Origin: a bacterium
GTDB taxonomy: Bacteria; Cyanobacteriota; Vampirovibrionia; Gastranaerophilales; UBA9971
Assembly: GCA_037147175.1 (NCBI GenBank)
Contig: JBAWVS010000001.1
Span: 82,627 to 146,626, forward strand
Reading direction: 5' to 3'
DNA: 64,000 nt
The position numbers were made by a program, and so were the translations under genes. This document shows positions 1 through 64,000 of the stretch, one piece after another. Numbering within the stretch: the first letter of the stretch is position 1; the number at the start of each line of letters is the position of its first letter. The notes under the pieces are model-generated. The model worked only from the letters and a program-made list of their open reading frames with translations, made no database searches and was not told where the DNA came from.

Positions 1-1
1 T

Positions 2-235
2 CCTGTCTTTAAAGCTCTTTATCAAGTTTATTTTTACGGCATAGCTCCATTAATAGGGAAATTAATTTTTCATATGGGAGAATTTAATTCTTTCAAATAT
101 TTGCCCGAATCTAACAAATATTTTCCTTCCCAGCAAGAACTTGTGAAAATTTTTGAAGAAGTCGGATTTAAAGATATAAATAATTACAATTACTGGCTTG
201 GCGCGATTTCTCAACAAATTGCGAGGGTCGAATAA
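2..235 (+). CDS. ubiE: UbiE/MenG-type quinone methyltransferase, C-terminal part only
   Basis: The window opens inside this gene, so only the last 77 codons are visible (frame starting at base 2, TAA at 233-235). The translated tail carries the family's C-terminal signature: PLIGKLI, then YLPES, then FPSQQEL followed by an EEVGF-type helix and a final GAISQQIA strand. UbiE/MenG enzymes transfer a methyl group from S-adenosylmethionine to the quinone ring (demethylmenaquinone or demethoxyubiquinone), the last steps of respiratory quinone synthesis. The stop codon overlaps the start of the next gene by one base, so the two are very likely co-translated. Which quinone is made cannot be told from this fragment. 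Confidence 0.8.
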   Translation, partial: PVFKALYQVYFYGIAPLIGKLIFHMGEFNSFKYLPESNKYFPSQQELVKIFEEVGFKDINNYNYWLGAISQQIARVE

Positions 236-1446
236 TGAAATTATCGATTGCTACAAATTTTGATAATGAATTAATAGAACAAATAAAAGATTATCCTGTC
301 GAAGAGCTTTATGGAAAACTTTCAAAGGACTTTGTCGGAGGAGGAAGATCTTCCTATATGCTTGCACCTGTTGAAAAAAACATATTAGTAGAACATATAG
401 CCCATGCAAAAAAATACAATATAGGATTCAATTATCTTTTGAATGCAAGTTGTATAGATAACCTTGAAACAACCAGAGATGGGCAGAAACAAATCAGAAA
501 ATTGCTGGACTGGCTTACAAAAATAGGCGTAACTTCACTTACTGTGTCGACTCCATTTTTATTGCAGACAATAAAAAAGAGTTATCCGCACTTTCGTGTG
601 AGAATTTCTGTTTTTGCGTGTGTTAATAACCTTAGAAAAGCACAATACTGGGAAGAAATGGGTGCAGATATAATTGCGCTTGATTCGCATGTATTAAACA
701 AAGATTTTAAAACACTCAAGCTTTTAAAAGAAAAACTTTCCTGCGGGATGGAAATTTTGACTAACGGAAATTGCCTTATGAATTGCATGATGGCTCATGT
801 GCATCCGAATTTAATGGCTCATAGCTCGCAATCAAAGCATACTTCCGACGGATTTGTTATAGACCACTGTTTTTTGTACTGTCAAAAAAAGAAAACGGAA
901 GAACCCGCAAATTATTTAAAGTCAGACTGGATACGCCCTGAGGATATACATTACTATGAAGAAATAGGCTATGAAAACTTTAAGCTGGTAGAAAGAAATA
1001 TCAAAACGGAAGAAATGGTAAAAAGAGTAAAAGCTTATTCCAATCGTTCTTATGACGGAAACTTACTTGATTTGGTTCAGGGGTTTGGATTTAAGGACCA
1101 ACAAAAACTTTCAGCAAATTCAAAGTTTAATAAACTGGCATTTTTCTTTAAACCTACAAAAATTAATATGTTTAAATTAAATAAAATTAAAGAACTCTGC
1201 ACAAGAAAAGGAATGTTGTTGCCGCTTAAATCTGTTCCCGTTTATATTGATAACAAAAAACTGGATGGATTTATTGAACCTTTTTTAAAAAGATCCTGTA
1301 TGGATTTAAATTGCGGGATTGACTGCAAACATTGCGATTACTATGCCGACAAAGTTATCACAATTGATACTGCATTTCAAAAAGATTGTATTCAACTCCA
1401 TAAAGATATAGATGATGATATTTATTCAGGAAAAATGTGGAAATAA
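235..1446 (+). CDS. Peptidase U32-family-like iron-sulfur protein
   Basis: A 403-residue protein with the U32 layout: an N-terminal TIM-barrel-like half (about 1-260) and four cysteines arranged as C180-x3-C184 and C212-x3-C216, the type of set that holds a [4Fe-4S] cluster in UbiU/UbiV and related U32 proteins. A second cysteine group lies near the C-terminus (about 355-370, CMDLNC then CKHC), which is less usual. U32 members act as RNA hydroxylases, proteases or oxygen-independent quinone hydroxylases. The one-base overlap with a UbiE/MenG gene makes a role in quinone or other redox cofactor synthesis attractive, but that is inference. It ends 18 bases from the convergent efflux operon. Confidence 0.6.
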   Translation: MKLSIATNFDNELIEQIKDYPVEELYGKLSKDFVGGGRSSYMLAPVEKNILVEHIAHAKKYNIGFNYLLNASCIDNLETTRDGQKQIRKLLDWLTKIGVTSLTVSTPFLLQTIKKSYPHFRVRISVFACVNNLRKAQYWEEMGADIIALDSHVLNKDFKTLKLLKEKLSCGMEILTNGNCLMNCMMAHVHPNLMAHSSQSKHTSDGFVIDHCFLYCQKKKTEEPANYLKSDWIRPEDIHYYEEIGYENFKLVERNIKTEEMVKRVKAYSNRSYDGNLLDLVQGFGFKDQQKLSANSKFNKLAFFFKPTKINMFKLNKIKELCTRKGMLLPLKSVPVYIDNKKLDGFIEPFLKRSCMDLNCGIDCKHCDYYADKVITIDTAFQKDCIQLHKDIDDDIYSGKMWK

Positions 1447-1464
1447 TATCCGAATTTTTATAAA

Positions 1465-4400
1465 TTATTGATATTTATTTTCGTTGTCATTTGAGGAATC
1501 CAGTGTTTCTCCTGTAGGAGCAATAGTTTTATTCTTCCTGAAATTTTCCCTTAAAGACAGAACTAAAATATAAAAAACAGGAATAAAAAGCAGGTTTAAA
1601 ACTGTTGAAACCAGCATTCCGCCAAATATAGCTGTTCCCATAGACTGACGGCTCGCAGAACCGGCTCCGGTTGATAAGACTAACGGCAAAATACCAAGCA
1701 TAAATGACAGTGATGTCATTAAAATGGGGCGAAAACGAATGGCTGCTGCCTGCATTACCGCATTTTTTATTGATAATCCTTTTTCATGAAGCTGATTTGC
1801 AAATTCAACTATTAAAATAGCGTTTTTGCTTGCAAGACCAATCAGCATAACCATACCAATCTGACAAAAAACGTCATTTTGAAACCCGCGTGTAAATTGT
1901 GCCAATAATGCCCCAAAAATAGCCACCGGTACAGCCATTAAGATTATAACAGGATTCATAAAGCTTTCATATTGGGCTACAAGTATTAAAAATATAAATA
2001 TAAAACTTAAAGCAAAAATAAATGTGGCTTTAGAGCCTGATTCCATTTCTTCTAATGCAGTTCCAGACCATTCAAAAGACATTCCCTGAGGGAGAACTTT
2101 TTTGGCAATAGACTCCATTTCCTTAATCGCTTCGCCTGAACTGCGTCCAAAGAAAGGAGAGCCGTTTATTTCAGAAGATCTGAACAGGTTGTAATGACTT
2201 ATTGTCTGCGCAGTATATGTTTGTGAAGTTGAGATAAGGTTTGAAAGCTGAATCATAGAGCCGTTTTGTGAACGGACATAGAATTGACCGATATTGTCAG
2301 GATTGTTTCTGAATTGCTGATCAGCCTGAATATAAACTCTGTATACCTTGTTAAGATAGTCAAAATCATTGACGTACATTGAACCTAAAAATACTTGCAT
2401 AGTCGTATAGATGTCCTGCAAGGAAATATTTAATTGTTTTGCCTTGAATTTATCAACTTTAACCATTACCTGTGGGTTGTTTGCACTGAAACTCGAAAAA
2501 AGACCGAGCAGGACAGGTGATTTGCTTCCTGTCGCAATGACAGACTGAGTTGCCGAACTTAATTCATTAAGAGTATGTCCGTCCTCATCTTTAATTTCAA
2601 ACTGAAATCCTCCGATATTTCCGACACCTTGAATTGCAGGCGGTTCAAACGGCATAATAATAGCGTTCGGTATTCCCATGAGTTGACCTCTGAGTCTGTT
2701 TACAACGGCATTTACAGAATGTTCATTGCCGCTTCTTTCCCTGAGAGGTTTTAAGGAAATAAACTGGATGCCTTTATTAGGTCCGTTTCCCATAAAGCTA
2801 AAACCTCCTATGGAAACGGCATAAGCAATTTCAGGAGTTTGACGATAAATATATTCGGCCTGATCAAGAACTTTTTCAGTTTGAGAAAGAGAAGACCCTT
2901 CAGGTGTTTGAATAATTGAAACAATAAATCCCTGATCTTCATTTGGAACAAAGGCTGAAGGAACTATTTTGAACAATAAATATGTTGCTCCGATTAAAAG
3001 ACAAAATATAGTCAAAGTGGGCTTTATATGCTGAATAACAAAGTTGAGTAATTTGTTATAAAAATTTCTGGTATTTTGAATAAAAATATTTACTTTGTCA
3101 AAGAACAATGATTCTTTATGTTGATGAGAAATTAATAAAGCCGCCAAGGCAGGGGTTAATGTTAATGCATTAAATGTCGATATTGCGATAGAAAAGGCAA
3201 TTGTGAGAGCAAATTGTTTGTACAGCTGACCGGTTACTCCGGGGAAAAAAGCAATCGGGACAAAAACGGCTATAAGTACAAGAGATGTTGCTATAACTGC
3301 GCTAAACACTTCTTTTGTTGCTTCTACTGCTGCTATAGCAGGAGGCATGCCCTTTTCTTTTATAAAACGTTCAATATTTTCAATAACAACGATTGCATCA
3401 TCAACAACAAGACCTGTTGCCAGAGTTATTCCAAACAATGTAAGTGTATTTATCGAGAATCCAAAAAGCTTCAAGAAGGCAAAAGTTCCTATTAAAGAAA
3501 TAGGTATTGTAATTGCCGGAATAATAGTTGTTCTCCAGTTTTGAAGAAAAATATAAATTACCGCTATAACAAGTAAAATTGCGCCTAAAAGAGTGAAAAG
3601 AACTTCCTTGATGGACTCATTGACAACTTCTGTCTCATCAACAATTTGCTTGTACTTCAAACCTGCAGGAAAGCTTTCAGAAATCTTTTGCATTTCTTTT
3701 TTTACATTATTGCTGACTTCCAACGCATTGGCATTTGGAAGCTGGAAAACACCTAAAGCAATAAATTCCTGCCCCATAAATTTGGCTGTTGAAGAATAGT
3801 TCTCTGCACCGAGTTCTGCATAACCGACATCGCTTAATCTTACAAAACTGCCGTTTGAGCCTGTTTTTATTATAAGATCATTAAATTCTTTAACAGTTTG
3901 TAATCTTCCGGAAGTTTTAACACTCATTTGTATTGATTGATTGCTGTTAACGGGGGGTTGACCTATTTGACCCGCTGCTACCTGAATATTTTGTTCTTGA
4001 AGAGCTTTAATCACGTCACCGGCGATTAATAATCTGGCTGCAAGTTTCCCCGGATCAAGCCAAAGTCGCATTGCATACTTTCTTTCTCCGAATATATTAA
4101 CTGAACCAACGCCTTTTACCTGTTTTAACCTGTCTTTTATAAAACGATCCGCATAATTGCTTATGAAAGAATTATCGTATTTGCCGCCATCCGAGTATAA
4201 ACCGTAGATTAAGAGCATTGCGGTTGAATTTTTTTGAATGCTGATGCCGGTTGATTTAACTTCAGCAGGGAGTCTTGCCTCTGCCATTTTTACCCTGTTC
4301 TGTACTTCCATCAAAGCCGCATCAAGGTTTCTGTTCAAATCAAAGACAATATTAATAACGCTTGTTCCATCGTTACTGCTGCTGGAAGTAATATATTTCA

Positions 4401-4626
4401 TTCCTTCTACGCCGTTAATTTCCTGTTCTAAAGGCGTAGTTACAGAAGATTCAACAGTTTGTGAATTAGCTCCGATATAATTTGTTGTTACTGTGATTTG
4501 AGGGGGAGCGATTTGTGGATATTGGGCAACAGGAAGCATCGGAATACAAATAGCACCTATTAACAGAATTATTGCAGAACAAACTCCTGCAAATCGTGGT
4601 CTTTTAACAAAAAAATCTATAAACAT
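1465..4626 (-). CDS. RND multidrug efflux permease, HAE1 (AcrB/MexB) family
   Basis: At 1053 residues it has the normal AcrB length. Visible hallmarks are the N-terminal MFIDFFVKRP helix, the porter-domain segment near 200-225 (AAGQIGQPP), the paired aspartates D409-D410 in GLVVDDAIVVIEN (TM4 proton relay) and the TM10 lysine in LIGLASKNAILIV. It is expected to be a trimeric inner-membrane proton/drug antiporter that takes substrates from the periplasm or outer leaflet. It is the last gene of a six-gene minus-strand operon, 3 bases after its adaptor partner, with a TolC-type channel at the head of the operon. The substrate cannot be predicted. Confidence 0.93.
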   Translation of the reverse strand: MFIDFFVKRPRFAGVCSAIILLIGAICIPMLPVAQYPQIAPPQITVTTNYIGANSQTVESSVTTPLEQEINGVEGMKYITSSSSNDGTSVINIVFDLNRNLDAALMEVQNRVKMAEARLPAEVKSTGISIQKNSTAMLLIYGLYSDGGKYDNSFISNYADRFIKDRLKQVKGVGSVNIFGERKYAMRLWLDPGKLAARLLIAGDVIKALQEQNIQVAAGQIGQPPVNSNQSIQMSVKTSGRLQTVKEFNDLIIKTGSNGSFVRLSDVGYAELGAENYSSTAKFMGQEFIALGVFQLPNANALEVSNNVKKEMQKISESFPAGLKYKQIVDETEVVNESIKEVLFTLLGAILLVIAVIYIFLQNWRTTIIPAITIPISLIGTFAFLKLFGFSINTLTLFGITLATGLVVDDAIVVIENIERFIKEKGMPPAIAAVEATKEVFSAVIATSLVLIAVFVPIAFFPGVTGQLYKQFALTIAFSIAISTFNALTLTPALAALLISHQHKESLFFDKVNIFIQNTRNFYNKLLNFVIQHIKPTLTIFCLLIGATYLLFKIVPSAFVPNEDQGFIVSIIQTPEGSSLSQTEKVLDQAEYIYRQTPEIAYAVSIGGFSFMGNGPNKGIQFISLKPLRERSGNEHSVNAVVNRLRGQLMGIPNAIIMPFEPPAIQGVGNIGGFQFEIKDEDGHTLNELSSATQSVIATGSKSPVLLGLFSSFSANNPQVMVKVDKFKAKQLNISLQDIYTTMQVFLGSMYVNDFDYLNKVYRVYIQADQQFRNNPDNIGQFYVRSQNGSMIQLSNLISTSQTYTAQTISHYNLFRSSEINGSPFFGRSSGEAIKEMESIAKKVLPQGMSFEWSGTALEEMESGSKATFIFALSFIFIFLILVAQYESFMNPVIILMAVPVAIFGALLAQFTRGFQNDVFCQIGMVMLIGLASKNAILIVEFANQLHEKGLSIKNAVMQAAAIRFRPILMTSLSFMLGILPLVLSTGAGSASRQSMGTAIFGGMLVSTVLNLLFIPVFYILVLSLRENFRKNKTIAPTGETLDSSNDNENKYQ

Positions 4627-4629
4627 TGA

Positions 4630-5808
4630 TTAATTACCTTTTTCAATAATTGCGACAGGAGCGCCATCCATTAATTTCTGTATTCCCTGTGTTACAATTT
4701 GCTCACCTTGAGTCAAACCGCCGAGAATAACGTATTTGTCACCTTGAATATTACCAAGTTTAACCGGTTTTTGTTTTACAAAAGGCTTTTTGTCTTTTAA
4801 ATTAACGACATATACAAAGTCCTGACCGCCAAAATTAACTATTGAACCTGTCGGAACTAAAATTCCTTTGATATCACTGTAAACAACCCGTGCTTTAACT
4901 GATTGATCGGCTTTTAAAATCCCGTCAGCATTAGAAATAATTGCTTTAACTAAAATTGTTTGAGTGTCTTTATCTATAACAGGGGATACAAAAGAGATTT
5001 TTGAACGTTTGATTACATTATTGTCGTTATCTAAAATCTCAACAGACAAGCCATTTTTAACATCAAACACCTTGTCTGAAGGCAATCCGACATTGGTTTC
5101 CAGCGTATCATTTTGTGTAATGCTTAATAAAGGCGTGGTTGGATTTACATAACTTCCTGTTTTTACCGGAATATCGCCAACAATTCCATAATAAGGAGCT
5201 GTAATTTTGTAATATTGAAGCTGTAGTTGCTGTTCTTTAATGGCAAAATCGGCTTTTTCAATTTCTGCTTTTTGCGCTTCAATTTGTGCAGCATTAGCCT
5301 CAAGATCAAATCTGGCTTTGTTATAGCTGTCAGTATATTTTTCTAAATCCTGCTTACTGACGGTATTCTTTGAATATAAAGCTTTATATCTTTCATACAT
5401 TTGTTTGTTATATTCAAAATTTGATTCTGAAATTTTTCTTTGAGCCTGATAATTATAAAGAGCTGCCTTTGCCGCAGAAACATTTGCCTGACTTGAATTT
5501 AAAACTGATTCCTGTTTGCGTTTGTCAATAAGCATTAATAATTGACCCGCTTTGACATGTTCACCTGCTTTAACGTAAATATTCGCAATTTGACCCGAAA
5601 TTTGGGGTTGAAGAACAACCGAATAGCGAGAAATAAGATTTGCCTGATAGATCTCGGAATTTATAACTTTTGATGCTTTTATAACAGTTGTTTCTACCGG
5701 CATGGGAGGCATTGCCCCCATAAACGGAGGTTTGTTGCATCCTGTCAAACCGATTAATGAAACAATCATTAATGAAATTAAAGTTAATTTATTTTTAGCG
5801 CTATTCAT
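4630..5808 (-). CDS. RND efflux periplasmic adaptor (AcrA/MexA-type), lipoprotein
   Basis: A membrane-fusion protein of 392 residues. The N-terminus is a lipoprotein signal with lipobox LTGC (acylated Cys at 24). Then come the split lipoyl/barrel-sandwich halves (first near VVLQPQISGQIANIYVKAGE, second near YYKITAPYYGIVGDIPVKTG) separated by an alpha-helical hairpin with long Gln/Ala/Glu-rich coiled coil (about 105-190), and a beta-barrel and membrane-proximal domain. It bridges the adjacent RND pump to an outer-membrane channel. Only 3 bases separate it from the pump gene and 41 from the upstream ABC permease, so this is a second adaptor in the same operon as a MacA-like one. Confidence 0.9.
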   Translation of the reverse strand: MNSAKNKLTLISLMIVSLIGLTGCNKPPFMGAMPPMPVETTVIKASKVINSEIYQANLISRYSVVLQPQISGQIANIYVKAGEHVKAGQLLMLIDKRKQESVLNSSQANVSAAKAALYNYQAQRKISESNFEYNKQMYERYKALYSKNTVSKQDLEKYTDSYNKARFDLEANAAQIEAQKAEIEKADFAIKEQQLQLQYYKITAPYYGIVGDIPVKTGSYVNPTTPLLSITQNDTLETNVGLPSDKVFDVKNGLSVEILDNDNNVIKRSKISFVSPVIDKDTQTILVKAIISNADGILKADQSVKARVVYSDIKGILVPTGSIVNFGGQDFVYVVNLKDKKPFVKQKPVKLGNIQGDKYVILGGLTQGEQIVTQGIQKLMDGAPVAIIEKGN

Positions 5809-5849
5809 ATTTATTTAACTCCTGTGTTTTAAGAAACAAGTATAATACG

Positions 5850-7079
5850 TTATTCATACCTGAGGGCATCTATCGGGCTGAGCAAAGAGGCTTTGTATGC
5901 AGGATAAAACCCGAAGAAAATACCCACTACCCCTGAAAATCCAAATGAAAGAATTATTGATAAAGGCGAAACCATTGTAGGCCAACCGGCAGCAGATGAA
6001 ATTAAGTTCGCTCCGAGTATGCCGATTAAAATTCCGACAATGCCACCTGATAATGACAGCATGAGGGCTTCTATAAGAAATTGAAGGCGAATATCCCATG
6101 TTTTTGCGCCTATTGCCATTCTTATTCCTATTTCTTTCGTTCTTTCAGTGACAGAAACAAGCATTATGTTCATAATTCCTATACCTCCGACAAGCAAAGA
6201 AATAGACGCAATTGCTCCAAGCAATAAAGCCATTACATTTGATGCCTGTTGAGCCATTTGCATCATCTGAGTGAGGTTTCTTATGCTAAAATCATCTTCC
6301 TGTTTCAGCCCAATATGATGTTTTTCTTTTAATAAAGCCGTTATTTCTTCTTCCGAAGTGCTTAAGGCTTCTGCATTATTTGCTTTTACCATAATAATCC
6401 TGACCATTCCTGGAAATTCAGAGCCAAAAAGTTTTTTCTGCCCGGTTGTCAGAGGAATATAAATCCCGTCATCCTGATCTTGACCGACCATAGATTGTCC
6501 TTTTCTTTCAAGAGTCCCTATAACTTTGAACGGAATCCCTTTTATCCTGATGATTTTTCCAAGAGGATCAAGGTCGCCAAAAAGGTTTATAACAACAGTT
6601 TGCCCTAAGATACAAACTTTTGTGGCATTTTTTACGTCTTCATTAGTGAATATATTGCCTGAAGAAAGTCCCCAATCTCTAATATCAAGTAAATTAGGGG
6701 TTGAGCCTATAATTTGTGTAGACCAGTTCTGGTTTCCGAATACAATTTGACCTGTGCCCGAAACAATCGGAGCAACATTAGCAACAGAAGAACATTCTTT
6801 TTTTATAGCCTCGGCGTCTTTTACTGTTAAAGTCGGTTTGCTGCCCATGCTCATTCTCGTTCCTCCGGAAGTTGTTGCTCCAGGCATTACGATAAGAAGA
6901 TTACTTCCCATTGTTGAAATCTGGTCTGAGACTTGCTTGCTTGCTCCAGAGCCTACTGCAAGCATTATTATAACGGCGCTAACCCCTATAATTATCCCGA
7001 GACTGGTCAGGATTGAGCGCATTTTATTGACTTTTAGGGCTCTATATGCAATTTTTATCGTGGAAGAAAGGTCAATCAT
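5850..7079 (-). CDS. ABC transporter permease, MacB/FtsX type (ATPase-less)
   Basis: A 409-residue protein with one N-terminal membrane segment (about 20-42), a large periplasmic MacB-core domain, and three C-terminal membrane segments of the FtsX type (about 285-400). The cytoplasmic loop TERTKEIGIRMAIGA is the classic FtsX/MacB coupling signature. In Escherichia coli MacB the ATPase is fused to this part; here it is a separate gene 25 bases upstream, as in LolCDE-like and many Gram-positive systems. With the MacA-like adaptor and TolC-like channel in the same operon it should form a mechanotransmission-type exporter, perhaps of peptides, glycolipids or small molecules. Confidence 0.9.
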   Translation of the reverse strand: MIDLSSTIKIAYRALKVNKMRSILTSLGIIIGVSAVIIMLAVGSGASKQVSDQISTMGSNLLIVMPGATTSGGTRMSMGSKPTLTVKDAEAIKKECSSVANVAPIVSGTGQIVFGNQNWSTQIIGSTPNLLDIRDWGLSSGNIFTNEDVKNATKVCILGQTVVINLFGDLDPLGKIIRIKGIPFKVIGTLERKGQSMVGQDQDDGIYIPLTTGQKKLFGSEFPGMVRIIMVKANNAEALSTSEEEITALLKEKHHIGLKQEDDFSIRNLTQMMQMAQQASNVMALLLGAIASISLLVGGIGIMNIMLVSVTERTKEIGIRMAIGAKTWDIRLQFLIEALMLSLSGGIVGILIGILGANLISSAAGWPTMVSPLSIILSFGFSGVVGIFFGFYPAYKASLLSPIDALRYE

Positions 7080-7104
7080 AATTATTTGCTTTTTCTCTCT
7101 TTTA

Positions 7105-7800
7105 TTACCGGTATTTGGTTTTAATTTCGTCGCTTACAACGTATCCGTCTTTAAATCTTATAATTCTTTTCGAATATTCGGCAATTTCTGGCTCATGAGT
7201 TACCAGAATTATGGTTTTTTTTGATTCCTTATTAAGTTTAACAAACAGTTCCATTATTTCACAGCTTGTTTTTGTGTCCAAGTTTCCTGTGGGTTCATCT
7301 GCCATAATTATAGGCGCATCATTAACTATAGCCCTTGCTATTGCCACTCTTTGTTGCTGCCCGCCGGAAAGCTGATTAGGTGTATGATGAATCCGTCCTT
7401 CAAGACCTACTGTTTTAAGGGCTTCTGTTGTTTTAATTTTTCTTTCAAATAAAGATTTGCCGCTGTATATCATAGGCAGTTCAACATTTTCCATTGCAGA
7501 AGTCCTCGGCACAAGGTTAAAACCCTGAAAAACAAACCCTATCTTTTCGTTTCTGATGCTTGCAAGTTCATCTCTCTTTAAATTGCTTATATTTATGCCG
7601 TCAAGCAGGTATTTTCCTTCTGTAGGTTTGTCAAGGCAGCCGATAATATTCATAAAAGTTGACTTGCCTGAGCCGGATTGTCCCATTATTGAAACAAAAT
7701 CGCCTGCTTCAATAGATAATGAAACATCTTGAAGCGCATTAACCTCAACATCGCCCATTATATAGGTTTTTCTAAGCTGACTTGTACTTATAAGTGACAT
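7105..7800 (-). CDS. ABC transporter ATP-binding protein, MacB/LolD type
   Basis: A 231-residue nucleotide-binding subunit. It shows Walker A GQSGSGKST (about 39-47), the Q-loop region GFVFQGFNLVP, the signature LSGGQQQR, Walker B IIMADEPTGNLD and the switch histidine in VTHEPE. FNLVPRTSAMENV and DEPTGNLDT are typical of the MacB/LolD/FtsE group. The start lies one base after the adaptor's stop codon, and the permease follows 25 bases later. It powers the MacB-like permease from the cytoplasmic side. Confidence 0.93.
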   Translation of the reverse strand: MSLISTSQLRKTYIMGDVEVNALQDVSLSIEAGDFVSIMGQSGSGKSTFMNIIGCLDKPTEGKYLLDGINISNLKRDELASIRNEKIGFVFQGFNLVPRTSAMENVELPMIYSGKSLFERKIKTTEALKTVGLEGRIHHTPNQLSGGQQQRVAIARAIVNDAPIIMADEPTGNLDTKTSCEIMELFVKLNKESKKTIILVTHEPEIAEYSKRIIRFKDGYVVSDEIKTKYR

Positions 7801-7801
7801 A

Positions 7802-8965
7802 CTACCGCATTCCCATTCCCATTCCCTGAGGTCTGCTTTTTTGCCCTTTTGCTTTATCTATTTCGTGTATAATCACTTCTTGACCTTCATGGAGCTTTCC
7901 TGAAACTATTTCAATGTTTTCTCCGTCGCTGATGCCTGTTTTTATTTTAATTCTTTCAGGTTCTTTATTTTTTAATATCCAGATTCCTTGATCTTTATAT
8001 TTAGGGGCATCCTCGTCAGTATTTGGAGTAAATCTCAAGCCTGCATTAGGAATCATCAATATATTTTTCTTTTTAGAACTAATTATAGACACATTTGCGG
8101 TCATACCCGGTTTAAGTTTCAGGTCTTTGTTATCTACATTTACGACAACATCGTAGGTAACAACGTTTTGGACAGTTGTCGGAGTGATTCTTATTTGCTT
8201 TACCTTTCCTTTAAAAGTCATATCGGGATACCCGTCGAGAGTATATTCAACATCCTGATTGAGTTGAACTTTGCCTATATCCGCTTCTGCCACGTTTGTG
8301 TCAATCTGCATTTTTGTTAAATCTTGTGCTACAAGGAATAATGTCGGAGTTTGAAAGCTTGCTGCCACAGTTTGACCGACATCTACGTTTCTTGTAATAA
8401 CTATACCGTTAACAGGTGAGATGATTCTTGTATATCTTAAATTTGTCTGATTGTTTCTTAATGCCGCGGAAGCCTGTGCGATTTGCGCCTGTGCTGAAGC
8501 TATCTGAGCTTTGTCGGAATTATAAGTTGTTTCCGCCAGATCAACCTCGCTTTTGGAGATAAAATTTCTTTCATACAGCGATTTATTGCGATTATAAGTT
8601 TTTTCATCGTTTATTAAAATACTTTTTATCTTTTGAAGATTTGCCTGAGCATTGTATACATTTGCGCTTCCTTGAGCCACCTGGGCTTCAAAGATAGACG
8701 GATCAATCTGAGCCAGCAGCTGACCCTTTTTTACGGGAGAATTAAAGTCTACATACAAGTCTTTAATGGTTCCTGAAACCTGGGTTCCAACGCTGATGCT
8801 GGTTACGGGATTTACTGTTCCTGATGCGGTAATTGATTCAATTATATCTCCTTTAGCAACAGGTTCTGTTTTGTATTTTACAGGGCTTTTTGTTCCTTTA
8901 ATTATAAAAATCGACAGAGAAACAATTGATATTAAAACGATTATGCTGATAATTATTTTTTTCAT
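7802..8965 (-). CDS. MacA-like periplasmic adaptor (HlyD/RND MFP family)
   Basis: A 387-residue protein with an uncleaved-looking N-terminal membrane anchor (about 3-24), a barrel-sandwich half (TVNPVTSISVGTQVSG and KKGQLLAQIDP), a long helical hairpin rich in Ala/Gln (about 100-180), the second half (ISPVNGIVITRNVDVGQTV) and a C-terminal barrel. The pattern follows MacA closely. Its start overlaps the end of the TolC-like gene by 4 bases (ATGA type), and the ABC ATPase begins one base after it ends, so translation is probably coupled along the operon. It should join the split MacB transporter to the outer-membrane channel. Confidence 0.9.
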   Translation of the reverse strand: MKKIIISIIVLISIVSLSIFIIKGTKSPVKYKTEPVAKGDIIESITASGTVNPVTSISVGTQVSGTIKDLYVDFNSPVKKGQLLAQIDPSIFEAQVAQGSANVYNAQANLQKIKSILINDEKTYNRNKSLYERNFISKSEVDLAETTYNSDKAQIASAQAQIAQASAALRNNQTNLRYTRIISPVNGIVITRNVDVGQTVAASFQTPTLFLVAQDLTKMQIDTNVAEADIGKVQLNQDVEYTLDGYPDMTFKGKVKQIRITPTTVQNVVTYDVVVNVDNKDLKLKPGMTANVSIISSKKKNILMIPNAGLRFTPNTDEDAPKYKDQGIWILKNKEPERIKIKTGISDGENIEIVSGKLHEGQEVIIHEIDKAKGQKSRPQGMGMGMR

Positions 8966-10476
8966 TTTACCCCCATTGCATTTTCAAGGTTTATGTATGC
9001 TGTATTATAATCATAAAAAGCTTCTACATAAGATAATTGAGCATTATTGTAACTTATTTCCGCATCATTAACTTCTATAGAACTTCCAACACCCACTTTA
9101 TACCTTCCGTTAGCCAAATCAAAGTTTTCCTTTGCCTGTTTAACTGTTAATTCTGTAATAGGTATTCTTTTTTCCGCTTCCGTAAGACTTATATATGCCT
9201 GTTTAACCTGTAAATATATATTCTGTTTAAGTATTTCAATGTTTAATTTTGCAATATCCAGATTTGTTCTGGCTTCAGCTACTTGATTTTTTGTTAAAAG
9301 CCCGTTAAAAACAGGAATATCAACATTTGCGCCGAAAGACCAGCCGTTATCAAGAGGAAATTTCTGACCGCCGATGCCATAATTTGCATAACCTGTTAAA
9401 GCAGGGTAATAGTCTTTCTGAGCAAGTTTTATTGATTCGTTTGCTATGGTTTCTTTTGTTATTAAAGATTTTAAATCATAGCGATTCTCAAAAGACTTTT
9501 TAAGAGCTTCTTCGAGAGTTATATCGAATTTTTTAAAAGAAAGATCGCTGATAATACTGTGTTTTTCAACTGCTGATTTTAAAACAGTACCTTTAGCTGC
9601 TGATTCTATGTTGTTTTTGGCTTTATATGCTATTTTTATATCTTTATTTGTTATGTTTTGGGGTCTATTAAAAGTAATAGTGTCTGCAACATCATATTCC
9701 GGAGCATCAAATATTCCCATTGCGTTGTTTAAAGCGGCTATTGCTGTTTTGTACGAATCTGTTGCTTTGATATAATTTAATTTTGCATTGCTAAGATTGA
9801 CTTCTGCTGTTGTTACGTCAATTTTTGACCTGATTCCTATTTCAAAAAAAGCATTTGCCTGTTTTAAATGTTTTTCGTACTGATTAATAGACTGTTCAAA
9901 GATATCCCTGTTTATTTTTGATAAAAGTGCGGAATAATAAGCCTGTTTGACATTATATGCTATTTGGACTGTTTTATCTTCAACATCAGAGGTAGCCGCA
10001 TTTAAATTCAATTTTTGAATGTTAGTTTTTGTAGGTGTTTTCCCAAAATCATAAATAAGTTGATTTACGCTTATGTTACCGGAATACTGGTTGCTGTTTT
10101 TGTCAATTGGTGAACTTGTAATGGCATTTTGTCTGCCATAACCTGATGATACATTTAATTGAGGGAAATAATTTGATTTTGCTTGACCTATTTTACTTTG
10201 ATAAATTTTTGTTGTGCTCTTGGCAAGATCGATATTAGGATTATTTTGGAAAGCTATATCAAGACAGCGTTCTAAAGTAAGGACTTCATTTTTTTTTATG
10301 GTGAGATTTGTTGTTTCTTTAGCAGGGGAGATAGCCTGATTTTCGTGTGCTTTCCCTGATGCTGATTTGGAAAGCTGTAAATTGTTTTCTGCCAATGCTT
10401 GAAAATTCAGGACAAAAATCGATGAAATGCTTAAAAATGTTATTATGACTTTATTCACGAAAAATTTATATCTCAT
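8962..10476 (-). CDS. TolC-family outer membrane efflux protein
   Basis: A 504-residue protein with a Sec signal peptide (about 1-29, ending NFQALA) and two internally repeated outer-membrane-efflux domains rich in long amphipathic helices. LTLERCLDIAFQNNP starts the first repeat and ITLEEALKKSFENRYDL the second; both are the usual TolC repeat openings. A Ser/Lys-rich insert (about 275-310) lies between them. As the first gene of the six-gene efflux operon it could serve both the MacAB-like ABC exporter and the AcrAB-like RND pump. The upstream 300 bases contain a 12-bp inverted repeat and no other gene. Confidence 0.92.
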   Translation of the reverse strand: MRYKFFVNKVIITFLSISSIFVLNFQALAENNLQLSKSASGKAHENQAISPAKETTNLTIKKNEVLTLERCLDIAFQNNPNIDLAKSTTKIYQSKIGQAKSNYFPQLNVSSGYGRQNAITSSPIDKNSNQYSGNISVNQLIYDFGKTPTKTNIQKLNLNAATSDVEDKTVQIAYNVKQAYYSALLSKINRDIFEQSINQYEKHLKQANAFFEIGIRSKIDVTTAEVNLSNAKLNYIKATDSYKTAIAALNNAMGIFDAPEYDVADTITFNRPQNITNKDIKIAYKAKNNIESAAKGTVLKSAVEKHSIISDLSFKKFDITLEEALKKSFENRYDLKSLITKETIANESIKLAQKDYYPALTGYANYGIGGQKFPLDNGWSFGANVDIPVFNGLLTKNQVAEARTNLDIAKLNIEILKQNIYLQVKQAYISLTEAEKRIPITELTVKQAKENFDLANGRYKVGVGSSIEVNDAEISYNNAQLSYVEAFYDYNTAYINLENAMGVK

Positions 10477-10577
10477 TTTAATTAGCCAATAAATTAATTT
10501 TAGTACAAATCCATAATAATAACGAAATCAAAATTTTTAAAGTTCATTTATTTACGAAAATATTGCTCATAAAGAAT

Positions 10578-10614
10578 CAATGTTATTATAATAACAATTA
10601 CCATAATAACATTG
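10578..10614. promoter_or_regulatory. 12-bp inverted repeat upstream of the efflux operon
   Basis: Perfect arms CAATGTTATTAT (10578-10589) and its complement (10603-10614) are separated by 13 bases, about 100 bp upstream of the TolC-like start. It could be an operator for a regulator of the efflux operon, or a weak plus-strand hairpin since TTTTTA follows. The remainder of the 10477-10779 gap shows only AT-rich sequence and the terminator listed next. Confidence 0.35.
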
Positions 10615-10721
10615 TTTTTATGGACTTACAAGAAAAAATTTCAAAACTATAAGACTTGTAATTATTTCAAGAGAAGAAACCGCTGAGTTGCTTTCAGTGT
10701 TTAGGAAATGGATGAAATTAA

Positions 10722-10756
10722 ATATGCCTCTATTATCCTGTCTAATAGAGGCATAT
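10722..10756 (-). terminator. Intrinsic terminator after the glycoside hydrolase gene
   Basis: A perfect 14-bp stem (10722-10735 paired with 10743-10756) closes a 7-base loop, 24 bases beyond the stop of the minus-strand glycoside hydrolase. On the minus strand it is followed by a modest T-rich run. It separates this gene from the efflux operon. Confidence 0.7.
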
Positions 10757-10779
10757 CTTTGAATTAAACTTAATTAAAT

Positions 10780-12879
10780 TTAATTTATAATAACAGGAAC
10801 GATTGTTGAACCGGTTGATTCACCTGCCGAGTTAAAAGATGTTACTTTGTAATAATAAGAGCCTGCAATAGTTTGAGGATGAATTACCATTACTGTGTTT
10901 TTGTCGGTTACTCCGGCATTAGTGAAAGGTCCGCTTTCCGAAGTGGCAAAATAGATTTTAAAGCCCTGTTCATTAATCGAATTATCTGCCCATGACAGAA
11001 TAACAGCAGGTTTGTTATTTGTATCTTTCAATCCGACTGCTTTTAATTTAGAAGGATTTGGGGAAATATATTCTTTAACTGTTGTACTTGCTACGTTTGA
11101 GCTTTGAGTGGTACCATCGGCAAATTTAGCAACAACTTTATAATAATATGTTCCATATGGTGGATTTGCTCCTATGGTGTACGTGTTGTTAGCGCTGCCT
11201 GTTCCTGCAAAAGTAGCTGTACTGCCGACCAGTTTGAAGTTATTGGTGTCAGTAACAGATTGATATATATCATACCCTGTTTCATTAGTGGCACTGTCTC
11301 TCCAGTTAAGTATTGCCATATACGTACTTGTTGAAGTTATTATCCCTATTTTTGCAGTTAAACTTGATGGTGGTGCTGTTGTTGCAGGTGTAGTTGTAAT
11401 ATTAGTGTTCACCACATTTGAGGGTTGCGATTTCCCCGCAGTGTTTACCGCTAAAATTTGATAATAGTAAGCTCCCTGCGTTGGTGTTGCCCCGAGATTT
11501 ATTCCGGCACCGGTACTATTTTGCGCAGGAGTCGCAATAGTCTGGAAGTTGGTAGTAGAATTTATTGATTGTTGTACCTCAAAACTGGTTTCATTGCTGG
11601 AATTATCAGACCAGCTGAGATTTACAACATAATTTCCTGTTGTGGCTCCTTTTGTTACACTGGTTACCAGAATATTAGAAGGAGAGGCAGGAATAGTTAC
11701 TACCGGAGGAGTTGAAGGTGCGTTTTTTACATAAATTGGAGTGCCTGTCAAATTAACTGACTGTCCGTAAACAGTAATTGCATGAGCCGTCCCTGTAGTC
11801 CATGCTACAGTAGTTTTTGCTCCTGAAGTGTTTGTGTATTCAAAAATGTAATCAGAAGCAGCAGAAGAGAGTCTTCCTGAATAAGTCATACCTGATAATG
11901 TCTGATTAAAAGTTTGAACAGCGGTGTATGCTAATTTTAAACTGTTATCAGCTTTGACTAAGCCAAAATTGTGTTCAGCATTGGTTGAATCTGTTCCATC
12001 ATTCTTAAAATCATAAATCATTGAGACAGGAATGCTTTTATAATCGTGATATGCAAGTTGACGAACCAAATATTGCGCCTCTGTAGTTTCATTTTGTATA
12101 TTTGACCATGTTGTGCTAAAACCGAATTCTCCGCCGATTATAGGTAAATTTGGATTGCTTGGATTATATGTTTTTATTTGATTTCTTATTGTGTCGTATA
12201 AATAATCAAGACCTCCGTTGTCAGGAGCAGCATTTTGGTAAGGATGAACGCTTATTGCATCTACAAGCCCATACAAGCCTTGTTTTCCGCACCCATCAAG
12301 GAAAGAAAATGTATTTGCAGTAAAAGCTACTGCGGGAGCTATAACTATTGCATTGGGATCAGCAGCTTTAATTGCAGGAACTGCTGATTTTAGCAGTGTC
12401 ATATACTGATCGACGCTATTGGAAGGATTCCAAAATGTATCAAGGTTGGGTTCATTCCATATTTCCCAGATTATACCTTTTCCTTTATAACGGGCGGCAG
12501 CAGCAGCGGCAAAATTGGTGAAACCTTGAACTTGAGCAGGAGTACATATACCGACAAGTTCGCTTTGTGCCAGATAGTTAGGATTGTTGTAATCAAGAAT
12601 AAAATAAGGTCTTATTCCTCTTGATGTTAAATCATTTACCAGCTGGTCAGCGGCTGCCCAGTTATATTGACCTTTTACATTTTCGACTTGACCCCATTTA
12701 AAATCTGTACGCGCTATAGTAAAGCCGGCAGCTTTTACCATATCCAGGTCTTGTGCAGCGCCGGAATGAATACAAACCCCTATCCCTTTTGGTATCGGTA
12801 CGGTTGCAAAACTTGCATTTGTACAAAAACCAAAACAAAGAAAAGCTGCGAAAAGAAATAATAGTAACTTTGATCTCAA
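10780..12879 (-). CDS. Secreted GH39/PslG-like glycoside hydrolase with three FN3 domains
   Basis: Counted from the preferred start, 699 residues: a signal peptide (RSKLLLFLFAAFLCFGF...ASFA), a clan-A TIM-barrel hydrolase domain (about 30-335), then three fibronectin type III-like repeats to the end. WEIWNEPN supplies the likely acid/base Glu and IIGGEFGFS the likely nucleophile Glu. The barrel resembles GH39/cellulase-type enzymes such as Pseudomonas PslG, a periplasmic hydrolase of its own exopolysaccharide; the neighbouring polysaccharide genes support that role. The start used is TTG at 12879, six bases after a perfect AAGGAGG (12892-12886); another in-frame TTG at 12924, with GGAGG only four bases away, would add 15 residues. 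Confidence 0.75.
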   Translation of the reverse strand: MRSKLLLFLFAAFLCFGFCTNASFATVPIPKGIGVCIHSGAAQDLDMVKAAGFTIARTDFKWGQVENVKGQYNWAAADQLVNDLTSRGIRPYFILDYNNPNYLAQSELVGICTPAQVQGFTNFAAAAAARYKGKGIIWEIWNEPNLDTFWNPSNSVDQYMTLLKSAVPAIKAADPNAIVIAPAVAFTANTFSFLDGCGKQGLYGLVDAISVHPYQNAAPDNGGLDYLYDTIRNQIKTYNPSNPNLPIIGGEFGFSTTWSNIQNETTEAQYLVRQLAYHDYKSIPVSMIYDFKNDGTDSTNAEHNFGLVKADNSLKLAYTAVQTFNQTLSGMTYSGRLSSAASDYIFEYTNTSGAKTTVAWTTGTAHAITVYGQSVNLTGTPIYVKNAPSTPPVVTIPASPSNILVTSVTKGATTGNYVVNLSWSDNSSNETSFEVQQSINSTTNFQTIATPAQNSTGAGINLGATPTQGAYYYQILAVNTAGKSQPSNVVNTNITTTPATTAPPSSLTAKIGIITSTSTYMAILNWRDSATNETGYDIYQSVTDTNNFKLVGSTATFAGTGSANNTYTIGANPPYGTYYYKVVAKFADGTTQSSNVASTTVKEYISPNPSKLKAVGLKDTNNKPAVILSWADNSINEQGFKIYFATSESGPFTNAGVTDKNTVMVIHPQTIAGSYYYKVTSFNSAGESTGSTIVPVIIN

Positions 12880-12944
12880 AATAATCCTCCTTATTTTAAA
12901 TTTTAACTTGTCTGTTTTTTTCAAGTAACCTCCACCTCTATATA

Positions 12945-13128
12945 GTTTGAGTTGCTAAATAAATTAATCGTTCTGTCATTGCGAGGAAGCTCGAAGAGCT
13001 GACGCGGCAATCTATTTAGGTTTTAAACAAATATTATAATTCGATAGATTCGCACGTTCCTTTTAGTCGCTCAGAATGGCAATGTCAATGTTCATGCTGA
13101 TTTTCGCTAAACAGCAATTTGAGTTATA
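12945..13128. repeat. Palindromic intergenic repeat, copy A (long variant)
   Basis: Ends GAGTTGCTAAA and AGCAATTTGAGTT form terminal inverted repeats; the interior has GTCATTGCGAGGAAGCTCG and, after a spacer, a diverged complement. It belongs to the dispersed family seen at nine other places here and is the longest of the core type. In the 12880-13399 gap, apart from this and the 102-bp repeat, nothing else is seen. Confidence 0.75.
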
Positions 13129-13271
13129 TAATTTTTTGCTAATTACAAACACCCGACAAAGTTTACTAATTAAAATTCTGGCATATTAATAAATATAAAA
13201 AAATTCCAAACCGTATATATGTTTATAAAAACAAATAAACTTTTTGTTACGTAAGCGTTTGAGGCTGTAAA

Positions 13272-13373
13272 ATTTGTTTTAACATTTCTTCATAATGTCC
13301 AATCAGGCAATATTTTTATACATTGTCGGGTAATTTACCAATAAGTTTTTTTTAGTGTCCAATTAAATAATTC
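13272..13373 (+). repeat. 102-bp direct repeat, copy 1
   Basis: Equal in length to 14404-14505 and differing at about 8 positions without gaps (about 92% identity). It sits 26 bp upstream of the acyltransferase start. It contains TGTCCAAT twice and the near-palindrome GGTAATTTACC. It may be a shared 5' leader/promoter or the scar of a cassette insertion or duplication. Confidence 0.85.
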
Positions 13374-13399
13374 AACAAAAAATAAAAGGAAGTTAATGA

Positions 13400-14398
13400 A
13401 TGAAGAGCAGGTTGCATTGGGTTGATTTTGCAAAAGGGCTGGGAATAATTCTGGTAGTCTACGGGCATGTTCTCAGAGGATTGAATTCTGCTAATCTTTG
13501 CAACGGTCTTTTTTTTAAAGTATCGGATAATTTGATTTATGGTTTTCATATGCCTTTATTTTTCTTTTTATCAGGCATTTTTACAGAAAAGTGGGTATTA
13601 AAAGATTTTAAAAACGCTTTTTCGGATAAACTAAAATTTTTAGTTTATCCGTATTTTGTTTGGTCGCTCTTGCAGGGGAGCTTCAATGTTTTATTATCAA
13701 AATATACAAACAATGCAATTACTTGGGGGACTTTGTTAAACATATTTTATCAGCCCATTGGGCAATTCTGGTTTTTATATGCATTATTTTTTGTCTTTTT
13801 TATCTATTACTTATTGAGAAAAAAGTTTAACTTAATCCAAATTTTTATGTTTTCACTGGGTTTTTATTTTATTTCTCCGTTTACAAGAGTGCAAATATTA
13901 GGAAATATTTTTAAAAATTTCCTCTTTTTTGTATTTGGCATTTTGTACGTAACAAAATTGGATTATAAAATTGTTATTTCCAAATTATCTGAAATAAGAC
14001 CGCTAATTATAACCTCTTGCCTGTTCATTTTAGCTAATATATTTTATCTGTCGGTTTATTCTGTATTAGGTCCTATAAAACTAAAATTAGTGCAGATTCC
14101 AATTGCATTGATAGGGATTTTGTTTGTTTTATCAATATCTTCGCATCTTGAAAAACTCAAAAGCTTTAATTTCTTTAAATATTTAGGGATGTTGTCAGTT
14201 GTAATATATGTTGCTCATATATTAATAACTGCTTCAACAAGAATATTTCTTATGAAGTTTCTGCATATTAGTAATTTATATATTCATATTGCAGTAGGAA
14301 CTACAGTTGGTGTGATTTTGCCTGTTGTTTTTTATGCTCTCATAAAAAAATTTCAAATGGTCCATGTTTTATTCGGTAAAAATATAGAGAAAGCATAA
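13400..14398 (+). CDS. Acyltransferase family 3 (OafA/WecH-like) membrane protein
   Basis: A 332-residue polytopic protein with about ten hydrophobic segments. It opens with RLHWVDFAKGLGIILVVYGHVLRG, the acyltransferase-3 signature in which the histidine of GH is catalytic, followed by FHMPLFFFLSG. Such proteins O-acetylate (or otherwise acylate) sugars of surface polysaccharides at the inner membrane. The start ATG follows an AAAGGAAG ribosome site by about seven bases. The gene is bracketed by the two copies of a 102-bp direct repeat, so it could be a discrete inserted or duplicated unit. Likely decorates the polymer made by the surrounding cluster. Confidence 0.85.
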   Translation: MKSRLHWVDFAKGLGIILVVYGHVLRGLNSANLCNGLFFKVSDNLIYGFHMPLFFFLSGIFTEKWVLKDFKNAFSDKLKFLVYPYFVWSLLQGSFNVLLSKYTNNAITWGTLLNIFYQPIGQFWFLYALFFVFFIYYLLRKKFNLIQIFMFSLGFYFISPFTRVQILGNIFKNFLFFVFGILYVTKLDYKIVISKLSEIRPLIITSCLFILANIFYLSVYSVLGPIKLKLVQIPIALIGILFVLSISSHLEKLKSFNFFKYLGMLSVVIYVAHILITASTRIFLMKFLHISNLYIHIAVGTTVGVILPVVFYALIKKFQMVHVLFGKNIEKA

Positions 14399-14403
14399 AA
14401 AAG

Positions 14404-14505
14404 ATTTGCTTTAACATTTCTTCAGAATGTCCAATCAGGCAATATTTTTATGCATTGCAGGGTAATTTACCAATGAGGTTCTTTTAGTGTCCAATTAAAT
14501 AATTC
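14404..14505 (+). repeat. 102-bp direct repeat, copy 2
   Basis: Second copy of the 13272-13373 repeat, starting five bases after the acyltransferase stop and ending about 30 bp before the next start. Each copy therefore precedes one plus-strand gene at a similar distance. Confidence 0.85.
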
Positions 14506-14536
14506 TGTAACGATAAAAAAATAAAGAAGGGTATCA

Positions 14537-16159
14537 ATGAAAATTGCTGTTTTGATAGATTCTTTTAAATTGCCTAGTTGGAAATCTAAAATTATAGAGG
14601 ACTTATATAACAATGAATCTACAGAAGTATATTTGATTGAGTTAAAATACAGTCCCATACAAAAACTCTTTAATTTTTTAAAAAAGTTTAACTGCATTTT
14701 ATTTTATTTTTATGAAAGCCTGGATTATCTGGTTTTTAGCAAGAGCAATAAATTTAAGGAAATAAAAGACCAAAAAGATGCATTACAAAAAATCAATATA
14801 AAAAACCCGAAATATAAAACAATTAGAATTGAATTTAGGAAAAACAAACTGCTTTGCATTCATAACTGTCCTCATAAAGAAGAGTTGGATTTTGATTTGA
14901 TTGTAGATTTGACTAAAACATTAACAAAAGATTTTTATGAAAATTTTATTGCGCTTTCAAAAAAAGGAATTTGTTTTTTTGAATTAGGTGAACAATCTGA
15001 CTCATTTGTTCATTTTTTCAAAGAAATTTATTTTAACATTCCGACAATAAATGTTTGTTTAAGCATTACTGATGGAAAATATAAAAAAACTTTGTATGAA
15101 TCTTGTTCTGAAACATTCAATATTTCTTTTTACTTAAACAGTAATAAAAACCTGTGGAAAATATCGAATTTTATAAAGAGAAAAATTGATAAAATCAATG
15201 ATTTTTCTCTTTCTGATTTTAATTCCGATGACAAATGTTTTCGATATGATATCAAAGTTCCGTCAAACGGTTTAATGCTTAAATTTATCTCTAAAATTTT
15301 AAAAAACATATTAAAAACTAAATTATTAAATTCAAAATTCAAAAGCCAGTGGTTTTTAGCCTATGAAAAGACAAATCCGGAAATAGATTTAATAAATGAA
15401 GATAAATCAAATTTTAAAATTATAGCTCCACCTGATGATAAATTTTTTGCTGACCCTTTTATAGTTAATGAGAACAATAAAAGTTATGTGTTTTTTGAAG
15501 AATATTGTTATTTAAAACAAAAGGGAATGATTTCCTATTTGGAAATAGACGAAAATGAAAAGATTTCATCTCCTCAGGTTATTCTTGAAAAGGATTATCA
15601 TATTTCTTATCCTTTTGTTTATAAACATGAAAACAAGTATTATATGATACCCGAAACACTTGCTAACAAGACAATAGAGTTGTATGAAGCAACAGATTTT
15701 CCTGAAAAATGGGAATTAAAGAAAGTTTTGTTTGACAATATCAATGCCGTAGACAGCTCTCTGGTATTTTATAATCAAAAATTCTGGTTATTTACTAATG
15801 TATCAACAAGAGGAGCTGCTTTAGCAGATGAGCTTTTTATTTTTTATTCAGAGTCTCTTTTGGGAGAATGGCAAGCGCATTCTAAAAATCCGGTTGTCTC
15901 AAATTCAAAAACGGCAAGATCTGCCGGAAAATTTTTCTTTAACAAAGGCAGACTTATAAGACCCAGTCAGGAAAGTTCCTTGCGTTACGGCTATGCTTTA
16001 AATTTTAACAATGTGGATATTCTTACAGAAAATGATTATCAGGAAACCTTGATAAAAAACATAAAGCCCGAATTTATTGATGATAACCTCGCGATACATA
16101 CTTTTAACAGTAACAATATTTATAACTTTATAGACGGAATGAGACTTATAAAAAAATAA
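14537..16159 (+). CDS. Probable glycan-modifying transferase with GH43-like beta-propeller C-terminal domain
   Basis: A 540-residue protein. The N-terminal half (about 1-260) is not recognised. The C-terminal half (about 280-540) resembles the domain found at the N-terminus of plant glucosamine inositolphosphorylceramide transferases and in many bacterial polysaccharide clusters: FFADPFIV, YVFFEEY, SYPFVYKH, YYMIPE, and VDSSLVFYNQKFWLFTN repeats look like propeller blades. There is no signal peptide. Position between an acyltransferase and a Wzx flippase suggests a role in assembling or editing the repeat unit in the cytoplasm. The reaction is unknown. A second copy of the 102-bp repeat precedes it. 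Confidence 0.6.
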   Translation: MKIAVLIDSFKLPSWKSKIIEDLYNNESTEVYLIELKYSPIQKLFNFLKKFNCILFYFYESLDYLVFSKSNKFKEIKDQKDALQKINIKNPKYKTIRIEFRKNKLLCIHNCPHKEELDFDLIVDLTKTLTKDFYENFIALSKKGICFFELGEQSDSFVHFFKEIYFNIPTINVCLSITDGKYKKTLYESCSETFNISFYLNSNKNLWKISNFIKRKIDKINDFSLSDFNSDDKCFRYDIKVPSNGLMLKFISKILKNILKTKLLNSKFKSQWFLAYEKTNPEIDLINEDKSNFKIIAPPDDKFFADPFIVNENNKSYVFFEEYCYLKQKGMISYLEIDENEKISSPQVILEKDYHISYPFVYKHENKYYMIPETLANKTIELYEATDFPEKWELKKVLFDNINAVDSSLVFYNQKFWLFTNVSTRGAALADELFIFYSESLLGEWQAHSKNPVVSNSKTARSAGKFFFNKGRLIRPSQESSLRYGYALNFNNVDILTENDYQETLIKNIKPEFIDDNLAIHTFNSNNIYNFIDGMRLIKK

Positions 16160-16174
16160 GGGAGAATGAGCAAA

Positions 16175-17521
16175 ATGTCAGGCGTTATTATAGAAAATTT
16201 AACCACTAAAAAAGTGTTGTTTAATAATGCTTTAATAAGCTTATTTGTTCAGGCAGGACCTGCACTTATAGCATTTTTTACTATTCCTGCAATGATAAAA
16301 GGGCTCGGTACTGAAAAATTCGGGATTTTAACTATTATCTGGTCTATAATAGGCGCTTCCAGTATTCTTGATTTTGGGTTAGGTCACGCATTAACCCAAT
16401 TTGTTTCCAGAAAAATTGGCTTAAAAGAAACAGACGAGCTTCCAAACTATATAATTACAGCTATTATCTTTATTTTTATGTTGGGAATTATTGCGACAAT
16501 TCTTGTATATTTATTAGCGCCGTTAATAGCCGGAAAGTTTATGCATACATCGGCGGCTTATATTAATGATGTTATCAGTTCATTCAGGCTGCTTGCAATA
16601 ACCATACCGTTTTTAATGATTAATATATGTCTGGTGGGCTTTCTTGAATCCTGTCAAAAATTTGGAATAATCGGCATACTTAAAATTCCTATTCTTTTTT
16701 GCAATTATGTCGCTCCTTTATTTGTTCTTTGTTTCTTCAAAAGTTTAATTGCGGTTGTAAGTGTGCTTGTAATAGGAAGGATTATTTCATGTGCCGCATA
16801 TTTTTGGTTTAGCATGAAAATAATTCGTACTTTTGCCAAAAAAATAAAAATAGATATTAAATGCATAAAGCCTTTATTAAGTTTTGGCGGATGGATGACC
16901 TTAAGTAACATAATAGTTACGCTTGTTTCAAATATTGACCGTTTTGTTATTGCAGGATTGATTTCTGCTAAAGTGGTCGCTTATTATACAACACCTCTTG
17001 ATACTTTAGTAAAAATATGGACAATACCCTTTGCGATTATGAGTGTAATGTTTCCTGCGTTCAGTTCCGAGTTTTTTGCGAACAGGGAAAGAGCCAAAAG
17101 GCTTTATTATAAATGTCTTCAAACAATATTTATTATAATTTTCCCGATATGCCTTATTCTTTTTATATATGCAAAACCAGGGCTTACTCTCTGGATAGGG
17201 AGCGAATTTGGTGAAAGAAGCTGTCTTCTGTCAAAAATAATAATAGTAGGGGTGTTTTTACACAGTTTAAATATAATTAATTATACTTTTATACAGTCAA
17301 CAGGAAAATCCGAGATACAGGCAAAAATACATCTTGCTGAGCTTCCGGCTTATTTGGCTATTTTGTGGTTTTTTGTAAAACATTTTGGACTGATAGGAGC
17401 TGCTTTTGCATGGTTGGTTAGAATTATTATAGATTTTGCATTGTTTAATTTTTTCTCATTATATCTTATGAAATCAAAGATCCCCTCTGAAGTTGAAGAA
17501 CCTGATTTGAATTTAGTTTAA
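16175..17521 (+). CDS. Wzx-type oligosaccharide flippase (MOP superfamily)
   Basis: About 448 residues with 12 or more predicted membrane segments and typical MOP-flippase features: AGPALIAFFTIPAMIKGLGTEKFGI near the start, DFGLGHALTQFVSRKIG in the second helix pair, and a basic loop between later helices. It should flip undecaprenyl-diphosphate-linked repeat units to the periplasmic face for polymerisation. ATG at 16175 is preferred: the GGGAG site lies 10 bases upstream, whereas the in-frame ATG at 16166 is only one or two bases from it. It follows the previous gene by 15 bases and forms a plus-strand unit with it and the FkbH-like gene. Confidence 0.87.
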   Translation: MSGVIIENLTTKKVLFNNALISLFVQAGPALIAFFTIPAMIKGLGTEKFGILTIIWSIIGASSILDFGLGHALTQFVSRKIGLKETDELPNYIITAIIFIFMLGIIATILVYLLAPLIAGKFMHTSAAYINDVISSFRLLAITIPFLMINICLVGFLESCQKFGIIGILKIPILFCNYVAPLFVLCFFKSLIAVVSVLVIGRIISCAAYFWFSMKIIRTFAKKIKIDIKCIKPLLSFGGWMTLSNIIVTLVSNIDRFVIAGLISAKVVAYYTTPLDTLVKIWTIPFAIMSVMFPAFSSEFFANRERAKRLYYKCLQTIFIIIFPICLILFIYAKPGLTLWIGSEFGERSCLLSKIIIVGVFLHSLNIINYTFIQSTGKSEIQAKIHLAELPAYLAILWFFVKHFGLIGAAFAWLVRIIIDFALFNFFSLYLMKSKIPSEVEEPDLNLV

Positions 17522-17551
17522 ACAAACAATCTTATAAGAAGGAAATTTGTG

Positions 17552-19432
17552 ATGGAGAAGAAAGACTCTGTATTTTTAACAAAAAATATAAAATTAGTTA
17601 TTTGGGATTTAGATGAAACCTTCTGGAAAGGGACATTGTCAGAAGAAGGTATTCATATAATAGAGAAAAATCCGAATATCGTAAAACATCTTGTTGATAG
17701 AGGCATAATGAATTCCATAGCCTCAAAAAATAATTATAATGATGTAAAAGATATCTTGATTAATTTAAATGTCTGGGATTATTTTATTTTTCCCTGTATA
17801 GATTGGGTTGGCAAAGGTGAAATGATAAAATGGATACTGGAAAAAGCTCAATTAAGAGATGAAAATACTCTGTTTATTGATGATAATCATCTGAATTTAT
17901 CTGAAGCAAAGTTTTATAATCCTGAACTTAATATCGCGAGTCCTGAATTTATCGATGAAATATTATCACATGAATCTTTTTTAGGAAAAGACGATAGGAA
18001 TCATTCAAGGCTAAAACAATATAAAATCCTTGAGAACAAAGAAGAAAGCAAAAAGTTTTTTTCAAATGATACAGAGTTTCTCGTTAGTTCAATGATTAAA
18101 GTTGAAATAATTAAAGATACAAAAAAGCATTTTGACAGGATATTTGAACTAATAGAGCGAACAAACCAGCTGAATTTTACAAAAAAAAGAAGGTCAGAAG
18201 ATGAAATAAGAACACTTCTTAGCAATCTCGATTTTGAGAATGCCTGTATACAAGTAAAAGATAAGTATGGAGATTATGGTATTGCGGGATTTTATTCTTT
18301 AAATAAGCAAAATAATGAACTGGAACATTTTTTGTTCTCTTGTAGAGTATTAAATTTGGGTATTGAACAATATATTTATGCTTTGCTCGGCCTCCCTGAA
18401 ATAAAAATTGTCCCCGAAGTGGCCTCTCAACTGGATAATAAGGAAAAGCCATTCTGGATTAATTCTGATGACAAAGCAGAAAAAGTTTTTGTAAAAAAGA
18501 AAAAAAAGAAACAGTACAACTTGTTGCTCAAGGGCGGGTGTGATTTAGAACAGATATTTCACTATTTGCAGCATGAAAATATTAATCTTAAAACAGAATT
18601 TCCCCTGACATTTAAGAGCCATCATCAATTACGAAGCGACTGCACTCTGTGCATGAGAAATTCTGTCGAATTGAAAAGAGAAATTCAGGATAAATTAATA
18701 AACGAAGTTCCTTTTTTGGGCAGGCATTTATTTGAAACAGAAGTTTTTAATAATGATTATGATGTCCTAATACTTAGCCTTGTAAATAATTATTGGACAG
18801 CGGTTTATAAAGAAAAAACTTCCGGAATAAAAATTCCGTCTGTTCACAGGATATTTGATGAAGCCACAGGCGAATTAGATGAATATTTTATAATAAGAGG
18901 TATTCAATATGATAATGAGCTGCTAAAAGTGTTTAAGGAACGCTATGACTATGAGGGAAAGTTATCACCCGATGAATTTAAAGCTAACCTGAAATTTTTA
19001 CTCCAAAAAATAACAAAGCCTGTAATATTTATTAATGCAACTGAAATTCCTTTTGTGGATCGAGGATTTACATCTGAAGCGGCGAGAATAGATATTTCAA
19101 CAGATAGAATTATTGAAATGAATCGGGTGTTGGATGATATTATTGCCGGAAATAAAAATTGTTATCTTTTAGATATGAGAAAAATAGCTCTTAAAAATAC
19201 TGATATGAAGATTTCACCTTTTCATTACAGAAGAGAAATTTATATAAAGATGTCTGAAAATCTTTTTAGAATGATTGAAAATTTTGATAATTCCGGATTT
19301 AAATTAAACAGGGTAAATTTTGTCGGAGCTGTTATTTTAAAGTTTTTTACAGATGGCAAAGATAAAATAAAATATTCGATAATTGATTTATATAGAGCTG
19401 CTAAGTCCAAACTAAGCAAATTTAGACTTTAA
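17552..19432 (+). CDS. FkbH-like HAD-IIIC protein with GNAT-like and SGNH-like regions
   Basis: A 626-residue protein. The N-terminus is a HAD subfamily IIIC domain with DxDxT (VIWDLDETFWKG, Asp19 and Asp21) and a later FIDDN motif; next comes a GNAT-like region (about 175-280) as in FkbH proteins. The C-terminal part (about 310-580) resembles SGNH-hydrolase-fold partners but lacks an obvious GDS nucleophile. FkbH members load glyceryl or related units from phosphorylated intermediates onto carrier proteins; copies in O-antigen clusters have unknown substrates. ATG 17552 is preferred to the adjacent GTG because of AAGGAAA spacing. The 3' end overlaps the convergent gene by 21 bases. Confidence 0.68.
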   Translation: MEKKDSVFLTKNIKLVIWDLDETFWKGTLSEEGIHIIEKNPNIVKHLVDRGIMNSIASKNNYNDVKDILINLNVWDYFIFPCIDWVGKGEMIKWILEKAQLRDENTLFIDDNHLNLSEAKFYNPELNIASPEFIDEILSHESFLGKDDRNHSRLKQYKILENKEESKKFFSNDTEFLVSSMIKVEIIKDTKKHFDRIFELIERTNQLNFTKKRRSEDEIRTLLSNLDFENACIQVKDKYGDYGIAGFYSLNKQNNELEHFLFSCRVLNLGIEQYIYALLGLPEIKIVPEVASQLDNKEKPFWINSDDKAEKVFVKKKKKKQYNLLLKGGCDLEQIFHYLQHENINLKTEFPLTFKSHHQLRSDCTLCMRNSVELKREIQDKLINEVPFLGRHLFETEVFNNDYDVLILSLVNNYWTAVYKEKTSGIKIPSVHRIFDEATGELDEYFIIRGIQYDNELLKVFKERYDYEGKLSPDEFKANLKFLLQKITKPVIFINATEIPFVDRGFTSEAARIDISTDRIIEMNRVLDDIIAGNKNCYLLDMRKIALKNTDMKISPFHYRREIYIKMSENLFRMIENFDNSGFKLNRVNFVGAVILKFFTDGKDKIKYSIIDLYRAAKSKLSKFRL

Positions 19433-20425
19433 TTCTTTTAGTGAGTGATATATAAAATCATATTTTTTCAAAAGAGGTGTATTGGTTTTTATACATAAAA
19501 CAATAGATTCGGAATTTATAAAATTATATTTATAAGAGTAGGCTCCCACCCCAAAATCAATAAGAGAACAATTTTTCTCAAAAGCTTTATTGAAAAAATG
19601 ATAATGAATTAATAAACTTGGCGAAATAATTTCAAAACTCGGATCAAAAGCAGAAGCCATTATTGAAATTTTATCAAAATATTTGTAGGATAGCTGAAAA
19701 GAAATTGAATTTTGTGTATTTTCATGTGAAAGCCTTGATAACAAAAGTAAGTCAGTATTATAATAAAGATCTTTTATAAAAAGTTCTTTTTCTTTTGATC
19801 TAAATAGAGACCATCTTTTTTTGTGGAAGGAAAGCATTTTTTCAAAAAAACCGGAATCTTTCGAGGTTTCATATTCAAAGTTTAATTTTTGATTATATTT
19901 ATTGTTTGAACTCGTTATTTTTCTTTTTATTCTAGAAGAAAAAGATTTTTCAAATTTAAAATCAGAGTCGGCTTTAGGTTTTAAAGTACTGGAATATATT
20001 TTTTTTGAAAAATTTTTATTGTTTTCAATTTCTCTTAAGAAGACTTTTATAAAATCACTTTCAGGATTAACAAACCTGAAGTCAACTTTCAGCTCTTTAT
20101 TCAGGATATCTTCAACAAGATTATTTATATAATTAATTGAAGTTGATAAAATATTGAATTCATCATAAAAATCAGGCTTTGAACCTATTAAACAAAGAAC
20201 TTTGCCGCTTAGATAAAACGGAGCAACCAATTTTAGATTGTCATCTTCCCATGCGGTATAAATAAAAAGTTTTTTATTTTTGTCTCCAAAATATTTAAAC
20301 CATATTGAACACCATTCAGGACTAAGATTGTAAGCTCCTTTTAAAAGTTCAAAAAGTTTTTGCCATTCTGTTAAAAGATTTTCATCAAACTCATTATATA
20401 TTTTAAGAATAGTTGTATCTTTCAT
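19412..20425 (-). CDS. BioF2/CelD-like GNAT acetyltransferase
   Basis: A 337-residue soluble protein resembling the FemAB/CelD (BioF2-like) group: an N-terminal domain ending near residue 160, then SSRIKRKITSSNNKY, the segment preceding the conserved FHKKRW motif, and a C-terminal DFGVGAYSYKYNF, close to the family's DFLRGDEPYK-type signature. These enzymes are found in exopolysaccharide clusters and probably N- or O-acylate nucleotide or lipid-linked sugars. It overlaps the convergent FkbH-like gene by 21 bases and lies 57 bases downstream of galE on the same strand. Confidence 0.7.
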   Translation of the reverse strand: MKDTTILKIYNEFDENLLTEWQKLFELLKGAYNLSPEWCSIWFKYFGDKNKKLFIYTAWEDDNLKLVAPFYLSGKVLCLIGSKPDFYDEFNILSTSINYINNLVEDILNKELKVDFRFVNPESDFIKVFLREIENNKNFSKKIYSSTLKPKADSDFKFEKSFSSRIKRKITSSNNKYNQKLNFEYETSKDSGFFEKMLSFHKKRWSLFRSKEKELFIKDLYYNTDLLLLSRLSHENTQNSISFQLSYKYFDKISIMASAFDPSFEIISPSLLIHYHFFNKAFEKNCSLIDFGVGAYSYKYNFINSESIVLCIKTNTPLLKKYDFIYHSLKELKSKFA

Positions 20426-20482
20426 TTTTTACTCCAAATAAATTAGTTGCCGGAAAAACACAAGCTTTAGCAAGAGATATTC

Positions 20483-21460
20483 TTAATAATTTTTAAATTT
20501 TTCCCAACTGTAAGCTGTTTTGCAAATAAGCTCTATATCGTTATATTTTGGAAACCACCCCATCTCAGTTTTGATTTTAGAGTTATCTGCAATTACAATT
20601 TCAGGATCGCCTAATCTTCTTAAAGTGGTTTCTGTTTTGAAATTAATTCCGCTGACTTTTCTCATAGTGTTGACAACCTCTTTAACGCTGTAACCTGTTC
20701 CGTATCCGCAATTAAAGATATTACTCCTGTTTGTCTTCAAATAATCAAGAGCTTTAATATGCGCATTCGCAAGATCTTCAACGTGTATGTAATCTCGTAT
20801 TGCCGTACCGTCATTAGTGGAATAATCTTCTCCGAAGATATATATTTTCCCCCTTTTACCTGCAGCTGTTTCGGCTGCAACTTTAATAAGATTTGTAGCA
20901 TTTGGAAAAGATTGACCGATTTTGTTGTTAATATCTGCACCGGAAACATTAAAATATCTTAGAATCACGTATTTGAAATCAGGATGAGATTTTCCTGCGT
21001 CTATAATAACTTTTTCGCTCATTAATTTACTCATTCCGTACGGATTTATCGGATTTAGAGGAACACTTTCTTTTACGGGAGTATTATCGGTTTCTCCGTA
21101 TACGGCAGCTGTTGATGAAAATATAAAGTTTTTAATTTTGTGTTTAATACAAAGGTTCACAAGATTTATAGTGTTAGCCGTATTATTTAAATAATATTTC
21201 ATAGGATTTTCAATAGATTCAGGGACGGTTATCGATGCCGAAAAATGTATTACAGCGTCAAAATTGCCTTTTTCTATTATTTCTTCAACCTTTTTTGTAT
21301 TTGATAAATCTTCACGAATTAAGTTTCCGTACAATACAGCCTCTGCTTTTCCTGTAGACAAATTGTCCAAAATTTTAAGCGAATGCAAAGTGTTTTCTCC
21401 AAGCTGTTTAACAACATGGCTGCCTATATATCCTGCTCCGCCGGTAATTAAAATATTCAT
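20483..21460 (-). CDS. galE: UDP-glucose 4-epimerase
   Basis: A 325-residue extended short-chain dehydrogenase. It has the Rossmann motif GGAGYIGSH at residues 7-15, the catalytic Ser-Ala-Thr region FSSTAAVYG, the Tyr-x3-Lys pair in NPYGMSKLM, and the GalE substrate segment YFNVSGAD, plus ELGWxPKY-like MGWFPKYND at the end. It interconverts UDP-glucose and UDP-galactose (or the N-acetyl forms) to feed the polysaccharide cluster. It starts six bases after the radical SAM gene ends, so the two are co-transcribed. Confidence 0.9.
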   Translation of the reverse strand: MNILITGGAGYIGSHVVKQLGENTLHSLKILDNLSTGKAEAVLYGNLIREDLSNTKKVEEIIEKGNFDAVIHFSASITVPESIENPMKYYLNNTANTINLVNLCIKHKIKNFIFSSTAAVYGETDNTPVKESVPLNPINPYGMSKLMSEKVIIDAGKSHPDFKYVILRYFNVSGADINNKIGQSFPNATNLIKVAAETAAGKRGKIYIFGEDYSTNDGTAIRDYIHVEDLANAHIKALDYLKTNRSNIFNCGYGTGYSVKEVVNTMRKVSGINFKTETTLRRLGDPEIVIADNSKIKTEMGWFPKYNDIELICKTAYSWEKFKNY

Positions 21461-21466
21461 TTTCAG

Positions 21467-22465
21467 CTACAGCTTCAGCGAATTACTTGATAACGATTTT
21501 AAGCGTTCTTCCCGGTTGATTTTTGAACCATATAAAGATAACTCCGGTTTTTTCTTTGCATAATCGCTGTAAGCTTTTTGCCATGAAGGTGAAACTGCTT
21601 TAAGTTCGGACTCATCCATTATTTTTGACTCAAAAAAACCGCAGTATCCGCATAATAAGCCCAATTGTGTTCTGAATTTTTCTTCTGTTATTTCATTAAA
21701 ATTCTTTATGCCGATGTCTAATCCTAAAACCCTGTCAACGCTTGCAGCAGCGCCGCATGAGTAATAGCCGTACCTCGTTAGCGCAGAACCTGCTGTTGAT
21801 ACTGTTTTACATCCTTTTGAAAAATCTGTTTCAGTATTACTGTATTTTTCCATGTCAATAGGTGCAATATTAAAGGTATAAAATAAAGTGTTTTTTATTG
21901 AAGTTTTACTGCTGTTTTCATGATGGATAATATCGGGTAAATTTGCTAAAACTTTTTTTGTTTCATCGGTTAAGCCATTTGTGGATATAGTTATTTTGGT
22001 ATTAGGGGAATGTTTTAACTTATAGTCAACAAAAAGATCGCATATTTCATAGATATTAGGGTGCAAAGTTGGCTCGCCCCCTATTAGTACTATAAAAAGC
22101 CATTTATTATTTGTTTTTATACTTTCATCAATAAAATATTTTATTTGATCAAGAGTCATATACTCATCGCTCGGAGCCTGCCTGCATGACCTGTCGCAGT
22201 GATAACATTTCATGCTGCACTTTGTGGTAATTTCGAGTTCGATTTTGTTTTTATGAATAAAAAATGGCAGGTTTCTGTTTTTTTTATACTTTATATTTAA
22301 GCTTCTATAAAGTTTAAATATACCTTGCCAGTAAGCAATATAATTTAAAAAAGATAATTTTCGCAAAATTGATTTTGGGAAACTATAATTTTTGTCGATA
22401 AAACGAAATTCTTTTTCCAGAAAGTTTAAGCATTTTGCAACCGTTAATTTGTAAGAATAAGACAT
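21467..22465 (-). CDS. Radical SAM protein in the polysaccharide cluster
   Basis: A 332-residue protein with the radical SAM cluster motif C-x3-C-x2-C (ITTKCSMKCYHCDRSC) near residue 80 and the GGEPTLHP motif for SAM binding. A second cysteine group near the C-terminus (LLCGYCGF, around 275) could bind another cluster, as in SPASM/Twitch proteins. A fourth Cys follows the first motif. The substrate is unknown; the position beside GalE suggests sugar modification (for example epimerisation or dehydration of a nucleotide or lipid-linked sugar) rather than peptide modification, since no precursor peptide is seen. ATG follows AAAGG by about eight bases. Confidence 0.8.
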   Translation of the reverse strand: MSYSYKLTVAKCLNFLEKEFRFIDKNYSFPKSILRKLSFLNYIAYWQGIFKLYRSLNIKYKKNRNLPFFIHKNKIELEITTKCSMKCYHCDRSCRQAPSDEYMTLDQIKYFIDESIKTNNKWLFIVLIGGEPTLHPNIYEICDLFVDYKLKHSPNTKITISTNGLTDETKKVLANLPDIIHHENSSKTSIKNTLFYTFNIAPIDMEKYSNTETDFSKGCKTVSTAGSALTRYGYYSCGAAASVDRVLGLDIGIKNFNEITEEKFRTQLGLLCGYCGFFESKIMDESELKAVSPSWQKAYSDYAKKKPELSLYGSKINREERLKSLSSNSLKL

Positions 22466-22673
22466 AATAAATACCTTTAGCTGTTAATTCAGTAAGACTT
22501 AAATTTTATTTTTAAATTTAATTATTTTTAATTACCCTGTTTTATATTTTTTTGTGTAGTTGCTTTTATAAAAAATAATTAACCTTATTGTGCAATTCCT
22601 TTAACTCCTGAATTGATTGAAAATTTTTTCAATGTACTTATTGATAAAATTTGAGGAAATAATATATCAAAAA

Positions 22674-23969
22674 ATGAAAGTGATGCTTATAAACAATACA
22701 TTTGGAGATTTTGGCGGGGGCGACGGAAAAATAACTTATGACACAGGAAAGCTTCTGCGTGAAAAAGGTTTTGAAGTTTTTTTCTTTTCAAGTACTAAAA
22801 AACCTTATTATGAAGAAAATTATGAATATAGCCCTTTTTTCCCTAAAGAGTTTAAGAAATTTCAAATGATTAATCCGATAAGAATATTTTATAATTTTGA
22901 AGCGGAAAAAAAATTATCAAGATTAATACAAATAATAAAACCTGATATTGTTCATATTAATAATATTCAGTACAATTTAACGCCTTCAGTTCTTGTTTCC
23001 TGCAAAAAAAATAAAATACCTGTAGTAATGACTTTTCACGATTCTCATTGTGTTTGTCCTACGGCAACTTTAATAAAAGGAAAAAGCGGTTACTGCAAAA
23101 ACAGAGAATGTAGAAGTGGAAACATTCTTTCTTGCATAATAAATAAATGTTTCAGCAGCAGTTTTTTAAAAAGTTGTATAGCAGGATTTGAATTTTTATT
23201 CAGGAAAAAAATGAATTTTTATGATATTCCCGATGCTTTTATTTGTCCGAGTAATTATGTATATGATATTGCACTCAAATCAGGGATTAAAAAGGATAAA
23301 CTGTTTGTTGTAACCAACTTTGTAAACAGTGAATATTTAGATATTCAGCCTTCATATACCAATCAAAATTATTTTTTATATGTAGGCAGACTTGTTAAAG
23401 AAAAAGGTCTTGATTATTTATTGAAAGCCTTTAAAGACTTGCCTGAAATAAAACTTAAAATCGTAGGAGACGGTAATTATAAAAATAATCTTGAAAAGCT
23501 TGCAAAAGATTTGAATTTATTAAATGTTGAATTTCTCGGATTTAAAAATGGAATTGAACTTGAAAATGAATACAAAAACGCTAAAGCAATATTTTTACCC
23601 AGCATTTGCTCGGAAAACTCCCCTTTGACAATACTGGAATCATTTGCCTGGGGAAAATCGGTAATTGCAAGTGATATTGGAGGTATTCCAGAAATTGTGA
23701 TTAATAATTACAATGGTTTTACAGTTCCTCCCTCAAATTCAATGGAAATAACAAAAGCTGTCAGAAAACTTCACGGCAACAAAGAACTCGCTTTGAAGTT
23801 GGGGGTCAACGCAAGAAAAACTCTTGAAAAAAAATACAATTCCGAAATTTATTTTGAAAAGTTAAAAAATATTTATTATTGTGTATTAAATAAATATTCA
23901 AATTGCGAAAATAAAACAGATTTTCCCGAAAAAACCAATGTTGAATATAAAAGTCTCATTAATAAATAA
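22674..23969 (+). CDS. Glycosyltransferase family 4 (paralogue of the 28.3-kb gene)
   Basis: About 431 residues, a GT-B fold retaining enzyme: NNTFGDFGGGDGKI N-terminal glycine loop, LYVGRLVKEKGLDYLLKAF opening the C-terminal domain and E-x7-E in ENSPLTILES. Residues about 120-175 carry a cysteine-rich insert (CPTATL, then five further Cys) shared with the minus-strand paralogue. The ATG at 22674 is preferred because it lines up with that paralogue's first residue; the longer frame starts with a TTG at 22617 without a ribosome site. It probably adds a hexose or heptose to the lipid-linked unit. It ends in front of a palindromic repeat that separates it from gmhA. Confidence 0.82.
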   Translation: MKVMLINNTFGDFGGGDGKITYDTGKLLREKGFEVFFFSSTKKPYYEENYEYSPFFPKEFKKFQMINPIRIFYNFEAEKKLSRLIQIIKPDIVHINNIQYNLTPSVLVSCKKNKIPVVMTFHDSHCVCPTATLIKGKSGYCKNRECRSGNILSCIINKCFSSSFLKSCIAGFEFLFRKKMNFYDIPDAFICPSNYVYDIALKSGIKKDKLFVVTNFVNSEYLDIQPSYTNQNYFLYVGRLVKEKGLDYLLKAFKDLPEIKLKIVGDGNYKNNLEKLAKDLNLLNVEFLGFKNGIELENEYKNAKAIFLPSICSENSPLTILESFAWGKSVIASDIGGIPEIVINNYNGFTVPPSNSMEITKAVRKLHGNKELALKLGVNARKTLEKKYNSEIYFEKLKNIYYCVLNKYSNCENKTDFPEKTNVEYKSLINK

Positions 23970-23980
23970 AAGACAGTGAA

Positions 23981-24115
23981 ACTCGAATTGTTAAATTGCC
24001 AAAATCGTCATTGTTCGCAAAGCGAAGCAATCAATAAAAAACAAAACGGATTGCCTTGTCTAGCCTAAAGCCTCTCCTTGCAATGACGCGTAAATTAAAT
24101 TAGCAATTCGAGTTA
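23981..24115. repeat. Palindromic intergenic repeat, copy B
   Basis: Complete copy between the convergent GT4 and gmhA genes. Ends ACTCGAATTG and CAATTCGAGT are perfect inverted repeats, with the CGTCATTG...CAATGACG core inside. Confidence 0.85.
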
Positions 24116-24129
24116 CTGAATAATCAGAA

Positions 24130-24723
24130 CTAAACGTATTCTTTAGTCAAAACTTTTTTCTCAACAGAAATATGATTATTTAGTACGGTCATTATCAGAT
24201 GAGTGATCATCATGTGTAAATCTTCTGTTATTTGCATATTATTAACATTAACGTTAACGCTGTATCTGGCAATTTTCTTTAAATTGCCCCCGTCAAAACC
24301 TGTTATTCCTACGGTTAGATTGTTTTTCTGATTAGCATATTCTATTGCTTTTAAGACGTTTTTTGAATTTCCGCTTCCTGAAATACCGATGACCACGTCA
24401 TCTTCTTTTAAAAAGTTTTTTAACTGTTCTACAAATAAAGAGTTATAATCAATATCATTTGCATAAGCCAGCATAGTAGGTATGTTGTCGGTTAAAGATA
24501 AAACTCTGAACTTTTTAAATAAATTGGAATTAATTCCTTTATTAAAATCACAGGCAAAATGCGATGCAGTAGAAGCACTTCCTCCGTTGCCAAAAATATA
24601 AATATTGCTGCCTTTTTCATAAGCGTCTATTAATATTTTGATAAAATTATTAATTTCATTTAAATCTAACATGTCTATAGCTTGTTTTGCAGAAGCCAGA
24701 TATTTGCTTATTTCATGCTGCAT
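24130..24723 (-). CDS. gmhA: Sedoheptulose-7-phosphate isomerase (SIS domain)
   Basis: A 197-residue SIS-domain protein of GmhA length with the phosphosugar-binding segment IYIFGNGGSASTASHFACD (about 43-61), GISGSGNSKNVLKA (about 113-126) and the C-terminal metal/active-site helix ITEDLHMMITHLIM. It converts sedoheptulose 7-phosphate to D-glycero-D-manno-heptose 7-phosphate, the first step of heptose nucleotide synthesis. HddA and HddC follow the same pathway upstream. An intrinsic terminator and its own leader (24750-24829) separate it from hddA, so it is transcribed apart from them. An AAGGAAGG ribosome site precedes the ATG and lies inside a short leader reading frame. Confidence 0.9.
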   Translation of the reverse strand: MQHEISKYLASAKQAIDMLDLNEINNFIKILIDAYEKGSNIYIFGNGGSASTASHFACDFNKGINSNLFKKFRVLSLTDNIPTMLAYANDIDYNSLFVEQLKNFLKEDDVVIGISGSGNSKNVLKAIEYANQKNNLTVGITGFDGGNLKKIARYSVNVNVNNMQITEDLHMMITHLIMTVLNNHISVEKKVLTKEYV

Positions 24724-24749
24724 TTTTTAATCCTTCCTTAAGTCGTAAT

Positions 24750-24829
24750 AAAAATAATTTTGAAAAATATATAGTACGGAAGATATACTATACTTCATTG
24801 AAAATAATTAAACCCTCCTTGTGTATATA
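24750..24829 (-). promoter_or_regulatory. Shared polysaccharide leader element, copy X (upstream of gmhA)
   Basis: Reading on the minus strand from 24829, the first 21 bases are identical to the start of 36468-36545, and similarity continues through a GTATAGTAT-type segment and a T-rich end. Both copies lie about 105-115 bases before a start codon and in the same orientation relative to it. The block includes AAGGAGGG (24820-24813) and, 14 bases on, an ATG (24798) opening a 23-codon frame whose stop is one codon before the gmhA ATG, in the same frame. Could be promoter, operator, leader peptide or an antitermination site. Confidence 0.75.
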
Positions 24830-24907
24830 ACTTTCTGTTCAATTTTATTTTAAATCTTAATTATCCTCTATTATTAAATATGCAAACTAATAAATATTGC
24901 TATAAAA

Positions 24908-25037
24908 TTCGAATTGCTAAATCGCCAAAATCGTCATTGCGAGCATAGCGAAGCAATCTATAATAAACAAAATAGATTGCCAAATCGAGTCAAAAGCCTC
25001 TTCTCGCAATGACGCGTAAATTTAATTAATTCGAGTT
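24908..25037. repeat. Palindromic intergenic repeat, copy C
   Basis: Complete copy with TTCGAATTGCTAAATCGCC at one end, TCGTCATTGCGAGCATAGCG inside, the complement TCGCAATGACGCG and a TTCGAG end. It lies between the hddA terminator and the gmhA leader. The 24724-25138 gap contains only this, the leader and the terminator. Confidence 0.87.
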
Positions 25038-25045
25038 ATAACAGA

Positions 25046-25086
25046 AAAAATCTCCTTATTTGTTGTTTATGCATAAGGAGATTTTT
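25046..25086 (-). terminator. Intrinsic terminator of the wza-to-hddA operon
   Basis: A 14-bp perfect stem (25046-25059 with 25073-25086) around a 13-base loop, followed on the minus strand by a six-T run. It lies 53 bases past the hddA stop, so transcription of the long minus-strand polysaccharide operon should end here. Confidence 0.85.
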
Positions 25087-25138
25087 ATTTTAACTTTGGT
25101 TCTTTTTAAAAATAAAAAAGATTTGGCTGTGGGAACTG

Positions 25139-26113
25139 TTAGTCAGCGTAAATTACAGTAGTCCCAATGCTTTCAAATTCAAAATCAAGTTCGTTTAAGT
25201 CTTTAAGAGAGTCTCTGAGTTGCTTATGCTTATTTTCTTTGGCATAGAATAATAAAAAACCATTTTTGCCTGCGCCGAGTAATTTTCCGCCGGAGGCTCC
25301 GTTTTTCATCGCCAAATTATAATAATAATCTATTTTTTCATTGGAAATTTGGGAAGAAAGTTCTTTTTTGTACAGCCAACCTTTATGGAGAATTTCTCCA
25401 AAATCGTCAATATTTCCCCTTAAAAGCTCATCTCTTAATTCATAAGCCAGCAGCACCATTTTTTGAAGATTTTTAGTTTTTTTGCTGTCAGCTATATTTT
25501 CCTTTTGTTCTTTTAATATAGCGCTTGCTGAGCGCTCTGAGCCGGTATAAAACATAAGTAGATTATTTTGAAGTTTAGCGGATTTGTCTTTATCCAGTGC
25601 GATTTTTTCTGTAGTGACAACATCATCCTGATTAAAAGATATAAAATTTAATCCGCCGATTGCACAGGCGTATTGATCCTGCTTTCCAATTGGTTCTTTG
25701 AGTTTGTCTATTTCAATTTCACAGGCGTAGCTGGCAATTTCAGTTTTTTTCATATATTTTTGCGTATAAATATTGCACAAATTAATCAACCCTGCGGTAA
25801 AAGCGGAAGAAGAGCCAAGACCTGTTCCTGATGGAATATCTGCGCTTGAATTAAAATCTATTCCCATTATTTTATAATCATCAAGAACACGTTTTATAAT
25901 TCTGTGTTGAATTTTATTTATATTATCCACACATTCCAGATTTGAATATTTTAAAAAGTACCCGTCTTTCTGGAAGTAAGGGTGCATTGAAAGATAAATA
26001 TATTTATTAATGCTTGTGCTCAGGACTGCACCGCCGTAATTTTGATAATAATCTTTTAAATCACTGCCGCCTCCGGCAAAGCTAATTCTGAAAGGAGTTC
26101 TCGTAATAATCAT
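25139..26113 (-). CDS. hddA: D-glycero-alpha-D-manno-heptose 7-phosphate kinase
   Basis: A 324-residue GHMP kinase of HddA type. TPFRISFAGGGSDLKDYY opens the protein (substrate-binding), SSADIPSGTGLGSSSAFTAGL is the GHMP phosphate loop (about 92-112), the EPIGKQDQYACAIGG segment follows, and GASGGKLLGAGKNGFLLF is motif 3. It phosphorylates D-glycero-D-manno-heptose 7-phosphate at C1 in the GDP-heptose branch. HddC lies 10 bases upstream on the same strand. It is the last gene before a strong terminator. Confidence 0.9.
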   Translation of the reverse strand: MIITRTPFRISFAGGGSDLKDYYQNYGGAVLSTSINKYIYLSMHPYFQKDGYFLKYSNLECVDNINKIQHRIIKRVLDDYKIMGIDFNSSADIPSGTGLGSSSAFTAGLINLCNIYTQKYMKKTEIASYACEIEIDKLKEPIGKQDQYACAIGGLNFISFNQDDVVTTEKIALDKDKSAKLQNNLLMFYTGSERSASAILKEQKENIADSKKTKNLQKMVLLAYELRDELLRGNIDDFGEILHKGWLYKKELSSQISNEKIDYYYNLAMKNGASGGKLLGAGKNGFLLFYAKENKHKQLRDSLKDLNELDFEFESIGTTVIYAD

Positions 26114-26123
26114 AACTGTTCCC

Positions 26124-27206
26124 TCATAATAAAATTAAAGTTTCGCATTTGTTATTAGTACTCAGAAAAGAATTAGCAACGTCGATATTCATCTGCTGAA
26201 CAGTTTTTTCTATTTCATGAATAAAATTAGCATCCAAATAAAAAGTTTCATCTATATAAGCATTTTTCTGCCCGAAGATAGTTTCTATTTTTTCCTGCAA
26301 ATTATTTTCAATATATGAAGAAGCTGATTTTCTTATCATTATGGACAAATAATTACTTTTATTTATTTTTTTAACAAATTCCTGTATGTCGTTAATGGCT
26401 TTTTGATCATTTATATGGGGATAGTCAGCAAATAGATTTTCAAGATATTCGTCTAATTCGAAAAATACAGCTTTTCTTTTGTTTTTTTTGTTGCAGCTGG
26501 AGATTTTTCCGAAAATAAAGTCCTGCTTAACTTCCTCAAACCTGTCAGGTGTGCCCAGATCTTTTAGATATTCGCTTGTTTTATAAGCTTTTATTTTTAT
26601 TTTTTCTTTTAATAATGCAGGAAAGATGTCTTTTCCAAAGTCCTGAGCTTCATTTTCTTTTATATGATTTAATATATCACGAGAAAGGATATATACAGCG
26701 GCATTTACAAGGTTTTTGCGGTATTCATTCTTGTCTCTCGGCTTGGGATGAAAAGCAGTTACCTCTTTTTTATCGTTTATTTCCAGCAAATCACTGTCAT
26801 AAGGATAATCATTAGGCTGAACTATAACTGTTGCTATGGCTTCAGAAGTTCTGTCAGATTCAATAAAACTCTCTATATCAAAGTCTAAGAACAGGTCTCC
26901 ATAAAAAATTAAAAATCTTTCATCAATAATATTTTTTATTAATTTAAGGCATCCTGCCGTTCCGAGAGGATAAGGTTCTGTTATGTGGGTTATATTTACC
27001 CCAAAATCCTTGCCATCGCCAAAATAATCAATAATAACACCGGATAAATGCCCTGAAATAATAATTATATCTTTAATTCCATATTTTCTGGCAAGGTTAA
27101 TCTGGTGCTCGAGGATACTTTTATCGCCTATTTTTACCATAGGCTTTGGAATATCCGTCAATCCAAGACGGGTTCCCATCCCTCCTGAGAGAATAACTAA
27201 CTGCAT
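26124..27206 (-). CDS. hddC: HddC-type heptose-1-phosphate guanylyltransferase fused to a degenerate HAD domain
   Basis: Residues 1-235 form a sugar-nucleotide transferase: LSGGMGTRLG at 6-15, KPMVKIGDKSILEHQ, LGTAGCLK and a FYGDLF metal aspartate. It should make GDP-D-glycero-D-manno-heptose from the 1-phosphate. Residues 243-360 are extra. They read like a shrunken GmhB (HAD-IIIA) phosphatase: RKAVFFELDEYL stands where RKAVFLDRDGTL is expected, so the nucleophile Asp is Glu and the Gly-Thr is lost, and the later TNQSG, RKPKPGM and GD motifs are unrecognisable. HddC-GmhB fusions are known; here the phosphatase half is probably inactive. The 3' end lies 10 bases from hddA; the 5' end overlaps the epimerase by 10. 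Confidence 0.82.
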   Translation of the reverse strand: MQLVILSGGMGTRLGLTDIPKPMVKIGDKSILEHQINLARKYGIKDIIIISGHLSGVIIDYFGDGKDFGVNITHITEPYPLGTAGCLKLIKNIIDERFLIFYGDLFLDFDIESFIESDRTSEAIATVIVQPNDYPYDSDLLEINDKKEVTAFHPKPRDKNEYRKNLVNAAVYILSRDILNHIKENEAQDFGKDIFPALLKEKIKIKAYKTSEYLKDLGTPDRFEEVKQDFIFGKISSCNKKNKRKAVFFELDEYLENLFADYPHINDQKAINDIQEFVKKINKSNYLSIMIRKSASSYIENNLQEKIETIFGQKNAYIDETFYLDANFIHEIEKTVQQMNIDVANSFLSTNNKCETLILL

Positions 27207-28150
27207 TTTATTGTACCCCCTTCTAATATGTTTCTCACGGACTTTTTAACGGCTTCTGAAGACGTTATTTCAAGATTCCAACCTAACTTATGAATTTTAT
27301 CAAGTTTGTATTTGAAAGCAGGCACATCGCCAACCCAGCCTGCTTCCTGCTCCTGATATGTTATTTCCGGACAAAGCCCCATCTCTTTTGCTACTATATC
27401 TGCTATTTGTTTTACTTTTACGGTTGAATTAACCCCTATGTTTATATAATTAAGCTTTTCGCAGCAGTTTTCCCTGATAAAACAAATTGCTTCTACAACA
27501 TCTTTAACGTACAAATACGGTTTATCCTGGTTTCCGTTTCCAAGAACTGCCAATTTCTTATTATTTCGGGTTAATTTGTTTATAAAGTCATGGATAACCC
27601 CATGGGTAGCTCTTTCCCCGACCACGTTCGGAAATCGTATTATCCAGGCGTTAAAACCGTAATTTTCAACAAAGCTGGAAATAAATCCTTCACATGAGAG
27701 TTTTGCAGCTCCATAATGAGAGATTGGAAATAACGGGCCTGAATCTTCATCGATTATCTTCTGAAAATTTCCGTAAATAGCGGAACTTGACGGAAAAATT
27801 ATGTTTTTAACACTATGTTTTTTCATTAGTTTCAAAATGTTATAAGTTGTTAAAAAAGTATTTTCAAAATCAATATCAGAGTCGGCAAAACTCGATTTTA
27901 TGTCTGAATTTGCAACAAAATGAAACACATTTTTAATTTTTTCCCGCGCAAAAATATCATCAATTGCATCAAAATTTAAAATATTTTCTTCATAAAATTT
28001 AAAGTTTTCATTTTTAAAATTATGAGATATATTTTCTATCTTTCCGGCGGATAAATTATCTGCTACAACTACTTTATGACCTTTTTTTAACAGGCTATCC
28101 ACAAGATGGCTGCCTATAAAGCCTGCTCCGCCGGTAACTATTGATTTCAT
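27197..28150 (-). CDS. NAD-dependent sugar epimerase/dehydratase (extended SDR)
   Basis: A 317-residue extended short-chain dehydrogenase with GGAGFIGSHLVD (residues 7-18), FPSSSAIYG for the Ser-rich active-site strand and HYGAAKLS for Tyr-x3-Lys. It overlaps hddC by 10 bases. Epimerases in this operon position often act on nucleotide sugars at C4 or on GDP-heptose derivatives; sequence alone does not separate UDP-sugar 4-epimerase from a GDP-heptose enzyme. It has its own upstream gap of 162 bases with no recognisable site. Confidence 0.8.
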   Translation of the reverse strand: MKSIVTGGAGFIGSHLVDSLLKKGHKVVVADNLSAGKIENISHNFKNENFKFYEENILNFDAIDDIFAREKIKNVFHFVANSDIKSSFADSDIDFENTFLTTYNILKLMKKHSVKNIIFPSSSAIYGNFQKIIDEDSGPLFPISHYGAAKLSCEGFISSFVENYGFNAWIIRFPNVVGERATHGVIHDFINKLTRNNKKLAVLGNGNQDKPYLYVKDVVEAICFIRENCCEKLNYINIGVNSTVKVKQIADIVAKEMGLCPEITYQEQEAGWVGDVPAFKYKLDKIHKLGWNLEITSSEAVKKSVRNILEGGTIKCS

Positions 28151-28312
28151 ACGCTTTACCTGTAATATTGTTGTAAATTTTCATACTTTAGCCCCTGGAT
28201 AAACATTATAAAAAACACCGGCTTTATAAATAAGTATCTTGAAGCATTATAGGAAAGTATAAAATTCAAGATAAAAAATAGTAATTTTGTCTTAGCTAAA
28301 ATGGGTTTGCTT

Positions 28313-29551
28313 TTAAACACAAACTAAAGAATTATAAATATTTATAAGATTTTTATAATGCATCTCTATACTATAAAGATTTACAGCCTTTTCCCTGTTT
28401 CTTTTTCCCATTTCAACCGCAAGTTCTCTTTCTTTATATAATTTGTTTATTGCGGATGCGAGTTCATCAATATTTTCCGGTTGAAAAACAATTCCGTTCG
28501 AATAATTTTCGATAAGTTCCGAAATGGCCCCGATTTTGCTTGCTATAACGGGTTTTCCGTAAGCATAGGATTCAACAATAGTTAAACCGAAAGTTTCAAA
28601 CCAATTACACGGAAGAATAGTTGCAATACAGTTTTGGTATTCCCTTTCCACTTCTTTATCCGATAAAAAACCAAGAAAATTAACATTTGAAGTGTTTAAT
28701 TTTTTGGAAAGTTCAATTAAATTCTTTTCTTCAGGACCTTTTCCTGCTATATGCAGTTTTATCTCAGGGAATTTGCTGATTGCTCTTATTAAATAATCTA
28801 TGCCTTTTTCTTTCGATAATCGGCCTATGTATAAAAAATAGTCTTTATCGTTATATTGAGGGGTAATATTAAGGAAGGATTCCTTGATAAAACTGTTTAA
28901 AACAATAAGTTTATCGGGATTTATGTCTGAATTTATTGCCAAATTGCGCATTGCATGGCTCGGGCATAAAAAAACATCTATTAAATCGTAATATCCCGTT
29001 ATTTTATTATATAAATTCTCTGCTGTTGCAATAAAACTTGCTTTAAAATTGTTATCTTTGCATTTGTTCAAAAGACAATGAAAAATATTTCCGGAAAGGC
29101 AAAGTTCTTTTTGGCAGTACGTACGGTTTTTATACATTAATGTTCCGCTCGGACACATTAGTCTCGGGTCATTTAAGGACATTACAACAGGAATATTTCT
29201 TTTTTTGCACGGCTCAATGACAGAAGGTGTCAAATGGTAATAAATGTTATGGCAATGAATAATATCAGGCTTCAGTACATCAAGATAAGCACCCAATTTG
29301 TTTTTTGCATCGGAGTTATAGAATGGTTTTAACAGATATTTGAACATATCCGATTTTGTCAAAGACCTGTAATCTACATGTTCAGGGAAAAAATGTGAAT
29401 ATTCGTAATCTTCTTCAAAATAAGGTCCTTTGTTTGTGGCAAAAAAGAAAACTTCATGACCGTTTTTTTTGAGTATAGAAGCTTGATCATACATAGTGGA
29501 TTCAGCTCCGCCGTATGACGAGAAAAAATTATTAACAAACAATATCTTCAT
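28313..29551 (-). CDS. Glycosyltransferase family 4 (cysteine-rich subgroup)
   Basis: A 412-residue GT-B enzyme beginning MKILFVNNFFSSYGGAES, with LYIGRLSKEKGIDYLIRA opening the donor domain and E-x7-E in ETFGLTIVES. It matches the plus-strand gene at 22.7 kb along its whole length, including the cysteine-rich insert (CPSGTL, YCQKELC, HCLLNKC). The pair probably arose by duplication and now may use related donors or acceptors. It lies five bases after the next upstream glycosyltransferase gene ends, in the long minus-strand operon. Confidence 0.85.
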   Translation of the reverse strand: MKILFVNNFFSSYGGAESTMYDQASILKKNGHEVFFFATNKGPYFEEDYEYSHFFPEHVDYRSLTKSDMFKYLLKPFYNSDAKNKLGAYLDVLKPDIIHCHNIYYHLTPSVIEPCKKRNIPVVMSLNDPRLMCPSGTLMYKNRTYCQKELCLSGNIFHCLLNKCKDNNFKASFIATAENLYNKITGYYDLIDVFLCPSHAMRNLAINSDINPDKLIVLNSFIKESFLNITPQYNDKDYFLYIGRLSKEKGIDYLIRAISKFPEIKLHIAGKGPEEKNLIELSKKLNTSNVNFLGFLSDKEVEREYQNCIATILPCNWFETFGLTIVESYAYGKPVIASKIGAISELIENYSNGIVFQPENIDELASAINKLYKERELAVEMGKRNREKAVNLYSIEMHYKNLINIYNSLVCV

Positions 29552-29556
29552 TTATT

Positions 29557-30759
29557 TTAACCTGTTATAGCATCCATATCATGTGATTTTAATGCTGCAT
29601 TTATTACAGCTATACATAAATTATCAAAATTAGCATTTTTAATAATTTTATAAGAATTTTCTCCCAGTTTTACTGAATCTTTTGCGACTTGTAAAATGCA
29701 TTCCGAAAGCTTTTCTGAGTCTTGAAACGGGAAGATATAGCCGTTAACACCATTTTTTATAAGGTCTAAAGCACATCCAACCTTGTCTGAAACAATTACA
29801 GGCAGGTCAAAATTCATTGCTTCGTTTATAACAAGTCCCCATGGTTCCCATTTTGAAGGCAACACGAAAATATCAGAAATTGTATAAAACATACTTAATT
29901 TCTTAAACTGCATAAAGGGGACAATTTTTATGAAATTTTCAAGTTTTTTATCTTTTATTTGATTAATAATACTCTTTTCAAGATATCCCCCTCCAACAAG
30001 TAAACAAAGGACGTTTTTTTCTCCGTTGTTAACTATTCTTTCAATAGAATCAATTAAAGTAAAAAGATTTTTCTCGTCTACAAATCGTCCTACAAATAAA
30101 ACAACTTTTTTTTCAGGCGAGATTTTGAGTTTTTTTCGCATTAAAGCTTTTTTTGGTAAAAGTTTTATATATCTGTCTCTAAATTTTTCATTCTTAACAG
30201 GGCTGCAAGAAAAAAATATTTTGTCAGAAACATCTTTGTTAAATTTTTCAATTAGTTCTTTAACATGTGTTCCGTAAACTACAAAACTTGAGAAAAGGTT
30301 TTTGTTTACATACATTGCCCTGATTAACAGTTTCATAAAGGTTTCTGTTGTTTCAAAACCGTTTTCTTCCCACAAAACGGTTTTGATTCCTAATAGCTTT
30401 GCCAGAAAAGCGTAAAAAGGACCTATAAACCTCGCTCCACCTTTAAATACTATGACATCGTATTTTGATATTTCTTTAATTAAACTAAATCCTCCTAAAT
30501 AAAAAAATCTATTTTTTTTTGTAGTTTTAAATAATTTAGCGTCTTTTAAAATTTCAAATTTATAATTTGCAGATTTTAGAAAATCAAGACTCCATTCTCT
30601 GTCAGGTTCTATATAAGAACAAGCCACAACTTTGAAATCAACTTCTTTTGAATATTTCGAAAGAGTGTTAAAAAAAGCATCCATATAAGGAGAAATACTA
30701 TTTGTGATAAATAAAATTTTTAATTTTTCAGAAAAATTTTGGAATTTTTTTGTAGTCAT
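29557..30759 (-). CDS. Glycosyltransferase family 4
   Basis: A 400-residue GT-B enzyme. The N-terminal domain begins at KILFITNSISPYMDAFF; the donor domain opens with VVLFVGRFVDEKNLFTLIDSI and has E-x7-E in EPWGLVINEA. It is clearly different from the two cysteine-rich GT4 paralogues. The start overlaps the end of the Wzy-like gene by 32 bases, indicating translational coupling. Probably adds one sugar to the undecaprenyl-linked repeat unit. Confidence 0.85.
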   Translation of the reverse strand: MTTKKFQNFSEKLKILFITNSISPYMDAFFNTLSKYSKEVDFKVVACSYIEPDREWSLDFLKSANYKFEILKDAKLFKTTKKNRFFYLGGFSLIKEISKYDVIVFKGGARFIGPFYAFLAKLLGIKTVLWEENGFETTETFMKLLIRAMYVNKNLFSSFVVYGTHVKELIEKFNKDVSDKIFFSCSPVKNEKFRDRYIKLLPKKALMRKKLKISPEKKVVLFVGRFVDEKNLFTLIDSIERIVNNGEKNVLCLLVGGGYLEKSIINQIKDKKLENFIKIVPFMQFKKLSMFYTISDIFVLPSKWEPWGLVINEAMNFDLPVIVSDKVGCALDLIKNGVNGYIFPFQDSEKLSECILQVAKDSVKLGENSYKIIKNANFDNLCIAVINAALKSHDMDAITG

Positions 30760-32401
30760 CTTTTGAATCCTCTTTAACCTTAATAAAAGACATCTTCACT
30801 GATTCAAGAAATCCTAAAAGAGAGAAAAATGTTATATGTGTAATCATGGAAGGGCTTTCCGCAGTGAAAAATACCAGAAAAAAGGCAATACAAGACAGGC
30901 TTATAGTGCTAAAAAGCTTAACTGCTTTATCTGTTGATTTTTTTACAATATCAATAATGTTTTTGCATAATATAACCAGAGGCGGCAGGAAATATAAAAG
31001 AGCGACAAACCCCCAGTTGTAAAAATATTCAAGATACAAATTATGAATATGGGGCTGTTGAAAACTTTTGTCAGGCTGCATAGCAGATAAAAAGAAGCAG
31101 GTTTCTCTGGAAGAATCTGTTCCGAATCCGAATATGGCGGTAAACCAAGTTAAATTATCTGCCCAGTTCTTCATATAATAATACCAGTTTGTTTCTCTGA
31201 CATCCAAAGTAGTTGTAGTGCCAAATCTGTTTGAAATATTATAAAAGAAATCACCCATAAAATCTTGATTTAGAAGGAAAAACGGCAAAGTCAAAATTAA
31301 AGGTAATAAAATTATATAAAACAGATTGCGGAGATTTTTTTTAGGTTGGCTTATAGCTTCTGTGTCGGTTTTTTCTATAAAAAAGAAAGAGCAAATTTGT
31401 ATAATTATAAAGCCTGTTAAAAAAGAGACTATGGTGCCTTTTTTTATTCCAAGAATAATTAAAAGTGACAGAATAACCATATTAATATTAATAATATATT
31501 TTAACCAACCGGTTGAAAGATCGGGTTTGAAATTTGAAATATATAAATTAAATCCAATAAATAAAAGTAAAATTAATCCTTCAAAATCTCCTCCCGTAAA
31601 GCCGTTATCTATTGCAAGACGGTTTTCCATAAACATTAAGGAAGCTGTTCCGATTAAAATACAAGAAATTAAAATGCAAAAATAAGAAAGATAACCGAAA
31701 GAAAAAAGTTTAATAATATCTTCAAGTTTTTTCTTTGTTTTCTCAATGGTTTTAAGACCATAAAATGACATATAGCCGATAACAAAAGAAATAAGAGGTA
31801 TAATTGCGGTCAGATATTTAAGAAACTTTGTTTCTTCAGATCCAAATTCCCTCGAGGCTGCGCCATAACCAGAACCAATCGAAGCATATTTTAAACCTAA
31901 ATTGTTTTGTATCCATATGTCTATATAGCTTGAAGATCTAAAATCAGAGCTGTAAAAAAACGCATAAAATATAATGAGTATAAAAAACAAAAGCAAAAGT
32001 CTGAATTCAAGATTAGACCATAGATACTTAAAGTTTGTAAAAATATAATAAAAAGTAATTAATAAAGAAATTGAAAAGATAATAACATGAGGCTTAAAAT
32101 TTAATCCCAGAGGGCTAAAAATATCCTGATTGAAGAAAATCCAAATATTAATAAACTGAAGTAAAAAATATGGAATTATTTTGTTATCTATACATTTAGA
32201 AATTAAAAAGATGACAACAAATAAACCTGTAAATAATACAGAGCCGGCTAAGATGGGATTTGCTTTTTCAAAAAGACCTAAAATATTCGCACCGGCCAGT
32301 GAAAAAATTATTCCCAGAATAACTGCTGCTATTTTAAAAAAGCGGGTATTAATAAAATTTTTAGTTTCGTTGTTGTCTATACTCTTTTCGATGTTATACA
32401 T
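30728..32401 (-). CDS. O-antigen polymerase/ligase-like membrane protein (Wzy type)
   Basis: A 557-residue protein with about 12 membrane segments and a large periplasmic loop (about 400-475) containing GTTTLDVRETNWYYY and the FGFGTDSSR, QPHIHNLYLEYFYNWG region, which matches the Wzy_C/O-antigen ligase signature (HNxxLE). In a Wzx/Wzy pathway this polymerises flipped repeat units. An alternative is ligation of polymer to lipid A; the nearby Wza and Wzc-like genes favour polymerase. The 3' end overlaps a glycosyltransferase gene by 32 bases. A half copy of the palindromic repeat lies just upstream. Confidence 0.83.
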   Translation of the reverse strand: MYNIEKSIDNNETKNFINTRFFKIAAVILGIIFSLAGANILGLFEKANPILAGSVLFTGLFVVIFLISKCIDNKIIPYFLLQFINIWIFFNQDIFSPLGLNFKPHVIIFSISLLITFYYIFTNFKYLWSNLEFRLLLLFFILIIFYAFFYSSDFRSSSYIDIWIQNNLGLKYASIGSGYGAASREFGSEETKFLKYLTAIIPLISFVIGYMSFYGLKTIEKTKKKLEDIIKLFSFGYLSYFCILISCILIGTASLMFMENRLAIDNGFTGGDFEGLILLLFIGFNLYISNFKPDLSTGWLKYIININMVILSLLIILGIKKGTIVSFLTGFIIIQICSFFFIEKTDTEAISQPKKNLRNLFYIILLPLILTLPFFLLNQDFMGDFFYNISNRFGTTTTLDVRETNWYYYMKNWADNLTWFTAIFGFGTDSSRETCFFLSAMQPDKSFQQPHIHNLYLEYFYNWGFVALLYFLPPLVILCKNIIDIVKKSTDKAVKLFSTISLSCIAFFLVFFTAESPSMITHITFFSLLGFLESVKMSFIKVKEDSKDDYKKIPKFF

Positions 32402-32451
32402 GATTTTTATTTTGCCTTTTCTAAATCCCCCTCAGGGGGAAATTTATTTAT

Positions 32452-32513
32452 TTTTTATAGATTGCTTAGCTATGCTCGCAATGACTATTTTGGCGATTTA
32501 GCAATTTGAGTCA
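32452..32513. repeat. Palindromic intergenic repeat, copy D (one arm)
   Basis: Half-length copy: ATAGATTGCTTAGCTATGCTCGCAATGAC then GGCGATTTAGCAATTTGAGT, matching only the second arm plus end of the family. It lies between the Wzc-like and Wzy-like genes inside an operon. Confidence 0.75.
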
Positions 32514-32534
32514 ATCAGCAACTTAAATGTGAAT

Positions 32535-34712
32535 TTATGAATAATTACGTCCGTATAATTCACTTTCTTCAATAACTTTATAGTTTTTGCTGCCCGCATC
32601 TCTTGAAATCACATAAGGAATATTAAGGTTTAAATCTTTTAATTCATTAATTGTATTAGCCATTGATTCAGGAGAGTCAGAATTGTTAGCTATCATTATA
32701 TTTAAGTCGGTTTTTTGCATTAATGAAGAACATGCAGGATAAATAATAGGCTGTGCCGGCATGTCAATAAGTACAAAATCAAAGTTAGCTTTTAAGAAGT
32801 TAATGAATTCATCAAAACCATTGCTTAAAACGTAATCGTACAGATTTGTAACTCGATTGATTACAGGCAGGAATAAAAAATAATTGTTATTGATATCATC
32901 AAATTTGATTTTTAAAGCATTTTTTTCCAGCAGCATGTTCAAATAATTGCTTGAGATATATTTAGATACTGAAATTTCATTATTTATAAAACGGATAATA
33001 TCAATCAAATCGTTGTTAATTTCAGATTTAACATTAAATTGTTCTTTAATTTTATTAGAACATTTAAAATCACTGCTTATTAAGACAACTGATTTTCCTA
33101 ATTTTGCAAGGTTTGCGGCAATATTTGGAGTTATGAAAGAAGAACTTCTATACGGGGATGATGAGACAAAAGAAATAACTTTAATTTTTTTATCATATGA
33201 AAGTCTCATCAGATTTGAAGAAATATTTGCATAAGAAGCTCCGTGTATAGATTCGGTACTTTTTATCAATCCGTTTTCGGCATATTCTGCCTTAAAATAT
33301 TCTGAATTTTCTATATAGGGTAAAACACCCATAGATTTATAAGATCTAAGAGCAAAACTTTCAGGATTTTCTTTAACCCAGCCTCCTAAAAATCCCGCTA
33401 AAGCGCCTGTGTATATAAAGCCGAGGAAACTTAATATTAGAGCATTGTCAGTTCTTTTAGGTTTTGACGGGTAATCAAGAACAAAAACATTATCTACAAT
33501 TCCATTTTCTTTAAATTTAGCGTCAAGTTGTTTTCTTTTAAAACTTTCATAGATATTTTTTAAAGTGTCTTCTTGATTGGTTAGTTCTTCAAGATTTAAA
33601 ATTTTATTGGGAAGTTCTGATTCTGTATTTTTTAAATTGGTCATAGTGCCGGCAAGTGATGCAAGCTCGGCTCTTAAAGAAGTTGTTTCGGCCTGAACTC
33701 TCGCCATATCAAGAGCAAGGTCTTGAGAAGGCTCATCATAAAGGCCTCTTTTTACGGAAACATCTTGCAATGATTCTTTGGTTCTACTATCGATACTGGA
33801 GTTGATAGATTTTATTTCGTTTTTTGCGGCAACAACTTCAGGATAAGCATCATTGAATTTGCCGGTAAGATTTGCATATCTTTGCTTTGCAACAGCAAGT
33901 TCGTTATGCAAGGCTTCCAGATGACGGTCTTCTCCTATAGCTGTAGCTCTTAATGCGGCTTTTGAATCGCTAAAACCAAGCTGCTCAGCAAAATTAGCAA
34001 GTTTTTTGTCATTATAATTAATTTGACTTTTCAAATCAGCTATTTGTTTGTCAAGGAGGTATCTTGACTGCAAAATATTAATGCTTTCCTCATTTGCATT
34101 GATTACTCCTTTTGAAATTCTATAATCTCTTATTCGCTGTCTTGCCATAGCAAGTTTATTTTCAATTTCTTTTGAATAAGTGTTTAAATATTTGCTTTGT
34201 TTAGTTTCAATAGATCTTCTTAATTCAAGATTTTCGTTTTTAAACTGGGCTATTGTTTCAAGCAGTACAAAATCCGCTGATTTTTCGTTTGACCAGTTTA
34301 AAGAAAGAGTAAGCGTATCCGTTGAAGGAATTATTTTTGTTTTAAGTTTATTTTTAAAATAATTATGAAAATCTCTTGCGGATTTTATTTTAAGGCTTTC
34401 GAATTCTTTAGGGTATTTAACGCTTATAGTTTTGTAGATTTTATCTGACAAGCTTTCTGACTGAAGAATTTGGATAATATTGAAAAGAGGATTACTGTAT
34501 CCGCTTTGAGAGGCGACACTGGAATCTCCTGTTTCTGTATCTGTAGAGACGCTGTACTGGGGGATATTCCTTATATAGATTTTCGCATCTGTTTTATAAG
34601 AAGGCTTAAAAACGAAAACTGCATAAATAAGGAACAAAGCGAAAGATGTCCAAACACATGAACTTATAAGCTTCTTTTCCTTTGAAATTATGGATAAAAA
34701 TTTTTCTGCCAT
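32535..34712 (-). CDS. Wzc/Wzz-like chain-length protein with degenerate BY-kinase domain
   Basis: A 725-residue two-membrane-segment protein (about 18-36 and 425-446). The periplasmic region between them has a Wzz fold start and long coiled coils (about 165-400) ending at the PSKPKRTDN motif. The cytoplasmic tail (about 485-715) aligns with bacterial tyrosine kinases, but the Walker A site reads SSSPYRSSSF (517-526) with no Gly-Lys-Ser/Thr, and the Walker A' aspartates are replaced (VVLISSD, 542-547). Walker B FVLID is kept. Three tyrosines remain at the C-terminus (711, 720, 724). It should set chain length and contact Wza, probably without kinase activity. Confidence 0.85.
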   Translation of the reverse strand: MAEKFLSIISKEKKLISSCVWTSFALFLIYAVFVFKPSYKTDAKIYIRNIPQYSVSTDTETGDSSVASQSGYSNPLFNIIQILQSESLSDKIYKTISVKYPKEFESLKIKSARDFHNYFKNKLKTKIIPSTDTLTLSLNWSNEKSADFVLLETIAQFKNENLELRRSIETKQSKYLNTYSKEIENKLAMARQRIRDYRISKGVINANEESINILQSRYLLDKQIADLKSQINYNDKKLANFAEQLGFSDSKAALRATAIGEDRHLEALHNELAVAKQRYANLTGKFNDAYPEVVAAKNEIKSINSSIDSRTKESLQDVSVKRGLYDEPSQDLALDMARVQAETTSLRAELASLAGTMTNLKNTESELPNKILNLEELTNQEDTLKNIYESFKRKQLDAKFKENGIVDNVFVLDYPSKPKRTDNALILSFLGFIYTGALAGFLGGWVKENPESFALRSYKSMGVLPYIENSEYFKAEYAENGLIKSTESIHGASYANISSNLMRLSYDKKIKVISFVSSSPYRSSSFITPNIAANLAKLGKSVVLISSDFKCSNKIKEQFNVKSEINNDLIDIIRFINNEISVSKYISSNYLNMLLEKNALKIKFDDINNNYFLFLPVINRVTNLYDYVLSNGFDEFINFLKANFDFVLIDMPAQPIIYPACSSLMQKTDLNIMIANNSDSPESMANTINELKDLNLNIPYVISRDAGSKNYKVIEESELYGRNYS

Positions 34713-34772
34713 ATCAATCCTTTAACTCCTTTTTTACTTTATATAATTTCTAAGAGGTTTTAAAATATTGCA

Positions 34773-35918
34773 TTATCTTCTGAAAACATAATCCATGTTG
34801 CTGTAGCCGGTGGCAAAAGAACTTACCGGATTTACAACTCTTAGCAGATAATCAAAGCCTCGAGCAATTCCTGAAGAAGCTTTCTCAGGCACAAAGACTA
34901 TATCATTTGGTAACAGAACAACATCGTTTTTCATCGGGTTTACTTTTGCGGATGTAAGCTTGCCGTTATTATCCATTCTGGAGATGATTACGGATTTTGG
35001 AGGAGAAGTAGCGCCGTAAAGATATCCGCCGGCCATGCTTATAGCTGTATTTAATCTTGGAGAATCACTTGCGTTAAGCATTACAAGACCTGCATTATTT
35101 ACATATCCCATTACTCTTACAGGGATTTGTTTTCGTGAAAAAGTTGAAGCGGCAAAATCATTGTATTTTTGTGAATCAATTGCATAAGTTGTTGATAGTT
35201 TTGGAACATAAACTACATCCCCGCTCATTAGATAAATATCCTGAGCAGAATTTCCTTTATTTACAAGATCAAGCAAATTGACATTATATTTTGTCCCATC
35301 ATATTTATTTGATATTTCAATGTTTTCAAGATCTGCATCAGGAGTTATTCCTCCGGCAGCTCCGAGGATGTTAGTGAGCAAAGGGGTTTTTCTGTCAATT
35401 GCTACTGTTCTTTGTTCAGAAGTATATGAATTGGAATAAGAGGTATCTGTGTTTAATTCATAGCTTCCGGGGGATACTATGGCACCTGTTAAATAAACTA
35501 TTAAAGGTTTTGTTTTAGTAAGAGTTATGGAAATCATAGGATTTTTAATGATAACTTCAAACTTATTTTTTAATTCGTTGCGAAGTTCGTCAAGAGTTTT
35601 TCCTTGTGCTTTTGTAGCGCCTATAGGACCTATCAATATATTTCCGTCAGGTTGGACACGAACATTTTCCTGTCTGAATTCGGGAAATCCTATAAAAGAT
35701 ATGTCTAATACATCATTGGGACCAAGAATGTATTTTCTGGCGTAAGTATTATTTCTAACCTCCAATTTATTAGGTTCTTGCGAACTTTCTGAAACGGCAC
35801 TCAAGTTTGCTTTGAGAGAAGTTCCTTCTGATGCACTGCTTTTTAAATTCGAGAAATTTGGAAAAATAAATAAACTGACAAAAACTAAGAAAGTTACTAT
35901 TTTTTTCATTTTTTTCAT
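34773..35918 (-). CDS. Wza-like polysaccharide export protein
   Basis: About 381 residues: a signal peptide (KKMKKIVTFLVFVSLFIFPNF), the Poly_export domain beginning YILGPNDVLDISFIGFPEF (about 60-80) with RVQPDGNILIGPIGATKAQG, and two SLBB repeats (around 145-260 and 270-350). Wza homologues form the outer-membrane export channel. No lipobox cysteine is visible, unlike E. coli Wza. The ATG at 35918 is used because the upstream ATG at 35930 sits directly against the AAGGA site. It is the first gene of the long minus-strand operon running to hddA, 60 bases before the Wzc-like gene. Confidence 0.87.
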   Translation of the reverse strand: MKKMKKIVTFLVFVSLFIFPNFSNLKSSASEGTSLKANLSAVSESSQEPNKLEVRNNTYARKYILGPNDVLDISFIGFPEFRQENVRVQPDGNILIGPIGATKAQGKTLDELRNELKNKFEVIIKNPMISITLTKTKPLIVYLTGAIVSPGSYELNTDTSYSNSYTSEQRTVAIDRKTPLLTNILGAAGGITPDADLENIEISNKYDGTKYNVNLLDLVNKGNSAQDIYLMSGDVVYVPKLSTTYAIDSQKYNDFAASTFSRKQIPVRVMGYVNNAGLVMLNASDSPRLNTAISMAGGYLYGATSPPKSVIISRMDNNGKLTSAKVNPMKNDVVLLPNDIVFVPEKASSGIARGFDYLLRVVNPVSSFATGYSNMDYVFRR

Positions 35919-35930
35919 AATATTTTCCAT

Positions 35931-36467
35931 TTCCTTTTAACTTAAATAATGAGTAATAATTAGCACTATATTTTTCTGAAAAATTTTAATAAATTAATAT
36001 TTCTTTAAATAATATTGAAAATAAATTACCTGCTTTACCATATAAAAGATTATTTGTTTTTCCTCTAAAAGGACAATTTTAAAAGTTATTTAATTTTTTT
36101 TATACTAAAACGAGTTTATATTTTCGGAAACGATGAGTTTTCGAAAATAATGCTTTTACTATCGAATGCCGCTTTTCTGCAGGTTATTAAAATCCCGAAT
36201 TTATTTTTAAATCGGCATAAATCAATTTCAAAAGAAAACGAGAAATAAAAAAATAAAGGGGTGAGTGAGTTGCTGCTGGCTATGAAAAGTGGATTGCGAG
36301 CTGAGAGCGAAGAAGGGGCTTTATCTTTTCGAAACGCAGTTGCTTTCGAGTAATCAGGCAACGAGCCAAAAATTGCTCTCATGGACTGCTTTGAAGCAGA
36401 GGCCGTGGAAAATAAGGATTTTACGAATATTTGTTTAAAAAGGTATAAATCAAATTAAACATAAGGC
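35931..36467. other. Non-coding gap with two diverged repeat units and a GC-richer island
   Basis: No convincing gene is seen. Around 36190-36225 and 36418-36453 two similar stretches occur (both end in TATAAATCAA or CATAAATCAA), 228 bases apart. The part from about 36240 to 36420 is clearly richer in G+C than its surroundings and includes a hairpin CTGCTTTGAAGCAG. One plus frame from 36119 to 36457 is open except for two TAA codons, so a decayed gene or a structured RNA are both possible. A minus-strand frame of 88 codons lacks a ribosome site. Confidence 0.4.
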
Positions 36468-36545
36468 TATATACACAAGGAGGGTTTATTTCTTTGTGAT
36501 GACGTATAGTATGTCATCCGTATAGTATATTTTTCGAAAAATTTT
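36468..36545 (+). promoter_or_regulatory. Shared polysaccharide leader element, copy Y (upstream of the GT4-sugar transferase unit)
   Basis: Plus-strand counterpart of the gmhA leader. The first 21 bases match exactly and are followed by GTATAGTAT twice with a 16-base period. AAGGAGGG (36477-36484) is followed 14 bases later by an ATG (36499) that opens an 8-codon frame, MTYSMSSV; the gmhA copy reads MKYSISSV at the same place. The real gene starts at 36582 with its own AGGAG site. Confidence 0.75.
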
Positions 36546-36581
36546 TTTTATTATTATTTATGAATTTATGAGGAGTTAAAG

Positions 36582-37730
36582 ATGTTGTTAACAACTCCTG
36601 ACAAGGAATTTACAACTATAAATTTATCCAAAAAAAATGATAGCTCAAAAAAGAAAATTGCTATTGTCTCGGATCAAATATCAGGCGGTATAGGAGGAGC
36701 TGAGAGCATAACCTTTTCTATGGCAAGAATGTATCCGGATGCTCATTTGTACGCAACTGTCGTTGATAAAAATATTCTTCCGGATGATATTTTACAAAAA
36801 GGAATAAAATCAACTTTTATACAAAATCTTCCGTTAAGTAAAAAGCTGTATAAAGCTTATCTTCCTTTAATGCCTACAGCTATTGAATATCTTGATTTAC
36901 AAGAATATGACATTATTTTTTCGTCACATCATTGCGTTGCAAAAGGGGTTATACCAAGACCCGATGCGGTTCATATCTGTTATTGCCATTCTCCGGCAAG
37001 GTATATATGGGATTTGTTCTGGACATATCAACAACTTAACGGTGTAAATAAAATTACAAAATTCTTAAGCTCTTTTCTCTGCAACTATCTTAGAGTTTGG
37101 GATGTGACAAGCTCTGCCAGGGTTGATTATTTTCTGGCAAATTCGGGTTATACAGCAGCGAGAATAAAAAAATTCTATAACAGGGATTGTGAAATTTTGT
37201 ATCCGCCTGTAGACACCAATAAGTTTTTCCATGAAGGATACGATGATTATTATTTAATGATAAGCAGGCTTGTCGGGTATAAAAGGTTTGATCTTGCAAT
37301 AGAAGCATTTAATGAAAACGGTAAAAAACTTGTAATTATAGGCGACGGTGCAGAATTTGAAAAATACAAAAAAATTGCAAAACCCAACGTTAAACTGCTT
37401 GGAAAAGTTTCGGATGAAATTCTTGCCAAGTATATGAATAGATGCAAAGGATTTATATTTCCCGGCAAAGAAGATTTCGGTATTGTAATGGCGGAAGCGC
37501 AAGCTGCAGGCAAGCCGGTCATTGCTTTTAAAGGCGGCGGCGCTCTCGATATTGTAATAGATGGTCAGACAGGAATTCTTTTTGAAGAGCAAACTGTTGA
37601 ATCTCTTGGTAATGCCATAAAAATTTGTGAAAAAAACGAATGGGATAACAGGTTTATACAAGAAAGTGCAAAAAGATTTGATAAAGAAAAGTTTAATAAA
37701 AGACTCAAACAAATAATAGAAAACACGTAA
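36582..37730 (+). CDS. Glycosyltransferase family 4 (WbaZ/mannosyltransferase-like)
   Basis: A 382-residue GT-B enzyme. An N-terminal extension of about 20 residues precedes KKIAIVSDQISGGIGGAE. CYCHSPARYIWDLFW is characteristic of the WbaZ-like subgroup, YYLMISRLVGYKRFDLAIEAF opens the donor domain and E-x7-E is in EDFGIVMAEA. This subgroup includes mannosyltransferases, but the donor here is unproven. A good AGGAG site lies six bases before the ATG. It starts a plus-strand pair with the initiating sugar transferase, under the leader element shared with gmhA. Confidence 0.83.
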   Translation: MLLTTPDKEFTTINLSKKNDSSKKKIAIVSDQISGGIGGAESITFSMARMYPDAHLYATVVDKNILPDDILQKGIKSTFIQNLPLSKKLYKAYLPLMPTAIEYLDLQEYDIIFSSHHCVAKGVIPRPDAVHICYCHSPARYIWDLFWTYQQLNGVNKITKFLSSFLCNYLRVWDVTSSARVDYFLANSGYTAARIKKFYNRDCEILYPPVDTNKFFHEGYDDYYLMISRLVGYKRFDLAIEAFNENGKKLVIIGDGAEFEKYKKIAKPNVKLLGKVSDEILAKYMNRCKGFIFPGKEDFGIVMAEAQAAGKPVIAFKGGGALDIVIDGQTGILFEEQTVESLGNAIKICEKNEWDNRFIQESAKRFDKEKFNKRLKQIIENT

Positions 37731-37755
37731 TAAAAGTTATATAGAGGTAGAAAAA

Positions 37756-38502
37756 ATGTTAGCGGAAAAAACCATAGATAAAAATATTATTTCACAAGAA
37801 ATTGTTGATTTTATAAAAAATTCTAATAATAGATTTGATAATATAATAAAAAATCCTTACGAAATTTCAATTAATCTTTATAATTCAAATCAAAAAGTTT
37901 TTCAGTATTTTCTGAAAAAAATAATTGAAAAGACGATAACCATAGTAGGTCTGGCTTTGATTTCACCTGTTCTTTTTATTACTGCAGCAGCAATAAAACT
38001 GGAATCAGAAGGACCTGTGTTTTTTAAACAAAAAAGAATAGGCCAGCATGGTAAGGAATTTTATATTTGCAAATTTAGAAGCATGTACAAAGATTCCGAA
38101 AAAAAGGCTGAAGAACTGCAAAAATACAATCAAACAAACGCATTAATGTTTAAAATGTTTGATGATCCGAGAATAACAAAAGTCGGCAAATTTATTAGAA
38201 AATACAGTATTGATGAACTTCCTCAGTTATTCAATGTTCTTAAAGGTGAAATGAGTCTTGTGGGCTTCAGGCCTCCTTTACCATCCGAAGTAAGCAAATA
38301 TAAGGATTTATATTATGTGCGATTTGCAATGATGCCGGGATTAACAGGTCCATGGCAGGTAAGCGGCAGGTCAAAAATTAAAGAATTTGAAGATGTCGTA
38401 AATCTTGAATATGAATATGCAAAAGATTGGTCATTGTTTAAAGATATGCACATATTAATGAAAACCATTCCTGTTGTATTATTTGGAAAAGATACCGCTT
38501 AA
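37756..38502 (+). CDS. Initiating sugar-phosphate transferase (WcaJ/WbaP catalytic domain type)
   Basis: A 248-residue protein with one membrane-associated helix (about 60-80, ITIVGLALISPVLFITAAAIKLE) and the full catalytic signature: GPVFFKQKRIGQ, FYICKFRSMYKDSE, DPRITKVGKFIRKYSIDELPQLFNVLKGEMSLVG in successive blocks, and PGLTGPWQVSGR. It transfers a sugar-1-phosphate to undecaprenyl phosphate, the first committed step of repeat-unit synthesis. It lacks the N-terminal multi-pass domain of full WcaJ/WbaP, resembling the short PglC-like form. It follows the GT4 gene by 25 bases. Confidence 0.9.
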   Translation: MLAEKTIDKNIISQEIVDFIKNSNNRFDNIIKNPYEISINLYNSNQKVFQYFLKKIIEKTITIVGLALISPVLFITAAAIKLESEGPVFFKQKRIGQHGKEFYICKFRSMYKDSEKKAEELQKYNQTNALMFKMFDDPRITKVGKFIRKYSIDELPQLFNVLKGEMSLVGFRPPLPSEVSKYKDLYYVRFAMMPGLTGPWQVSGRSKIKEFEDVVNLEYEYAKDWSLFKDMHILMKTIPVVLFGKDTA

Positions 38503-38539
38503 TTATGAAATGAAAAATATTTTATACCCTTATAAGGTC

Positions 38540-38568
38540 TTGACTTTATAAAAACAAACAAATATGAT
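38540..38568 (+). promoter_or_regulatory. Sigma-70-type promoter
   Basis: TTGACT at 38540-38545 and TATGAT at 38563-38568 with a 17-base spacer, 48 bases before the start of the small secreted protein gene. This is the best match to a housekeeping promoter noticed in the window. Confidence 0.7.
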
Positions 38569-38616
38569 AGTTTCTAGTTATCGTACTTTAAAAAATAATT
38601 ATTAAAGGGGTGAGGG

Positions 38617-39003
38617 ATGAAAAAGGAAATCTTGTTCTTGGGCTTTGCAGTGCTTATTTCCGGGGAAACAGCTTTTGCGATCGAAAATACTACAATACCC
38701 GACAAATTTTCGGGGCAAAGTTGCGGTCTTTCAGATAATAGACTTTGTGATGCCGTAACTAATATTTTAGTGAAGGAACTGCTGAAACAAACGGTTTATA
38801 CTGTCGGAACACAGGTTCTTAACAAATATATGAATACAACCGTAACTATTCCGGTAACAACGACTACTCCGGTAGTTTATACTCCTGCGGCAGCACCTGT
38901 AACAACACCTGCTCCTGTTGTTTATACTCCGGCGGCAAGTCCTGCTCCTCTCAGCACAACCACAACTACTGTTCCGGAAGAACAGATGATTATTGTTAAT
39001 TAA
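38617..39003 (+). CDS. Small secreted Thr/Pro-rich protein of unknown function
   Basis: A 128-residue protein with a signal peptide (cleavage near AFA, about residue 20), a short helical region with two cysteines (CGLSDNRLC), and a C-terminal low-complexity tail (about 75-120) made of Thr/Pro/Ala repeats in which PVVYTPAA occurs twice. Not recognised as a known family. The tail looks like a flexible, possibly wall- or surface-spanning segment. A strong promoter and ribosome site (AAAGGGGTGAGGG) suggest good expression. Confidence 0.7.
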   Translation: MKKEILFLGFAVLISGETAFAIENTTIPDKFSGQSCGLSDNRLCDAVTNILVKELLKQTVYTVGTQVLNKYMNTTVTIPVTTTTPVVYTPAAAPVTTPAPVVYTPAASPAPLSTTTTTVPEEQMIIVN

Positions 39004-39094
39004 AAATTTTACTTAACACCTGTTTGCGAAAAAAATCATTGCCTGTTTTTAACAAGATAGGCTCTAAGAAAGCTAAACAGAAAGAAAGAGAAAC

Positions 39095-39490
39095 TTGAAA
39101 AATTATAATTATAAGAAACAGATAATGAAAAACCCTGTATCAATAAAAATTATTTTTATGGGGTTTGGTTTGTTAGCGGGGATTTTATTTAGTTCAGTTG
39201 CTTTTGCGACAGCATCAAAAATTGTTCTTTTTTGTTCAAGTTGGAGTATGCAATGCAGAGAAGCACGAACAGCCTGTTTTTCTCTTGCGCAGGAAACCGG
39301 TATAAATTTTACTGATTTGGATATAGACCAAAAATCTTCACTGCAAAAAGCAAATAATTTAGGACTGAGCTTTCCTTCGGCAATTCCGTATCTTTATATC
39401 ATTGACAAAAAAGGCAATGTTATAAAAGGAAAACTTTACAACGGAGAAGCTTTGCAGGAGTTGAAACAGGAAATAATTAAATATACCTGA
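39095..39490 (+). CDS. Secreted thioredoxin-fold protein with SxxC instead of CxxC
   Basis: A 131-residue protein with an N-terminal signal segment (IIFMGFGLLAGILFSSVAFA) followed by a thioredoxin-like core: KIVLFCSSWSMQCREAR, where the canonical WCxxC appears as WSMQC, so the first active-site cysteine is Ser; then FTDLDIDQKSSLQKANNLGLSFPSAIPYLYIIDKKG with the cis-Pro. A further Cys lies four residues before the motif and one ten residues after. It may be a periplasmic redox or chaperone-like protein without normal disulfide exchange. The TTG at 39095 is the longest start; ATG 39125 is a good alternative, and neither has a strong ribosome site. Confidence 0.65.
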   Translation: MKNYNYKKQIMKNPVSIKIIFMGFGLLAGILFSSVAFATASKIVLFCSSWSMQCREARTACFSLAQETGINFTDLDIDQKSSLQKANNLGLSFPSAIPYLYIIDKKGNVIKGKLYNGEALQELKQEIIKYT

Positions 39491-39524
39491 GCTAATAATT
39501 AAAAACTATCTCGATATTAGCTCA
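39488..39524 (+). terminator. Possible hairpin terminator after the thioredoxin-like gene
   Basis: TGAGCTAATA (39488-39497, containing the stop codon) pairs perfectly with 39515-39524 across a 17-base loop. No clear T-run follows, so the function is uncertain. Confidence 0.35.
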
Positions 39525-39680
39525 TATGTGAGAATTATTCGGATAATTATTGGTATTAATTTTTTTTGGAACTTTTACAAAAATAATTAACGGGAAAAAA
39601 TAACGTTATTCTACTTAGTGATGTTTTTTTATATAAAGTATTTCATTATGTTTTTTATATAAAAAATGGAGTCCTGATTT

Positions 39681-41417
39681 ATGAGTGACGATAATGAAAA
39701 TCTAAAAAATATAATTATTAATACTTTAATAAGTGACGATCTCGAGGAAGCTGTCAGAAATATAACGATGGAACTGGGCAAGCTCTTTAATGCAGACAGA
39801 GTGCATTTCAGGTTTTATGATAAAGATATAAATACTTTTTCGGAGGTTGTCGAAGAATACAGAAAAAATAAAGAAAGTCCTTCCTCAAAGAGAAAGATGC
39901 TTTATCCTATAGAGTTTGACAGGTTTTTAAAAGATAAATTAACACAAGAAAAGCATCTTTTTATAATCGATGATATTAATAAACCTGAATATCCCGAAAC
40001 ATTTAAGCAGCTTTTTGAAAATCTGGAAATAAATAATGAAATAATACTGCCCATTTTTTTTAGAGGAGAGCTTGAATCTGCATTTTTTATAACGAACACA
40101 GAATCCACAGAACTTTTATCAGGAAAAAATCTGGAATTTTTAATTCCTGCTGCAAGACAAATTTCTATCGGGACTCATTTGTTTAAAGTCCAAAATAGTC
40201 TTATCAAGGCTGTTAGTTACGAAAAAATACTCAAAGAAATAATAATGGAAGTCAGGGGTTATGAAAACCTTGAGCAAGTATTTGAGTATTTGGTCAATAA
40301 ATTGGCGGATATGTATGGAGTGAACAAGGTTTTACACTTAAATACCGATTCTTTAGGAAATTTTGTCGTCATAAATGAAGCATTAAAAGATAGAGTTAAA
40401 GAGTTTGAAGGAAAAATAATTTTTACACAGGATTCTTTTAAGGAACTGGAAAATTATACAGAACATTCAATTATAACGGTAAATACTCTTGAGCAAATTC
40501 AAAATACCAAATTAAAGAAATTTCTGGAAGAAAATAATATTAAAGCTTTTATGCTCTATCCTATTGAAATCCTTTCACCTGTTAAAGGCGAAAGGAAAAT
40601 AGAAGAAAGGGTTATGGTCTGTTCTGATATTCCGAGAAAATGGTCGTATCAGGATATAGAATCTTTAAAGTTAATTGTTGGAACTACCGCAATTATTTAT
40701 ATTGAAATCAGAAGCAGAAAAGAAATAAGAGCAATTGAAGAAATTTTTATAGCCTCGCTTGTTCATGATTTGAAGAGCCCTATTTATGCCGAGCAAAAAG
40801 CCCTTGAATTCATAATATCAAAAAAACAGGATGCCAGTATTCAAAGCATTATGACGTATTTGAATGATATATATAAGACAAATGAAGAGCTTTTAAGGCT
40901 TATAACAAATCTTCTTCTTGTTTATTCAATGGATCTTGGCTTGCATGAAATAAAAAAAGAACCGGCAAATATATCTAAAATAATTGATGATGCCATAAGA
41001 ACAATAAAACCTATGGCTGATGATAACGAATCAGAAATTATTAAAAATATTCAGGAAATTCTTATGGATATTTACATGGATCCTGATGAAATCAGACGGG
41101 TTTTTATAAATATAATAATTAATGCCATTAAACATAATCCTAAAAAAGTAGAAATAAATATTTCCGCCGAAAAGAGAGAAAACGAAATTCTTATTTCAAT
41201 AAGTGATAATGGTGCCGGAATCCCTGAAGCAGAAAAAGCCAATATTTTTCAAAAATATCAGACAAGTAAGAGAAAAGTTGGTACGGGTCTCGGGCTTTAT
41301 TTGTCAAAACAAATAGTTGAATATCACGGGGGAACAATATGGTTTGAATCAGAAGAGGGCAAGGGAACTACTTTCTATTTTACTTTGCCGTTAACTGATG
41401 AGATAAAAGGAGATTGA
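39681..41417 (+). CDS. Cytoplasmic sensor histidine kinase with GAF-type input
   Basis: A 578-residue kinase without membrane segments. Two GAF-like regions occupy about 15-165 and 190-340. The dimerisation/phosphoacceptor box is SLVHDLKSPIYAE (His362), followed by an N-box INIIINAIKHNP (about 465), G1 ISDNGAGIP, and G2 GTGLGLYLSKQIVEYHGG. It autophosphorylates on His362 and should pass phosphate to the response regulator that begins two bases after its stop. The signal sensed by the GAF domains is unknown. Confidence 0.9.
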   Translation: MSDDNENLKNIIINTLISDDLEEAVRNITMELGKLFNADRVHFRFYDKDINTFSEVVEEYRKNKESPSSKRKMLYPIEFDRFLKDKLTQEKHLFIIDDINKPEYPETFKQLFENLEINNEIILPIFFRGELESAFFITNTESTELLSGKNLEFLIPAARQISIGTHLFKVQNSLIKAVSYEKILKEIIMEVRGYENLEQVFEYLVNKLADMYGVNKVLHLNTDSLGNFVVINEALKDRVKEFEGKIIFTQDSFKELENYTEHSIITVNTLEQIQNTKLKKFLEENNIKAFMLYPIEILSPVKGERKIEERVMVCSDIPRKWSYQDIESLKLIVGTTAIIYIEIRSRKEIRAIEEIFIASLVHDLKSPIYAEQKALEFIISKKQDASIQSIMTYLNDIYKTNEELLRLITNLLLVYSMDLGLHEIKKEPANISKIIDDAIRTIKPMADDNESEIIKNIQEILMDIYMDPDEIRRVFINIIINAIKHNPKKVEINISAEKRENEILISISDNGAGIPEAEKANIFQKYQTSKRKVGTGLGLYLSKQIVEYHGGTIWFESEEGKGTTFYFTLPLTDEIKGD

Positions 41418-41418
41418 T

Positions 41419-41877
41419 GTGTATTTAACAGATTCAGCTCCTCAAATAACAATAGTAATTGTAGAAGATGAAAATTTGTATAAAAAAGTGATTATAGATT
41501 TTCTTCAGGAAGATTCTGCTTTTAAAGTTGTGGGGGAAGCAAAAGATGGACAGACGGCAGTCAATCTTGCCAAAGAGCTTCGGCCCGATGTAATAATTAT
41601 GGATCTCGGGCTTCCTGTTATTTCAGGAACGGAAGCCACTAAAAAAATAAAAGAAACTAATTCGTTTATTAAAATTATAGCGTTAACAGCTCATTCGGAT
41701 AAAAATGAAGCCATAGATTCATTGATAGCAGGAGCTTCTGCTTATGTTAACAAAGATATTAAAATTCAGCATCTAAAAATGATTATTCAGACGGTTAATG
41801 AAGGTGCAATTTGGCTATCTCCCGTTATAGGCTTTAAAGTTTTTTCGGAAATCCTAAAGCTTTATAAGCATAAGTAA
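41419..41877 (+). CDS. Single-domain response regulator
   Basis: A 152-residue receiver domain with acidic pocket VEDEN (16-20), phosphoacceptor Asp62 (VIIMDLGLP), the conserved Thr in IALTAHS and Lys in VNKDI. The end (GAIWLSPVIGFKVF) matches the linker of NarL/FixJ-type regulators, but no HTH output domain follows, so it may be a truncated NarL-type or a true single-domain regulator acting by protein contact. The start is GTG, six bases after AAGGAG, and two bases after the kinase stop. Confidence 0.9.
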   Translation: MYLTDSAPQITIVIVEDENLYKKVIIDFLQEDSAFKVVGEAKDGQTAVNLAKELRPDVIIMDLGLPVISGTEATKKIKETNSFIKIIALTAHSDKNEAIDSLIAGASAYVNKDIKIQHLKMIIQTVNEGAIWLSPVIGFKVFSEILKLYKHK

Positions 41878-41911
41878 CAGGAGTTGCACAAGCGTTAAAT
41901 TTCATTTTATT

Positions 41912-43516
41912 TTATCCGACTTCTTTTAAACCGTTAGTCGATATGATTTTCAAGCGTCTTTCAGGCTCTTCACCGACACTTGTACTTGTCAGGTTATACT
42001 TTTCAATGATTTCATGCTGAAGTTTTCTTATATGTGATTTTCTTGGTTCGAGTTCTATTGAGTCTGAACCGTTTAGAATTTTATAAACAGCTCCTTGAAC
42101 TTCTTTTAATGCTTCTTCAGTTTCATCAAAACAAGCCATTCCGTAAGAATCCCCAGGTTTTTCTTTCATGCCGAAAGAATCTTTAATCGCTTTTTGAATT
42201 TGAGGCATTGTATTTGATTTTACAAAATGAATAGGCAAATGATAATCTTTGGCGACATTTAAGATTTTTGCGCCGCCTTTTGAAAAGCTGTTATGTGCAA
42301 TTACGACATCGGCTTCATCGATATTTCTTGTGATTTCAACGTCAATGTCAAGTCTTTCAATAACTTTATCAACCATTGAGCGGCTTACAGCGTAGATAAA
42401 TATTTTTTTGCTTGAGGCTCTAATGTTTTTGGTGTATTTGTCCACAAAAGCTTCAAAGTTAACTTTCTGCTCGATTTTTTCTGCTTTTTCAGCCTGTTTA
42501 ACTTCGACAGTTTCTCCTTTGTGATCAATTTTTCTGATTTCAGGAGATATAGGCCAGTCTCTAAGGATACAATCAACGGCTTCAGACGCATTTGGATATA
42601 CTGCGAGAGTTTCTCTGTCTCTGATTTCGATTATTATATCAAAAGTAGGCTGTTTTTCTCTTTCAAGAACAGTTTTCTGGCAAGCTCTTCTTCTTGCTTC
42701 ATCATCGCCCAGCGTTACAGTATTTACTCCGCCGACTAAGTCTGACAAAGTAGGGTTTTTAATAAGATTTTCAAGGAGATTTCCGTGTGCTGTAGCAATA
42801 AGCATTACGCCTCTTTCGGCTATTGTTCTGGCAGCCTGTGCTTCTTGCTCTGTACCTATTTCATCTACAACAATCACTTCAGGTGTATGATTTTCAACAG
42901 CCTCAATCATCACATCTTTTTGACGTTCCGGTGATAAAACTTGCATACGTCTTGATTTGCCAATCGCAATATGGGGAACATCGCCATCTCCGGCAATTTC
43001 ATTGGAAGTGTCGACAACAATAACACGTTTGCTCAAATCATCGGCTAAAAGCCTTGCTATTTCTCTGAGTTTTGTAGTTTTTCCCACGCCCGGTTTTCCG
43101 AGAAATAAAATACTTTTTTCTTGAAGCACTAAATCTTTTATACAATTAATAGTTCCGGTTACGACCCTGCCGACTCTGCATGTAAGACCTATAACATGAC
43201 CTTTTCTGTTGCGAATAGCGCTAATTCTGTGGAGTGTTCCCGGAATACCGGATCTGTTATCGGATGTAAAATCATCTATTTTTGAAATTACGGAATCAAT
43301 ATCTTTTTGGGTTACAAATTCTTGTCCGAGATATTCGATAGACTTGTCTAAATGCCTTAATTCGCCTCTTCTTCCAATATCCAAAACAACTTCTACTATA
43401 TCATCCAGTTTAAGTTTTTTCATTTCGCCGATTATTTTAGGCGGCAATACAGCAGCAAGTTTTTCTAAATCACTGTAAAATTCAGAATTCGAAAAGTTTT
43501 TTTCTTCTAAATTCAC
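41912..43516 (-). CDS. Ycf45-like AAA ATPase with R3H nucleic-acid-binding domain
   Basis: About 534 residues. An N-terminal segment precedes a SpoIIIAA/R3H-type ATPase: Walker A FLGKPGVGKTTKL, Walker B EVIVVDEIGT and the AQAARTIAERGVMLIATAHG block. After a charged linker (about 330-365) and a second domain, R3H follows at the C-terminus (RKLQHEIIEKYNL then SVGEEPERRL). The family is conserved in cyanobacteria and algal plastids (Ycf45); its role is not established. The start GTG at 43516 is chosen because GAGGAG lies six bases upstream; an ATG at 43618 would add 34 residues with no good site. It follows ldpA. Confidence 0.85.
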   Translation of the reverse strand: MNLEEKNFSNSEFYSDLEKLAAVLPPKIIGEMKKLKLDDIVEVVLDIGRRGELRHLDKSIEYLGQEFVTQKDIDSVISKIDDFTSDNRSGIPGTLHRISAIRNRKGHVIGLTCRVGRVVTGTINCIKDLVLQEKSILFLGKPGVGKTTKLREIARLLADDLSKRVIVVDTSNEIAGDGDVPHIAIGKSRRMQVLSPERQKDVMIEAVENHTPEVIVVDEIGTEQEAQAARTIAERGVMLIATAHGNLLENLIKNPTLSDLVGGVNTVTLGDDEARRRACQKTVLEREKQPTFDIIIEIRDRETLAVYPNASEAVDCILRDWPISPEIRKIDHKGETVEVKQAEKAEKIEQKVNFEAFVDKYTKNIRASSKKIFIYAVSRSMVDKVIERLDIDVEITRNIDEADVVIAHNSFSKGGAKILNVAKDYHLPIHFVKSNTMPQIQKAIKDSFGMKEKPGDSYGMACFDETEEALKEVQGAVYKILNGSDSIELEPRKSHIRKLQHEIIEKYNLTSTSVGEEPERRLKIISTNGLKEVG

Positions 43517-43637
43517 GGAATGCTCCTCTCTGCAAAAACTACGTCCATAATATTTTTCTTCAGATAGGTTTTCTTTGTGTTTTATTCCGTACTCCTTTTT
43601 TATACCTACATTATACATCTTTTTCCGCCACTTTGCA

Positions 43638-44735
43638 TTAATTTACTACTAAGCTTGTAGTAATGTTAACAATTCGTTGCAATTGCATAATAAAAATTTC
43701 CTCAAGCTCATCTAAATAAGATAGAATTGTTTTTCTCGCAAAAGTTCCGTATCCTATCCCTGAAATTTTTAAATCGAGTTGATTCACCAATTTTTTAGTA
43801 AAATAATTTGTTCCTCCCGAAATTTGTATGTAAGCATTTGTTTTATTTTCCACAAGAATTGTCGCTGCCGAAACAGCCTGCAAAGAAGAAGACGGCTTAT
43901 CTGTTGCGCCCATAGGCACTCCGTCTATCTGCAAAATTACTTTTTGAGGGATAAGCTCTGTCAAAGAGCTTGTGTAATCCAGTAATTCAGTAGTGTTAAA
44001 TCTTTTTGATTCAACGCAAAATGACAAAAGCTCGATGTTTGTGAGCAACTGTGCGTTTAATTCCAGAAAAATTTTCACCTCCTCTATGGAACTGCTTCCT
44101 GTATGTATTTCTATAGATTTAATTTCTTTAAAATCAAAATCAAAAGAATTGCTAAGTTTTGTAAAGCTTATTGCGTTTTGCAAACATGCTTCGCTGCATC
44201 TTCCACAGCCTAAGCAATTATCTTTATTGAGTTGTATTTTTTTATCTTCCTGCACAGCGGATTGAAGGATTTCGTCGGCGGGATGCAGGTTTTTAAGGCT
44301 GTCACCCTTAGAAGAATAAGCTGTTGATAAAGCCCTTGCAGGGCACGAATTTATACATTCAAAACAACTTGAGCATTTACTGTAATTAATTTCAGCCTTC
44401 CTGAAATGTAAATCATCTCCTGCATCGAGACTTACCATCAATACAGGCTCTTTATAATGCGCAAAAGCTTCCGGATTTTTATTATAAAGGTCGGAAGCTT
44501 TTTTAATTCCTGCTTTTGCAGACTGAATTATTGTTTGCGAGGGGGCAACATCTATCACATTTACCCCGCTCAATGCGTAAACCAGTGCAAGCCTTTCGAC
44601 ATGTTTTTCATTCGTGTTCGCTGCACCGCATATAATTTTTGTAAAAGCACCTTCTTCTAAAGCAAAAATAGCTCTGGCGACACTTTCGGTGTGTTCTGCC
44701 GGAACTATTATTTTTGTTTCATTGAGAGTATTCAA
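43638..44735 (-). CDS. ldpA: LdpA-like 2x[4Fe-4S] protein
   Basis: A 365-residue protein with an N-terminal domain (FTKIICGAANTNEKHVERLALVYALSG then NVIDVAP) and two ferredoxin motifs, CSSCFECINSCP (about 120-131) and CLGCGRCSEACL (about 174-185), followed by a C-terminal domain. The order and sequence match cyanobacterial LdpA, which in Synechococcus links the redox state to the circadian clock. No kai gene is visible here and the organism is probably non-photosynthetic, so the role must be more general redox sensing or an enzyme. TTG is the start, about 12 bases after an AGGAG site. Confidence 0.8.
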   Translation of the reverse strand: MNTLNETKIIVPAEHTESVARAIFALEEGAFTKIICGAANTNEKHVERLALVYALSGVNVIDVAPSQTIIQSAKAGIKKASDLYNKNPEAFAHYKEPVLMVSLDAGDDLHFRKAEINYSKCSSCFECINSCPARALSTAYSSKGDSLKNLHPADEILQSAVQEDKKIQLNKDNCLGCGRCSEACLQNAISFTKLSNSFDFDFKEIKSIEIHTGSSSIEEVKIFLELNAQLLTNIELLSFCVESKRFNTTELLDYTSSLTELIPQKVILQIDGVPMGATDKPSSSLQAVSAATILVENKTNAYIQISGGTNYFTKKLVNQLDLKISGIGYGTFARKTILSYLDELEEIFIMQLQRIVNITTSLVVN

Positions 44736-44833
44736 TCGGATTTCTATCTCCTAACAAACCTCTTGTTATATTAAAGCATTTAATCAGAGATTTGTTAACT
44801 ATATATTTGGAGGATTTTTTTGAATCATTATTT

Positions 44834-45012
44834 AACTCGAGTCGCCAATTAGCTAAAATTATTGCAAATATTGATTTTTGAGAATGTCATCCTGAGCAAA
44901 GCGAAGGATCTGTCCAATTTGTGATTTTAGCTAAAAATGCTTACTGGACAGATTCTTCGGGCTTTAGCCCTCAGAATGACAATTTGTAAAAATAAATTAA
45001 TTGGCGACCGGG
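44834..45012. repeat. Palindromic intergenic repeat, copy E (CCTGAG variant)
   Basis: A variant with TGTCATCCTGAGCAAAGCG and, further on, the complementary CTCAGAATGACA, bounded by ACTCGAGTCGCCAATTAGC and TTAATTGGCGACCGG. The core differs from the GTCATTGCGAG copies though the layout and end positions are similar. It fills most of the 44736-45051 gap; nothing else is seen there. Confidence 0.75.
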
Positions 45013-45051
45013 ATTATTTATTTCTGCAATTTTAAAAAATATTTTTGCAGT

Positions 45052-45363
45052 TTATTCCGCTCTCATAAAGAACTTTTTAAATAGGGACACAAGAAAAACT
45101 ACAGCGCCTAAAACAATCAAGCTGCCTATTATAGAAGTTAAATCTGTTAATTTGTACCCTAAAACAAGAGAAACATATACAAAAATAAATGATACGCCGC
45201 CGGTTATTTTGTTTAATCCTGATTCAACACCTTTTTGGCTGGAAAATAATTGTGCTGCTCCGCCAATAGAAGCCATTCCATCTCCTTTTGGAGAATGAAG
45301 AAGAACTAATAATATTAATAATAAACCTGATAATGTTTGTAAAATCTGGAAAAAAGCTATCAT
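45052..45363 (-). CDS. secG: Preprotein translocase subunit SecG
   Basis: A 103-residue protein with two membrane segments (about 3-24 and 48-70, plus a third hydrophobic stretch near 72-92) and the SecG signature VLLHSPKGDGMASIGGAAQLFSS. It belongs to the SecYEG channel and helps SecA-driven export. It is preceded by a good ribosome site (GAGGG region before 45363) and lies 46 bases downstream of the DUF167 gene on the same strand. Confidence 0.9.
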   Translation of the reverse strand: MIAFFQILQTLSGLLLILLVLLHSPKGDGMASIGGAAQLFSSQKGVESGLNKITGGVSFIFVYVSLVLGYKLTDLTSIIGSLIVLGAVVFLVSLFKKFFMRAE

Positions 45364-45409
45364 TTATCCCTCCGCGAATTTTTGAATTTCATTTATAAAA
45401 ATTATATTA

Positions 45410-45739
45410 TCATAAAAAATTTTGTATTTTAGAATTTAATTCTTCAGCATCGCCCTTTATAAATAAAATTTTATTTTTATTTGTTTCACCGCTAACAATA
45501 GTTATAGAAGTTTTTGAAATTCCAAGAATTTTCGCCAGAAATTTGATGCATTTTTCATTTGCTTTTCCTTCTACCGGCGGCACATCAAGCTTTATTTTTA
45601 AACTGTCGTCCATTATACCCGAAATTTCGCACTTTGAAGAGTTAGGTACGACTTTTACACTTAATTTTATACCGTTTTCGAGTTTGGTTATTTTAAGAAC
45701 ATTATTACTTGATTTGTTCATATTGTGTATATTACCCAT
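45410..45739 (-). CDS. DUF167/YggU family protein
   Basis: A 109-residue protein with the DUF167 core: LSVKVVPNSSKCEI and KIKLDVPPVEGKANEKCIKFLAKILGI, then a conserved SGETNKNKI stretch. The family is widespread and short; its function is unknown. The start is 49 bases from the divergent relA/spoT gene, so the two share a promoter region. Confidence 0.85.
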   Translation of the reverse strand: MGNIHNMNKSSNNVLKITKLENGIKLSVKVVPNSSKCEISGIMDDSLKIKLDVPPVEGKANEKCIKFLAKILGISKTSITIVSGETNKNKILFIKGDAEELNSKIQNFL

Positions 45740-45788
45740 AAAGAGTACAATATTATAAATAAATTAAACGAATCGTTAATTATAAAAA

Positions 45789-47942
45789 ATGCATAAGCAA
45801 CTTTTTGACCAATTAGGTACCATTCTAAAACAACAAAAGAGACCTGAACAGGATGTTGAAAAAATTCATTCAGCATTCGATTTTGCGGCGGGTTTGCATG
45901 AAGGGCAATATAGAGCAAGTGAAGAGCCTTATATTCTTCATCCTCTTGAAGTTGCCTGTATTCTGGCTGATTTGCAGGCGGATACTGATACTATTTGTGC
46001 AGCTTTGCTGCATGATACTCTGGAAGATACAGAAACCAGCCCTGAAGCTATAAAATCACGTTTTGGTCAAGATGTTTTAACACTGGTAAGCGGTGTTACT
46101 AAACTGAGCAAATTCAGCTTCAGTTCTAAAGAAGAACGTCAGGCGGAAAATTTCAGAAAAATGTTCCTTGCAATGGCAGAGGATATAAGGATAATTTTCC
46201 TTAAATTGGCAGACAGGCTTCATAATATGAGAACTTTGAACTACATGAAGCTTGAAAAACAAAAAGAAATTGCAAAAGAAACCCTCGAAATTTTTGTTCC
46301 GTTAGCCAACAGACTCGGAATGGGCTTGGTAAAAACAGAGCTTGAAGATCTTTCTTTAAGATACAGCAATCCTGAAAAATATTTTGAAATTGCGCAGTTG
46401 GTGGCTCAGGCAAAGGCCGAGAGAGATCATACCATCCAAACAATTATAGAAAAAATCGACAATAATTTAAAAGCAATGCATATAAAAGCGGTAATAACCG
46501 GTAGAGCAAAAAGTTATTACAGTATTTTCTCAAAAATGCACCGTAAACAAATGTCATATCAGGATTTGTATGATATAACCGCTGTTAGAGTGATAGTTGA
46601 TGATGAAAAAGAATGTTACGAAGTTCTCGGGCTTATTCACTCTGCGTTCAAGCCAATTCCCGGGCGTTTTAAAGATTACATAGCCATGCCTAAAAACAAC
46701 CTTTACAGGTCATTGCATACTTCTGTAATTGGACCGAGGGGCAAGCCTCTTGAGGTTCAAATAAGAACACATGAAATGCATGAAATAGCAGAACACGGTC
46801 TAGCTGCCCATTGGAAATATAAAGAGTCCGGTGTGCCTGTAAAAGCTAATTCAAAAGATGCGGAGAAATTCAGCTGGCTGAGAAAACTTGTTGAAATTCA
46901 AAATGATACAAAAGATGCAAAAGAATACGTTGACAGTGTAAAACTCGATCTTTTTTCCGATGAAGTTTTTGTTTTCACACCGCAGGGTGATGTAATAGAT
47001 TTGCCTGCCAACGCTGTTCCGTTGGATTTTGCGTACAGAATTCACACGGAAATCGGTCACAGATGTACAGGAGCCATGCTGAACGGTCGTATTGTAACGC
47101 TTGATACAAAGCTAAAAAACGGTGATATTGTCGAAATTTTGACAGGAAAGCAAGCAAAACCCCGTCTGGATTGGATTAATATAGTCGTTACAAATCAGGC
47201 AAAAAGCAGAATTCGCGGTTGGTTTAAGAAAAACCACAGAGATGAGCATATTTTACAGGGAAGAAGCAATCTTGAACATGAAATGACCAAAGCTGCCGTT
47301 GAAGAGCTTATAAGAGACGGAAAACTTCTTGAAATCGCAAAGCAAATGAATTATCAGGCAGAAGATGATCTTTTTGCCGCTATTGGTTATGGAGAAATTA
47401 CTCTGCAAAAAATTCTCAATAAGCTTAAGGTTGACCAGATAGCACCTAAAATTAAAATCACAAAGACCTCCACGTCTAAATCATCAAAATCCATTGAGGG
47501 GCTTGAAGGAATGCTTCATCATTTCTCAAAATGCTGTTCACCTGTTCCGGGAGAACCAATAGTTGGTGTTGTAACAAGAAGCCGCGGCGTAAGTGTACAT
47601 AGAGAAGACTGCAAGTCGCTTCAAATTGTAGACGGAGAAAGAGTTATACCTATAGGTTGGAATCAGGCTGACTCTAATAAAACTTATACGACTAAGATTT
47701 ATATAGAAACAATAGACAGAATAGGCATATTTAAAGATGTTCTCGGTAAAATTGCGGACAGCAGAACCAATATTGTACAGGCAACTATTAAAAGAAGAAG
47801 TAAGGATTTTTCTACAATAGAAATCGGACTTGAAATAGCAAATATAGAACATCTTAATAAGCTTATCACCAGCATAAATACAGTAAGTGATGTTGTCAGC
47901 GTAAAAAGACAACAATCAGGCGTTTTGAATAAAAATAATTAA
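45789..47942 (+). CDS. spoT: Bifunctional (p)ppGpp synthetase/hydrolase, RelA/SpoT family
   Basis: A 717-residue long RSH enzyme. The HD hydrolase domain (about 40-190) keeps HPLEVACIL and LLHDTLEDT; the synthetase (about 230-350) keeps RFKDYIAMPKNNLYRSLHTSV. TGS (about 390-450, VFVFTPQGDVIDLP), helical, zinc-finger-like (HFSKCCSPVPG...HREDC, about 570-610) and ACT (about 640-710) domains follow. Both catalytic domains look intact, so it should make and degrade the stringent-response alarmone. The start ATG lacks a clear ribosome site. A palindromic repeat begins two bases after the stop. Confidence 0.93.
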   Translation: MHKQLFDQLGTILKQQKRPEQDVEKIHSAFDFAAGLHEGQYRASEEPYILHPLEVACILADLQADTDTICAALLHDTLEDTETSPEAIKSRFGQDVLTLVSGVTKLSKFSFSSKEERQAENFRKMFLAMAEDIRIIFLKLADRLHNMRTLNYMKLEKQKEIAKETLEIFVPLANRLGMGLVKTELEDLSLRYSNPEKYFEIAQLVAQAKAERDHTIQTIIEKIDNNLKAMHIKAVITGRAKSYYSIFSKMHRKQMSYQDLYDITAVRVIVDDEKECYEVLGLIHSAFKPIPGRFKDYIAMPKNNLYRSLHTSVIGPRGKPLEVQIRTHEMHEIAEHGLAAHWKYKESGVPVKANSKDAEKFSWLRKLVEIQNDTKDAKEYVDSVKLDLFSDEVFVFTPQGDVIDLPANAVPLDFAYRIHTEIGHRCTGAMLNGRIVTLDTKLKNGDIVEILTGKQAKPRLDWINIVVTNQAKSRIRGWFKKNHRDEHILQGRSNLEHEMTKAAVEELIRDGKLLEIAKQMNYQAEDDLFAAIGYGEITLQKILNKLKVDQIAPKIKITKTSTSKSSKSIEGLEGMLHHFSKCCSPVPGEPIVGVVTRSRGVSVHREDCKSLQIVDGERVIPIGWNQADSNKTYTTKIYIETIDRIGIFKDVLGKIADSRTNIVQATIKRRSKDFSTIEIGLEIANIEHLNKLITSINTVSDVVSVKRQQSGVLNKNN

Positions 47943-47943
47943 A

Positions 47944-48055
47944 TTTACGCGTCATTGCTGTATGAGGAGAGGCTTTAGACTCGACGCGGCAATCCATTTT
48001 ATTTTTATAGATTGCTTTGCTATGCTCGCAGTGACGATCTAGCAATTCGGGTAAA
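47944..48055. repeat. Palindromic intergenic repeat, copy F
   Basis: Reverse-oriented copy: ACGCGTCATTGCTG, then a spacer, then GCTATGCTCGCAGTGACG and AGCAATTCGGGT. It starts right after the RelA/SpoT stop and lies before the DUF2934-like gene. Confidence 0.82.
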
Positions 48056-48135
48056 TTAATTATGTACTTAAAGAGAATAAAACCTCTCTGTAATACTGAT
48101 AAAATGGAATTTATCAAAATGAGGGGGAATATAAC

Positions 48136-48459
48136 ATGGGAAAAAATTTTTGGGATAAAACAAGGGAACGAGCTTATTTTAAATATATAGCCAGAAAATC
48201 GTTAAATATCCCTGATGATGCTATTGAAGACTGGAATCAGGCGTTCAGGGAACAGGTTATTGAAGAAAGAATTAATGAAGAAGCTTATTTTCATTATTTA
48301 AACGGTTGTCCTGACCCTGATGTTAACTGGTTAGAAGCTTACAGGGAAATAAATGAAAGAATAGCTTTTCTTGCTTTTCATCAGCATGTATCTAATTTAA
48401 ACAAATCTTCTATAGAAAACTGGGTAGATGCACAAAAGATCTATATAAAAGATTTTTAA
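48136..48459 (+). CDS. Small protein with three DUF2934-like repeats
   Basis: A 107-residue protein built from three similar helical units: ERAYFKYIARKSLN...EDWNQAF (about 11-37), EEAYFHYLNGCPDPDVNWLEAYREI (about 48-72) and ERIAFLAFHQH...IENWVDAQ (about 74-100). Each resembles the DUF2934 motif, in which an (R/E)-A-Y/F helix is followed by a W-x-x-A helix; DUF2934 proteins usually have one unit. Function unknown. A GAGGGGG ribosome site precedes the ATG. It overlaps the convergent rubrerythrin gene by four bases. Confidence 0.65.
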   Translation: MGKNFWDKTRERAYFKYIARKSLNIPDDAIEDWNQAFREQVIEERINEEAYFHYLNGCPDPDVNWLEAYREINERIAFLAFHQHVSNLNKSSIENWVDAQKIYIKDF

Positions 48460-49037
48460 TAAGTTTCGGCAAAAAGTTCATAATATGCTTTTGGATGATT
48501 GCAAACGGGGCAAACTTCCGGAGCTCTTGTTGCGGAATGAATATATCCGCAATTATTGCATTTCCATTGAACTTTAACGTCTCTTTCGAAGACCCTGTTA
48601 TTTTCCACATTATACAAAAGCTTTTTGTATCTGGATTCATGAAGAATTTCAACCAGAGATACTCTTCTGAAAGCACTTGCTGCTTCTTGAAACCCTTCCT
48701 CATCAGCAATTTTAGCGTATCCGGGATATAAAGTTTCCCATTCGAAATGTTCACCTTCTGCCGCAGCTCTTAAATTTTCCACTGTATTTCCAAAAGCTGA
48801 AGGATAAGTTTCTGTAATTTGGATAGGATGTCTTTCTTCAAGTAATTTAAAATATATTTCAGCGTGTTCTTTTTCATTTGCTGCCGTTTCCAGAAAAATA
48901 TCAGAAATTTGATAATATCCTTCTTTTTTTGCAACGCTTGCATAAAAAGTATAGCGGTTTCTTGCCTGTGATTCGCCCGCAAAAGCCGCCATTAAGTTAT
49001 GTTCTGTTCTTGTTCCTTTCATTGGTTTTTGTTCCAT
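48456..49037 (-). CDS. rbr: Rubrerythrin
   Basis: A 193-residue non-haem iron protein. The ferritin-like di-iron domain (about 1-145) has GESQARNRY, EKEHAEIYF and EGEHFEWETLY and HESRYKKLL helices carrying the Glu/His ligands; the C-terminal rubredoxin domain has CNNCGY and CPVCNHPKAYYEL. Rubrerythrins reduce hydrogen peroxide with NAD(P)H-derived electrons in anaerobes and microaerophiles. An AAGGAG site lies upstream of the start. Confidence 0.95.
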   Translation of the reverse strand: MEQKPMKGTRTEHNLMAAFAGESQARNRYTFYASVAKKEGYYQISDIFLETAANEKEHAEIYFKLLEERHPIQITETYPSAFGNTVENLRAAAEGEHFEWETLYPGYAKIADEEGFQEAASAFRRVSLVEILHESRYKKLLYNVENNRVFERDVKVQWKCNNCGYIHSATRAPEVCPVCNHPKAYYELFAETY

Positions 49038-49154
49038 TTGAATTTCTCCTTAAATTTTTTTATTATACTGAAACGAATTTGCATATTATAAAGCAGATAA
49101 ATACTGATGTTTCTACCCTATCGAGTAGAAACATTTTTCCAAATAACTAATAAC

Positions 49155-49278
49155 CAGAATTGCTAAACCGTCATTGCGAGCATAGCGAAGCAATCCATAA
49201 AAAATAAAATGGATTGCCGCATCGAGTCTAAAGCCTCTCCTCGCAATGACGCGTAAATTTAATCAGCAACACGAGTTA
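49155..49278. repeat. Palindromic intergenic repeat, copy G
   Basis: Complete copy: AGAATTGCTAAACCGTCATT, GCGAGCATAGCGAAGCAATC, then CTCGCAATGACGCG and a CAACACGAGTTA end. It separates the start region of rubrerythrin from the end of the HDOD fusion gene. Confidence 0.87.
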
Positions 49279-49288
49279 ATAAAAAAAA

Positions 49289-50494
49289 TTATTTAAAGAA
49301 TGACTCTAAATCATTAAGTTGTTCGGCTTCTTGTTTGAGTTCAACAAAAATTGAAGCCAGATCATCCTCGTTTAATCCTATATGGCTCAGGATTTCGTCA
49401 TCAAAAAGATTTATACTAAAAACCTCATAATCAAGTATAAGATGAGAAAGGATATTCCCGAGATAGACAACAGTTGTAAGATTTTGTTGATTTTTGGATT
49501 CAAGCGGAGAGTGGTGATAAAGAATGACATCAGAGATCATTTCAGGCAGGTTCCAGTTTTCTGAAACAAAATGCCCGATGTGCTGGTGTGTAACATCGCA
49601 GTTTTTTTGTTCTGCCGCCATAATTTCGTCGCCAAAAAAAAGTGAGCCGGGGGCTTCTGAAAGTGCGCGGATATAATTGTCATGGTCATACTGGTCAAGT
49701 ATAATTTTGCCTATATCGTGGAGAATTGCCGCACTAAAGATATGTTCATCAGCCTGAAAAAAAAGTTTTTGATATATATTTCTCGAGGCAATTGCTGTAA
49801 GAAGTGAATGTTTCCAGAATTTTTTGTAATCAAGGCTTGTTGCAGTACCTGATTTGGGGGCAAAAATCCTGAAAATACTAGAAGAAAGCACAAGGCTTTT
49901 TATTGTCGTAAATCCCATAATTGTAATTGCATGCTGAATAGAACTTATTTGTTTGGGAAAACCGTAATAGGCAGAATTTACCATTTTTAAAACTCTTGAG
50001 GTCAAACCGGAATCGTGTGAAATGATTTTGCTGAGTTGTGCGGCAGACGACTTAGGGTCCTGAACAAGCTCTGTAACTTTTGTAACCACTTCCGGCAAAG
50101 AAGGTAAATCTCTTAATTTTTCTTTTATGGATTTTGATTTTTTTTCGGCTTTTTGTTGAGAGCTTAATGGAGGGGCTTCCGTAAGCGAATAAACTTCTAC
50201 TCCATAGTTTTTTAATTCCTGAATAATCCAGTTTCTTATATCTTCTTCGAGTGCCAGCCTATCATAAGTATATACCAAAACAGCGGAAAACTTCTTTCCT
50301 GGGGCGCTATTCATCAGTTCAACAAGTAACTGTCGCATATCAGGCTTACTATTGTTAATTTCCACATATGTTTTTACAAGTTCAAGCCTGTTTTGTTCGC
50401 AAAAGGACAGTATTTTTTCCTGCTGAATTTTATTTTCAACATATCTATCTGTTTTATCAGCTTTGTAAGATATTACATAGCCCACTACATTCAT
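49289..50494 (-). CDS. Degenerate serine-recombinase domain fused to HDOD domain
   Basis: A 401-residue protein. Residues 1-107 have the layout of a resolvase N-terminal domain: VVGYVISYKAD, an EKILSFCEQNRLELVKTYVE block, SAVLVYTYDRLALEED and ELKNYGVEVYSLTE. The YxRxS catalytic serine motif is altered (YVISY) and its Arg is gone, so strand exchange is unlikely. Residues about 127-330 are an HDOD domain (LRDLPSLPEVVTKV, LKMVNSAYYG, ILHDIGKIILDQ and HHSPL). HDOD proteins act in c-di-GMP-linked and stress signalling. The fusion is not one I know. It may bind DNA or a partner through the recombinase-like fold. Confidence 0.7.
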   Translation of the reverse strand: MNVVGYVISYKADKTDRYVENKIQQEKILSFCEQNRLELVKTYVEINNSKPDMRQLLVELMNSAPGKKFSAVLVYTYDRLALEEDIRNWIIQELKNYGVEVYSLTEAPPLSSQQKAEKKSKSIKEKLRDLPSLPEVVTKVTELVQDPKSSAAQLSKIISHDSGLTSRVLKMVNSAYYGFPKQISSIQHAITIMGFTTIKSLVLSSSIFRIFAPKSGTATSLDYKKFWKHSLLTAIASRNIYQKLFFQADEHIFSAAILHDIGKIILDQYDHDNYIRALSEAPGSLFFGDEIMAAEQKNCDVTHQHIGHFVSENWNLPEMISDVILYHHSPLESKNQQNLTTVVYLGNILSHLILDYEVFSINLFDDEILSHIGLNEDDLASIFVELKQEAEQLNDLESFFK

Positions 50495-50698
50495 ATTGAC
50501 ACCGGCTTAAGTGATGGAATTACTATCGGAATTGAATGTTTGTATAAAAACTCAATGTTATTTACAAACCAGTTCCAATCCATAGTATAATTCCTGTGTA
50601 TAAATATATTCAACATTTATTTAATGTAGGATGCAAGGACAGTTTTATGTTCTTTATTGAAAAAATAAAAATTTCTTTGCGATGTGGAGGTGGCGTTG

Positions 50699-51331
50699 AT
50701 GCAGGATAAACTCGTTTCCATTCGAAGCGGGAGTGAATTCGTTCTCTTTGATCCGGGATTTTCGCAATTTGCAGCGGCTTTTCCAAAAGAAGCTTTTGAA
50801 TATCTTGATGAAATATCTGATTTAAAACAAAATCATCAGAAAAAATTTGCTTTTATAAATCTGGAAAATCAAATTGTGCCTGTAATAAAACTTTGCGCTT
50901 CTTTTTATCTCGGATGTATACTCTGGGGAAGCTATCTTTTCTGGAAATACAAAAGTGATGTCAGAGAAATTGAAGGAAATCCGCTTCTTTCTACAAACGA
51001 AAAAGAAGAAGACGATCTTAATTCTTCTCATGAAATTGATTTTATTATAAAATTTGTTGAGAAATTTGAAAAATCTGCTCAATTTTATTTGAAGAGAACT
51101 TCCAGAATAAATCCTGAACATTTGAAATATTTTAAAAGTTATAAACAGTTTGTTGAATTAAACAATAATTTTATAAATTTAAAGTTTACAAATGAAATAA
51201 AACTTCCTGTAGAAGTTGCACATTTTGAAAATCATAGCGATAAAAAGCTTGACGAATTAAAACAAAAAATTGACGAATTAATAAATACAGGTATTTTGGA
51301 AAATATTTTGACTCTCGATTATTACAATTAA
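50699..51331 (+). CDS. Hypothetical membrane protein
   Basis: A 210-residue protein, not recognised. One hydrophobic segment (about 60-82, VPVIKLCASFYLGCILWGSYLFW) is followed by a charged, probably cytoplasmic, helical C-terminal half ending in a short coiled-coil-like stretch (KKLDELKQKIDELI). The ATG at 50699 is used because GGAGG lies eight bases upstream; a GTG at 50684 precedes that site and is excluded. It is divergent from the HDOD fusion gene with about 200 bases between, and is followed by a palindromic repeat and a terminator. Confidence 0.6.
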   Translation: MQDKLVSIRSGSEFVLFDPGFSQFAAAFPKEAFEYLDEISDLKQNHQKKFAFINLENQIVPVIKLCASFYLGCILWGSYLFWKYKSDVREIEGNPLLSTNEKEEDDLNSSHEIDFIIKFVEKFEKSAQFYLKRTSRINPEHLKYFKSYKQFVELNNNFINLKFTNEIKLPVEVAHFENHSDKKLDELKQKIDELINTGILENILTLDYYN

Positions 51332-51340
51332 ATTTAAATA

Positions 51341-51452
51341 ACTCGAATTGCTAAACCGTTAAAATCGTTATTGCGAGCATAGCGAAGCAATCTATAAAAA
51401 ATAAAATGGATTGCCACGTCGGGCCTAAAGCCTCTCCTCTCAATGACGCGTT
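51341..51452. repeat. Palindromic intergenic repeat, copy H
   Basis: Begins ACTCGAATTGCTAAACCG, contains ATTGCGAGCATAGCGAAGC and the complement CAATGACGCG. It lies between the hypothetical membrane protein and the small CxxC genes; the rest of the 51332-51665 gap holds the hairpin terminator below and AT-rich sequence. Confidence 0.87.
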
Positions 51453-51524
51453 AGTTTATTTAACAGTTAATTTGTAGAAAACCCTTGTAGAAAATATTAA
51501 GAAAAATTAAGCAAACTTTAAATC

Positions 51525-51558
51525 GTAAAAACCTTACCACTAAAGGGTTTTTACTTTT
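51525..51558 (+). terminator. Intrinsic terminator
   Basis: GTAAAAACC (51525-51533) pairs with GGTTTTTAC (51546-51554) around a 12-base loop and is followed by TTTT. It should end transcription from the hypothetical gene upstream and isolate the small CxxC genes. Confidence 0.6.
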
Positions 51559-51665
51559 CTGCATGAAAAATCAAAAGAATTTTTTTCAGGAAGGTGTTAA
51601 TTTTTTTCCTTCACATGATTTATACAAGTATCGAACAAATAATTTAAAAAATAAGGAGAAAGGAA

Positions 51666-51929
51666 ATGCAAGCAATCGGGTTTATTCCCCAGAGAAACAT
51701 CAGACCGGCTTTCGGTTGTGAAAAATGTGAGCAAATTAAAAAAACATTAACAGACGCCGGTGTCGGACCGCGCAGAGCTAAAGGGTTTGTAGAAAGTAAT
51801 ACCGCCTTGATAGGAAGTGAAAAAAGACAAGGATTGACTCATGAACAAAAGGCTGAAAAACTTTCAAACACTGTGGGCGGAAACCTGGATTACTATGTTA
51901 AGGAACTTAAAAAAACTACAGTAAATTAA
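51666..51929 (+). CDS. Small CxxC protein, tandem family member 1
   Basis: An 87-residue protein, not recognised. It starts with the family motif IGF.PQRN and I.PAFGC with C18 and C21 as CxxC, then a helical region: KKTLTDAGVGPRRAKGFVE and AEKLSNTVGG...YYVKELKK. A GGAGAAAGGA ribosome site is nine bases or less upstream. The two genes after it encode paralogues sharing the first 18 residues most strongly and the general helix pattern less so. A leader-like, conserved N-terminus with a variable remainder recalls secreted or modified peptides, but no processing gene is adjacent. Confidence 0.7.
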   Translation: MQAIGFIPQRNIRPAFGCEKCEQIKKTLTDAGVGPRRAKGFVESNTALIGSEKRQGLTHEQKAEKLSNTVGGNLDYYVKELKKTTVN

Positions 51930-51976
51930 TAATTTGTTGAATAAGTAATTTAACAACTAAAAAAAGGAGAAACAAA

Positions 51977-52237
51977 ATGCTAAACATTGGATTTAACCCC
52001 CAAAGAAACATCAAACCAGCTTTTGGCTGCGAAGATTGTGAAAGTTCAAAAAAAATATTGACAGCTGCCGGCGTACCTGAAAGCAGAGCTGATGCTTATG
52101 TAAAAGATAGTTTTTCACCATCTGAAAAACCTGAAGATCATCTAAAAAATGCTGCGGCACTAAAGGAAGCTTTAAGCAAAAAAGGACAATTAGCACCTAT
52201 TGTTAATATGCTTAAGAACGTAAGGGCAAATCGATAA
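51977..52237 (+). CDS. Small CxxC protein, tandem family member 2
   Basis: An 86-residue paralogue of the preceding protein, beginning MLNIGFNPQRNIKPAFGC with C18 and C21. The middle (KKILTAAGVPESRADAYVKD) parallels member 1 (KKTLTDAGVGPRRAKGFVES), so the whole chains are homologous, not only the motif. AAAAAGGAG precedes the ATG by about seven bases. It lies 47 bases downstream of member 1, likely in the same transcript. Function unknown. Confidence 0.7.
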   Translation: MLNIGFNPQRNIKPAFGCEDCESSKKILTAAGVPESRADAYVKDSFSPSEKPEDHLKNAAALKEALSKKGQLAPIVNMLKNVRANR

Positions 52238-52317
52238 ATTAAGAAACCAAACACCTCAATGTAAACAGACAAAATTTTTTAAATGTCGAAATATTACTTA
52301 AAGAAAGGATAAACAAA

Positions 52318-52593
52318 ATGACAAATATCGGATTTAATCTCAACAGAAATATCAAACCGGCTTTTGGCTGTGACAACAAAGATTGTAAACCTTGCCAAGA
52401 AGCGGAACAAAAATTTGTAATAAGCGGGATACCAAGAGACACTGCTTCTAAGTTTGTAAAGATAGCTACAAATGACTCTGATCCAGCTATACATTATCAA
52501 AAAGCTGAAAAGCTTAATAATCATTTAGCTGATGGTGGAAACTTTGTGGATTATCTGAGGAAAGAAAAGCCATCTGTTGATATCTTAGCCTAG
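52318..52593 (+). CDS. Small CxxC protein, tandem family member 3
   Basis: A 91-residue paralogue beginning MTNIGFNLNRNIKPAFGC, with three cysteines at 18, 23 and 26 (GCDNKDCKPC). FVISGIPRDTASKFVKIA corresponds to the AGVPESRADAYVK segment of member 2, and AEKLNNHLADGGNFVDYLRKE to the AEKLSNTVGGNLDYYVKE segment of member 1. AAAGAAAGGA precedes the ATG. It ends 80 bases or so before a diverged palindromic repeat. Function unknown. Confidence 0.7.
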   Translation: MTNIGFNLNRNIKPAFGCDNKDCKPCQEAEQKFVISGIPRDTASKFVKIATNDSDPAIHYQKAEKLNNHLADGGNFVDYLRKEKPSVDILA

Positions 52594-52629
52594 TATGTAG
52601 ATTGCGAAATAAAAGATACCATTTTAAGA

Positions 52630-52710
52630 CCGTCATTGCGATAAGTGAATCAACGAAGAGATTCAAAAGACAAATGTCTCTAACGCAATGCAGGGGTCTT
52701 TAGTCTGCTT
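52630..52710. repeat. Palindromic intergenic repeat, copy I (diverged)
   Basis: Starts GACCGTCATTGCGATAAGTG and ends near CTAACGCAATG; the core is recognisable but the ends and spacer have diverged. It lies between the last CxxC gene and the convergent glutamate synthase. Confidence 0.6.
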
Positions 52711-52735
52711 TATCATATTATTTGTAATTTTATTA

Positions 52736-54376
52736 CTAGCATGCGTACTGGATTTTAAGTTTTTCCGCAATACTGCTGTCAGTTGTAACAAGTGCATCTG
52801 AGCGACCAACAGGCAAAGAACTGTTTCCGATAGGAGCCATAAGCTTTTTGATTTCCTGATCTGTTGCTATGAAATAATTTACAATATTTTCGGCAACTTT
52901 ATCAATATCAAGTCGCTTCACAAGTACGGGATTTTGCGTGCAAATTCCTACAGGACAAAGTCCTGTATTGCAGGCATTGCATTTTCCATAATCATTGCCT
53001 ACACATCCTGCAATTTGAAGCAATAATTTGCCTGTAAATACGCCATTTGCACCAAGACAAATCATTTTAAAGGCATCAGCTGCAAGATTTCCATGCATGC
53101 CAAGTCCGCCTGCTGCCCAGAGAGGGATTTGTCCCTGTTTTCCCTGATGCACTGCCCCCAGATAGCAATCCCTTAACTTTGAAAGTATCGGATGACCTGT
53201 GTGGTTAAGTGAAATTTCGTGTGCAGCGCCCGTTCCACCGAAAATACCATCGAGGAAAAATCCGCCGACAATATTATATGGATCTCTTAAAAGATTATTA
53301 TATACAGAAATGCTTGTTACACTTGCAGAAACCTTGATTGCAACAGGAACTCTAAACTTAAATGCGGCATTTAAGGAAAGAAACATCTTCTGAACGCTTT
53401 CTTCAATGGAATAAAGTCCCTGATGGTTTGGCGGACTGAGAAGATCAGCTTTTGGAACGCCTCTGATTTCCTGAATATGCCTGGCAACTTTTTTTGCCTG
53501 TAAAAGTCCGCCATCACCTGGTTTTGCCCCCTGCCCTATTTTAATAAGAACACCAGCCGGGTCTTCTACCATATCCGGCATTGCGTTTATAATTCTATTC
53601 CAGCCAAAATGGCCTGAAGCTATTTGAAGAATCATATATTTTAAATATCTTGATTTCAACAGTCTTATAGGCATACCGCCTTCTCCTGAACACATGCGGA
53701 TAGGGATTCCGAGTTCTTCGTTCATATAAGCGGTAGCAATTGCAAGAGCTTCCCACATCCTGCCTGAAAGCGCGCCAATTGACATATCCCCGAGAATTAT
53801 CGGATAAATCCATCTTACGGGAGGCAAGTTGGTATTAAGCTCCAAATGCCCGTTTAAATTTTGAAAAGGTATTTGTTCAGGGGGAAGCACCCTTCCGAAC
53901 GGAGCAAGCATTTCAAAAGTATGCCTTTGAGCATCAAGAGAAGGATCAGTCATTTGGGAGATACGACCAATTTTAATTTTATCAAGAGCTCTTGGTGAAG
54001 TGTGCAAGTTGCTTCTTCCGCCCCTTTTATAAGAATCTCCAGTATATGCTCTTACTTTCATGGCAAATTTTTCATCGGGATTTCTTACAGGTTTAATAGC
54101 TTCATTTGGACAGACTTTTTCGCAAATTCCACAACCACGGCAAAAATTTTGTATATTAATATTTTGTTTAATTACAGGTATTGTTTGAAACTTTACTTTT
54201 GGAACAGGCGTTAAATCTTCGCTTATTACTTTTCTTCTTTTTTCAACAGAAGCTTCTATAGCATTAAAAGGACATGCGGCCGCGCATTTTCCGCACATTG
54301 TGCATCTGTCGGAATTATATTCTATTTGCCATAATAACTCGTCTTTATTAAGTTCATTTACTTTTATTGTTGCCAT
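52736..54376 (-). CDS. Glutamate synthase FMN domain protein (GltB2-like) with two [4Fe-4S] motifs
   Basis: A 546-residue protein: two N-terminal ferredoxin motifs (CTMCGKCAAACPF near 25-37 and CRGCGICEKVCP near 79-90), then the FMN-binding synthase barrel (about 180-500) with MSIGALSGRMWEALA, GEGGMP, KIGQGAKPGDGG, FGGTGAAHE and the cysteine-rich CNACNTGLCPVGICTQNP segment for the [3Fe-4S] cluster. It matches the archaeal-type split glutamate synthase, making glutamate from 2-oxoglutarate and ammonia delivered by the glutaminase subunit. It overlaps that subunit by 13 bases. The GXGXG domain subunit is not seen here. Confidence 0.88.
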   Translation of the reverse strand: MATIKVNELNKDELLWQIEYNSDRCTMCGKCAAACPFNAIEASVEKRRKVISEDLTPVPKVKFQTIPVIKQNINIQNFCRGCGICEKVCPNEAIKPVRNPDEKFAMKVRAYTGDSYKRGGRSNLHTSPRALDKIKIGRISQMTDPSLDAQRHTFEMLAPFGRVLPPEQIPFQNLNGHLELNTNLPPVRWIYPIILGDMSIGALSGRMWEALAIATAYMNEELGIPIRMCSGEGGMPIRLLKSRYLKYMILQIASGHFGWNRIINAMPDMVEDPAGVLIKIGQGAKPGDGGLLQAKKVARHIQEIRGVPKADLLSPPNHQGLYSIEESVQKMFLSLNAAFKFRVPVAIKVSASVTSISVYNNLLRDPYNIVGGFFLDGIFGGTGAAHEISLNHTGHPILSKLRDCYLGAVHQGKQGQIPLWAAGGLGMHGNLAADAFKMICLGANGVFTGKLLLQIAGCVGNDYGKCNACNTGLCPVGICTQNPVLVKRLDIDKVAENIVNYFIATDQEIKKLMAPIGNSSLPVGRSDALVTTDSSIAEKLKIQYAC

Positions 54377-55470
54377 CTTTCGACCCTCAAATCATTGTTA
54401 ATTACTACTGTTTCTCTTTCGTGAGGGTAAATATCATCTTCCCAATTTCTTTCAGGCAAAATCTCGTTAATGCCTGTCACTTCGGAAGTTATAATTACAG
54501 TATCTTCAGTATGTCCAATAACAACCGGTCTTAATTTTTTAGAATCGCAGCATGTAAAAAGTGTTCCATCAGGAAGCACTCCTATAATTGTGTTTGGTCC
54601 GTTTATTTCCAGATGGGCAAGGGATTCTTTTATTTTCAAAAGAACTGTTTTGTCAGGTCTTTGATTAATTTCATCATGAGGAAGCGGCGTAATAATATGT
54701 TTATAATAGCTAAGAGGCCATTTTAATACTTTATTTAAGTAATGCAAAGTATACAAAAAACACTGTGAATCTGATTCAAAGCCCACATATCCTTCAAATA
54801 AGCTTTGTTGAAAAAGTTTATTTTTTTCATAAAATGTATTTTCACCATTTGCAAGAATCGTATATCCCTGCAAGAAAAACGGGTGTGCTGCGTATCTTAC
54901 GATGTCATAATTTGTGTTTTGTCTGCACTGAGCCGTAATAATCTTTGCGGTAAAATTGTCAGATTCTTCCCACAATCCAAAATATGTTCCAATATCTTTG
55001 GGATCCCCAATTTCTTTAAGTGTAATAACATCAGGCCAAAAGGAATAAACATAACCTTCTTCATCTACTTCAAGGGCTTCTCTCAATCTTAGTCTGGTCT
55101 TAACCAGAAGTTCTTCTTTTTCTTCACGAGTGGCATGTTTAAAAATTTTTGGGTATTGAAGCACCTGAAATATATAATGAGGCATCGTTTCAATTATAAG
55201 CTTTGTATCCGGATTTGTTTCGGGACTCCACTGCATTGCTCTGACAAAACCTTCTTCTGCCAGTATATTGTCTGCAATATTCAATCCTTCATCGGTGCAT
55301 GCCATTGAAAGAATAGGAAGATCTTTATAATCTTTAAAAATTCCGCCCAAATCCTGCATAACCATAGCAAACCCGGAATTATCATGTCCTTTTTGCTGAG
55401 AACGCATCAAAAAAAGTGCTTTGGAAGGATGAATATATTTTTTCGATTTAACGGCGCCAATTCTACACAA
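54364..55470 (-). CDS. Glutamine amidotransferase class II subunit (GltB1-like)
   Basis: A 368-residue class II glutamine amidotransferase starting Met-Cys2 (MCRIGAVKSKKY), so Cys2 becomes the nucleophile after Met removal. GHDNSGFAMV and an AAHPFFLQGYTILANGENTF region, and FESDSQCFLYTL, match Ntn-type GltB amidotransferase domains. It hydrolyses glutamine and passes ammonia to the partner encoded next. The start is TTG, eight bases after AGGAG. A weak promoter-like TTGACA (minus strand, 55552-55547) lies upstream. The gene overlaps the synthase subunit by 13 bases. Confidence 0.85.
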   Translation of the reverse strand: MCRIGAVKSKKYIHPSKALFLMRSQQKGHDNSGFAMVMQDLGGIFKDYKDLPILSMACTDEGLNIADNILAEEGFVRAMQWSPETNPDTKLIIETMPHYIFQVLQYPKIFKHATREEKEELLVKTRLRLREALEVDEEGYVYSFWPDVITLKEIGDPKDIGTYFGLWEESDNFTAKIITAQCRQNTNYDIVRYAAHPFFLQGYTILANGENTFYEKNKLFQQSLFEGYVGFESDSQCFLYTLHYLNKVLKWPLSYYKHIITPLPHDEINQRPDKTVLLKIKESLAHLEINGPNTIIGVLPDGTLFTCCDSKKLRPVVIGHTEDTVIITSEVTGINEILPERNWEDDIYPHERETVVINNDLRVERWQQ

Positions 55471-55682
55471 TTGCCTGACTCCTAATGTTTAGTTTTTGAA
55501 AAAACAGCTTGGTTTTCATTTATATTGAACAAAAAGCCTATTATCATGTCAATAAAAAGTTTAACACGCCCCGATAAATAAGTAAAAATCAAAAGAATTA
55601 TTAACTTATAAAACTTAAGATTCATCTAAATTAATGATTTATTTATTAATAAAAATCATTACAATAGGAGGTGCCTGAAATT

Positions 55683-55709
55683 ATGTTTATAATATTGCTG
55701 TACGAATAG
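55683..55709 (+). CDS. Possible 8-codon leader peptide
   Basis: AGGAGGTG (55666-55673), a near-perfect ribosome site, is followed nine bases later by ATG opening MFIILLYE and TAG. The large anti-sigma-like gene starts 12 bases after the stop, with only a weak site of its own. Translation of the leader could couple to or control the downstream gene. No experimental support. Confidence 0.4.
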   Translation: MFIILLYE

Positions 55710-55720
55710 GGACTTGGGAT

Positions 55721-58300
55721 ATGACAAAGGCTTTTGCCAAAAAAATTAAAAAACAAGCTAAAATGGAGATGAAAGCTGCTGTATCAAGCTTAAATAATTT
55801 AACTTTACAGAAAAAAGCTTACATTTCTTTGATTGCTTCAAATGCCTTATGTGAATACTTAAAAGAGCAAGAAATAACAATAATATCAAAAAATAACGAC
55901 TTTTCGAGCTTATTTTTACTCAAAGACTTTGATATAGCCAATATAACAGTGGAAAATAATCTAAAAATAGCTGTAAGAGCTTTTGTGGGGAATGATTATC
56001 CTCAAATGTGCATCCCGAAAGACCATTTTTCAAATAATATTTTAGCGGATATTTATGTAGGCGTACGATTAGAGAGTTCTATTGACAAGGCAGAGTTTGT
56101 AGGATTTATAGGCGTTGACAAAATAAACAGGCAAAAAAGCAACGATAAATACGTATTTATTGAGGCTGATCAATTAAATCCCATAGATTCTTTAAAACAG
56201 GTAATTAATTCCTCAGGCCAGCACAAAAATTCACATACTGCTTTTGATCATAAAAAAGCAAGGGACTTATTTTATCATTATATAGACGGGAAAATTTCTT
56301 CTTTAGATAAGGAATTTTTTGCACGGCATATTTCCTCATGCATTGATTGCAATCAGGAATTTAGCCATGTTATAGAAATTGATAACATAATTAAAGCTAC
56401 AGGACACAAATTCAACTTCGAAAAAAATACTGAAGATTATACTTTAAAATTATTTGCAGGTGATCCGATTCTGTTGGGAGAAAAAACAGAAATCAATATT
56501 GCAAAAGAAACTGATGAAAACACGGAAAAAAGCTCAAATCAAAAAAAATCAAAGCAGAAAAAGAAAAAACAGCTTCCTTCCAAAAAAATCGGAAAGACTA
56601 TAAAAGCAGCCGGCAAATTAGCTTTATTAAGCGGCACAATTTTAGGAAGCGGTCATATTATTTCGGCATTGCAAGCAGCAAGCGTTTCCGGTTTAATTGC
56701 CGGTACAGCTATAGCAATGAGTGCCTCTTCTGCACAAGGAATCTCAAAAACGTTATCTTCCCTATCGGAACATTTCGATAATCAAACTTTATCCAATGGA
56801 AATGAACCTGTTGCTGATGAAATTCTTGATAGTTTCGATTTAAATGCAGATGAGACAAACTCTACTGATGAATTATTTAAAATTGACCGGAATGGACTTA
56901 TAAATGAAGAAGCAAGTGAAAGTTTTCTTGAACCTCAGAGCAATTCTTCAGAATTAACACTTGCTTCTTCAGAAGAATTTTCAATCAAAAAGAATGACGA
57001 AGATGAAGTTGTTTCCCTTCACCAAAATACACCGGAAGTTCAAGCTGATTTTTCAGAAGTTCAGGATAAAGAAATTAGTGAAGAAATTTTATCTATAGAC
57101 AAAGCCGCAGATTTAGATAATATATTTGATGATGTGACAATCGAATACAATATAGATGATATTCTTTCTTCTTTTGATAATGTTGAAGTTGTTGATTCTT
57201 CTGACTTTTTTGATTTTAAAGATATGGAGAATGAATCTCCTCCGGCACCTACAGAACTGAAGGTTATTGAACCCCCTGCTGAACCTGTTTTTGAAAATAT
57301 TCTGCAAGAAGGTATACAGCAGGATAATGAACAAAAAGAAAATACTGTTACTGAAATATATGAAGATAATGAAAATATTTCGGAAGAATCTCAGGAAATA
57401 GAATTTAATTCTGATTCTGAAAATGAAGAATCTTCAGAAGAAACATCTTTAACTGAAGACAGTGAAATTTCTGAAATTGATGAAGACCAAGAAGATCAAG
57501 AAAATTTTGAAGATTTTGAAGAAGTTGATGAAAATCAAGAAGATCAGGAAGACTTTGAAGAATTTGATGAGGATCAATATGAAACTGCTCCACGAACTGG
57601 AATAATAGACCTGAAATTGGCGGCAGGCATAGCAGCAGCAGGGATTACTGTGGCTATTGCAGTTGCTTTGTGGATAAATCATAAATCATTAACAAATCAA
57701 AATTTACCTATTCTGGATCCTCGACCTATAAATCAAGTAAGTTCGTTACCAGATCCAACAAGCACCAATAACAAAAATTTAAATAATACAGTATTGCCGC
57801 CCGAGATTCCGACAGGGCAACAACAACAAAACACATTGCCAATAAAAGAGAAAGATCTTTTGCCTCTGTATCAGAAAAAAATTAAACCGGCTGCTCGGCC
57901 TGCGACTAATAAAGATTTAAGTTCCGTTCTTGCAGAAGCCTTTACAAGACAGAGCTATGATGTCGATATAAGAAATGTTTCCTGGGAAATCACTGCGGAT
58001 ATGGCAGAAAATTCGATATTTAAAAATTATATTATGGTTACAGGTCAAGCTTTAAAAAGTGCACTGGCAAGAGATTTGTCACTGGCTAAAGAAAGGGCTT
58101 TAAATACTCAAATGGAACTTAAAACTGTTATGGATTTAAACGGCAATATTTTAGAAGCGACCGTAATTCAAAGCAGTGGGTCTAAAGAAGTAGATAAGAT
58201 TTGCTTGGAAACCTACAAAACAACTATTCAGTTTACTAAACTTCCAAAAATCAATATAAATAAGGATAAAATTAAAGCAAATCTTATAATCAGTTTTTAA
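55721..58300 (+). CDS. DUF1822-like, zinc-finger anti-sigma and TonB-C-like fusion protein
   Basis: An 859-residue protein. Residues 1-165 resemble cyanobacterial DUF1822. Residues 178-215 hold an anti-sigma zinc-finger motif His203-x3-Cys207-x2-Cys210. A Lys-rich stretch (268-295), a hydrophobic region (299-342), a very acidic region (about 350-625, many Glu/Asp) and one clear membrane segment (627-652) follow. Residues about 735-859 look like a TonB C-terminal domain (LKTVMDLNGNILEATVIQSSG). The layout suggests a membrane-anchored anti-sigma factor reaching into the periplasm. The next gene is sigma-like, as expected for such a pair, 21 bases on. A strong ribosome site precedes a short leader upstream. 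Confidence 0.6.
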   Translation: MTKAFAKKIKKQAKMEMKAAVSSLNNLTLQKKAYISLIASNALCEYLKEQEITIISKNNDFSSLFLLKDFDIANITVENNLKIAVRAFVGNDYPQMCIPKDHFSNNILADIYVGVRLESSIDKAEFVGFIGVDKINRQKSNDKYVFIEADQLNPIDSLKQVINSSGQHKNSHTAFDHKKARDLFYHYIDGKISSLDKEFFARHISSCIDCNQEFSHVIEIDNIIKATGHKFNFEKNTEDYTLKLFAGDPILLGEKTEINIAKETDENTEKSSNQKKSKQKKKKQLPSKKIGKTIKAAGKLALLSGTILGSGHIISALQAASVSGLIAGTAIAMSASSAQGISKTLSSLSEHFDNQTLSNGNEPVADEILDSFDLNADETNSTDELFKIDRNGLINEEASESFLEPQSNSSELTLASSEEFSIKKNDEDEVVSLHQNTPEVQADFSEVQDKEISEEILSIDKAADLDNIFDDVTIEYNIDDILSSFDNVEVVDSSDFFDFKDMENESPPAPTELKVIEPPAEPVFENILQEGIQQDNEQKENTVTEIYEDNENISEESQEIEFNSDSENEESSEETSLTEDSEISEIDEDQEDQENFEDFEEVDENQEDQEDFEEFDEDQYETAPRTGIIDLKLAAGIAAAGITVAIAVALWINHKSLTNQNLPILDPRPINQVSSLPDPTSTNNKNLNNTVLPPEIPTGQQQQNTLPIKEKDLLPLYQKKIKPAARPATNKDLSSVLAEAFTRQSYDVDIRNVSWEITADMAENSIFKNYIMVTGQALKSALARDLSLAKERALNTQMELKTVMDLNGNILEATVIQSSGSKEVDKICLETYKTTIQFTKLPKININKDKIKANLIISF

Positions 58301-58321
58301 TAAAAAATTAGAGAAGAAAAA

Positions 58322-58894
58322 ATGAATATTACACAAGAACAAAAAGAATTTATAGAAAATATTATTAAAGACGCTCATGGTTATGAGGGGAACGAATCTT
58401 TACTTGATGAGTTTTTTAATGAGGTTGTCAGGCGCTCATCTACTCTTATTTCTAGACAAAATGAACTTGATAATATTAAATTCTATATAAAAAGAATAGC
58501 AAATACTGTGATCTTTGAATTAATCAAAAGTTCAGCAAAGCCGAATATTATTAAAAAAACTGACAACAAGGCTTCTACGCAAGCGGATGTTTTAAATATC
58601 GGTTATGAATTTGACGAAAATGGTGATATTGCTTTAAATTATGATATTTCATTTGAAGAAGTATCAAGCAAAAAAACTTGCTTATCCAAAATTCAAATAA
58701 AAAAGATTGAAGAAATTGTTTATAATCTTGATGAAGAAAATAAATCTGATTTTTATGAAAATATATTCAAATTGAGATATATAAAAGGTCTTAATAATAG
58801 TGAAATTGCTGAAAGGCTCGAAATAAAAGAGTCTGAAGTTGATAAAAAGCTTTTGTTTATTATTAACAAAGTAAGAAAAGAAGTATTTGCATAA
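58322..58894 (+). CDS. ECF-like sigma factor
   Basis: A 190-residue protein. The N-terminal half (about 1-85) has helices consistent with sigma region 2, weakly. The C-terminal part (about 130-185) has the region 4/HTH pattern: FKLRYIKGLNNSEIAERLEIKESEVDKKLLFIINKVRKEV, where the LNNSEIAERLEI block is the helix-turn-helix. A middle acidic linker (about 85-120) is extra. It follows the zinc-finger fusion gene by 21 bases, which fits sigma/anti-sigma pairing. The start follows an AGAAGA site. It overlaps no gene of certain start downstream. Confidence 0.65.
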   Translation: MNITQEQKEFIENIIKDAHGYEGNESLLDEFFNEVVRRSSTLISRQNELDNIKFYIKRIANTVIFELIKSSAKPNIIKKTDNKASTQADVLNIGYEFDENGDIALNYDISFEEVSSKKTCLSKIQIKKIEEIVYNLDEENKSDFYENIFKLRYIKGLNNSEIAERLEIKESEVDKKLLFIINKVRKEVFA

Positions 58895-58919
58895 CTGCCA
58901 ATTCAAATTGGATGTACAC

Positions 58920-59465
58920 ATGAAGTTTTTTATTTCACTAATTTTTTTATTATTTTTTTCTTTCCCTGTCTTTGCGCAAGAAACTACGGATGATTGGGGA
59001 GATTTAATGAAAGATTATAGCAGCTCGGGCTTTGGAAAAATTATTTCGGCACCTGATTACAAAAAAGCTATAGAAACAAAAGAAAGTTTCATAAAAAAAT
59101 CCAAGAAAAAAGATAAAAAATCAGGAAAAAGAACTGAAGTCCAGCCGGAAGAAAAAGCGATGTTTGAAGCTCCTGACTCACCGCTCCCGTTATTGATTTT
59201 ACCTGTAGATATACTTTATGAAAATCAGGTGATAAAGCAGGGGTTTTATCTTGTTAATTTAAAATTTGATGCGGGAAAATATTTTCTCGAATTAAGACAG
59301 GAAAACAATACTCCTGTTTCACTTATTGAAGCAAAAGGGCATACGATTCCGGGCAGAATTATTTTAAAACCGCAAGTTTCTATTGAAAATGTTGATGATA
59401 AAATGATAAAAATTAATTACAGTGGAGATAACCTAATTTTAGAGTCGGTTTTGTGGAAGAATTAA
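58920..59465 (+). CDS. Secreted protein of unknown function
   Basis: A 181-residue protein with a clear signal peptide (MKFFISLIFLLFFSFPVFA, cleavage before Q20). The mature part is Lys/Ser-rich near 50-75 and then beta-rich, with SPLPLLILPVDILY and ENQVIKQGFYLV. Not recognised. The ATG at 58920 starts the signal peptide; a longer frame from TTG at 58887 overlaps the sigma gene and has no ribosome site. The 3' end overlaps the NifB-like gene by 13 bases, so the sigma, this protein and NifB form one unit. Confidence 0.65.
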   Translation: MKFFISLIFLLFFSFPVFAQETTDDWGDLMKDYSSSGFGKIISAPDYKKAIETKESFIKKSKKKDKKSGKRTEVQPEEKAMFEAPDSPLPLLILPVDILYENQVIKQGFYLVNLKFDAGKYFLELRQENNTPVSLIEAKGHTIPGRIILKPQVSIENVDDKMIKINYSGDNLILESVLWKN

Positions 59466-60271
59466 ATAAAAATCACCCGTGTTTCAGCGAAGAAAAAAGC
59501 AAAAAATATTCAAGAATCCATCTTCCGGTTGCTTATGATTGTAATATTCAATGTAATTATTGCAACAGAAAATATGATTGTGCAAATGAAAGCCGTCCCG
59601 GCGTTACAAGCAAAATTTTAACCCCAAAAGAAGCTTGCAAATTTTTTATTAAAACAAAAAAAACCATAGAAAATCTTTCTGTAGTTGGCTTTGCCGGACC
59701 AGGGGATTCCCTTGCCAATTTTGACAAAGTTAAAGAAACCATTAATTTAATCAAAAAAGAGACTTCTGATATTTTATTTTGTCTTTCCACAAACGGGCTT
59801 TTGCTTCCTGATTATGCAAATGAAATAATAGATATCGGGATAACACACTTGACTATTACAATTAATACTGTTGATGAAAGGTTAATTCCCCTTATATATG
59901 AAAAAATACATTACAGAGGCGAAAATATTTCTCTTAAAAAATCCGGCAGTATCTTAATACAAAACCAACTTTCAGGATTAAAAAAGATTTCTTCGGCAGG
60001 ATTGACTTGCAAGGTTAATATTCTTTGCCTTGAAGGAATCAATGACAGCCATGTAGAAAAAGTCGTCAAAACTGTTAAAAGACATGGTGCCTTTATAACA
60101 AACATAACTAAGCTGATTCCTGCAAAAGATTCTAAATTTGAAAATACGGCTCCGATTAATGATAAAAAGCTTGTAGAAATCAGAAAAAAATGTTCTGTTT
60201 ATCTAAAACAAATGTACCATTGCAAACAATGCAGAGCGGATTCTGTAGGGCTTTTAAACCAGGATCAATAA
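59453..60271 (+). CDS. nifB: NifB radical SAM domain protein
   Basis: A 272-residue protein matching the radical SAM part of nitrogenase cofactor protein NifB nearly throughout: HPC at 8-10, the C30-x3-C34-x2-C37 motif with Cys43 (CNIQCNYC, NRKYDCANESRPG), VVGFAGPGDSLAN, LCLSTNGLLLPDY, HLTITINTVD, CKVN and the C-terminal HCKQCRADSVGLL. NifB builds NifB-co, the 8Fe-9S-C core, from [4Fe-4S] clusters. The NifX-like C-terminal domain of many bacterial forms is absent, as in archaeal NifB. It overlaps the secreted-protein gene by 13 bases; GTG is the start. No nifHDK is in the window. Confidence 0.88.
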   Translation: MEELNKNHPCFSEEKSKKYSRIHLPVAYDCNIQCNYCNRKYDCANESRPGVTSKILTPKEACKFFIKTKKTIENLSVVGFAGPGDSLANFDKVKETINLIKKETSDILFCLSTNGLLLPDYANEIIDIGITHLTITINTVDERLIPLIYEKIHYRGENISLKKSGSILIQNQLSGLKKISSAGLTCKVNILCLEGINDSHVEKVVKTVKRHGAFITNITKLIPAKDSKFENTAPINDKKLVEIRKKCSVYLKQMYHCKQCRADSVGLLNQDQ

Positions 60272-60280
60272 GATTCTTGT

Positions 60281-60487
60281 TTATGCTAAAACAGCATTAA
60301 GTTCTTCGACAAGTTTGTCAGGATCAAGACCATGAACTTTTGCGCCCGCTTCAAGGTTTTCAAATCTTGCTGCCGCACATCCGATACATCCAAGTCCGTT
60401 GCGAGCAAAAACTTCTATTGTTTCAGGATAATTTTGTACAATTTCTAATATGCTCATTTCTTTTGTAATTATTTTTTCTTCAGACAT
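60281..60487 (-). CDS. DUF1858 domain protein
   Basis: A 68-residue protein with the DUF1858 layout: ITKEMSILEIVQNYPETIEVFARNGLGCIGCAAARF with the CIGC pair, then the ENLEAGAKVHGLDPDKLVEELN helix. These redox-disulfide or cofactor-binding domains occur beside nitrogenase, hybrid-cluster and other Fe-S genes. Convergent with nifB by 9 bases. The ATG at 60487 has AAAGGA at the right distance; a longer frame from 60517 adds ten residues without a site. Confidence 0.85.
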   Translation of the reverse strand: MSEEKIITKEMSILEIVQNYPETIEVFARNGLGCIGCAAARFENLEAGAKVHGLDPDKLVEELNAVLA

Positions 60488-60569
60488 AGCTTTTCCTTTC
60501 TTCTTTACCACTGCCAAAAATTATATTATAAAAAAATGTTACAAATGTTACAAAAATGAAAGTTTTTAT

Positions 60570-60686
60570 TAAAGTTTTTATTATAAAAGCCGATATAAAA
60601 ATTAAGAGATATCCACTTAATGTGGGTAATCCCAAAAACCCTCCTCCCCATATCTAGTAGCCGCCCAAAAAAGCGGCCTTTTTTTT
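60570..60686 (+). ncRNA. Possible small RNA ending in an intrinsic terminator
   Basis: GCCGC (60660-60664) pairs with GCGGC (60673-60677) and eight T follow (60679-60686): a plus-strand terminator with no plus-strand gene in front of it, since the nearest gene upstream is on the minus strand and nifB ends about 390 bases earlier. The preceding sequence carries CCCTCCTCCCC, which could pair with Shine-Dalgarno sites, and TATTAT promoter-like boxes. Boundaries are guesses. Confidence 0.35.
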
Positions 60687-60718
60687 GCTTAAATTTATAT
60701 TTTTAACAATATCAGCTA

Positions 60719-63250
60719 TTAGATATAAACCCTTGTAAACAAATCAATAATTTGCTTTTCATCCGCTGTTAGCAATGGTTTATCCTTGTTCAAAATCAAA
60801 TAAAAATCATTAAGATTAAATTTGCTAAAATCCGATAATTCACTAATTGTCAAAGGATTTTCGGATTTAAAGGTTAGTATTTTAACAATTTTTGCAAGGT
60901 TAATTTCAAAAAATTTATCAATAATTTTACTGTCAAAATGATTATCAGCATCATTTTTTAAAATATCTAATACCTGATTAAATGCCATTCTTTCTCTATA
61001 ATGTCTTTGCGAGGTTATAGCATCAAACACATCTGCAATAGCTATTATTCTGCTTCCCAAAGGAATATCTGTTCCTGAAATACCTGTATAATACCCTTTG
61101 CCGTTAAATTTTTCATGGTGAAATGCAGCTATTTGGGGAACATTTTTTAATTTTTCTTCAAAATACATCTTACTGAGAATTTCATAAGTTATTTTTGCAT
61201 GCCCCTGAACATGCTTATATTCCTCATCCGTTAATTTTCCTTTTTTACAAAGTACTTCATCTTTAATTCCCAGCTTGCCTATATCATGAAGAATTGCCGC
61301 ATATTCGAATATTTCTTTTTCTTCTTCGGATAAGCCGAGCTGGTCCGCTGTAAGAAGCGTGTATGCCGTAACATTGGTAGAGTGATCTGCCGTAATTTTA
61401 TCTCTTGCATCAATAGAAATTATCAGGGTGTTAATAAAACTTTTAAAAGATTTTTTTTGATCTTCATACATTAATAGTTGTTTTTTAAGCAGGGTTACAT
61501 TTTCTAATGATCTTCCCACACTTGAACTTATCGACATAAGAATCTCTATATCATTATCTGTAAAGCTTTTATTATTTAATTTATTAATAACCTGAAAAAC
61601 CCCGATAATTTCCTGATTGGAATTTCTCATAGGCATACATAAAACAGTACTGGTTTTATATCCTGTTTTTTCGTCAATTTCTTTATTAAACAACGGATCA
61701 CTGTATGCATCATCAAGTTTAATAATTTCACCGGTTATAAATACATATCCCGCCAATCCTAAATTAACAGAAAATCTTATTTCTTTATTATCTATGCCTG
61801 AAGCTATTCTTGAATACAATTCATTAGTATTTTTATCATAAAGAAATACACTGCATCTATCTGCATTCATCGCATTTTGTGTTTCTTTAGCAACTATTTT
61901 AAGAAATTTATCAAGATTTGGTTCGTTGTATATTGCTTTCCCTATTTTTAACAACGCTATAAGCGGATCATTATTGTTTTCGCATGTTTCTATATTCCCG
62001 AATAGAGATATATTATTATATAAAGACAAATTTGTACTAAAAGCTGCTTCTGTTATCTCAGGCAAGCAGGTTCTTTCAGATAATTCCTGTTCTACCAATT
62101 CAGATAGCAAAGATTCTATTTTGCTTGCCAAAACTGGATAATTATTACTTTTAGCTATTTTCATTGCTTCTAAAGTATAAGTCAATGCTGATTGTATATC
62201 CTGTTTTTGTTTATAAACCCCTGCAAGGGAAAAGTATGACCTGGAAATTTCTTTATAAAGACCCTGTTTATTAAATATTTCAATAGCCTTATTAAGATTT
62301 TCAATTGATTTTTCCGAATTTCCTTTATTAAATTCAATAACACTAAGAGTTTGATTAATAAATGCTTGTCCCTTGTTTATATTTAATTCGGAAAATATTA
62401 ATGAAGCTTTCTCAAGATTTTCTAATGCTTTATCGTTTAACTTATTAATTGCCAAAATATAAGAATATGTTGAAAGAGAAAATGCCAATTCTATGTTATT
62501 TTTTGTATCTTTAGCCTGTTGAATAGATTTCAGGCAAAGTTTTTCTGCGGTGCTAAAATCTTCAGTGTAAATATATATTTTGGCTAATTCATCTAAAATC
62601 CTTGCATTTAAAGATCCAAAGCCTATTTCTTCATTTAAACTCAAGGCCGTATCCAGATGTATACTTGCTTCTTCATAATTTTCAATACTTAATAAATATC
62701 TACCGATCAAAAGTTCTGTGTACACGAGTTCGGCTTTATTATTTATTTTTTTCTTTATATTTAATGATCTATCCAGATTTTTCAAAACAAGTTGGTGATT
62801 GTTTAGCCGTAAAAAAAATATTGCCAGGCTATCAAGAATTTTTGCATGCTCTAAACTGCTCTCATCAGTTTGTTTCAAAGTATTGGTATATAATATTAAC
62901 GCTTCGGCAAAACGCTTTTCATAATAATTTAATTTACCGTAATAATGAGTGATTTTTGCTTTAATTTCTGGAGGATGAGTAATTCCTTCAATCATTTTTG
63001 CCGCTTTTTTTAATAATAAATACGAATTAGCCAAATTCAAATCTGATATTTCATACTGAACTAATGCAAGTTCAGCATTACAGACTGCTGCATTAATCGG
63101 ATCATTAATATTAATAAAAATTCGATTTGCTTCTTCAATAAAATTAGCTGCAGAAACAAAATCTTTTTTAAAATATTCATTAATACCCGAATTTAATAAA
63201 TTTAAAGCTTTTTTTTGTAAATTATTATTTTTTTGAATATTATCTGTCAT
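60719..63250 (-). CDS. TPR-GAF-HD-GYP signalling protein
   Basis: About 843 residues: tetratricopeptide repeats (about 15-410), a GAF domain (about 450-600, VLCMPMRNSNQEIIGVFQVINK) and an HD-GYP domain (about 625-790) with HDIGKLGIKDEVL and GHAKITYEIL. The Gly-Tyr-Pro motif reads HHEKFNGKGYYTG, so Pro is Tyr; many HD-GYP proteins tolerate changes there, but c-di-GMP hydrolysis is not certain. It is cytoplasmic, probably linking a partner bound by TPRs and a GAF ligand to nucleotide signalling. ATG 63250 is used; the longer frame starts at a TTG. Confidence 0.87.
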   Translation of the reverse strand: MTDNIQKNNNLQKKALNLLNSGINEYFKKDFVSAANFIEEANRIFININDPINAAVCNAELALVQYEISDLNLANSYLLLKKAAKMIEGITHPPEIKAKITHYYGKLNYYEKRFAEALILYTNTLKQTDESSLEHAKILDSLAIFFLRLNNHQLVLKNLDRSLNIKKKINNKAELVYTELLIGRYLLSIENYEEASIHLDTALSLNEEIGFGSLNARILDELAKIYIYTEDFSTAEKLCLKSIQQAKDTKNNIELAFSLSTYSYILAINKLNDKALENLEKASLIFSELNINKGQAFINQTLSVIEFNKGNSEKSIENLNKAIEIFNKQGLYKEISRSYFSLAGVYKQKQDIQSALTYTLEAMKIAKSNNYPVLASKIESLLSELVEQELSERTCLPEITEAAFSTNLSLYNNISLFGNIETCENNNDPLIALLKIGKAIYNEPNLDKFLKIVAKETQNAMNADRCSVFLYDKNTNELYSRIASGIDNKEIRFSVNLGLAGYVFITGEIIKLDDAYSDPLFNKEIDEKTGYKTSTVLCMPMRNSNQEIIGVFQVINKLNNKSFTDNDIEILMSISSSVGRSLENVTLLKKQLLMYEDQKKSFKSFINTLIISIDARDKITADHSTNVTAYTLLTADQLGLSEEEKEIFEYAAILHDIGKLGIKDEVLCKKGKLTDEEYKHVQGHAKITYEILSKMYFEEKLKNVPQIAAFHHEKFNGKGYYTGISGTDIPLGSRIIAIADVFDAITSQRHYRERMAFNQVLDILKNDADNHFDSKIIDKFFEINLAKIVKILTFKSENPLTISELSDFSKFNLNDFYLILNKDKPLLTADEKQIIDLFTRVYI

Positions 63251-63442
63251 TGATATAGACTTTCTTTTCAAGAAAAACAGCAATAAAAAATTTTGATTCT
63301 TTTACTGGCTTATTATACTAAGTTTTTTAAATTTAAGAAAGTACTGCTCTTATTTATCAAGGTTTTTAATCTCTCTTCTCGTGGACTACTTTAATTTCAA
63401 CAATTCAAATCTCTAAAGTTGAAAACATAATTACATATTTTT

Positions 63443-63451
63443 TGTTATAAT
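63443..63451 (+). promoter_or_regulatory. Extended -10 promoter candidate for hup
   Basis: TGTTATAAT (TG-N-TATAAT) lies about 72 bases before the HU start. No good -35 at a normal spacing is seen, which an extended -10 would tolerate. Confidence 0.5.
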
Positions 63452-63523
63452 TCTTCAAATATTATTGTAATTAAAAGCACTAACATGTAATATAGCAAGG
63501 TTATCTAAAAAAGGGAGGTTCTT

Positions 63524-63802
63524 ATGAACAAAGAAGATTTAGTAAAAGAAGTAGCTAAAAAAACAAAATTATCACAAAAAGACGTAGCTGAAGTTCTTAA
63601 CGCTACTATCGAAGCTATAACTAAAACAGTTTCAAAAGGTAAGAAAGTTACTTTAGTTGGATTTGGTTCATTTGAAAGCAGAAAAAGAGCAGCTAGATTG
63701 GGAAGAAACCCACAAACAGGCAAAGAGCTTAAAATTCCTGCTAAAACAGTTCCTGCTTTTACAGCCGGTAAGAAATTTAAAGAATTAGTCGCTTCAAAAT
63801 AA
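63524..63802 (+). CDS. hup: DNA-binding protein HU
   Basis: A 92-residue HU-family protein: MNKEDLVKEVAKKTKLSQKDV opens it, VSKGKKVTLVGFGSFESRKRAARLGRNPQTGKELKIPAKTVPAFTAGKKFK covers the beta arm and C-terminal helix in successive blocks, with the RNPQTG arm tip and AGKKFK end intact. It bends and compacts DNA as a dimer. A GGGAGG ribosome site precedes the start by seven bases and an intrinsic terminator follows, so it is a single-gene unit. Confidence 0.96.
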   Translation: MNKEDLVKEVAKKTKLSQKDVAEVLNATIEAITKTVSKGKKVTLVGFGSFESRKRAARLGRNPQTGKELKIPAKTVPAFTAGKKFKELVASK

Positions 63803-63827
63803 TTTTTTAATTAAATTTTTAAACAGT

Positions 63828-63860
63828 AATATCCGGATATTAACTATCCGGATATTTTAT
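63828..63860 (+). terminator. Intrinsic terminator of hup
   Basis: A perfect 12-bp stem (63828-63839 with 63845-63856) around a 5-base loop, followed by a T-rich run, 26 bases after the HU stop. Confidence 0.85.
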
Positions 63861-63881
63861 TTATTGGAGAACCTCATTATT

Positions 63882-63943
63882 TAACTCGAATTGCAAAATC
63901 GCCAAAATCATCATTGTGAACATAGCGAAGAGCAATTTATAAA
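63882..63943. repeat. Palindromic intergenic repeat, copy J (partial)
   Basis: One arm: ACTCGAATTGCAAAATCGCC, then ATCATTGTGAACATAGCGAAG. The second arm is not seen before the window ends. Lies just past the hup terminator. Confidence 0.7.
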
Positions 63944-64000
63944 ACAAGACCAATGCACAAGCAGCTAATTTTTAAGAATTTGGAGTAATTTGCAATAATT

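Follow-up and report, generated by a model that had tools for sequence, protein, structure and literature searches.

Introduction

Control of the RfaH/LoaP type requires a NusG paralogue in addition to the housekeeping NusG, RfaH and its ops element act on long operons, and the ops element has the sequence GGCGGTAGnnTn. In the RfaH/ops system, this conserved 12-nt element is located in the untranslated leader (PMC6391919). CsrA, for which SELEX yielded the consensus RUACARGGAUGU, controls the pgaA and psl leaders (PMC7652899). Here we describe a leader element that occurs twice in a 64,000-nucleotide stretch of DNA (the window) from a bacterium of the order Gastranaerophilales, a group of non-photosynthetic Cyanobacteria, once before a gmhA-like gene and once before a GT4 glycosyltransferase and sugar transferase unit. 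An earlier note on this DNA had proposed that the two copies form a common control element (promoter, leader peptide or antitermination site), comparable with JUMPstart/ops, which ties heptose supply to glycan initiation. To our knowledge, no surface-polysaccharide regulator has been described in this uncultured lineage.

Results

Copy 1 of the leader element is located at 24746..24850 on the minus strand and faces the gmhA-like gene, and copy 2 is located at 36447..36553 on the plus strand and faces the GT4 and sugar transferase genes. A search against the whole genome (G000; 2.66 Mb, 99% complete) aligned the two with 82% identity over 107 columns (E 9.9e-24), and they differ by indels as well as substitutions. 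The shared element of the earlier note is thus real, with TATATACACAAGGAGGGTTTA unchanged in both copies, and its observations on geometry held as well: both copies are oriented alike toward their respective downstream genes, the first core base lies 106 bases from the ATG on the gmhA side and 114 on the GT4 side, and in each copy AAGGAGGG is followed by an ATG 14 bases on. Upstream of the element, alignment showed no relatedness between the flanks of copy 1 and copy 2. The 17-mer core TATATACACAAGGAGGG lies at 24813..24829 (minus) and 36468..36484 (plus), and in copy 2 the preceding GGC together with the core gives a 16-mer shared with a second genome, that of Candidatus Caenarcanum (G007), a Melainabacteria genus according to the NCBI taxonomy. 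Both G000 copies of the core hold a perfect Shine-Dalgarno/CsrA-like ACAAGGA.

The exact 17-mer occurs twice in the whole genome, both times in the window; with up to three mismatches there were 12 extra genomic matches vs 6 for the reversed pattern, and in the window 2 matches vs 0.09 expected. At the sensitivity used, the 2.66-Mb genome yielded no third copy of the leader: the next DNA match had an E-value of 6e-4, and a model of the leader sequence scored the second copy at 78.5 bits and the next G000 match at less than 15. Across 383 genomes from the order, a gapped pattern derived from the core matched three places (reversed control, 0), namely the two G000 leaders and the leader of the GT4 orthologue in G007, and outside G000 the exact 16-mer GGCTATATACACAAGG was found only upstream of that orthologue. 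Several apparent relatives in other genomes were set aside as chance matches: those in L057/L058, which lie inside an rng-like gene and not in leaders, in L112 (inside an acyl-CoA dehydrogenase-like gene), in L128-L132 (mostly within genes), in L106 (within a frame, as judged by eye) and in contigs L108 and L109, whose source organisms are unrelated. Readings of the core as a DnaA box or a sigma-54 site were dropped on inspection by eye.

The gmhA-like gene (24130..24723, minus) encodes a SIS-domain isomerase (Pfam SIS_2, 1.5e-17) that scored 111 bits against the TIGR00441 gmhA model, under the NCBI cut-off of 209, so the label denotes family similarity below that cut-off. An hddA-like kinase gene, with its end at 25139, precedes it, and a convergent gene follows. 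An intrinsic terminator lies between the hddA-like gene and the gmhA unit (25046..25086, minus), with a 14-bp perfect inverted repeat followed by a T run, and the piece enclosing it folds at -18 kcal/mol (z -6.4). Since this strong terminator parts gmhA from hddA, gmhA appears to be a single-gene transcription unit of its own. From hddA to gmhA the order is terminator, MITE-like palindromic repeat (24905..25038, plus) and leader element; the repeat is an 83% identical direct copy of another downstream of gmhA (23979..24115, plus; at least 40 genome matches), so that the gmhA unit with its leader is bracketed by the two. The repeat is about 135 bp long, with ends ACTCGAATT/AATTCGAGT and TCATTGCGAG internally; the family has at least 40 matches in the G000 genome and few in relatives, and further copies in the window lie at 47936-48063, 49143-49263 and 51340-51463, among others. 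Elsewhere in the window, 51631-52376 holds three partly similar intergenic stretches (75-138 bp, 73-83% identity), and an imperfect palindrome some 130 bp long spans 44870-44997.

On the other side, the GT4 glycosyltransferase gene (36582..37730, plus; Pfam Glycos_transf_1, 2e-28) is followed by a polyprenyl sugar-phosphate transferase gene (Bac_transf; 37756..38502, plus; PF02397, 1.4e-63). The two diverge from a long operon for export, chain length, polymerase and glycosyltransferase functions (from 35930 downwards), which carries no copy of the element. A second conserved block lies in the divergent intergenic region, on the side of the export operon (36005..36030, minus); it is a 26-mer identical in G007, against a null maximum of 15. 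The G007 form of this 26-mer shares TCGGGTAATTTA with the leader at 13269-13404, in the same orientation toward the gene. The stretch 36281-36341, upstream of copy 2, is seemingly richer in G+C and is 79% identical to the interior of a tsaB-like gene (L061 1501-1561), whose counterpart reads SGLRAEAEEVALPLRNAV; it looks like a repeat able to insert in coding sequence.

G007 keeps the divergent GT4/export synteny, and identity between the two orthologous GT4 genes is 80% at the amino-acid level, 80% at the nucleotide level and 47% at fourfold-degenerate sites. The 16-mer is exact in the G007 intergenic region, about 100 bases before the GT4 start; in 300 simulations, the longest random match between the G000 and G007 intergenic regions was 15 bases. 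With fourfold sites only 47% identical and the core exact, the core looks to be under selection at GT4 between these two genomes. Inspection showed no core before the GT4 orthologues of G001, G002, G004, G005, G006, G008, G013 and G017; the G007 gmhA orthologue (60% identity) is sited elsewhere, with no leader copy, and a GT4 protein search of the genome contigs gave no match. Because the two G000 leaders resemble each other more than the orthologous GT4 leaders do, the gmhA copy most likely derived from the GT4 leader after the G000 and G007 lineages split. That heptose supply and glycan initiation are linked, as proposed, is plausible in this one genome at most, since the G007 gmhA and most GT4 orthologues of the family have no copy.

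All 496 pairs among the 32 upstream regions in the window were scored for similarity, and the gmhA/GT4 pair ranked second (121; third, 37). First was a different duplicated leader, with one copy at 13269-13404 before an acyltransferase gene (13400) and another at 14401-14541 before a GINT1_N-domain gene (14537); they are 85% identical over 143 columns, with similarity up to the start codons, and unrelated in sequence to the gmhA/GT4 leader. This second leader also holds the palindrome GGTAATTTACC and two TGTCCAAT repeats. Two independent duplications in one glycan cluster indicate that leader copying is recurrent and occurred at least twice, which lends modest support to the shared-control reading.

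Discussion

We propose that a segment of about 107 bp with the promoter/operator of the GT4-sugar transferase operon was duplicated before the gmhA-like gene, placing both under the same transcriptional control. We give this proposal an even chance of being right, and among the three mechanisms offered by the earlier note a promoter/operator is the likeliest, the other two not being supported. The gmhA and GT4 units are probably switched together. What stands of the earlier claim is a shared cis element heading two glycan units, as seen in the duplication, the search that found no third copy, the anatomy that points to separate transcription of the two units and the core in G007, whereas most of the mechanisms attached to it do not.

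The terminator before gmhA and the divergent position of GT4 imply that each unit must have a promoter close to the element, and since the flanks above it are unrelated, any shared promoter must sit inside it. A candidate -10 hexamer, TATAGT, lies at 24787..24792 (minus) in copy 1, 24 bases past the AAGG of the core, and in the same place in copy 2 (36505..36510, plus); the distance from the core to TATAGT, TATAGT and TATATA is 24, 24 and 25 bases in copy 1, copy 2 and G007, respectively. A good -35 hexamer is absent between the core and the candidate -10 in all three leaders. The core may thus be the binding site of an activator overlying the -35 region, which would substitute for the -35 contact, with TATAGT/TATATA 24-25 bases downstream serving as the -10, a layout as expected for such control; transcription would then start past the short ATG frame and leave it untranslated. 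On the other hand, TATA boxes are common by chance at 33% G+C, which weakens the candidate -10, a consensus promoter scan around copy 1 gave 7 sites vs 6.3 in shuffles, with no excess, and the motif is poorly defined because there are just three instances. The presence of ACAAGGA in the core is also odd for a site that acts as DNA only.

That motif is the starting point of the main rival to the promoter/operator reading, a protein site in the 5' untranslated leader. Transcription would start upstream of the element, which would be read as RNA, most plausibly by CsrA binding ACAAGGA in both leaders, and both messages would be repressed or stabilised. CsrA is encoded in G000 (C41, 89.9 bits) beside FliW and also in G007, ACAAGGA fits the conserved part of the CsrA consensus, and ACARGGA, with a frequency of 0.16 per kb, is nevertheless present in both leaders and in just one other of the 32 upstream regions. 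However, the two leaders are duplicates, so the motif in them counts as a single observation; G007 has ACAAGGGGA, in which an intact ACARGGA is missing, and the gene's own ribosome site is about 100 bases further down. The consensus of the three sequences pairs GGAGGGU with AUCUUCC and includes two double changes, a result that 51 of 500 shuffles equalled, so that this hairpin is not significant. The leader RNA folded no better than shuffles (z -0.2 and -1.2), which favours the promoter/operator reading, and the GGA of ACAAGGA, if transcribed, is predicted to be paired in a weak structure. In addition, CsrA does not account for the strictly conserved TATATAC upstream. We therefore consider RNA-level control by CsrA possible and rather unlikely. 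Rfam gave no gathering match to the leader and, with E relaxed to 1, nothing credible, and a known riboswitch or cis-regulatory RNA was rejected on this basis.

It is likewise improbable, to a similar degree, that the segment was copied during rearrangement as a neutral by-product, with a role at GT4 and no regulatory role at gmhA. The direct repeats that bracket the gmhA unit, belonging to a MITE-like family of at least 40 copies, and the gmhA genes of relatives without a copy are compatible with such an origin, and it is not improbable that drift would leave the core intact at 18% divergence (0.82^13, about 0.08). By our estimate, a 21-base identical run at 82% identity has a chance of about 1 in 6, and selection on the gmhA copy itself is only weakly supported by these comparisons. 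What speaks for function is that copy 1 stands correctly oriented and at nearly equal distance (106 vs 114) before a gene that needs its own promoter.

A bolder reading is that a lineage-specific regulator, which controls surface-glycan assembly in non-photosynthetic Cyanobacteria (Melainabacteria), recognises the 16-mer in DNA or in nascent RNA, and that the site spread through the cluster as whole leaders were copied; we offer this as speculation with a small chance of being correct.

A translated leader peptide that steers each gene by attenuation or translational coupling is very improbable. The earlier note had described matching short reading frames, and its gmhA-side frame (24727..24798, minus) does run for 23 codons, stopping one codon before gmhA (TAA AAA ATG), with an ATG 14 bases past AAGGAGGG in both copies. 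The first eight codons match, but the GT4-side frame, as read from the sequence (36499..36525, plus; MTYSMSSV*), ends there, 56 bases short of the GT4 ATG, and the G007 frame, of 19 codons, is unrelated in sequence (MNECYIFPKQ...). Two of the three changes in the shared eight codons are nonsynonymous and one is synonymous, and a spacing of 14 bases is long. The frames thus differ in sequence, length and frame between the copies and again in G007, the 23-codon frame is probably not a conserved leader peptide, and an attenuator was rejected, with no conserved short peptide or regulatory codons among three unrelated frames.

A recruitment site for RfaH/LoaP-type antitermination, the JUMPstart/ops-like analogy of the earlier note, is scarcely credible even though the element is placed in a glycan-operon leader and its 16-mer is exact between genera. 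The paralogue check that the note had called for gave a single NusG-family match (PF02357) in each of six genomes, G000 included, with no RfaH/LoaP paralogue found, and direct reading of both copies revealed nothing resembling ops. The targets are short, a lone gene in the gmhA unit and a GT4 unit that begins with two genes, whereas the long export operon opposite lacks the element.

A duplicated leader is an ordinary kind of thing in an unusual setting. If the promoter/operator proposal is true, the locus would be a clear case of regulon building by leader copying inside a glycan cluster, the second duplicated leader nearby would suggest a habit rather than an accident, and the short, specific core could serve as a bait sequence for finding the regulator.

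Compared with JUMPstart/ops and RfaH, the locus likewise has a short conserved sequence before polysaccharide operons, but no NusG paralogue or ops-like sequence was found, and the three known occurrences of the element are spread over two genomes and include a unit of only one gene. The CsrA-regulated leaders of Escherichia coli pgaA and Pseudomonas psl are matched by ACAAGGA in both G000 leaders, by the encoded CsrA and FliW and by glycan targets; in contrast, there is one upstream site here, not several near the ribosome site, and the G007 site is degenerate. Although the second copy is confined to one genome, unlike in duplicated promoters and operators that build regulons, the locus resembles these in having the same segment, oriented and spaced alike, ahead of two units with linked functions, and a core conserved across genera.
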